Assembly (NCBI GenBank): GCA_019136545.1
Contig: JAGVUA010000119.1
Location: forward strand, 5,524 to 41,826
Direction: 5' to 3'
Length of the DNA: 36,303 bases
DNA from: Betaproteobacteria bacterium
GTDB lineage: Bacteria > Pseudomonadota > Gammaproteobacteria > Burkholderiales > Rhodocyclaceae
Shown: piece after piece, positions 1 to 36,303 of the stretch
Layout: each line of letters opens with the position of its first letter
Position numbering within the stretch: the first letter of the stretch is position 1
Position numbers and translations under genes: made by a program
Notes under the pieces: generated by a model
What the model was told of the DNA's origin: nothing
The model's input: the letters and a program-made list of their open reading frames with translations, nothing else
The model's database searches: none

Positions 1-1
1 C

Positions 2-316
2 GAAGGCAGCGCAAGAAACATGGACCTTGGCGCCGTTGGCGGCATTATCGGCAGCGCGGCCGGCGGTGGCTTGGGCGGCTATTCCAACACCGCGGAAGGC
101 AAAGTGATCGTGGCCGCGTTCACGGATGCCTACAACAACATGGTGAAGGCCGTGCGCAACTACAAAGCCCAGGAAGTCAAAGGCGGGCTGGGCACCGGCG
201 GCCAATTGGGCGTCCAGGGGGGAAGTACGCCGGCAAGCCAGGAAGCCGGCAAGTCGACCGATACGAAGAGCACGACATCTTCCTCGACGACCAAGAAGAC
301 AACCAAGAAAAAGTAA
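2..316 (+). CDS. C-terminal fragment of a probable CsgG/HfaB-family protein (5' end outside window)
   Basis: The reading frame is open from the first bases of the window, so this is the end of a longer gene. The visible residues are a glycine-rich stretch (GAVGGIIGSAAGGGLGGY), a helix-like segment (EGKVIVAAFTDAYNNMVKAV), a second Gly-rich stretch and a low-complexity Ser/Thr/Lys tail ending KKTTKKK. The 'TAEGKVIVAAF..YNNMVKAVRNY' pattern resembles the C-terminal part of CsgG/HfaB-like outer-membrane-associated lipoproteins of betaproteobacteria; this comes from memory of the family, not an alignment. The lipobox and main domain would lie upstream, so the assignment cannot be proved here. The in-frame ATG at position 20 is probably internal. 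The basic tail is unusual for a secretion-channel protein. Confidence 0.5.
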   Translation, partial: EGSARNMDLGAVGGIIGSAAGGGLGGYSNTAEGKVIVAAFTDAYNNMVKAVRNYKAQEVKGGLGTGGQLGVQGGSTPASQEAGKSTDTKSTTSSSTTKKTTKKK

Positions 317-406
317 TCCATACCTGAGGACGACATGACGTTCGGCGTGACCGGACGCCATGATCGCCCTGTTGTCCCCCATTTTTTTGAGTCCTCTTGA
401 CGGGAG

Positions 407-435
407 TTGACTTGTATTATTACCCGACTAATATT
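407..435 (+). promoter_or_regulatory. Predicted sigma-70 promoter of tusE-like gene
   Basis: TTGACT at 407-412 is a good -35 box. TAATAT (429-434) or AATATT (430-435), 16-17 bases downstream, can act as the -10. Transcription would begin near 442, about 40 bases before the ATG at 481. The -10 lies inside the dyad described in the next entry. Confidence 0.5.
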
Positions 436-444
436 GTCGGAAAT
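420..444 (+). promoter_or_regulatory. IscR type-1-like operator overlapping the tusE-like promoter
   Basis: The 25 bases contain the inverted repeat CCGAC-TAATATT-GTCGG (424-440). Compared with the type-1 IscR consensus ATASYYGACTRWWWYAGTCRRSTAT, as remembered for gammaproteobacteria, the site matches at about 21 of 25 positions, including GACT and the central AT-rich run. It covers the -10 region, so a bound regulator would be expected to repress. Whether IscR or another Rrf2-family protein binds is inference. Confidence 0.5.
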
Positions 445-480
445 AATGCGAACCCCCAACCCCATCGAGAGGACGACAAA

Positions 481-810
481 ATGATTCACGTGAATGGCAG
501 AGAGATTACGACCGACGCCGAGGGTTACCTGGCAAATCTGGATGATTGGTCGGAAGACGTCGCAGAATATCTGTCCAGGCAGGACAGTCTCGAGTTGACC
601 GAGCGCCACTGGCGGCTGCTCAACTGGATACGCAAGTATTACCAGGAAAACGGTACGGCGCCCAATCTGCGGGTGATGACGAAGACCATCGGCGACGATC
701 TGGGCGAGGAATGGGCCGACAAGAAATTCCTTTTCGACCTGTTTCCGTATGGGCCTGCCAAGCAGGCCGCGCGCTATGCCGGGATGCCAAAGCCGACGGG
801 TTGCGTCTGA
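481..810 (+). CDS. tusE: TusE/DsrC-family sulfur-relay protein
   Basis: The protein has 109 residues, the length of E. coli TusE, and ends MPKPTGCV with the family's penultimate cysteine (Cys108) that carries persulfide sulfur. True DsrC proteins of sulfite-reducing or sulfur-oxidising bacteria have a second cysteine about ten residues earlier. Here that stretch reads PAKQAARYAG with no cysteine, so the protein is the single-cysteine TusE-like type. The conserved core RHWRLLNWIRKYY and APNLRVMTK is present. The ATG at 481 is chosen because AGAGGA lies 7 bases upstream; a longer frame from 397 would run through the promoter. No tusBCD or dsr genes are nearby, so its sulfur donor and acceptor are unknown. 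In the family it passes sulfur toward tRNA 2-thiouridine synthesis. Confidence 0.85.
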   Translation: MIHVNGREITTDAEGYLANLDDWSEDVAEYLSRQDSLELTERHWRLLNWIRKYYQENGTAPNLRVMTKTIGDDLGEEWADKKFLFDLFPYGPAKQAARYAGMPKPTGCV

Positions 811-855
811 TCCTCGCTGTCCGCCGGGCATGGCCGACATGGACGCGACGCTGCG

Positions 856-2262
856 TTATTGCTTGCGTTGCAGGCGGCGAGCTGCAACCGCGCGTTGCAG
901 TTTCCGGAAATGCTCCTCCATGCCCTGTTGGCGGAAAATCTCGAGCATGGCTTGAAAAGCACGACGAGCTTCCGCTCCGCCCAACAAGCGTTCGGCGAGA
1001 CGGTCGGCCAGTTCGCGATCCGCGTAGTGCAAAGCAACTCGGATGGCGTCAAGCAAGGCTTCCGCACCCAATTCGATACGGCCGAGTTCGGCGCGGATGC
1101 GCTCGAAGCGCTTCTCGCCGGCTTCCTTATCCAACAGCATCGCTTCCAGGCAGTCGATGTTGAGGCGTTCCTCGTGGGAAAGCTGTGCGCGTTCTTCGGT
1201 GGCGAGCTCGGCCAGCTTGGTTCGCGCCAGCTCGCGATCGCCTCCGGCAAGCGCGGTGCGTACCAGTTCAATGCGATCCGCGATAGGAATTCCGCCAATT
1301 CGGTCGTTGGCGATCACCTCTTCGATCAGTCGTTGCGCGGTGGCGAAGTCGCCGTTCAGCTTTGCCACGGACGAGAGCCTGCGCTTGCGCGTCCAGTTGC
1401 GAGGCGTGCGCACGGCAACGTCCTGAAGGACTTGCTGGGCGCGTTCGAATTGCCCCAGATCGCAACAGATTTCCGCCTTCAAGTCATATGCATCGAAGTA
1501 ATTCGGCGCCACGGCCAATACGCCGTCCACGACGTTGCCGGCCTCCTCGAAGCGGTTGAGCCGACGCAAGGCGCGTGCTTGGCCGGCAAGCGCCCAGGGA
1601 AGGGGGTGAATGGCGATGATCTCGCCGTAGCGCTCGAGGGCGTCCTCGATGCGATCCGCCTTGAGCAGAGTTTCGGCCCGGGCGCGCAGTATGTCGAAGC
1701 GGTAAGGCTTGCTTTCGCCGCTCGCCGAAAGGGCGTCGAGCTCCTTGAGCGCGTCGTCGAGGGCGCCGTTGCGCTTATGGTCGTAATAATGCCGAAAAAA
1801 TATTTTCTTGCGGATCAGCCGGTCCATGCGCGTCCGCAGCATCTCGGGAGAGAAGGGCTTGATGATGTAGTCGTCCGGCGCCAGTTCTACGGCTGCCACC
1901 ACTTGTTCGTAGCTGCGTTCGGCGGTTACCATCAAAAAGGCCACATTGTCGGGAAGGCGATCCGAGCGGCGCAACTCCTCGAGCAGTTGCTGTCCCGTGC
2001 GGCCGCTGCCGAGGACATAGTCGCAGATGATGATGTCCGGAATTTCCGCGCGGATGCGATGATGCGCTTCGACAAAATTCTGGGCCTGATCGACCGAGAA
2101 TCCGCCCATCGACTGGATGCATATTTTCAACGTCTGGCGAGACGCCTCCTGATCGTCGATGACCAGATAGCGCAGCTCCTTGTACGGCGCGCCGGACACG
2201 CTCGTGCCGCCGGTAGCCAAGGGCTCCGAGAACAGCGAGGCCAGGCGCTCGGATTGAAGCAT
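856..2262 (-). CDS. Response regulator with C-terminal TPR repeats
   Basis: 468 residues. The N-terminal receiver domain spans about 30-150: acidic pair Asp36-Asp37, phospho-acceptor Asp81 (IIICDYVLG), Thr113 and Lys135 (IIKPFSPEM). The rest, about 155-440, is helical with repeated TPR-like units (for example ALERYGEIIAIHPLPWALAG, then ANYFDAYDLKAEICCDLGQF-type repeats), and there is no DNA-binding or enzyme domain. Output is therefore probably by protein-protein contact. The ATG directly follows the stop codon of the histidine kinase upstream (TGA then ATG, no gap), so the two are surely cotranscribed and probably partners. Its target is not visible. It converges with the tusE-like gene, leaving 45 bases between the stops. 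The receiver and TPR calls are firm; the biological role is unknown. Confidence 0.85.
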   Translation of the reverse strand: MLQSERLASLFSEPLATGGTSVSGAPYKELRYLVIDDQEASRQTLKICIQSMGGFSVDQAQNFVEAHHRIRAEIPDIIICDYVLGSGRTGQQLLEELRRSDRLPDNVAFLMVTAERSYEQVVAAVELAPDDYIIKPFSPEMLRTRMDRLIRKKIFFRHYYDHKRNGALDDALKELDALSASGESKPYRFDILRARAETLLKADRIEDALERYGEIIAIHPLPWALAGQARALRRLNRFEEAGNVVDGVLAVAPNYFDAYDLKAEICCDLGQFERAQQVLQDVAVRTPRNWTRKRRLSSVAKLNGDFATAQRLIEEVIANDRIGGIPIADRIELVRTALAGGDRELARTKLAELATEERAQLSHEERLNIDCLEAMLLDKEAGEKRFERIRAELGRIELGAEALLDAIRVALHYADRELADRLAERLLGGAEARRAFQAMLEIFRQQGMEEHFRKLQRAVAARRLQRKQ

Positions 2263-2922
2263 TCAGGGGAGCCGCAACTCAAAGCGGGCGCCGCCAAGCC
2301 GAGCGTCCTTGTCGAGCCGCAGTTCGCCATTCGTGTCCTGGCGCCGATGCAGGCGCGCAACGCGGTGTGCGATGAACAGGCCGACGCCGGAGCGCGTACC
2401 ATCCGCGTGCGATGGGAAGTGGTCGGGAAATCCCGGACCGTCGTCGGCGACGCTGAGCAATAGCCGACCGCCAGTTTCGCCGATGCGCAGCTCAATCTGC
2501 CGCCGTGCATGGCGCAAGGCGTTTTGCAGGGCATTGACGAGGCAATCGGCAATCAGTTCCCGATCGAAGACCCAAAAGTCCGGCCCCTGCCGATCTAGGG
2601 CAATCCGGATGGGCTGTTCGCCGCTTTCACGCACGCGGGCCATCACATCGTCGAGGAAGCCGGCAAGCTCCACCGGCATCATCGATACGGGATTCTCGTG
2701 TCGGGCGAGCCTATAGGCGGACAGGAGTTTCGACAGGCGCCCGGCGCTTGTCGAAATCGCCCGCTCGGTTTCGGCGAGTGCCGGAATCGCATCGGCCGCG
2801 TGTTCGTCCTGGATCGCCTGTTTCGCGACATGCACACGGGCGAGCGCGTCGAACATGCTGTTTTTTACATCGTGGATGCCCGACGCAATCACGTCGATGA
2901 CATGAGGGGTGTCTAGGTGCAT
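2263..2922 (-). CDS. Small cytosolic sensor histidine kinase
   Basis: 219 residues with no membrane segment and no recognisable sensor domain. The phospho-acceptor region reads GIHDVKNSM with His17 close to the N-terminus; the H-D-x-K-N pattern is nearer HisKA_2/Spo0B-like dimerisation helices than the usual H-E-x-R-T-P. The ATPase domain follows: N-box around Asn130-Asn134 (LVNALQNALRHA), G1 DDGPGFP at 160-166 and G2 SGVGLFIA at 178-185. The kinase is thus little more than a DHp plus a catalytic domain, and must sense through a partner or an internal cue. It lies immediately upstream of the TPR response regulator in the same operon. The ATG at 2922 gives a compact protein starting MHLDTPHVIDVI. 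The enzyme class is clear; the signal is unknown. Confidence 0.83.
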   Translation of the reverse strand: MHLDTPHVIDVIASGIHDVKNSMFDALARVHVAKQAIQDEHAADAIPALAETERAISTSAGRLSKLLSAYRLARHENPVSMMPVELAGFLDDVMARVRESGEQPIRIALDRQGPDFWVFDRELIADCLVNALQNALRHARRQIELRIGETGGRLLLSVADDGPGFPDHFPSHADGTRSGVGLFIAHRVARLHRRQDTNGELRLDKDARLGGARFELRLP

Positions 2923-3006
2923 GGTGAGCCAATGCTATCTTCTTCATTCGTCTCTTGCCAGCACGATATGCGGACAGCCGAACACGGTCTTGCGACGTGT
3001 CGGCAC

Positions 3007-3264
3007 TCAGCGCGGAGTCGTGTGGGCGACGGTTTCGGCGTTGATGTCGCGGCCGCTGCGCTGGAAGAAACAGGTGGCCATGCTGGAGGCTGCACAGGCT
3101 GCCCAGAAGCCGAAAAAGCCGATGGAGTAGGTTGCCAGCCGCGAAAAACTCACGGGTTGCCCAAAGAGGTAGAGTTCCTGCGGATCGATGATCGTGAAAA
3201 ACACAATTTCGGCGACGCCGGCCATCAGGAACGATGGCCAGAGGATGTAGTACAGCTTGCCCAT
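3007..3264 (-). CDS. Small two-helix inner-membrane protein, function unknown
   Basis: 85 residues. Hydrophobic segments at about 5-26 (YYILWPSFLMAGVAEIVFF) and 43-65 (LATYSIGFFGFWAACAAS) suggest two membrane-spanning helices joined by a short loop containing DPQELYLFGQP, with a polar C-terminal tail. The ATG at 3264 is preferred because GGAGGA lies 8 bases upstream. The ATG six codons earlier would place the start inside that ribosome-binding site. I do not recognise a named family. The gene is monocistronic by position, between ygiQ and the histidine kinase. A promoter with an FNR-like box sits about 60 bases upstream, hinting at control by oxygen or redox state. Cys57 and Cys65 lie in or near the second helix. 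Confidence 0.65.
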   Translation of the reverse strand: MGKLYYILWPSFLMAGVAEIVFFTIIDPQELYLFGQPVSFSRLATYSIGFFGFWAACAASSMATCFFQRSGRDINAETVAHTTPR

Positions 3265-3303
3265 CGATGGTCTCCTCCGCATGACTTTTCGTTTCGTGAG
3301 GCC

Positions 3304-3331
3304 ATCATAAGAGAATTTTGATCTGCGTCAA
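3304..3331 (-). promoter_or_regulatory. Promoter of the small membrane protein gene, with an FNR/Anr-like box
   Basis: On the minus strand TTGACG (3331-3326) and TATGAT (3309-3304) are spaced by 16 bases, a good sigma-70 promoter. The same DNA contains TTGAT-CTGC-GTCAA at 3318-3331 (plus-strand reading), 9 of 10 matches to the FNR/Anr consensus TTGAT-N4-ATCAA. Overlap with the -35 suggests repression if this -10 is used; activation would need a different start. The box also overlaps the ygiQ stop codon. Confidence 0.5.
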
Positions 3332-5301
3332 TGTTTTCGTGCGGAGGATCGCAGTGGCTTGACTGACTTGGTTCCGCGTTGCGACGGCTTGGGCTCGGTC
3401 GGCTGCCAAGTCGGCACGAGGTGCTTTTTGCCGTTGCCGATCAGGTCGGCGCGGCCCATGCGCTTGAGCGCTTCGCGCAGCAACGGCCAGTTTTCGGGGG
3501 CGTGGTAGCGCAGAAGGGCCTTGTGCAGCTTGCGCTGCCGGCCGCCGCGGGCCACGGCGACGTGGTCCGAACCGGGATCGCGTTTGAGCGGGTTCTTTTC
3601 CGTGTGCCACATGGCGGTGGCGATCGCCAGCGGCGTCGGCAGGAAAGTCTGCACCTGGTCGAGCCGAAAGCCGTTGCGCTTGAGCCAGAGCGCCAGTTCG
3701 AGCATGTCCTCGTCCGTCGTGCCCGGATGCGCGGCGATGAAGTAGGGGATCAGGTACTGCTCCTTGCCGGCCGCCTTCGAGGCGGTCTCGAAAAGGCGCT
3801 TGAACTTCTCGTAGGTCTCCATGCCCGGCTTCATCATCTTGGACAGCGGACCGGCTTCGGTGTGCTCGGGCGCGATCTTCAGGTAGCCGCCGACGTGGTG
3901 CGTCACCAGTTCCTTCACGTACTCGGGCGAGCGCACGGCGAGGTCGTAGCGCAGGCCGGAACCGATCAGCACTTTCTTCACGCCCGGCACCCGGCGCGCT
4001 TCGCGGTAGAGGTGGATCAGCGCCGAATGATCGGTGTTCATGTTCGGGCAGATGTCCGGATAGACGCAGGACAGCCGCCGGCAGGCGGCTTCGATCTTCG
4101 CGTCCTTGCAGGCCAGACGGTACATGTTGGCCGTCGGGCCGCCGAGGTCGGAGATGATGCCGGTGAAGCCGGGCGTCTTGTCGCGGATCGCCTCGATCTC
4201 GTGCAGGATCGAGGCTTCCGAGCGGCTCTGGATGATGCGGCCTTCGTGCTCGGTGATCGAACAAAAGGTGCAGCCGCCGAAGCAGCCGCGCATGATGTTG
4301 ATCGAAAAGCGGATCATTTCCCAGGCGGGAATCTTCGCGTTGCCGTAGCTTGGATGCGGCGCGCGCGCGTAGGGCAGGCCGAAGACGTGATCCATCTCGG
4401 GCGTGGTGAGCGGCATCGGCGGCGGGTTGAGCCAAACGTCGCGGCTGCCATGCGCCTGGACGATACAGCGCGCGTTGCCGGGATTCGATTCAAGGTGGAA
4501 GGCGCGCGAGGCTTCGGCGTAGCGCGCCGGATCGTCCTTCACCTCCTCGTAGGCGGGCAGGCGAATCACGGCGTCCTCGCGGACGGCCGGCGTGTCGCCA
4601 CGGCTGACTTTCCACGCCTCGGGTGTCCAGCCATGCGGCGCCATGAAGGCGGTACCGCGCAGGTCGCGGATGTCGCCGACCTTCTCGCCACGCGCCAGGC
4701 GATGCGTCAATTCCACGAGCGCCCGCTCGGCATTGCCGAACAGCAGCAGGTCGGCCTTCGAGTCGGGCAGGATGGAACGGCGCACCGTGTCCGACCAGTA
4801 GTCGTAATGGGCGATGCGGCGCAACGAGGCTTCGATGCCGCCGATGACGACGGGCACGCCCGGAAACGCCTCGCGGCAACGCTGCGCGTACACGACGGTG
4901 GCGCGATCGGGCCGGCGGTTCGCTTCGGCGTTCGGCGTGTAGGCGTCGTCGGAGCGGATCTTGCGGTCGGCCGTGTAGCGGTTGACCATCGAATCCATGT
5001 TGCCGGCGGTGACGCCGAAGAACAGGTTGGGCTTGCCCAACGCGCGGAAGGGTTCGGACGATTGCCAGTCGGGCTGGCTGACGATGCCGACGCGGAAGCC
5101 CTGCGCCTCCAGCAAGCGTCCGATCAGCGCCATGCCGAAGCTCGGGTGGTCGATGTAGGCATCGCCGGTGACGACGATGACATCGCAGGAGTCCCAGCCG
5201 AGCGCCTCCATCTCGGCGCGCGACATGGGCAGGAAGGGCGCGGTGCCGAAACGCTGCGCCCAGAACTTGCGGTAGGAAGTGAGAAGCTTGGCCGTCGTCA
5301 C
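3328..5301 (-). CDS. ygiQ: YgiQ-family radical SAM protein
   Basis: 657 residues, a normal size for YgiQ (UPF0313). The N-terminal part (about 1-300) contains the family segments [20 protein letters not shown] and [19 protein letters not shown], resembling a cobalamin-binding-like fold. The radical SAM 4Fe-4S motif is Cys340-x3-Cys344-x2-Cys347 in [13 protein letters not shown]. The tail after about residue 600 is basic. The start is GTG, overlapping the HNH gene's stop as GTGA, which points to translational coupling. Substrate and product of this widespread family are not established to my knowledge. A 17-base repeat (4596-4612) lies within it. Family assignment is firm; function is open. 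Confidence 0.92.
4596..4612 (+). repeat. 17-base repeat, copy 1 (contains polar motif CTGACTTTC)
   Basis: CGCCACGGCTGACTTTC, identical to 29921-29937 in panC. Both copies lie in minus-strand genes and encode Lys-Val-Ser-Arg-Gly, so shared protein sequence explains part of the identity. The inner nonamer also recurs elsewhere on the plus strand only. Confidence 0.5.
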
Positions 5302-5873
5302 GCCGGCTTCCAGCGGCTGACGCTGGGCACGTGGCGGGCGAGGAAGTCCATCTGGTCGGCGAGGATGTGGCGGTTGCAGAGGATCAGGTACTCGGCCTTG
5401 TTGGGCACGTAGGGCGCGTAGAGCAGCTCCATGCCGGCCTGCTCGGGCGTGCGGCCGCTCTTCATCTGGTTGCAGCCCCGGCAGGCGGTGACGACGTTCA
5501 TCCAGGTGTCGCGGCCGCCCTGGACGACCGGCAAGACATGGTCGCGCGTCAAGCGCTGCCCCGGCAGTTCGTCACCGCAGTAGGCGCAGACATGCCGGTC
5601 GCGGTGGAACAGCTCACGGTTGGAGAGCGGCGGCACCTTGTGCAGCGACTTGCCGGCCAGGGCCTTGCCCTTGATGGCGATGATGCTGTTGGCGGCGATC
5701 TCGGAACGCGAACCGGTGAGGCGGTTCATGCCGCCGTGGAAGACGAAGCTGTGTTCGCCAATGGTCCAGGCCACCAGATCCTTCGCGTAGTAGAAGCACG
5801 CGTGCTGCCAACTCACCCAGCGGTGAGGCGCGCCATGCTGGTCAAGCGTGAGAATCAGCGGATAGGAGCCCAT
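5298..5873 (-). CDS. HNH endonuclease-family protein
   Basis: 191 residues. The HNH core is at about 92-140: zinc-type pairs Cys96-x2-Cys99 and Cys131-x2-Cys134 (VCAYCG and CRGCN), Asp111-His112 (RDHVLP) and Asn126 (WMNVVTAC), so the nuclease centre looks intact. The N-terminal 90 residues ([20 protein letters not shown]) match the small HNH proteins common in proteobacterial chromosomes, which have no known restriction partner. The stop overlaps the ygiQ GTG start by four bases, so the radical SAM protein is probably made by coupled translation. The upstream gap to the divergent TonB-like gene is only 37 bases. The biological role is unknown. Confidence 0.85.
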
Positions 5874-5910
5874 ACCTTAAAATCCACGAATCGCGACAAT
5901 CTATCAGAGC

Positions 5911-6627
5911 ATGGAATTTTTGCCTATGGCTACTTGGTCCGGTGCGCCGTTGTTCGGCTCCGACCTTGGCCGGGCGCTGGCGATATCGCTGCTTCTCCAC
6001 TTGGCCTTGCTCTGGCCATCGGCTCCCGATGGACGCACCGCCGTCGCTGCGACCCCCTTGTCCGCAGTACTGCGCCCCAACGGTCAACCGGCGGGAAGCC
6101 CGGAGATCCCTGCCGTTCCCGAGCGAGCTTTGTCTCGGTTGATCGGCGCGCAAGAACGGGCTGGCCCAAGAAAGCTCGTCGCCGTCGAAGACGCGGAACC
6201 GCGTGCCGCCCAAGCTCCGGTGAGGGGCTCGAGCGTCGAATCGACACCGCGCGACGGGGTGGCGGACCGCTGGGAGACAAGCCTCGCACCAGCGCTTCCC
6301 GCAGCATTGCCGGCGGCGCCGGGACTGGATGCCGAGGGCTTGCGCGGTTTTCGTCTGGCGCTGGCGCGCGAGGCTCGCCGTTACAAGCACTACCCCGCCG
6401 AGGCCATCGAGACGGGCTGGCAAGGGACGGTCGAAGTCGAAGTGACGATCAGGGCTGGCGGGGTTGCCAAGGCTGCGCGCTTGGCTCGGACCAGCGGCCA
6501 TGCCTTGCTCGATTCGGTTGCCGTGGACATGATCACGCGGGCGCTGGCAACGACGACAGTGCCCACCGTCCTGCGCGACCAGGATCTTCTGATGACGCTG
6601 CCGGTGATGTTCGAACTACCCCAGTGA
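5911..6627 (+). CDS. tonB: TonB-family energy transducer
   Basis: 238 residues: a short cytoplasmic start, one membrane anchor at about 18-36 (LGRALAISLLLHLALLW), a Pro/Ala-rich periplasmic stretch to about 140, and a C-terminal TonB-like domain (YPAEAIETGWQGTVEVEV, then a VDMITRAL segment). The protein would carry proton-motive energy to outer-membrane receptors. The central region is shorter and less Pro-Lys repetitive than classic TonB, and no exbBD genes are in the window, so it could be a specialised or partnerless TonB. The first ATG (5911) and a second at 5926 are both possible; neither has a clear ribosome-binding site. Its 3' end overlaps the end of clpA by 12 bases, tail to tail. 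Confidence 0.78.
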   Translation: MEFLPMATWSGAPLFGSDLGRALAISLLLHLALLWPSAPDGRTAVAATPLSAVLRPNGQPAGSPEIPAVPERALSRLIGAQERAGPRKLVAVEDAEPRAAQAPVRGSSVESTPRDGVADRWETSLAPALPAALPAAPGLDAEGLRGFRLALAREARRYKHYPAEAIETGWQGTVEVEVTIRAGGVAKAARLARTSGHALLDSVAVDMITRALATTTVPTVLRDQDLLMTLPVMFELPQ

Positions 6628-8895
6628 AGTCGAGGGGGCGGCTGTCGCCTGCTCGGTTTCCTCGAACACCAGCTTGATCTTCTCGTCGGCATCGAGATCG
6701 ATGGTGATGTGGCCACCATGCTGGAGGCGGCCAAACAGCAACTCGTCGGCGAGCGCGGCGCGAATGAAATCCTGGATCAGTCGCGCCATGGGCCGTGCGC
6801 CCATCAGCGGATCGAAGCCTTTCTCGGCCAGCCAGGCGCGCAGCGCATCGGTAAAGATCGCCTCGACTTTCTTCTCGTGCAACTGTCCCTCGAGTTGCAT
6901 GAGGAACTTGTCGACCACGCGCAGAATGATCTCGGTATCGAGCGCCTTGAAGGAGATCATGCCGTCGAGCCGGTTGCGAAACTCCGGCGTAAACATGCGC
7001 TTGATCTCGGCCATCTCGTCGCCCGCTTCCTTGTTGCTGGTAAACCCGATGCTGGTCTTTTGCAGCGCCTCGGCGCCGGCATTGGTGGTCATGACAATCA
7101 CCACATTGCGGAAATCCGCCTTGCGGCCGTTGTTGTCGGTCAGCGTCCCGTGGTCCATGACCTGCAGCAGGATGTTGTAGACATCCGGGTGGGCCTTCTC
7201 GATTTCATCCATCAGCAGCACCGCATGCGGCTTCTTGGTGACCGCCTCGGTCAGCTGGCCGCCCTGATCGAATCCGACGTAACCGGGCGGCGCGCCGATC
7301 AGGCGGCTGACCGCGTGCCGTTCCATGTATTCCGACATGTCGAATCGGATCAATTCGATGCCCATGCAATAGGCGAGCTGGCGCGCCACTTCCGTTTTGC
7401 CGACGCCCGTCGGACCCGAAAACAGGAAGCAGCCGATGGGCTTCTGCGGATTGCCGAGCCCCGAACGAGACATCTTGATCGCCTTGGCCAGCGCCTCGAT
7501 GGCCTGGTCCTGGCCAAAGACCACGCTCTTCAAGTCGCGCTCGAGGTTGCGCAGTGCCGAGCGGTCGTCGGCCGATACGTGCTGGGGCGGGATGCGCGCG
7601 ATTTTGGCGACGATCTCCTCGATCTCCTGCTTGCCGATCACCTTCTTCTGCTTCGACTTGGGCAGGATGCGCTGAGCGGCGCCCGCCTCGTCGATGACAT
7701 CGATGGCCTTGTCCGGCAGGTGGCGGTCGGTGATGTACTTGGCCGACAGTTCGGCCGCATTGGTGATGGCGGCGGCCGAATACTTGACGCCGTGGTGTTC
7801 CTCGAAGCGACTCTTGAGCCCGCGCAGGATGGAAACGGTTTCGCCCACGGTCGGTTCATTGACGTCGATCTTCTGGAAACGCCGCGACAGCGCGTGGTCC
7901 TTCTCGAACACGCCGCGAAATTCGTTGTAGGTGGTGGCGCCGATGCACTTCAAGGCGCCCGATGACAAGGCCGGCTTGAGCAGGTTGGAGGCATCGAGCG
8001 TTCCACCGGAGGCGGCACCGGCGCCGATCAAGGTATGAATCTCGTCGATGAACAGGATGGCATCGGGATTGTCGGCCAGTTGCTTCAGGACGCCTTTCAG
8101 GCGCTGCTCGAAATCGCCGCGATACTTGGTGCCCGCCAGCAGCGCCCCCATGTCAAGGGCATATACCGTGGCATGGGCCAGGATTTCGGGCACCCTGCCA
8201 TCGACGATGCGTTGCGCCAGACCTTCGGCGATGGCCGTCTTGCCGACACCGGCTTCGCCGACCAGCAGCGGATTGTTCTTGCGCCGCCGGCAGAGCGTCT
8301 GGATGACGCGCTCCAGCTCCTTTTCCCGGCCGACCAGCGGATCGATCTTGCCGACCAGCGCCGACTGATTGAGATTCTGGGTAAAGCTTTCCAGCGCGCC
8401 CGACTGCGCCTGGCTTTCCGGTTCCTGCTCGGTGGTCTCGTCTCCCTTCGATCCTGGCTGCGGCCCTTTGGTGATGCCGTGCGAAATGAAGTTGACGACG
8501 TCCAGGCGCGAGACATTCTGCTTTTGCAGAAAGAAAACCGCGTGGGAGTCCTTTTCGCCGAAAATCGCCACCAGAACGTTGGCGCCGGTGACTTCCTTCT
8601 TGCCCGATGACTGGACATGCAGGATGGCGCGCTGAATGACGCGCTGGAAGCCCAGCGTGGGTTGAGTGTCGATCTCTTCGGTACCCCCGACGGCCGGCGT
8701 GTGCTGGTCGATGAATGCGGTCAGTTCTCCCCGCAGTTCCTCGATGTTGGCGGCGCAGGCGCGGAGGACCTCGGCGGCCGACGGATTGTCCAGCAGGGCG
8801 AGCAGCAGGTGCTCGACCGTGATGAATTCGTGGCGCTTCTGCCGGGCCTCGACGAATGCCATGTGGAGGCTGACTTCAAGTTCTTGGGCGATCAT
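6616..8895 (-). CDS. clpA: ATP-dependent Clp protease ATP-binding subunit ClpA
   Basis: 759 residues, full ClpA length. Order: N-domain for ClpS binding (1-145), AAA+ module D1 with Walker A GEAGVGKT at 213-220 and Walker B ILFIDEIH near 280-287, then D2 with Walker A GPTGVGKT at 494-501 and Walker B VLLMDEIE near 559-566. The IGF tripeptide at 616-618 is the loop that docks on ClpP. ClpAP unfolds and degrades cytoplasmic proteins, including N-degron substrates delivered by ClpS. The ATG directly follows the clpS stop codon (TGAATG on the coding strand), so the pair is one operon. clpP is not in the window. No odd residues were seen. Confidence 0.96.
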
Positions 8896-9213
8896 TCAGT
8901 TTTCCTCCATTACGCATGCCAGTGGATGCTGGTTCCGACGAGCGAATGCGACGACTTGCTCGACTTTCGTTGCAGCGACGTCCCGCGGAAAAACGCCGCA
9001 AACGCCCTTGCCTTCGCGATGCACTTTCAACATGACCACCGTTGCCTGCTCACGGTTCATGGCAAAGAAATTCTCCAGTACGACAACCACGAAATCCATC
9101 GGTGTGAAATCGTCGTTCAACAGCATGACCTTGTAAAGTGGCGGCGGCTTGATCCTGGTCTTCCGTGGCTCCAGGACGACACTGCCTTCCCGTTGCGGTT
9201 TCCGAGCAGACAT
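8896..9213 (-). CDS. clpS: ClpS adaptor for N-degron substrates
   Basis: 105 residues with the ClpS signature: [20 protein letters not shown] (about 27-46), then the [18 protein letters not shown] segment and a final acidic end. The adaptor binds N-terminal Leu, Phe, Tyr or Trp of substrates in a pocket formed by the NDD.TPM region and hands them to the ClpA N-domain. It is the first gene of clpS-clpA. The ATG at 9213 lies only 6 bases after a good -10 hexamer, suggesting a leaderless mRNA; no ribosome-binding site is visible. Confidence 0.95.
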
Positions 9214-9219
9214 GATTTG

Positions 9220-9247
9220 ATTCTAATGCCTATTCCCGAGCCTTCAA
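9220..9247 (-). promoter_or_regulatory. Predicted clpSA promoter (probably leaderless)
   Basis: On the minus strand TTGAAG (9247-9242), a 16-base spacer and TAGAAT (9225-9220). Six bases separate the -10 from the clpS ATG, placing the expected transcription start at the A of ATG. Confidence 0.5.
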
Positions 9248-9360
9248 CACGGATGGCAAGAGGGGAATAGCGGTGTGATCGCGCTGTATTTTCGACAGGC
9301 GCGCTGGATTCTCCGAATCGGGGGCGGGTCAGTCATGTTGTTGTGCAGCAAAGAATTTTC

Positions 9361-9389
9361 TTGACGCTCTGTCCGGAATTGCGTAAAAG
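9361..9389 (+). promoter_or_regulatory. Predicted promoter of the cold-shock gene
   Basis: TTGACG, a 17-base spacer, then TAAAAG. Box quality and spacing are close to ideal for sigma-70. It lies about 174 bases before the csp ATG. Confidence 0.6.
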
Positions 9390-9562
9390 GCAAAGCGTGT
9401 TTGGTTCGAGCCTCACCGCTGCGCTGTTTCAGGAACCGCCCCGCTGTCCTTCAGTATTCTGAGTCACCGCTTGGCTTCCTAGGCTGTAGAGACTTTGCAA
9501 CGCAAACATGTTCTGGCGTGTTTTGCGCGCTGGTGTGTTTTCTGTCTATTGGGAAGAGGTTT

Positions 9563-9766
9563 ATGGCAACTGGTACCGTCAAGTGGTTCAATGACTCGAA
9601 GGGTTACGGCTTCATTACTCCGGACGATGGCAGCGAGGATTTGTTCGCTCATTTCTCCGCGATTAGCATGGCCGGCTTCAAGACCCTGAAGGAAGGCGAG
9701 AAAGTTTCCTTCGATGTCGTGCAGGGCCCGAAGGGCAAGCAGGCGTCGAACATTCAGAAGGCCTAA
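9563..9766 (+). CDS. cspA: Cold-shock domain protein (CspA family)
   Basis: 67 residues, standard Csp size. The RNA-binding motifs are intact: RNP1 KGYGFI (about residues 13-18) and RNP2 DLFAHF (about 27-32), after the conserved start TGTVKWFND. The protein binds single-stranded RNA and DNA and melts RNA structure, acting as chaperone or antiterminator. The start is the ATG at 9563, with GAAGAGG about 5 bases upstream, rather than the longer frame beginning at 9401. It is monocistronic, bounded by its own promoter and terminator. Whether it is cold-induced or constitutive (CspE/CspC-like) cannot be read from the protein; the long leader favours regulation. Confidence 0.95.
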
Positions 9767-9782
9767 GTCGCCTCCGGAATGC

Positions 9783-9818
9783 AAAAGGCCTGTCGGGGTG
9801 ACCGGCAGGCCTTTTTTT
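9783..9818 (+). terminator. Intrinsic terminator of csp (possibly bidirectional)
   Basis: A 13-bp stem (AAAGGCCTGTCGG / CCGGCAGGCCTTT, one G-U pair) with a GGTGA loop runs into seven T residues at 9812-9818. An A run at 9783-9786 gives a weak T tract on the other strand, so it may also help stop icd transcription, whose stop codon is 22 bases away. Confidence 0.88.
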
Positions 9819-9840
9819 CGTCCCTCGGGTACGGGTCGCT

Positions 9841-11085
9841 TTACATGCGATCGATCATCGCCTGGCCGAAAGCCGAGCACTTCACTTCGGTGGCGCCTTC
9901 CATCAGTCGGGCGAAGTCATAGGTCACCACCTTGTCGCCGATGGCGGTTTCCATCGACTTGATGATCAGATCCGCCGCCTCGCGCCAGCCCATGTGCCGC
10001 AGCATCATTTCGGCCGAGAGGATCAGCGAGCCGGGGTTCACGTAATCCTTGCCGGCGTATTTGGGCGCCGTGCCATGGGTGGCCTCGAAGCAGGCATAAA
10101 GATCGGAGATGTTCGCGCCGGGCGCGATGCCGATGCCGCCGACCTGCGCCGCGAGGGCGTCGGAGATGTAATCGCCGTTGAGATTGAGCGTGGCGATGAC
10201 ATCGTATTCGGCCGGACGCAACAGGATCTGCTGGAGGAAGGCGTCGGCGATGGCGTCCTTGACGACGATTTCGCGGCCGGTATCGGGATTCTTGAACGAG
10301 CACCACGGGCCGCCGTCGATCGGCTGCGCGCCGAATTCGCGCTGCGCCAGCGCGTAGCCCCAGTCGCGGAAAGCCCCTTCGGTGAACTTCATGATGTTGC
10401 CTTTGTGCACGAGGGTGACGCTCTTCCGGTCGTTGGCGATGGCGTACCGGATCGCCGCGCGAACCAGCCGTTCGGTCCCTTCGCGCGACACCGGCTTGAT
10501 GCCAATGCCGGACGTTGCCGGAAAGCGGATCTTCTTGACGCCCATCTCGTCCTGCAGGAACTTGATGACCTTCTTGGCGTTATCCGTTTCGGCGGCCCAC
10601 TCGATGCCCGCGTAAATATCTTCGGTATTCTCGCGGTAGATCACCATGTCGGTCTTCGATGGATCTTTCAGCGGTGACGGTACACCCTTGAAGTAGCGCA
10701 CCGGCCGCACGCACTGGTAGAGGTCGAGCTCCTGGCGCAAGGCGACGTTGAGCGAACGAATGCCGCCGCCCACCGGCGTGGTCATCGGTCCCTTGATCGA
10801 CACCGAGTATTCCTTCAGCAGCGCCAGCGTTTCCTCCGGCAGCCAGATGTCCGGGCCATAAACCCGGGTGGACTTCTCGCCGGCGAATACCTCCATCCAG
10901 ACAATCTGCTTCTTGCCGCCGTATGCCTTCGCCACCGCCGCATCGACCACCTTCTGCATCACCGGGGTAATGTCTATGCCGATGCCGTCGCCTTCGATGA
11001 AGGGAATGACGGGATTGTCCGGTACCGGCTTGCCGGGGACGATCTTCTGGCCTTGCGCAGGAATCTTGATCCGGGAAACGCTCAT
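9841..11085 (-). CDS. icd: NADP-dependent isocitrate dehydrogenase, dimeric type
   Basis: 414 residues, typical of E. coli-type Icd. It oxidatively decarboxylates isocitrate to 2-oxoglutarate in the TCA cycle. The substrate loop [18 protein letters not shown] carries Ser111, equivalent to E. coli Ser113, the site phosphorylated by Ace[21 protein letters not shown] contains the Lys-Tyr pair typical of NADP rather than NAD use. The start follows a strong GGAGGAA box. It has its own promoter at 11166-11193 and sits downstream of the unrelated monomeric enzyme icd2 on the same strand. The kinase/phosphatase gene aceK is 2.6 kb away, so phosphorylation control is expected. Confidence 0.96.
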
Positions 11086-11165
11086 GCTTCCTCCTCGTGT
11101 TTCTTGGTTGTCAGTGGATATCGGCCGGAAAGGGCAGCGAATGGCGGCACTCCGGCTGACCGTCG

Positions 11166-11193
11166 ATTATCCAACAACGCTGGACGTATGCAA
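11166..11193 (-). promoter_or_regulatory. Predicted icd promoter
   Basis: Minus strand: TTGCAT (11193-11188), 16 bases, GATAAT (11171-11166), about 80 bases before the icd ATG. The -35 box lies in the T-rich tail of the icd2 terminator. Confidence 0.55.
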
Positions 11194-11224
11194 AATAATC
11201 AGGCGGCGAGGTTATCGCCGCCTG
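11189..11224 (-). terminator. Intrinsic terminator of icd2
   Basis: A perfect 10-bp stem CAGGCGGCGA / TCGCCGCCTG with a 5-base loop (11200-11224), followed on the minus strand by the T-rich ATTATTTTGC. It lies 22 bases after the icd2 stop codon and separates icd2 from icd. Confidence 0.8.
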
Positions 11225-11246
11225 CTCTCGGGAGGAAGGGGCCGGC

Positions 11247-13484
<2,238 letters not shown>

Positions 13485-13722
13485 GTGCAGTCCACTCTCG
13501 TCGTCGTTGATTGTGCGGTTCGCCCGATTTGCCTCTGCCCCGCATCGAACCTGGGTTCCATGCCGGGTCTTGCACGGACATTGGTGCGATAGGGATCAAA
13601 CTCGCGAATGCCGTGATCAATTTTAATCGGAATGGTGATCTCGTGCCTCGAGTCGGTTCAAGCGGGCCGGGAGAGGGCGCGCTGCTAGAATTCGCCGTCC
13701 CGCCAGCGCTGACTTTCTCGTG

Positions 13723-15498
13723 ATGAAGGATTCCGCCGTGCAAGATAAGCTGTCGCGCCAGATCGCCCAGGCGATGATCGACGGCTTCGACAAGCACTAT
13801 CGCCTGTTTCGCGAGTGCTCCGCAAGCGCAAAGCGGCGTTTCGAAGAGGCCGACTGGGCCGGCGGCCAACAGGCCGTGCGCGACCGCATCCAGTTCTACG
13901 ACGACCGTGTCAAGGAAACCCTGGAAACCCTGCATGCCACGTATCGCGCCGGCGAACTCGGCGACGAGGCCTGGCAGCGGGCCAAGCTTTTCTACATCCG
14001 GCTTCTGATCGACCACAAGCAGCCGGAACTGGCGGAAACGTTTTTTAACTCGGTGTTCTGCCGGGTGCAGCACCGGACCTATTTCCACAACGACTTCATT
14101 TTCTTTCGTCCCGCCATCTCCACCGAGTTCATCGAATCGGAGCCCCCGACCTATCGCTGCTACTACCCGGGCACCGCCGGTTTTCATGCCGCCGTGCGGC
14201 AGGTGTTTCTCGATTTTCACTGGGCGCGGCCGTTCGAGGATCTCGACCGCGACGTCGCGTTCGTTTTCAGAATGGCCAGGATGCAAATCGCCCCGGACGG
14301 CGTGCTGCCCATGGCGCAGGCCAACCTGCAGATACAGATTCTCAATTCCGCCTTCTACCGGAACAAGGGGGCGTATGTCATTGGCAAAATAGTCAATGGC
14401 ACCGACGAGTATCCCTTCACCGTGCCGGTGCTGCACACGGAGGAAGGCAAGCTGTATCTCGATACCATCCTGCTCGATGTCTGGCGCATCGCCTCGCTGT
14501 TCTCGCTGTCGCGCGCCTACTTCATGGTCGACATGCCGGTGCCGTCCGCTTACGTGCAGTTCCTGAGCTCGCTGATGCCGGGCAAGCCCCGTTCCGAGCT
14601 CTACACCATGCTGGGCCTGGGCAAGCAAGGCAAGACCATGTTCTTTCGCGACCTCTTCCACCACCTGCATCACTCGCGCGACGAGTTCGTCGTCGCACCC
14701 GGCATACGCGGCATGGTCATGATGGTGTTCACCCTGCCGTCTTTTCCCTACGTGTTCAAGGTGATCAAGGATGTCTTCGGCGCCAGCAAGGAAGTCGACC
14801 ACGCGACCGTGAAGCGCAAGTATCAACTGGTTCGCCAGGTCGATCGCGTCGGGCGCATGGCCGACACCCTCGAGTATTCCTACGCGGCCTTGCCCAAGGC
14901 GCGATTCTCGGCGGCGCTGCTCGAAGAACTCTATCAACAGGTGCCGTCGCAACTCGAAGAGGATGGCGAAGACCTGGTTATCAAGCATCTGTATATCGAA
15001 CGGCGCATGGAGCCGCTCAATCTCTACCTGGACCGCGTCGACAAGGAAGGACGCGACGATCTCCTGGACCAGGTCGTGCTCGAGTATGGCAATGCCATCC
15101 GCCAGCTGGCCATCGCCAACATCTTTCCCGGCGACATGCTCTGGAAGAATTTTGGCGTGGCCCGGTTCGGGCGCGTCGTGTTCTATGACTACGACGAGAT
15201 CGAGTACATGACCGATTGCAACTTCCGGCGGATACCGCCGGCGCCCAATCCGGAAATGGAGATGTCCGGCGAACCGTGGTACTCGGTCGGCCGCAACGAT
15301 GTCTTCCCCGAGGAGTTCGCCAGCTTCCTCTTGACTTCGCCCAAGATTCGGCAGGCCTTCATGAAACATCACGCCGACCTGCTCGACGTGTCGTTCTGGC
15401 AGGAAGCGCAGCAGTCGATCAGGCGCGGCGAGGTGCGCGACTTCTTTCCCTATCCGGAAGCGTTCCGTTTCTGCAGCGCGTTCGGCGACGGTCGCTGA
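13723..15498 (+). CDS. aceK: Isocitrate dehydrogenase kinase/phosphatase
   Basis: 591 residues from the ATG at 13723, about the E. coli length. Family marks: start region [18 protein letters not shown] and FEEADW, regulatory-domain segments such as [20 protein letters not shown], the ATP-binding lysine in [12 protein letters not shown] (about 346), and catalytic/metal segments [10 protein letters not shown] and [12 protein letters not shown]. It inactivates Icd by phosphorylation and reverses this, diverting isocitrate to the glyoxylate shunt during growth on acetate or fatty acids. Start choice is uncertain: GTG at 13720, ATG at 13723, or GTG at 13738, which has AAGGA 7 bases upstream and gives the better-matching N-terminus. 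aceA and aceB are not in the window. rluE begins 11 bases after the stop. Confidence 0.94.
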
Positions 15499-15509
15499 CG
15501 ATTCCGGCG

Positions 15510-16070
15510 ATGCCGCGGCTGATCCTGTTGAACAAGCCTCATGGCGTCCTGACGCAGTTCACCTCGACCGACGGCAGGCTGACGCTCAAGGACTTCATCC
15601 CCCTGCCGGGCGTTTATGCCGCCGGCCGGCTCGATGCCGATAGCGAGGGCCTGGTGGTGCTGACCGACGACGGCGCCATGCAGGCGCGCATCAGCCACCC
15701 GCGCCACAAACTGACCAAGACCTATTGGGCGCAGGTCGAGGGCGTGCCGGACCCGGAAGCGATCGAGCGCTTGCAGCGCGGTGTGGACCTTGGCGATTTC
15801 GTCACGCGGCCTTGCCGGGCCAGGATGATCGACGAGCCGCCGGGGCTGTGGCCGCGGCATCCGCCGATTCGATATCGGCTCGACAAGCCGACCGCCTGGC
15901 TCGAACTCGCCTTGCAGGAAGGCAAGAATCGCCAGGTCCGGCGCATGACCGCCAAGGTCGGTTTTCCTACCCTGCGCTTGATCCGCTGGGCCGTCGGGCC
16001 GTGGACCCTGGCCGGGCTGGCGCCCGGGCAATGGCGCGAGGCCGATGCATCGGCGCTCAGCCGTGGCTGA
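15510..16070 (+). CDS. rluE: 23S rRNA pseudouridine synthase RluE-type
   Basis: 186 residues, RsuA/RluE-type without an S4 domain. The catalytic motif is [17 protein letters not shown] with catalytic Asp42. Later motifs are [11 protein letters not shown] and [21 protein letters not shown]. The short form starting directly with [13 protein letters not shown] fits RluE, which modifies one uridine in 23S rRNA domain V; RluF/RsuA carry an extra N-terminal domain. It probably shares the aceK transcript (11-base gap). The upstream open frame from 15216 overlaps aceK and is rejected as its start. Its last 14 bases overlap the end of cphA on the opposite strand. Confidence 0.9.
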
Positions 16071-18627
16071 CTCTTGCGCTGATATGCGCCAGCGCCTCCT
16101 CGACCTGGTCGATCAGGATCAGGCATAGATCGCCCTCGCCGAGTTTGTCGAGGGCGGCGTCGATGGCCAGAAATTCGCCGTGGATTTCCGCGACGGCCTT
16201 GGTGCGCGAAGCTTTGACAAGGCCTTGGCGCAGCAGGCCGATGACCTCGCCGTCGGCCCGCCCGCGCTGGCAGGCATCCTGGTAAAGCACCACCTCGTCG
16301 AACGCGTTGCCGAGGATTTCGGTCTGCTGCCGGATATCCTCGTCGCGACGATCGCCGGCGCCGCTGATGACGACGACGCGGCGCTTGGCCGGCAGGCTTT
16401 CCACGGCCTGCACCAGCGCCTTGATGGCGTCCGGATTGTGGCCGTAGTCGGCGATGAGCGTGGCGCCGCGGTAATCGAACAAGTTGAAGCGACCGGGCGC
16501 CGACTGGGCATCGTTGATGAAACTGGCCAGGCCGGCATGGATGGTCGACCACTCCAGCCCCAGCGCCCAGGCGGCGGCGACCGCCGCCATCGCGTTTTCA
16601 ACCTGGAAACCGATGCCGCCGTTGCGCGTGATCGGAATGCCGGAAAGCGCGATGCGATGCTCGAGCATGCCTTCGGCGGCGACGATGGCATCGCCGTCGC
16701 GGTAAACCACACGCTTGCCCTGGACGCGCTGGGCGGCGACGATGGGCTGGTGGCGGTCGTTGGCGAAGTAGGTGACCGAACCCGGACAGGCCTCGGCCAT
16801 GCGGGCGACGTTGGGGTCGGCCGCGTTGAGCACGGCCATGCCCGCGGACGCGACGTTTTCGACGATGACCCGCTTGACCACCGCCAGGTCTTCGACCGTG
16901 TTGATGTAGCTCAGGCCCAGGTGATCGCCCATGCCGATATTGGTCACCACCGCCACGTCGCAGCGATCGAAGGCGAGGCCTTCGCGCAACACGCCGCCGC
17001 GCGCCGTTTCCAGCACGGCGGCGTCCACATCGGGGTGGGCCAGCACATTGCGCGCGCTTTTCGGCCCGCTGCAATCGCCGCTATCGATGCGCCGGCCCTC
17101 GATGTAGATGCCGTCGGTGCTGGTCATGCCGACGCGCAACCCGCGCTGGGCAAGAATGTTGGCGATCAGTCGCGCCGTCGTGGTCTTGCCGTTGGTGCCC
17201 GCCACGGCCACGATCGGGATGCGGGCGTTGTCGCCGGGTTCGAACATCATCGAGATGACGGCTTCGCCCACCGCCCGGCCCTTGCCGTACGAGGGGCTGA
17301 GATGCATGCGCAGACCGGGTGCGGCATTGACCTCGACGATGCCGCCGCCTTGGTCCTCGAGCGGCACCAGCACGCTGTCGCAGACGACGTCGATACCGCA
17401 AATGTCCAGTCCCACCATTTGCGCCGCGGCGACGGCGGCCGCCGCCAGGTCGGGGTGGACATCGTCGGTGACGTCGGTCGCCGTGCCGCCGGTGGAAAGA
17501 TTGGCGTTGTTCCGCAGCACGACGCGCGCGCCGCGCGGCGGCACCGAATCGGCGTCGAAGCCCTGCTTGGCCAGTACGGCCAGCGCGATGTCGTCGAACC
17601 GGATCTTGGTGAGGGAGGTGGCGTGACCCGTGCCCCGGCGCGGATCGGCGTTGACCTGGTCGACCAACTGGCGCACGGAGTGGGTGCCGTCGCCGAACAC
17701 CTGCGGTGGGTCCCGCCGGGCGGCGGCGATCAACCGATTGCCGACCACCAGCATGCGGTAGTCCTGTCCCGGCAGATAGCGCTCGACCAGCACCGCCGAT
17801 CCGAACTCGGCCGCGACCGCATGGGCCGCCATGACCTGCTCGCGGGTTTCCATGTTCACCGCGACGCCTTTGCCCTGGTTGCCGTCCTGCGGCTTGACCA
17901 CCACGGGCCCGCCGATTTCCTGCGCCGCGCGCCAGGCATCCTCGGCATCGCTCACCGGACGGCCGCGCGGTACGGCGACGCCGCCGGCGCACAGCAGCTT
18001 CTTGGTCAGTTCCTTGTCCTGGGCGATGGCTTCGGCGATCGCGCTGCTGCGGTCCGTCTCGGCGGCCTGGATGCGCCGTTGTTTGCTGCCCCAGCCGAAC
18101 TGCACGAGGCTGCCGGACGTCAGCCGGCGATAGGGAATGCCGCGCGCCACCGCCGCCTGGACGATCGCGCCGGTGCTGGGGCCGAGGCGTTCGTCCTCGT
18201 CCAGTTCCCGCAAGCGATCGATGGCCGCCGCGGCGTCGAAGGGCAGGTCCTCCAGCGCGGCGCGGCAAAGCTGCTCGGCGAGTTCGAAGGCAAGACGGCC
18301 CACGGCCTCTTCGCTGTACTCGACGACCACCTGGTAGATGCCGGGCTCGACCGTAGCCGTGGTGCGGCCGAAAGTGACCGGACAGCCGGCCTGGGCCTGC
18401 AGACCCAGCGCCGCGAATTCCAGCGCATGCGCCATCGCCAGGTCCTCGGCGTGGCTGGTGGGCGCGAGAAATCCGATTTCAGGGAAGCGTGCGCGCAAAC
18501 GGTCTTCGAACCCGGCGAGATTGCCGATGCGGCGCTCCGCCTCGGCGCAGGAGACGATGGCCTCGATGGCGGTATGCCGACTCCAAAGATTGGGGCCGCG
18601 CAAGGCCCGAATTCTCGATACTTCCAT
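16057..18627 (-). CDS. cphA: Cyanophycin synthetase
   Basis: 856 residues from the ATG at 18627, normal for CphA1-type enzymes. Order: N-terminal domain (1-160), ATP-grasp domain with [18 protein letters not shown] (241-258) and the metal-binding end [13 protein letters not shown] (430-442), then a Mur-ligase-like domain with intact P-loop GTNGKTTT at 477-484, [12 protein letters not shown], and a C-terminal domain with [20 protein letters not shown]. The ATP-grasp site adds Asp to the chain and the Mur-ligase site adds Arg to its beta-carboxyl, making multi-L-arginyl-poly-L-aspartate, a nitrogen store. It follows its paralogue by 14 bases in the same operon. A frame extending 47 codons upstream would overlap the paralogue and is rejected; [15 protein letters not shown] matches the family start. 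Confidence 0.95.
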
Positions 18628-18641
18628 GAATGAGGGTCCGA

Positions 18642-20816
18642 TCAGGTCTGGTGGGCCGGGCCAACGTCGTTGGCATGGCTGGTTTCGATACCGGCGCGAA
18701 TCAGGTCGGGTGCGATGCCGAGCGCCCACGCGGCGCCGGCGGCGGCCAGGATGGCCGATCGCGGCCACGACTGGCCGTTCGTCGCCAACAGGGCTGCGGA
18801 CGACGGCAGCGGAATCTCCTGCGCGCCGATGGCCAGCACCAGTCCGCCGTCGCGGATGAACACGGCTTTCCCGTCTGCCTTTCGATGGTCGACGATGCTC
18901 GGCAGCATCGCATCCTCGGCATAGAGAATCACTTCGCCGTCGCAGAGCGGCGCCAGCTCGACCACGCGGGCGTCGGCTGCGTTGAGGACTGCGGCGCCGT
19001 CGTTGCTGACCATGTCCACCGGGGTGCGCAGCACCGTCGCCATGTGCTCCGGCGTTTCAATGTAATGGTCGGCGACCTGGGCGGCCGGGTCGATGTCCGT
19101 CACTACCGCGACCGTGCAGCGATCGTAGGCGAGGCCTTCGGCGACGATGCTGCGCGCATCGGTTTCGATGATCGCGGTGTCGACGGCGCGGTTGATCAGC
19201 AATCGATGTCCGGCATGCCAGTGGACGCCGTCGGCCCGGTCGACGCGCCGCTGGCCGACAAAGCTGCCATCGCGGCATGCCACGCCGACATGCTTGCCGC
19301 TCAGCCGGACCAGTTCGGCGAGCAGCCGCGCGACGGCGGTCGTGCCATGGCAGCCGGTGATGCCGACGATCGGAATGCGGCCATCCTCGCCCGCCGGAAA
19401 CAGGTGCCGGACGATGGCGGCGCCGACCGGCCGCGGCTTTCCTTCGGCGGGCTTGAGGTGCATGAGCAGCCCGGGTCCGGCGTTCACCTCGACGATGGCG
19501 CCGCGCTGGTCGGCCAGCGGACGGCCGATGTCTTCCGCCACCAGGTCGATGCCGGCGATATCGAGACCGACCACGCGGGCGGCCAGGGTGGCGGCGCGGG
19601 CGACTTCCGGATGAACTTCGTCGGTTTCGTCGTAGGCGAGATCGCCCTGTCGCTTGACCAGGATCTGCCGGCCCGCCGGCGGCACGGACGCCGCGTCGAG
19701 ACCTTGGCGTTCGAGTTCCAGCAGGGCGATCGGCTCGTCGGCCAGGATCAAGGGCTCCAGGGGAAATTCCTCCTCCTCGCCGCAGCGCGGATCGCTGTTG
19801 ATCTGGGTCTCGACCAATTGCGCGACGGTCGAGCGGCCGTCACCCACCACCGTCTGCGTCTTGCCGCGAATCGCCGCGACCACGCGGCCGCCGACCACCA
19901 GCAGGCGATGGGCGTTGCCGCGCACGAAGCGCTCGACCATCACGCCGCTGCCTTCGCCGAGGGCCGCCCCATAGGCCTTGTCCACCTCGGCGCGGGTGTT
20001 GAGATCGGTGAACACGCCGCGACCATGGTTGGCGTCGGTGGGTTTGACCACGACCGGCAAGCCGATCTCCTCGGCCGCCGCCCAGGCATCGTCGGCATCA
20101 TCGACTTCGCGGCCCTCGGGAATGGGCACGCCGCAGGCGGCGAGCAGGCGCTTGGTCAGGTCCTTGTCGCTGGCGATGCTTTCGCCGATGGCGCTGGTGC
20201 TGTCCGTTTCGGCGGTCCAGATGCGCCGGCTGTAGGCGCCGTGGCCCAGTTGGACCAGATTGCCCTCGGTGAGCCGGATCGACGGAATGCCGCGTTCGGT
20301 GGCGGCGTCGACGATAGACGCCGTGCTCGGGCCCAGGCAATTCCGGTCGGCGAGGGCGCGGAGGCCGGCCAGGGTATGCGCCACGTCGAACGGCTGGTCC
20401 TCGATCGCCGCCAGGATCAGCTGCCGGGCCGCTTCCAGGCAGGCTCGCGTCACGCTTTCCTCGCGCGAGCGCACCACCACTTTGTAGATGCCGCGCTTCG
20501 AGGTGCTGCGCGCCTTGCCGAAGCTGGTGCGCTGGCCGATCAGGTTCTGCAGCTCGAGCGTGACGTGCTCGAGGATATGCGCGGCCCAGGTGCCTTCGTT
20601 CAGGCGCTGCAGGAAACCGCCGCGTTCGCCGATGCTGCACTTGTGCTCGATCAGCGAAGGCAGCCACGCCATCAACCGATCGACGAAGCCCGGCAGCGTG
20701 TTGGATGGAAAGTCCTCCAGGTCGCCAATGTCGACCCAGGCTTCCAGCGCCGGGCGGTAGGTCCAGATGTTCGGGCCGCGCAAGGGGGCGATGTGGAGAA
20801 TTTCGATCTTCTTCAT
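18642..20816 (-). CDS. cphA': CphA-like paralogue with degenerate, shortened Mur-ligase half (CphA')
   Basis: 724 residues, 132 shorter than the neighbouring CphA. N-terminal and ATP-grasp parts look intact: start IEILHIAPLRGPNIW, PVVVKPTDANHGRGVF (254-269) and IVEVNAGPGLLMH (441-453). In the Mur-ligase part the P-loop reads GCHGTTAV (488-495) where CphA has GTNGKTTT, so the Walker A lysine is replaced by threonine; the C-terminal substrate domain ends early and lacks the DYGHNPD region. The Arg-adding step should be impaired, leaving Asp addition, primer or scaffold activity, or a regulatory role. Paired cphA/cphA' genes are known from Ralstonia/Cupriavidus. The ATG at 20816 is chosen by alignment with CphA; the longer frame runs into the divergent promoter region. 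First gene of cphA'-cphA. Confidence 0.9.
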   Translation of the reverse strand: MKKIEILHIAPLRGPNIWTYRPALEAWVDIGDLEDFPSNTLPGFVDRLMAWLPSLIEHKCSIGERGGFLQRLNEGTWAAHILEHVTLELQNLIGQRTSFGKARSTSKRGIYKVVVRSREESVTRACLEAARQLILAAIEDQPFDVAHTLAGLRALADRNCLGPSTASIVDAATERGIPSIRLTEGNLVQLGHGAYSRRIWTAETDSTSAIGESIASDKDLTKRLLAACGVPIPEGREVDDADDAWAAAEEIGLPVVVKPTDANHGRGVFTDLNTRAEVDKAYGAALGEGSGVMVERFVRGNAHRLLVVGGRVVAAIRGKTQTVVGDGRSTVAQLVETQINSDPRCGEEEEFPLEPLILADEPIALLELERQGLDAASVPPAGRQILVKRQGDLAYDETDEVHPEVARAATLAARVVGLDIAGIDLVAEDIGRPLADQRGAIVEVNAGPGLLMHLKPAEGKPRPVGAAIVRHLFPAGEDGRIPIVGITGCHGTTAVARLLAELVRLSGKHVGVACRDGSFVGQRRVDRADGVHWHAGHRLLINRAVDTAIIETDARSIVAEGLAYDRCTVAVVTDIDPAAQVADHYIETPEHMATVLRTPVDMVSNDGAAVLNAADARVVELAPLCDGEVILYAEDAMLPSIVDHRKADGKAVFIRDGGLVLAIGAQEIPLPSSAALLATNGQSWPRSAILAAAGAAWALGIAPDLIRAGIETSHANDVGPAHQT

Positions 20817-20923
20817 GTGCTTGTCAGTTTGCCCGGCGCCACGCCTTGTGATGGGTATGAGTGAAACGCAATCCTCGAAGAATAGTTTACCGGAGCGTTG
20901 GTCGGGCGGGGTGCGCCCGCCGC

Positions 20924-20929
20924 TATACT
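20924..20929 (+). promoter_or_regulatory. -10 box before the ABC transporter gene (possible leaderless start)
   Basis: TATACT ends 6 bases before the ATG at 20936, which would place the transcription start on the ATG. No convincing -35 was found, so the call rests on the -10 alone. The 119-base divergent gap must also hold the cphA' promoter. Confidence 0.4.
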
Positions 20930-20935
20930 GCGGCC

Positions 20936-23248
20936 ATGATACGGCCAGATTCATCCGGGCAACCCGTCCAGCGGGACATGGCACCGGCAGCACCGTCGGA
21001 GCCCTGGCGCACCGCCCTGGCTGACTTTCTTCTGCCGGACGAGCCGCCCGTCGCCTGGGTGGCCGTCGATCTCGACAGCCGGCTTCGCTTCGGACAAGGC
21101 GTGATCGTGGTCACCGATCGCCGGATCGCCTCGCGCGACGCGGTCGATGGCGAATGGCAGGCGTGGGATTTCCGGCCGGGCATGGCGCTGCAGAGCTTCG
21201 ACCATGGCGGCGTCGGCACCCTCGAATTGCGCGACGGCGAACGGCGCCTGGCATGCTGGCGCTACACGCTGGCGCAGGACATCGCGGTCCATCGTCTCGC
21301 CGAGCAGTTCGCGCACCAGTTGGCAAGCGCGCTCACCGGCCGGCCGGTCGAATGCGAGACCGAATCCCTGTGTCCGCAATGCAAGGCGCCCCTGGCGCCG
21401 GGCGAAGAAGAATGCCCGATCTGCGCGCGCGAAATCCACACGCCGCCCTCGACCTGGACCCTGCTGCGTCTGTGGCGCTTCGCCAAGCCCTACCAGGGGC
21501 AGCTGCTCGCCGGTTTCCTGCTGACCCTGGCCGCCACCGCGGCGACGCTGGTGCCGCCCTATCTCACCATGCCGTTGATGGACGACATCCTCATCCCGTA
21601 CCAGAACGGCAAGCCCATCGACGCCGGCCTGGTCACGCTCTACCTCGGCGGCCTGCTGGCCGCCGCGCTGCTGGCCTGGGGGCTGGGCTGGATCAAGACC
21701 TACATCCTGGCGCTGGTGTCCGAGCGCATCGGCCGCGACCTGCGCACCACCACCTTCGAGCACTTGCTGAACCTGTCGCTCGAGTACTTCGGCGGCAAGC
21801 GCACCGGCGATCTGATGGCGCGCATCGGTTCGGAAACCGACCGCATCAACGTCTTCATCTCGCTGCACCTGCTCGACTTCGCCACCGACGTGCTGATGAT
21901 CGCCATGACGTCGGTGATCCTGTTTTCCATCAACCCCTGGCTGGCGCTGGTGACGCTGCTGCCGCTGCCGGTGATCGCCTGGCTGATCCACGTCGTGCGC
22001 TTCAAGCTGCGCACGGGCTTCGAGAAAGTCGATCGCGTCTGGGCCGAGGTGACCAACGTACTGGCCGACGTCATCCCCGGCATCCGCGTCGTCAAGGCCT
22101 TTGCGCAGGAGCGGCGCGAGGCCGAGCGCTTCCGCGAGGCCAACCGCCACAACCTCGCCATCAACGACCGCCTGAACAAGACCTGGTCGCTGTTTTCGCC
22201 GACGGTGTCGCTGCTGACCGAGATCGGCCTGTTGGTGGTCTGGGCCTTCGGCATCTGGCAAGTGGCGCACGACCAGATCACCGTCGGCGTGCTTTCGGCG
22301 TTCATCGCCTACATCAGCCGTTTCTACACGCGGCTGGAGTCGATGAGCCGCATCGTGTCGGTGACCCAGAAGGCGGCCGCCGGCGCCAAGCGCATTTTCG
22401 ACATCCTCGACCACGTCTCGAGCGTGCCGGAGCCGGCCAACCCCGTCCATCTCGACAAGGTCAGCGGCCGCATCGAAGTGCGCGATGCCGGCTTCCGCTA
22501 TGGCAACCGCGCCGTCATCCGCGGCGTGGCCATCGACATCGCACCGGGCGAGATGATCGGCCTGGTCGGCCACAGCGGTTCGGGCAAGAGCACCATGGTC
22601 AACCTGATCTGCCGTTTCTACGACGTCAGCGAAGGCTCGATCCGCCTCGACGGCGTGGATATCCGCTCGCTGCCGGTGGCGGAGTATCGTCGCCATATCG
22701 GCCTCGTCCTGCAGGAGCCGTTCCTGTTCTTCGGCACCATTGCCGAGAACATCGCCTACGGCAAGCCGGCGGCGACGCGCGACGAAATCATCGCCGCCGC
22801 CCGTGCCGCGCACGCCCACGAGTTCATCCTGCGCCTGCCGCACGGCTACGACTCGCTGGTCGGCGAACGCGGGCAGGGCTTGTCCGGCGGCGAGCGCCAG
22901 CGCATTTCCATCGCCCGCGCGTTGCTGATCGATCCGCGCATCCTGATTCTCGACGAAGCCACCTCGTCGGTCGATACCGAAACCGAGAAGGAAATCCAGA
23001 AGGCCCTGGACAACCTCGTGCGCGGCCGCACCACCATCGCCATCGCCCACCGCCTGTCGACGCTGCGCAAGGCCGACCGGCTGGTGGTCATGGATCGTGG
23101 CGTGGTGGTGGAAACCGGCAGCCATGAAGCCTTGATGGCGCGCGAGGGCCACTATTACCGGCTTTACCAGGCACAGGCGCGGAACGTCGACACTGAAATG
23201 GAAATCCGCGGCCTGGGCGCGGAGGAGAAACTGCATGTCGGCGCCTGA
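20936..23248 (+). CDS. ABC exporter (fused TMD-NBD) of the cyanophycin-associated type, with N-terminal zinc ribbon
   Basis: 770 residues. An extra N-terminal domain (about 20-140, WVAVDLDSRLRFGQGVIVVTDRR) is followed by a zinc ribbon, Cys146-x2-Cys149 and Cys160-x2-Cys163 (CPQCKAPLAPGEEECPICA). An exporter-type membrane domain covers about 180-475 with six likely helices. The ATPase has Walker A GHSGSGKST (545-553), signature LSGGERQRIS and Walker B ILILDEATSS, all intact. The architecture matches the ABC transporters annotated beside cyanophycin genes in betaproteobacteria. Substrate and direction are not established; export is inferred from the fold. It is divergent from cphA'-cphA and overlaps the DUF1854 gene by 14 bases. 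An alternative start is the ATG at 20978. Confidence 0.88.
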   Translation: MIRPDSSGQPVQRDMAPAAPSEPWRTALADFLLPDEPPVAWVAVDLDSRLRFGQGVIVVTDRRIASRDAVDGEWQAWDFRPGMALQSFDHGGVGTLELRDGERRLACWRYTLAQDIAVHRLAEQFAHQLASALTGRPVECETESLCPQCKAPLAPGEEECPICAREIHTPPSTWTLLRLWRFAKPYQGQLLAGFLLTLAATAATLVPPYLTMPLMDDILIPYQNGKPIDAGLVTLYLGGLLAAALLAWGLGWIKTYILALVSERIGRDLRTTTFEHLLNLSLEYFGGKRTGDLMARIGSETDRINVFISLHLLDFATDVLMIAMTSVILFSINPWLALVTLLPLPVIAWLIHVVRFKLRTGFEKVDRVWAEVTNVLADVIPGIRVVKAFAQERREAERFREANRHNLAINDRLNKTWSLFSPTVSLLTEIGLLVVWAFGIWQVAHDQITVGVLSAFIAYISRFYTRLESMSRIVSVTQKAAAGAKRIFDILDHVSSVPEPANPVHLDKVSGRIEVRDAGFRYGNRAVIRGVAIDIAPGEMIGLVGHSGSGKSTMVNLICRFYDVSEGSIRLDGVDIRSLPVAEYRRHIGLVLQEPFLFFGTIAENIAYGKPAATRDEIIAAARAAHAHEFILRLPHGYDSLVGERGQGLSGGERQRISIARALLIDPRILILDEATSSVDTETEKEIQKALDNLVRGRTTIAIAHRLSTLRKADRLVVMDRGVVVETGSHEALMAREGHYYRLYQAQARNVDTEMEIRGLGAEEKLHVGA

Positions 23249-23705
23249 TTTCACGCTGTCGCGCAATGCCTTCGGGCGGCTCGTCTATGCGGGGAGCGAC
23301 GGCCGGACGGAGGAAGGCGTCATGCCGGTACGCGCCTTCCCGCTTTCGGCGCCGGACGAGCGCATCGCCATCGTCGGCGCGGACGGCCATGAACTGGCCT
23401 GGATCGACCGTCTGACCGATATCGCCGGCGACGCGCGCGCCCTGCTCGAGGAGGAATTGGCCAGGCGCGAGTTCATGCCGGAGATCCGGCGCATCCGCGG
23501 CGTGTCCAGTTTTGCGACGCCGAGTACCTGGCAGATCGAAACGGATCGCGGCGAGACGTCGATGGTGCTCAAGGGCGAGGAAGACATCCGGCGCCTGGGC
23601 AGGACGTCCCTGCTGATCGCCGATAGCAACGGCATCCATTTCCTGATTCGCGACCTGGCGGCGCTCGATCGCGCCAGCCGGAAACTGCTGGATCGCTTTC
23701 TGTAA
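23235..23705 (+). CDS. DUF1854-family protein, cyanophycin-associated
   Basis: 156 residues, soluble, no signal peptide. Typical DUF1854 features are the start FTLSRNAFGRLVY, VMPVRAFPLSAPDERIAIV, the acidic GHELAWIDRL, and the C-terminal EEDIRRLGRTSLLIADSNG..FLIRDLAALD. The start overlaps the ABC transporter end by 14 bases, so the two are coupled and probably act together. In other genomes this family is repeatedly found with the transporter and cyanophycin genes (established association as I recall it). Its biochemical role is unknown; a cytoplasmic accessory or regulatory subunit of the transporter is a reasonable inference. No catalytic motif is visible. Confidence 0.85.
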   Translation: MSAPDFTLSRNAFGRLVYAGSDGRTEEGVMPVRAFPLSAPDERIAIVGADGHELAWIDRLTDIAGDARALLEEELARREFMPEIRRIRGVSSFATPSTWQIETDRGETSMVLKGEEDIRRLGRTSLLIADSNGIHFLIRDLAALDRASRKLLDRFL

Positions 23706-23721
23706 ACCGACGGAGCCCGAC

Positions 23722-24165
23722 ATGCGCTTCCCGATTGCCGCTGCCGCCACGCTCGGCGTGTTGCCATCACTGACTTTCGCTGCGCCGGAATTGCCGGTCA
23801 TCGAACTGACGGCCGGCATGCATCGCATCGAGGCGGAAGTCGTGAATACCCAGGAAAGCCGCATGCGCGGCCTGATGATGCGCCAGTCGATGCCAACGCA
23901 TCGCGGCATGCTGTTCGTTTTCGACGCCGACGCCCGCCATTGCATGTGGATGAAGAACACCCTGCTGCCGTTGGCCGTGGCGTTTCTCGACGGCCAGGGC
24001 CGCATCATCAACGTCGAGGAAATGCGGCCGCAGACCGAGGACAACCATTGCGCGGCCAAGCCGGCGCGTTACGCGCTCGAAATGAATGCGCAGTGGTTCA
24101 GCAAGCGCGGGCTCGGTGCCGGCATACCGCTGCTCGGCATCGAACGCGCGCCGCCGCCGCGCTGA
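23722..24165 (+). CDS. Exported DUF192-family protein
   Basis: 147 residues with a signal peptide of about 21 residues (FPIAAAATLGVLPSLTFA then APE), so it is periplasmic. The DUF192 core follows: VEVVNTQESRMRGLMMRQSM-type segment, GMLFVFDADARHCMWMKNTLLPL and a final ALEMNAQWFSKRGLGAG. Cys74 and Cys112 are present. The family is small and widespread with no firm biochemical role. It starts 16 bases after the DUF1854 gene, so it is likely cotranscribed, but a link to cyanophycin is not shown by family knowledge and may be incidental. Confidence 0.85.
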   Translation: MRFPIAAAATLGVLPSLTFAAPELPVIELTAGMHRIEAEVVNTQESRMRGLMMRQSMPTHRGMLFVFDADARHCMWMKNTLLPLAVAFLDGQGRIINVEEMRPQTEDNHCAAKPARYALEMNAQWFSKRGLGAGIPLLGIERAPPPR

Positions 24166-24170
24166 GTCGG

Positions 24171-24220
24171 AAAAATGCCGGAGCGCCCAAGGGAGGCGAA
24201 AGAGAACGGCGGCGCTCCGG
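24171..24220 (-). terminator. Intrinsic terminator of fccAB
   Basis: A perfect 10-bp stem CCGGAGCGCC / GGCGCTCCGG (24078+100-24187 and 24211-24220, that is 24178-24187 and 24211-24220) with a 23-base loop. Reading the minus strand, it is followed after two bases by five T residues (24175-24171). It lies just after the fccB stop codon. The large loop lowers confidence. Confidence 0.55.
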
Positions 24221-24230
24221 AGGCTGCTTG

Positions 24231-25538
24231 TCAGGCAAAGCTGTCAGACATCAGCGTGTTGAACCACTTGAGCATTTCCTCGTAGTTGTCCTTCGAGCGG
24301 CTGGCGGCCTCGGTCGCGGCGCCGCCCACCACCTTCATCGTGCCGGTGGCGGCATCGAATCCGAATACCGCGGTCAGCCAGGAAGCCGTGTCGGCCGTGA
24401 TCGGCGAGTAGCACGACGAGTTCGTCACCGGCGATGGATCGGGATTCTTGCCGGCAAAAGCGCGCACCATGGCGTCGGCGCAAACCTTGGCCTCCTGGTT
24501 GGCGATGTGGCCGGCCTTCGGCTGTGTGGTGGCGGACGCATCGCCGATGACGTGCACACCGGCGATGTGGTTGGCCTCGTAGGTGAGCACGTTAACGCCG
24601 GTCCAGCGTCCGCCGACGTCGGCCAGTCCGTTGTCGGTGATCACCGCGCCGGCCCGCTGCGGCGGAATCACGTTGATGACGTTGGCGTCCACGCGCCCGA
24701 GGTTCGTGTAGACGCTCATCGAGCCGGTATCGACGTGGTCGATGACCGCGTTGGTGTAGTACTGGATGCCATGCAGTGCGAAGCCCTCCAGGAACGCGTT
24801 CGGCTCGGCCATGATCTTCGGATTGGCGTCCAGCACGATGACGCGCGCGCCGGGCTTGTTGCGCCTCAACCAGTCCGCCACCACGCAGGCGCGTTCGTAC
24901 GGCCCCGGCGGGCAGCGATACGGCGCTGCCGGAATGCTCATGACGAACGCGCCATTGTTCGGCATGGCCGCGATCATGTTGCGCAAGGCGGTCGTTTGCT
25001 GGCCGGCCTTCCAGGCATGGGGCACCTTGGCCTGAGCCTCCGCGGTCTCCAGGCCCGGCACGGTCTCGAAGTCGATGCCGGGCGACAGCACCAGTTTGTC
25101 ATAGGCGAGGAGGGTGCCGTCGGCAAGCGTGATTTTCCGGCCGACCGGGTCGATGGCGACCACGTTGCCCTGCATCATCCTGATGCCATATTTGTTGGCC
25201 AGATTGCCGTAGCCGTATTGCAGCGACTGAACCGTGCGCTGGCCGTTGAGGACCAGGTTGCTCATGATGTTGGACGTATAGACCGGCTCGCGCTCGACCA
25301 GCGTGACATCCACGCCGGTGCCGCCCCACATGCGCAAGTACTTGGCGACCGTGGCGCCGCCCATGCCGCCGCCGATGACGACGACTCTGCCCTTGACCCC
25401 GGCGATGGTAGGCACGACCGCGGCGGCAGCCGACGTGGTGCGACGCTTGTCGGCAGCGGCAAAACCGCTCCAGCCAGCCGCCGTCATGCCGACGCCCGCA
25501 CTGCTCAACAGCTTGATGAAATCACGACGTTTGATCAT
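24231..25538 (-). CDS. fccB: Sulfide dehydrogenase (flavocytochrome c) flavoprotein subunit
   Basis: 435 residues. The Tat signal MIKRRDFIKLLSSAGVG (twin Arg4-Arg5) sends it to the periplasm. FAD-binding Rossmann motif RVVVIGGGMGG at 51-61; active-site region PYRCPPGPYERAC with Cys209 and Cys218; a further Cys376 in NSSCYSPI of the C-terminal FCSD flavin-binding domain. In the family a cysteine pair near FAD handles sulfide sulfur. The enzyme oxidises sulfide and passes electrons through the cytochrome subunit FccA encoded 11 bases upstream. Its start is the ATG at 25538; a longer frame would overlap fccA out of frame. A terminator-like hairpin follows. Confidence 0.93.
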   Translation of the reverse strand: MIKRRDFIKLLSSAGVGMTAAGWSGFAAADKRRTTSAAAAVVPTIAGVKGRVVVIGGGMGGATVAKYLRMWGGTGVDVTLVEREPVYTSNIMSNLVLNGQRTVQSLQYGYGNLANKYGIRMMQGNVVAIDPVGRKITLADGTLLAYDKLVLSPGIDFETVPGLETAEAQAKVPHAWKAGQQTTALRNMIAAMPNNGAFVMSIPAAPYRCPPGPYERACVVADWLRRNKPGARVIVLDANPKIMAEPNAFLEGFALHGIQYYTNAVIDHVDTGSMSVYTNLGRVDANVINVIPPQRAGAVITDNGLADVGGRWTGVNVLTYEANHIAGVHVIGDASATTQPKAGHIANQEAKVCADAMVRAFAGKNPDPSPVTNSSCYSPITADTASWLTAVFGFDAATGTMKVVGGAATEAASRSKDNYEEMLKWFNTLMSDSFA

Positions 25539-25549
25539 CTCGCCTCTCC

Positions 25550-25852
25550 TTAGCGGGCCAGTTTGGCAAAGTAGTCGGCGATGAGCTTGATCTGCGCATC
25601 GGTATAGCCGCGGGCGTGGACATCCATCATCTCGGGCGGATTCTCCCGGCGCATCTCCTGTATCTCCTTGACGATTTCGCTGGAAGACATTCCGGCCAAA
25701 CGCTCGAAGCCGCCGCTGCCGTTGGTGCCATGGCACTGGAAGCAGTTGGAGGCGAGCAGGCGGCCGGGAACCTCGACGGCCGAAGTGGTCTGCGCATGTG
25801 CCGCGGCGGGTGCCAAGGCCAGCGCGACGAGACTGCCTAATGTGCGATTCAT
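25550..25852 (-). CDS. fccA: Monohaem cytochrome c subunit of sulfide dehydrogenase
   Basis: 100 residues. A signal peptide ends near residue 20 (LALAPAAAHA-QT). One haem site, Cys37-Phe-Gln-Cys40-His41, with a candidate distal Met74/Met75 in NPPEMMDVHARGYTD, and a closing helix LIADYFAKL. This is a small class I cytochrome of the FccA monohaem type, as in Chlorobium; diheme FccA proteins are about twice as long. It takes electrons from FccB's FAD and passes them to the respiratory chain. AAGGAG lies a few bases before the ATG at 25852. First gene of fccA-fccB, divergent from the GlrK-like kinase gene. Confidence 0.9.
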   Translation of the reverse strand: MNRTLGSLVALALAPAAAHAQTTSAVEVPGRLLASNCFQCHGTNGSGGFERLAGMSSSEIVKEIQEMRRENPPEMMDVHARGYTDAQIKLIADYFAKLAR

Positions 25853-25945
25853 GAGATCTCCTTATTGTTGCGTTTATGATTCACGATTCGCCGGAACCCC
25901 TCCCAGCTGCCCGCAGGCAGCCATTCCCCGCGATCGCCGATACCG

Positions 25946-25961
25946 CGGTTCGTTGGAACCG
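25946..25961. promoter_or_regulatory. Inverted repeat in the fccA / glrK divergent region
   Basis: CGGTTC-GTTG-GAACCG, a perfect 6-bp dyad with a 4-base centre, midway in the 204-base divergent gap. It could be an operator for either operon. A -10-like TATTAT lies at 25997-26002, about 55 bases before the kinase ATG. No regulator family is assigned. Confidence 0.35.
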
Positions 25962-26056
25962 GACATGGCGCGGATCGCATTGTCGGGAACGCGGATTATT
26001 ATTTGCACTGTCGCTGCTTCCCAACACATAAGCTTTCATTGCCGGGGTCGCCTACG

Positions 26057-27481
26057 ATGGCTACTGTGAAACAGCTGTACCCGCGTTCCCTGTTGCGCCT
26101 GATTGTGCTGGGCAACGTGCTGGTGGCCTTGCCGCTGCTGGTCGCCATCGCCTATGTGTTCATCAACATGGATCGCGTCACGGCGCGCGGCGAAGCCCTC
26201 ACGCGTCAGGCGGCGCTCGCGGCGCAGAACGGCTACGAGCTGCCGGAGGACCTGGTGCACATGGAGCGCCTGTTGCGCCAGTATGCGGTACTGAAGGAGC
26301 CTTCGCTGCTCGAGGACTACAACCAGGCGCGCCAGGATTGGATGAAGATTTGCCGTGCTTTCGCCGATTTGCCGCTGCTGGACGACTTGCGCGCCGAGGT
26401 GGTCGACATGCTGGCGTTCGAAGCCGCTGCCTTCGCCGACTTCCAGGAAGGCCGCAAGAGCGGCGCGGAACTGGAGATCGTGCTCAGCGACTTGAAATCG
26501 CGCATACCCAAACTGGTGGCCCGATCCAGCCAGATCGTCAGCCGCGAGGTCGAAACATTCCGCACCGATGCCGATGCGCTGCGCGGCCGCCTGTTGCTGG
26601 CCCTGGCCGTCGGCTTGACGATGATGGCGCTGTTCTTTCTGTTCAGCCGCCTGCTGCTGGCGCGCGTGCTGTGGGGCTTCGAGAGCGCGGTGCAAGCGCT
26701 GGGCGAAGGGAGGCTGGACAGGGAAATCGTGCTCAAGGGGCCGCGCGACATCCGCGAGATGGGCGAGCGGCTCGACTGGCTGCGAAGGCGTCTGCTCGAA
26801 CTCGAGGAGCAGCGCATTCTGGTGTTGCGCCACGTCTCGCACGAATTGAAGACGCCGCTGGCGGCGTTGCGCGAGGGCGCCAGTCTGTTGACCGAAGGCG
26901 CCGTCGGCCCCTTGACGCCCGGCCAGGAAAAGATCGTCGGCATCGTCCGCGGCAATGCCTTGCGACTGCAGAACCTGATCGACAGCCTGCTCAAGCTTCA
27001 GCAGGCGGGGCACGCCGGCGAACGGATCAAGCCGGTGCGCCTGCGTCTCGACAAGCTGGTGCAGCAGATCGTCACTACGCACCAGCTCACGGCCCGGGGC
27101 AAGGAGCTGCATTTCTCCGGCTCGCTGAAGCCGCTGGTGGTGGTGGGCGGCAAGGAGGAGCTGACGACGGTGGTGGATAATCTCATCTCGAACGCCATCA
27201 AGTATTCGCCCGAGGGGGGCACGGTGGACATATCGTTGACGCGCGAAGAGGACAAGGTGACGCTGGACGTCGTTGATCAAGGCCCGGGAATACCGGAACC
27301 GGACCGGGAGCGCGTGTTCGAACCGTTCTATCGCGGCGAGCACGCCAAGGGCGTGGCCGGCGTCGGTCTCGGGCTGGCCATTGCCCGACAGTTCGCGGCA
27401 GCCAATCGCGGCGTGCTGGAGCTGCTGGCGTCCGCCAGCGGTTCGCATTTTCGGCTGACGCTGCCGGGTGGCGCGGCATGA
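26057..27481 (+). CDS. glrK: Membrane sensor histidine kinase, GlrK/QseE-like
   Basis: 474 residues: membrane helix 1 at about 15-36 (LIVLGNVLVALPLLVAIAYV), a periplasmic helical region about 40-175, helix 2 at about 178-200, HAMP-like linker (LWGFESAVQALGEGRLDREI), H-box RHVSHELKTPLAAL with phospho-acceptor His262, N-box NLISNAIKYSPEGG, G1 DQGPGIP and G2 GVGLGLAIA. The gene order kinase, small lipoprotein, response regulator is that of glrK-qseG-glrR in enterobacteria, where the system responds to envelope conditions. The ATG at 26057 is preferred to an upstream start at 26003 because the membrane helix then sits near the N-terminus. Its stop overlaps the lipoprotein ATG (ATGA). Its partner regulator here is unusual (see glrR entry). 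Confidence 0.87.
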   Translation: MATVKQLYPRSLLRLIVLGNVLVALPLLVAIAYVFINMDRVTARGEALTRQAALAAQNGYELPEDLVHMERLLRQYAVLKEPSLLEDYNQARQDWMKICRAFADLPLLDDLRAEVVDMLAFEAAAFADFQEGRKSGAELEIVLSDLKSRIPKLVARSSQIVSREVETFRTDADALRGRLLLALAVGLTMMALFFLFSRLLLARVLWGFESAVQALGEGRLDREIVLKGPRDIREMGERLDWLRRRLLELEEQRILVLRHVSHELKTPLAALREGASLLTEGAVGPLTPGQEKIVGIVRGNALRLQNLIDSLLKLQQAGHAGERIKPVRLRLDKLVQQIVTTHQLTARGKELHFSGSLKPLVVVGGKEELTTVVDNLISNAIKYSPEGGTVDISLTREEDKVTLDVVDQGPGIPEPDRERVFEPFYRGEHAKGVAGVGLGLAIARQFAAANRGVLELLASASGSHFRLTLPGGAA

Positions 27482-27846
27482 TGCGCGCATTCGCGATACT
27501 GCTGGGCCTGGCGCTCGCGGGCTGCGCTTCCGTCGAACCGGCGTCTGTTCCGGCGCCGCCGCCGGCCGTCGTCGGGTCCGGTCAGGGGCATGACGTCCGG
27601 GCGCCGGTGGTGGACCCGGCAAAGGACGAGGCCGTGATCCGGGAGCTGCGCCAGCAGGTCGACCGCCTGACGGCGCAATTGGCCGACGCCCAGCGCCGGC
27701 AGGCGAGTCTCAACGAGGACCATCGGCGCAGCGAGGCGGCCCTGCGCGAAAGCCAGCGCAAGGTCGACGAACTGCAACAGAAGCTGGATGCGCTGCTGGC
27801 CATCGACCGCGATACCCGTCGTCGGCCCAAGACATCGGCCAAGTGA
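27478..27846 (+). CDS. qseG: QseG-like lipoprotein
   Basis: 122 residues with a lipoprotein signal, LALAGC, and lipidated Cys16. A Pro/Ala-rich linker follows, then a coiled-coil helix from about 55 to 110 (RELRQQVDRLTAQLADAQRR and on) and a basic tail. It lies between the kinase and regulator genes, overlapping the first by four bases and ending one base before the second. Enterobacterial QseG occupies the same place and binds the kinase in the periplasm. Sequence similarity is too weak to see by eye, so the name rests on position, lipobox and coiled coil. Confidence 0.65.
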   Translation: MMRAFAILLGLALAGCASVEPASVPAPPPAVVGSGQGHDVRAPVVDPAKDEAVIRELRQQVDRLTAQLADAQRRQASLNEDHRRSEAALRESQRKVDELQQKLDALLAIDRDTRRRPKTSAK

Positions 27847-27847
27847 C

Positions 27848-29131
27848 ATGACACGCGCCCGCGTTCTCGTTGTCGACGACGATCCCGACCTGCTGCACCT
27901 GATCGGCTTGCGGCTGTCCTCGGCCGGTTATGCCGTCAGCCAGGCGGCCTCGGGCGAGGAAGCGCTGCGCCAGTTCCACGCCGAGCAGCCCCAGGCGGTC
28001 ATCACCGACCTGCGTATGGACGGCATGGACGGCCACGCCTTGTTTGCGCGCCTGCATGAAGCCGCGCCGAGCATGCCGGTGATCATCCTCACCGCCCACG
28101 GCACGATTCCCGACGCGGTGGCCGCGACGCAGCGCGGCGCCTTCGGCTTTCTTACCAAGCCGTTCGATGGCCAGGAACTGCTCGAGCGGGTGGGCGCTGC
28201 CGTGGCGGTTTCGCCGCCGGTGCGCGCGACCAGCGACGACGGGCAGTGGCGCCAGGCCATCGTGTCGCGCAGCGTGGTCATGGACGAGTTGTTGCGCCAG
28301 GCGCGGCGCGCCGCCGACGAAAGCGGCCCGCTCCTGATCGTCGGGCCGGTCGGTGCGGGCAAGGCCACGCTGGCGCGCGCGATTCACGATGCCGGGCCGC
28401 GCCGGCAGGAGTCCTTCGTCGCGCTGGCCTGCGACAGCCTGGCCGAGGCGGATCTGGAGAAGCAACTCACGGGCGGCGAGGCCTTGCGCGCCGCCGAAGG
28501 CGGCACGCTGTTCATCGACAAGGTGGAGCGTCTTGGCGCAGTCGCCCAAGCCCGGCTGCTGGCGCTGGTGCATGTCGCCACGACGCTGTTCGGGCGGGGC
28601 AAAGGCAGCCTGCCCGATCTCCGGGTGATCGCCACCAGCGCCGCGCCGCTGGAAAAACTGGCCCGCGAAGGAGGATTCCGTCCCGATCTCTACTACGCGC
28701 TGGCGGCGTCCACCCTGAAAGTGCCCGCCCTCACCGAGCGCGCCGAGGACATTCCCTTGCTGGTGGCGCATTTCGTCGATCGCCACGGGGGCGACCGGCG
28801 CCTGTCGCCCGAGGCGCAGACGGCCTTGCTCGAGGCTTCCTGGCCCGGCAACGTCGGACAGTTGCGCAGCGTGGTCGAGCAGGCGCTCAACCAGTCGGTG
28901 ACGCCGCTGGTACCGGCCTCACTCGTGCAGAAGGTGCTGCAGGAGGGCGCGGAACAGGGGTTCACCGCCTTCGACGAGGCGCGGCGCGGTTTCGAGCGCG
29001 ATTACCTGATCCGCCTGCTCGAAGCCACGCGCGGCAACGTCGCCAAGGCCGCGCGCGTCGCCCAGCGCAATCGCACCGAGTTCTACAAACTGCTGGCGCG
29101 GCACGATATCGATCCGGCCGCGTTCAAGTAG
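27848..29131 (+). CDS. glrR: GlrR/QseF-like response regulator with degenerate sigma-54 activator domain
   Basis: 427 residues. The receiver is intact: Asp10-Asp12, phospho-acceptor Asp54, Lys104. The AAA+ domain (about 140-345) is altered. Walker A is GPVGAGKA (166-173). The segment expected to hold the sigma-54 contact motif GAFTGA is missing: the chain goes from DLEKQL through TGGEALRAAEGG straight to Walker B, about 14 residues shorter than usual. Walker B reads GTLFIDKVE, so the catalytic Glu is Lys225, and in FRPDLYYALA the second arginine of FRxDLYYRL is Ala284. The C-terminal helix-turn-helix (GNVAKAARVAQRNRTEFYKLL) is kept. It should bind DNA but not drive sigma-54 promoters, so it may act on sigma-70 promoters or as a repressor. 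The ATG at 27848 lies one base after the lipoprotein stop. Confidence 0.85.
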   Translation: MTRARVLVVDDDPDLLHLIGLRLSSAGYAVSQAASGEEALRQFHAEQPQAVITDLRMDGMDGHALFARLHEAAPSMPVIILTAHGTIPDAVAATQRGAFGFLTKPFDGQELLERVGAAVAVSPPVRATSDDGQWRQAIVSRSVVMDELLRQARRAADESGPLLIVGPVGAGKATLARAIHDAGPRRQESFVALACDSLAEADLEKQLTGGEALRAAEGGTLFIDKVERLGAVAQARLLALVHVATTLFGRGKGSLPDLRVIATSAAPLEKLAREGGFRPDLYYALAASTLKVPALTERAEDIPLLVAHFVDRHGGDRRLSPEAQTALLEASWPGNVGQLRSVVEQALNQSVTPLVPASLVQKVLQEGAEQGFTAFDEARRGFERDYLIRLLEATRGNVAKAARVAQRNRTEFYKLLARHDIDPAAFK

Positions 29132-29138
29132 CCCCCGC

Positions 29139-30821
<1,683 letters not shown>

Positions 30822-30846
30822 TCACTATACCGCGGCCTTGGCCGGC

Positions 30847-31341
30847 TCAGGCGCGCGCCAGCGGCTGGATGCGCTGCCCGGCGCAGGCAGCGAGCAGGTC
30901 GGCGACGCGGCCGTGGCCGGGAACGACGAGCTCAGGCGCGATTTCGGCCAGCGGCGCCAGCACGAAGGCGCGTTCGTGCATGCGCGGGTGCGGCAGCGTC
31001 AGCGCCGGGTCGTCCTGCACCGTGTCGCCGTGCAGCAGCAGATCGAGGTCGAGCGTGCGCGGCGCGTTCTTCACGCTGTCCGGTTCACGAATGCGGCCGA
31101 AACGCGCTTCGAGCGTAGACAGTTCGTCGAGCAGCTCGCGCGGCGGCAGGCGGGTGTCGAGCGCCACCACGGCGTTGATGAAGTCCGGCTGGTTGCGCAG
31201 GCCCACCGGCGCCGTGCGGTACAGCGACGAAATGGCCGTGAGCAGCGAGCCGCGCAGCGCCGCCATGGCGTCGATGGCATCCTCGATCGTCCGTACCGGA
31301 TCGCCCAGGTTGGACCCCAGCGCCACGTAAGCGCGGATCAC
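30847..31341 (-). CDS. folK: 6-hydroxymethyl-7,8-dihydropterin pyrophosphokinase
   Basis: 164 residues. HPPK motifs are [11 protein letters not shown] (5-15), [34 protein letters not shown] with the magnesium-binding aspartates, and [16 protein letters not shown]. It transfers pyrophosphate from ATP to the pterin in folate synthesis. The start is GTG at 31341, overlapping the pcnB stop as GTGA. It is the usual partner of pcnB in beta- and gammaproteobacteria. Confidence 0.96.
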
Positions 31342-32684
31342 GGCGTACCGTCGGGACTGACTTTCGTTTCGTCAGCCCTGCTGCTGCGTCCGCGCGAACG
31401 CCGCCGCCGCTTCTTCGGGCCGCTATCGGCCACGAGCATCGTCTCGCGCCGCTCGTGGCTGGCATGCGCGAACTCGTCCCACCAGTCGGCGAGTTCTTGC
31501 GGCGCTTCGCCGCTTTGCGCCCGCAGCACCAGGAAGTCCCAGGCGGCGCGGAAGCGCGGCTGCTCCACCAGCCGTGCCGGCATGCGGCCCGAGCGCTTGT
31601 CGAAACGCGGCTGCAGCGCCCAGATGTCCTTGATGTCGGCGGCGACGCGCTTGGTGATGGCGAGTTTTTCGCCCTGCTGGTCGAGCACTTCGTCCATGGC
31701 GGCGAACATCGCCGGCATGGGCAGCTCGCCGGCCTGCTGGCGTTTTTCCCAGCAGGTCAGCACTTCGTGCCAGAGCAGGGTGGCGAACAGGAAACCGGGC
31801 GAGACGCCCTTGTCGGCCCGCACGCGGGCATCGGTGTTGGCCAGCGAGAGCATGACGAACTTCTCGCCCAGCGGCTGTTCGAGGATGACGTCGAGCAGGG
31901 GCAGCAAGCCGTGATGCAGGCCTTCCTCGCGCAGCCGTTTGACGCATGCGACGGCGTGGCCGGAGAACAGCAGCTTCAGCATTTCGTCGAACAGGCGCGC
32001 CGCCGGCACGTTGTCGATCAGGTCGGCCATGTCGCAGATCGGCGCCTGCACCTTCGGGTCGAGGCGCAGGTCGAGCTTGGCCGACAGGCGCACGGCGCGC
32101 AGCATGCGCACCGGATCCTCGCGATAGCGCGCGCGCGGATCGCCGATCATGCGCAGCGTCTTTCTCTGGATGTCGTCGACGCCGTGGTGGAAGTCGAGCA
32201 CGACTTCCTCGGTCGGGTCGTAGTAGAGGGCGTTCATGGTGAAGTCGCGCCGCGCCGCGTCCTCCTCGATGCTGCCCCAGACGTTGTCGCGCAGCACGCG
32301 GCCGTGTTCGTCCTTGAGCGTGTCTTCGTCGTGGGCGGCGCGGAAGGTCGAGACTTCCAGCGTTTCCGGCCCCTGCATGACGTGCACGATCTGGAAGCGG
32401 CGGCCGATGATGCGCGAGCGGCGGAACAGCCCGCGCACCTGTTCGGGCGTGGCATCGGTGGCGATGTCGTAATCCTTCGGCGGAATGCCGGCGATCAGGT
32501 CGCGCACGGCGCCGCCCACCACGTAGGCCTTGAAGCCGCCCTTTTGCAATGCCTCGCAGGTGCGCCGGGCGCCGGTCGACACCTGCTCGCGGCGGATGCC
32601 ATGGCGTGACGCCGGAATTCGCTCGGCCTGGCGTTTGGCGGATTCGCCGCGCAGAAAGACGCGGCGCAACAGCTTGCGGATCAT
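31338..32684 (-). CDS. pcnB: Poly(A) polymerase I
   Basis: 448 residues. The nucleotidyltransferase head has GGAVRD (57-62), Asp71-x-Asp73 in KDYDIATDA, EVSTFR and RRDFTMNALYYDP, then IGDPRARYREDPVRMLRAVR of the RNA-binding fold. The C-terminal tail is strongly basic (KKRRRRSRGRSSR), as in poly(A) polymerases as opposed to CCA-adding enzymes. It adds 3' poly(A) tails that speed RNA decay. The ATG at 32684 starts MIRKLLRRVF; a longer frame would overlap the HAD gene. It is coupled to folK by the GTGA overlap. Confidence 0.94.
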   Translation of the reverse strand: MIRKLLRRVFLRGESAKRQAERIPASRHGIRREQVSTGARRTCEALQKGGFKAYVVGGAVRDLIAGIPPKDYDIATDATPEQVRGLFRRSRIIGRRFQIVHVMQGPETLEVSTFRAAHDEDTLKDEHGRVLRDNVWGSIEEDAARRDFTMNALYYDPTEEVVLDFHHGVDDIQRKTLRMIGDPRARYREDPVRMLRAVRLSAKLDLRLDPKVQAPICDMADLIDNVPAARLFDEMLKLLFSGHAVACVKRLREEGLHHGLLPLLDVILEQPLGEKFVMLSLANTDARVRADKGVSPGFLFATLLWHEVLTCWEKRQQAGELPMPAMFAAMDEVLDQQGEKLAITKRVAADIKDIWALQPRFDKRSGRMPARLVEQPRFRAAWDFLVLRAQSGEAPQELADWWDEFAHASHERRETMLVADSGPKKRRRRSRGRSSRADETKVSPDGTP

Positions 32685-32745
32685 GGGTCGGAGCGGTCTT
32701 TGGAACTGCCGAAAAAGGCTGCCATGATACCCGATCGCCCCGTCG

Positions 32746-33411
32746 TCAATGGCGCAGACTGATGATCGGCCAGCCGGCGTTGCGCGCATGGCCGCGCAGC
32801 GTGTCGTCCGGGTCCACCGCCACCGGCCGCGTGACTTTCGACATCAGCGGCAGGTCGTTGTGCGAGTCGCTGTAGAACCAGCTTTGATCGAACGCTCCCC
32901 ACCAGAGGCCGAGCGATTCCAGCCAGGCCTCGACGCGCTCGATCTTGCCGGCCTTGAAGGCCGGCGTGCCGCGCGGCTTGCCGGTGAAGCGGCCGTCCTC
33001 GTGGGCCGGAATGGTGGCAACGAGATGCGGAATGCCGAATTCGCGGGCGATCGGGCCGGTGACGAAGCTGTTGGTGGCCGTGACGACGGCGCACAGGCTG
33101 CCTTCGTCGAGATGCCGCTGCACCAGCGCGCGGGCGGGGGCGCCGATCATGGGGCGAATGCGCGTCGCCATGTAGTCGGCGTGCCAGCGGTCGAGCTGTT
33201 CGCGCGGATGGCGCGCCAGCGGCGCCAACTGAAATTCGAGGAAGGCATGGATGTCGAGCGTGCCCGCCTTGTAGTCGTCGAAGAACGCCTGGTTGCGCGC
33301 CTCGTGCACCTCGCGGTCGAGCACGCCCTTGGCGATGAGAAACTGCGCCCACTCGAAGTCGGAATCGCCGACCAGCAGGGTGTTGTCGAGATCAAAGAGA
33401 ACGAGATTCAT
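32746..33411 (-). CDS. HAD-superfamily phosphatase (SerB-like, HAD-IB)
   Basis: 221 residues. Motif I is FDLDNTLL with nucleophile Asp7 and acid/base Asp9; motif II VVTATNSF; the motif III lysine is probably in RGTPAFKAGKI; motif IV YSDSHNDLPL. A helical cap lies between motifs I and II, as in HAD-IB phosphatases. Substrate is unknown; phosphoserine- and histidinol-phosphate-type activities occur in this group. The ATG overlaps the end of hda by 20 bases, so the two are cotranscribed, and pcnB follows after 61 bases. Confidence 0.88.
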   Translation of the reverse strand: MNLVLFDLDNTLLVGDSDFEWAQFLIAKGVLDREVHEARNQAFFDDYKAGTLDIHAFLEFQLAPLARHPREQLDRWHADYMATRIRPMIGAPARALVQRHLDEGSLCAVVTATNSFVTGPIAREFGIPHLVATIPAHEDGRFTGKPRGTPAFKAGKIERVEAWLESLGLWWGAFDQSWFYSDSHNDLPLMSKVTRPVAVDPDDTLRGHARNAGWPIISLRH

Positions 33412-34081
33412 CGTCGGTGTCGAATTGCAGTTGCATGACTTCCTTGAGCAGCGGCAGCGTCGCCGGCCGCTTCTGTTCGAGGGTGGCGCGATCGAGGCTG
33501 TCGAGCACCGCCATCAGCGAGTTGAGGTCGCGGCGGCCGCGCGACAGCAGGTAGCGCACCAGGCCTTCGTCGACTTTCATGCCGCGCATCAGGGCGTGGC
33601 GCTTGAGCGCGGCCGACTTTTCTTCGTCGGACAGCGGCTTCACTTCATAGACCAGCGTCTGGCCGAGGCGCGTGCGCAGGTCTTCGCGCAGCTTGAGGCG
33701 CGCCGGCGGCTCGCGGCCGGCCAGCAGGATCGCCAGGCCGGCCAGCCGGGCGGCGTTGAAGGTCCGGAACAGGGCGACTTGCGCGGCCTCGCCGAGCGCA
33801 GGCACGTCGTCGATGGCCAGCAGCATGCCCGGGACGATGGCGATCTCCGCGCCCACGTCCCCGGCTGCCAGCAGCAGGGACGGGCGGCGGGCGGCGGCGA
33901 GGGTGGCGGCCAGCAAGTGGCTCTTGCCGCAGCCCGAAGCGCCCCAGAGATAGACCGCGTCGAAACTGCCCCGGTCGGTCAGGCCGCGCAGCCGGCTGAT
34001 CAGTTCGCCGTTGGCGCCGGCGACGAAGTTGTCCAGCGTCGGCGGTTGTTCCGGCTTGAGGTCGAGCAGCAACTGTGTCAC
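33392..34081 (-). CDS. hda: DnaA regulatory inactivator Hda
   Basis: 229 residues, the size of Hda and about half of DnaA. The N-terminal QLLLDL (residues 3-8) fits the sliding-clamp-binding motif QxxLxL. A single DnaA-like AAA+ domain follows, with Walker A GASGCGKS (47-54) and a Walker B-like MLLAIDDV, then the sensor segment LREDLRTRL. Bound to the beta clamp, Hda stimulates ATP hydrolysis by DnaA after initiation and so prevents re-initiation. There is no DnaA DNA-binding domain. The start is GTG at 34081, overlapping the permease stop as GTGA. The upstream open frame is a shadow of the permease gene. Confidence 0.94.
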   Translation of the reverse strand: MTQLLLDLKPEQPPTLDNFVAGANGELISRLRGLTDRGSFDAVYLWGASGCGKSHLLAATLAAARRPSLLLAAGDVGAEIAIVPGMLLAIDDVPALGEAAQVALFRTFNAARLAGLAILLAGREPPARLKLREDLRTRLGQTLVYEVKPLSDEEKSAALKRHALMRGMKVDEGLVRYLLSRGRRDLNSLMAVLDSLDRATLEQKRPATLPLLKEVMQLQFDTDDESRSL

Positions 34082-35157
34082 GCGGGCGGGCCTCCCGAGC
34101 GGCCTTGATAGACGTGGCTGGCGACGTAGACGGCCTTCAATTCGCGCAGGCCGACCAGCAGGGCCGCCGAGGCTGGCAGCGCCAGCAGCACGCCGAAGAA
34201 GCCGAACAACTGGCCGAAGGCCATGAGCGCGAAGATCACCGCCAGCGGATGCAGGCCGATCCGTTCGCCGACCAGGAAGGGCGTAAGCAGGAAGCTTTCC
34301 AGCAACTGGCCGATGCCGAAGACGACCAGTACGGCGACCACGGGGCCGAAGCCGTCGAACTGCAGCGCGGCCACCAGCAGCGCCAGCGCGAAACCGGTGG
34401 CGAAGCCAAGATAGGGCACGAAGATCAGGAAGCCCGTCAGCAGGCCGATCGCGATCGCCGAAGGCAGCCCGGCGATCGACAGCGCCACGCTGTAGTACAC
34501 CGCCAGGGTCAGCATGACCAGCACCTGGCCGCGCAGGAATTGGGAAAGCACGCCATCGACATCGCGGGCGACGGCAACGGCCTTGGCATGCCAGGCGCGC
34601 GGAATGCCCTTGTCGAGCCTGGCCAGCAGGGCATGCCAATCGAGCAGCAGATAGAACATGACCACCGGCGTCAGGAGCAGATTGGCCAGCAGGCCGATCA
34701 GGGCCACGCCGCCGATCTTCAACGATTGGTAAAGGTGCTGGATCACGGTCTGCAGGCTGGCCACGTTCTCGGCGACCAGTTTTTTCAGCGAGCCCGGATC
34801 GAAATGCAGCTTGAGGCCGAGATTGGTGCGCAACCAGGGCGTTAGTTTTTCGTTGGTGAGCACCAGCGCTTCGGGCAGGCGGGCGAGCAGCACGCCGGCT
34901 TCTTCCATCAGGAGCGGCAGGATGATCAGCGCCAGGCCGACCAGCACGGCCATGATCAGGAGCAGCACCACCAGCACCGCCAGTATCCTGGGCAGCCGGA
35001 GTTTTTGCAGGCGATCCACCAGCGGATTGCTGACGTAGGCGAGGATGCCGGCCAGCAGGAAGGGCGTCAGGATGGGCCCCAGCAGATACAGCAGCCAGAG
35101 CGCGAACAGGCCGAGGCCGATCCAGAAGGCGGTTTGCAGGCGGTGGTCGGAGGTCAT
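34078..35157 (-). CDS. perM: AI-2E/PerM-family permease
   Basis: 359 residues with about seven or eight hydrophobic helices: two near 10-55, one at about 60-85 ([20 protein letters not shown]), then several from about 150 to 345. The layout (two helices, a long polar stretch with [10 protein letters not shown], then a cluster of helices) is that of the AI-2E transporter family. No substrate is known for this member. It is encoded just upstream of hda and divergent from purM, an arrangement common in beta- and gammaproteobacteria. It overlaps hda by four bases. Confidence 0.9.
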
Positions 35158-35163
35158 TTACTG

Positions 35164-35169
35164 TAAAAT
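35164..35169 (+). promoter_or_regulatory. Predicted purM -10 box
   Basis: TAAAAT in TGTAAAATCGCGG. No good -35 with standard spacing was found. The expected start is near 35176, giving a leader of about 80 bases to the GTG at 35256. PurR control was looked for and not seen. Confidence 0.4.
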
Positions 35170-35255
35170 CGCGGCCTTACGGCATTTCAGGACGCATTGG
35201 GCCGGAAATGCACAACTTTATCCGTGCCGTCCAAGGAACGCCAGAGGAACTCGTC

Positions 35256-36287
35256 GTGAGCACTTCGCTGACCTATCGTGATGCCGGCGTCGACATCGAT
35301 GCCGGCGACAGCCTCGTCGAACGCATCAAGCCCGCCGCCAGGCGCACCCTGCGCCCCGAAGTGCTCGCCGGCATCGGCGGCTTCGGCGCCCTGTTCGAGA
35401 TTTCCCGGAAGTACCGCGAACCGGTACTGGTGTCCGGCACGGACGGCGTCGGCACCAAGCTCAAGCTCGCCTTCGAACTGAACAAGCACGACACCATCGG
35501 CCAGGATCTCGTCGCCATGAGCGTCAACGACATCCTGGTGCAGGGCGCCGAGCCGCTGTTCTTCCTCGACTACTTCGCCTGCGGCAAGCTCGATGTCGAC
35601 ACCGCCGCACAAGTGGTCGAAGGCATCGCCAGAGGCTGCGAACTGGCGGGCTGCGCCTTGATCGGCGGCGAAACCGCCGAAATGCCCGGCATGTACCCGC
35701 CCGGCGAGTACGATCTTGCCGGCTTCGCGGTCGGCGCCGTCGAGAAGTCCGAGATCATCGACGGCAAGAGCATCAAGCCGGGCGACCTCGTCCTCGGCCT
35801 CGCATCCAGCGGCGCGCATTCCAACGGCTATTCGCTGATCCGCCGCGTCATCGAGCGCGCCAAGCCGGACATGGAGGCCGACTTTCACGGCCAGCGCTTC
35901 GCCGAGGCCGTGCTAGCGCCGACGCGCATCTACGTGAAACCCATCCTGGCGCTAATGCAGGCGATGCCCGTCAAAGGCCTTGCCCACATCACCGGCGGCG
36001 GCCTGGTCGACAACGTGCCGCGCATCCTCCAGCCCGGGCTCAAGGCCGTGCTGGACAAGAACGCCTGGGTGATGCCGCCGCTGTTCCAGTGGCTGCAAAG
36101 GGAAGGCAAGGTCGCCGACGCCGAGATGCACCGCGTCTTCAATTGCGGCATCGGCATGGTGATCGTGCTGGCGCCCGAACATGAAAAACCCGCCGCCGAG
36201 CTCCTTTCCGCCGCCGGCGAGCACGTCTTCCGCATCGGTCGCATCGATACCTGCATGCCCGGCGAAGCGCAGACGATCGTTGTGTAG
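35256..36287 (+). CDS. purM: Phosphoribosylformylglycinamidine cyclo-ligase
   Basis: 343 residues, standard PurM length. Motifs: [20 protein letters not shown] near the start, [15 protein letters not shown] (about 59-73), [53 protein letters not shown] and [15 protein letters not shown]. It closes the imidazole ring to form aminoimidazole ribotide in purine synthesis. The GTG at 35256 is chosen because AGAGGA lies 7 bases upstream and it gives the family's N-terminus; an ATG at 35208 would add 16 non-family residues. The gene is complete, with its stop TAG at 36285-36287. Confidence 0.97.
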
Positions 36288-36303
36288 GAAAAGTCAGCCG
36301 TGG

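Follow-up and report, generated by a model that had tools for sequence, protein, structure and literature searches.

The response regulator encoded at positions 27848–29131 (+) of the window, the 36,303-nt stretch of Rhodocyclaceae DNA analysed here, is a GlrR-derived protein without the GAFTGA motif, and it probably works as a phosphorylation-controlled, class II-like activator which has exchanged sigma-54 for the housekeeping sigma-70 polymerase, judging by sequence comparison. A more far-reaching reading, on which we are slightly more doubtful than convinced, is that the whole system was rewired from one ancestral Rhodocyclaceae GlrR: the sigma-54 contact and ATPase residues would have been lost once, the -24/-12 promoter dropped, and the unchanged operator placed in the middle of a symmetric sigma-70 promoter reading both ways, with each -10 element at 24 nt, linking the signalling operon with genes for electron transfer of the sulfide/flavocytochrome or multiheme type.

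The regulator ORF is genuine and codes for 427 aa comprising a receiver (residues 4–118), a degenerate AAA+ domain (138–350) and a helix-turn-helix (HTH) domain (375–427). Response_reg (109.8 bits), Sigma54_activat (87.6) and AAA_lid_14 (53.2) were detected above the Pfam cut-offs, with HTH_8 marginally under its own (21.6 vs 22 bits). The top NCBIfam model is GlrR PRK15115 with 405 bits over residues 3–427, the equivalog cut-off being 763; whole-length similarity and the tree with intact GlrR indicate that the protein belongs to the GlrR/QseF family. All the residues named in an earlier note made from the DNA letters were confirmed by an alignment with E. coli GlrR (NC_000913) and 27 relatives, namely Asp54 and Lys104 of the receiver, which are invariant across the alignment, the missing GAFTGA, Lys225 and Ala284. 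The GAFTGA segment is deleted, and the position of the missing L1/GAFTGA loop, according to the alignment with E. coli GlrR, is around residues 201–216 (28448–28495, +). Walker B is represented by D224-K225, and FRxDLYYRL reads FRPDLYYAL, with Ala284 replacing the second arginine-finger Arg. Absent from the earlier note were the change of the sensor II Arg to Gly337 and the retention of G166, G169 and K172 of Walker A. The replacements of the Walker B Glu by Lys and of the finger Arg by Ala make the loss of ATP hydrolysis in the window regulator likely; nucleotide binding may remain, since Walker A is kept and the Walker B Glu is found in 5 of 20 relatives. With no GAFTGA loop, an incomplete catalytic set and no -24/-12 promoter, the protein does not look like a working sigma-54 activator and would fit the class of GAFTGA-less activator-type proteins, the L1 loop being lost and the rest activator-like.

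Relatives of GlrR were searched for at two levels, the order (300 genomes) and the family (199), resulting in 1e-60 matches in 123 and 109 genomes, respectively, among which the GAFTGA status was read in 47 aligned proteins and ten short-span matches. GAFTGA is missing from 22 of the 47 aligned proteins, belonging to 20 genomes of one family (the window's own genome counted), two of which, G440 and G454, have two degenerate proteins each; the other 25 possess GAFTGA or a close form, e.g. GAFSGA. The ten short-span matches from the order and family searches revealed no more GAFTGA losses, as all of them read GAFTGA or GSFTGA. An additional degenerate relative with 54% identity was found in HGW-Betaproteobacteria-7 (L115), bringing the number of degenerate genomes to 21. 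In a tree built on receiver and HTH columns only, from which the fragment L103 was excluded, the remaining 21 degenerate rows form one clade against 25 intact ones (support 98/96), and the degenerate state is one change on this tree. The deletion, for which the earlier note had asked whether it is clade-wide, is thus found in 22 of 22 degenerate proteins, and the same region altered throughout the clade with the flanking domains conserved is, on this comparison, more than chance. None of the relatives restores GAFTGA in another arrangement; such an arrangement would, by the same note, have spoken against its claim. The window's own genome (assembly 94.8% complete) revealed no further, intact glrR, the next best match having 36% identity. 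Three genomes (G334, G391 and G472) hold both degenerate and intact GlrR, and G454 has a partial copy of the second type at a contig end (L101). G440 carries the degenerate kinase and regulator genes twice, in near-identical form, each time on a short contig (C106 and C192).

A pseudogene confined to this one genome, or a fault of sequencing or assembly, is a negligible explanation. The assembly does consist of 162 contigs, and Lys225 and Gly337 are private to the window genome, but 19 other genomes show this loss too, in in-frame ORFs with no stops and, in several cases, in assemblies of one or few contigs; these 19 genomes rule out assembly error as the cause of the GAFTGA loss.

Within the clade the second finger arginine is absent in 18 of 19 degenerate proteins. 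At the second Walker B position, the full-length degenerate rows other than that of the window (20) read D 13 times, E five times, and G and Q once each. Full Walker A is present in all but one relative. Five degenerate proteins from the window's genus (L043, L044, L054, L102 and L103) retain part of the segment preceding GAFTGA together with Walker B DE, which suggests an intermediate stage of loop loss.

The mean pairwise identity of degenerate vs intact proteins (19 vs 10 rows) is 77 vs 67% for the receiver, 75 vs 71% for HTH and 48 vs 71% for the AAA+ core. The ratio of the AAA+ core distance to that of receiver and HTH is 3.17 (bootstrap 2.33–4.09) in the degenerate proteins vs 0.84 (0.63–1.02) in the intact ones, i.e. 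the degenerate core evolves 3.8 times faster, relative to receiver and HTH, than that of intact GlrR; for the lid the ratios are 2.34 and 0.98. Such strongly raised distances, along with catalytic residues varying between members, would be expected if the AAA+ domain were merely decaying, leaving a receiver-plus-HTH protein with a passive middle linker and an operator geometry inherited without function. This is nevertheless improbable, as the dN/dS of the AAA+ core is only 0.02–0.30 in nine close degenerate pairs (0.04–0.22 in seven intact pairs), therefore not that of a pseudogene domain, and selection on the degenerate core appears to be relaxed but purifying, not neutral. Also against decay, residues G166, G169, K172, Q234, L237, R298, D301, W332 and G334 are each found in 21 of 21 degenerate rows, the promoter elements described below are unchanged while their spacers have diverged, and the AAA+ fold, with a short L1 loop, is confidently predicted by AlphaFold2 (mean pLDDT 89, pTM 0.74). 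The top PDB matches of the model are NtrX 5m7p (E 1.5e-29, the best by E-value) and NtrC1, and the best full-length fold agreement among the best 50 matches listed is with VpsR 7v2b_A (TM by query 0.59, rmsd 5.9).

The regulator gene is preceded by genes coding for a GlrK-like histidine kinase (26066–27481, +), whose GTG start at 26066 was assigned by homology with relatives (in-frame ATG at 26057 and TTG at 26003), and a QseG-like small lipoprotein (27478–27846, +) with a LAGC lipobox, coiled-coil-like character and no family match above cut-off. The lipoprotein was assigned by its place, lipobox and weak similarity, and in several relatives there are tblastn matches to it in the interval from kinase to regulator. 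Throughout the degenerate genomes that were searched, the kinase gene is located just upstream of the regulator gene, and panC adjoins the system in the window and is linked to it nowhere else. The divergent neighbour is a gene for a small c-type cytochrome (FccA-like; 25550–25852, -), with a gene for an FccB-like flavoprotein possessing FCSD_central and FCSD-flav_bind domains (24231–25535, -) downstream of it. According to tblastn, this pair is divergent from the kinase in the window and in G020, G150, G248, G307, G315, G391, G429, G450 and L115; in G334, G362, G364, G371 and G472, a 4Fe-4S/FAD oxidoreductase precedes the kinase and a membrane-protein gene follows the operator. All these 15 redox-linked genomes (10 and 5) have the divergent promoter described below. 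In six others (G359, G380, G405, G440, G454 and G470), no fcc-like pair, oxidoreductase or promoter was detected in the stretch covered, which is short for G440 and G454, and no redox genes were found in any of the eight intact loci tested. Further along, at 23235–24165, the window contains a DUF1854 ORF past an ABC exporter ORF, and a DUF192 ORF.

E. coli GlrR/QseF binds TGTC-N10-GACA, as given in PMC8745638, and TGTN12ACA is described in three sites upstream of glmY in PMC6075780; in the E. coli genome, three exact TGTC-N10-GACA sites lie 117–230 bp upstream of glmY. This published consensus was searched for in the window before any alignment of upstream regions. A predicted operator with one mismatch (TGTCGCTGCTTCCCAACA) is located at 26009–26026 (+), where the cytochrome and kinase genes diverge, and is one of 17 sites with no more than one mismatch in the window vs 10.1 expected. 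Within 300 bp upstream of the kinase, an exact operator is present in 8 of 21 degenerate loci vs 0.10 expected, and in 11 of 21 vs 1.99 expected with one mismatch allowed; seven of the eight exact sites and two one-mismatch copies, including that of the window, share the same position. Upstream of intact glrK, there is no exact operator in any of 11 loci, the sites there being located after glrR.

Two -10-like elements flank the window operator, namely TACGAT (26053–26058, +), 26 nt past the operator and 7 nt ahead of the kinase GTG start, and GACAAT (25979–25984, -), 24 nt from the operator and directed at the cytochrome gene. With the stricter motif TGTCGYN5CCCGACA, 35 sites were obtained from 22 of 28 genomes, and 30 of these sites were aligned with their flanks (those of G307:C97, G412:C11 and G334:C33 and two in G362 were left out). 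TANNAT, a pattern noticed post hoc in the first set of sites, occurs exactly 24 nt past GACA in 11 of the 30 sites vs 0.07 expected (none of 2000 shuffles exceeding 2), and two more sites have it at 26 nt. Such sites are found directly ahead of the kinase in G020, G150, G248, G307, G315 and G450 (24 nt) and in G391 (26 nt), and ahead of the membrane protein gene heading the redox operon in G334, G362, G371 and G472, where they are on the kinase contig, and in G364, where the operator is on another contig; the 24-nt spacing had been defined without these five redox-operon sites. Fourteen core promoters were taken, one per genome, including the one-mismatch sites of the window (26 nt) and G429 (24 nt) and leaving out two sites with no left element, L199 (G440), where TANNAT is at 26 nt, and L198 (C142 of the window's own genome), where it is at 22 nt. 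Opposite-strand NANNAT is situated exactly 24 nt to the other side in all 14 core promoters vs 0.14 expected. The left element is [GC]ANNAT, not TANNAT, and thus a weak -10. Both elements also surround the operator of L115, which was not used earlier.

A two-way promoter with the operator ahead of the operon and TANNAT at 24 (or 26) nt is therefore present in 15 of 21 degenerate genomes, the window included, although these promoter blocks are homologous by descent and the genome counts are not independent events. The window operator itself deviates by its one mismatch and its right-hand spacing of 26 instead of 24 nt. The six degenerate genomes mentioned above, four of which (G359, G405, G440 and G470) are from the window's own genus, yielded no operator upstream of the operon; only a short upstream stretch was covered in G440 and G454. 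NANNAT was found 24 nt to the left only in four of 18 non-core sites (L190, L203, L218 and L219), which are possibly one-way targets or chance matches. Among the 44 exact TGTC-N10-GACA sites of the window's own genome, all but one of which are inside long open frames, none has the two-sided geometry and NANNAT at 24 nt occurs on 2 of 88 sides; no further target was found there, with TANNWT at 23–26 nt on either side in none of the 44. A control set of 97 sites from E. coli and the named loci has one element on 11 of 194 sides and both only in L114 (on the contig of G307) and L115.

The nearest relatives outside the clade, intact betaproteobacterial GlrR proteins (44–54% identity), have GAFTGA or GAFSGA, and their loci differ from those of the degenerate clade in often possessing paired operators and TGGCAY-N5-TTGC after glrR. 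Exact operators are present shortly past glrR in many intact loci, 12 of them (L029, L032, L037, L038, L064, L065, L120, L122, L127, L132, L137 and L148) as pairs 64–70 bp apart. Among 19 aligned regions following intact glrR, exact TGGCAY-N5-TTGC is found in 14 and a near form in five; in the window's family, 9 of 11 intact loci have this sigma-54 promoter pattern, and of the other two, one is at a contig end and one has a mismatch. The pattern precedes small, often exported-looking ORFs, which are predicted to be the GlrR target in these bacteria. No degenerate locus contains exact TGGCAY-N5-TTGC, whether among the 18 short ones, the 21 longer ones (4–9 kb) or the nine named ones; in the window there are two matches with one mismatch, vs 5.9 expected, and none that is exact. 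The intact arrangement, with operator and sigma-54 promoter just past glrR, was found in none of the 21 degenerate loci. The surroundings of the operator thus differ as the two polymerases require, with remote paired sites and -24/-12 elements in the intact loci and a single promoter-proximal site in the degenerate ones. It is very improbable that the regulator still touches sigma-54 via another surface or in a heteromer with another intact activator: its own genome does have an intact rpoN and encodes several other activator-type proteins, but the operator is promoter-proximal and, as set out above, both the motif and the promoter pattern are gone. The claim in the earlier note of a GlrR relative without sigma-54 contact is supported by the clade-wide loss and by the lack of the pattern in all 21 degenerate loci and the window.

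Its further suggestion, a phosphorylation-controlled sigma-70 activator or a repressor, gains support from the same two observations and from the operator beside -10-like elements. Class II-like activation with sigma-70, operating in both directions, offers the simplest account, and repression is its main rival. The regulator would then be a sigma-70 repressor, or a dual regulator repressing when unphosphorylated, whose operator overlaps both -35 regions and blocks polymerase. We consider this unlikely, though it deserves more weight than the other alternatives. Relative to either predicted start site, the operator covers roughly positions -54 to -37, and several GAFTGA-less relatives repress some promoters, e.g. 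Caulobacter NtrC according to PMC10274813. However, there is no clear -35 hexamer 15–19 nt from -10, the best matches being 2–4 of 6 with no shuffle control, and no conserved -35 was seen at these promoters, which therefore look activator-dependent; the fixed 24-nt spacing is what direct contact would need, and receiver, kinase and lipoprotein are all retained. The operator geometry appears to favour activation over repression.

Activation by the regulator can be outlined as follows. The clade has lost the GAFTGA loop and most catalytic residues with receiver and HTH staying conserved, the sigma-54 promoter past glrR has disappeared from degenerate loci, and the ancestral TGTC-N10-GACA operator has been kept and now lies between two divergent -10-like elements, all these steps being seen in the aligned loci. 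The GlrK-like kinase would phosphorylate Asp54 and thereby favour the binding of the operator by a dimer or small oligomer of the regulator, which, centred near -45 of each start, would recruit sigma-70 polymerase in a class II manner to promoters without a recognisable -35. It would drive its own kinase-lipoprotein-regulator operon one way and the cytochrome/flavoprotein (fccAB-like) pair in the other direction. The kinase mRNA is predicted to be leaderless, since the distance from TANNAT to the start codon is 7 or 9 nt in all ten promoters directly ahead of the kinase, the window included, which leaves no room for a ribosome-binding site. The AAA+ remnant is probably a structural, perhaps nucleotide-binding, oligomerisation module.

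The E. coli GlrK-QseG-GlrR system has the same gene order of kinase, lipoprotein and regulator, its GlrR is 59% (receiver) and 62% (HTH) identical to the window regulator, and the operator sequence TGTC-N10-GACA is common to both, with one mismatch in the window. In contrast to the window regulator, E. coli GlrR possesses GAFTGA together with all ATPase residues and activates the sigma-54 promoter of glmY from its three remote sites, where the window operator lies beside -10-like elements; E. coli has glmY, and the window system has redox neighbours instead. VpsR of Vibrio cholerae, with 25% identity to the window regulator, is also a GAFTGA-less activator-type protein acting at sigma-70 promoters; it responds to c-di-GMP and is not known to be part of a kinase operon, and the window receiver, by comparison, keeps Asp54 and Lys104. 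NtrC of Rhodobacter capsulatus and Caulobacter has likewise lost the L1/GAFTGA loop and acts at sigma-70 promoters with Asp phosphorylation being of importance, as PMC10274813 describes, but it belongs to the alphaproteobacterial NtrC family with independent deletions. The same paper reports that R. capsulatus NtrC needs ATP binding rather than hydrolysis and that in Caulobacter NtrC residues for both ATP binding and hydrolysis matter (PMC10274813). NtrX, HupR, TyrR and DhaR are activator-family proteins without a working sigma-54 contact, according to PMC3162934 and PMC10274813; they are separate families, none of them GlrR-derived.

No paper on a GAFTGA-less GlrR, on GlrR in Rhodocyclaceae or on a GlrR-derived clade whose promoters changed accordingly was found in the open-access literature searched. 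The GlrR-derived variant and the promoter switch look new, and GAFTGA-less activators as a kind are already known owing to the precedents NtrC, HupR, TyrR, DhaR and VpsR (PMC10274813 and PMC3162934). Such activators are known singly, and cases in which the joint change of a sigma-54 regulator and of its promoters can be seen are rare. Intact and switched systems here share one operator sequence and occur in close relatives, and the promoter change is precise enough for a test by shifting a few bases. For the degenerate clade, 'sigma-54-dependent GlrR' is a wrong annotation, and its loci point to redox genes, not envelope targets. If true, the rewiring would present both the trans and the cis sides of a switch from sigma-54 to sigma-70 in one clade, with both systems side by side in some genomes.
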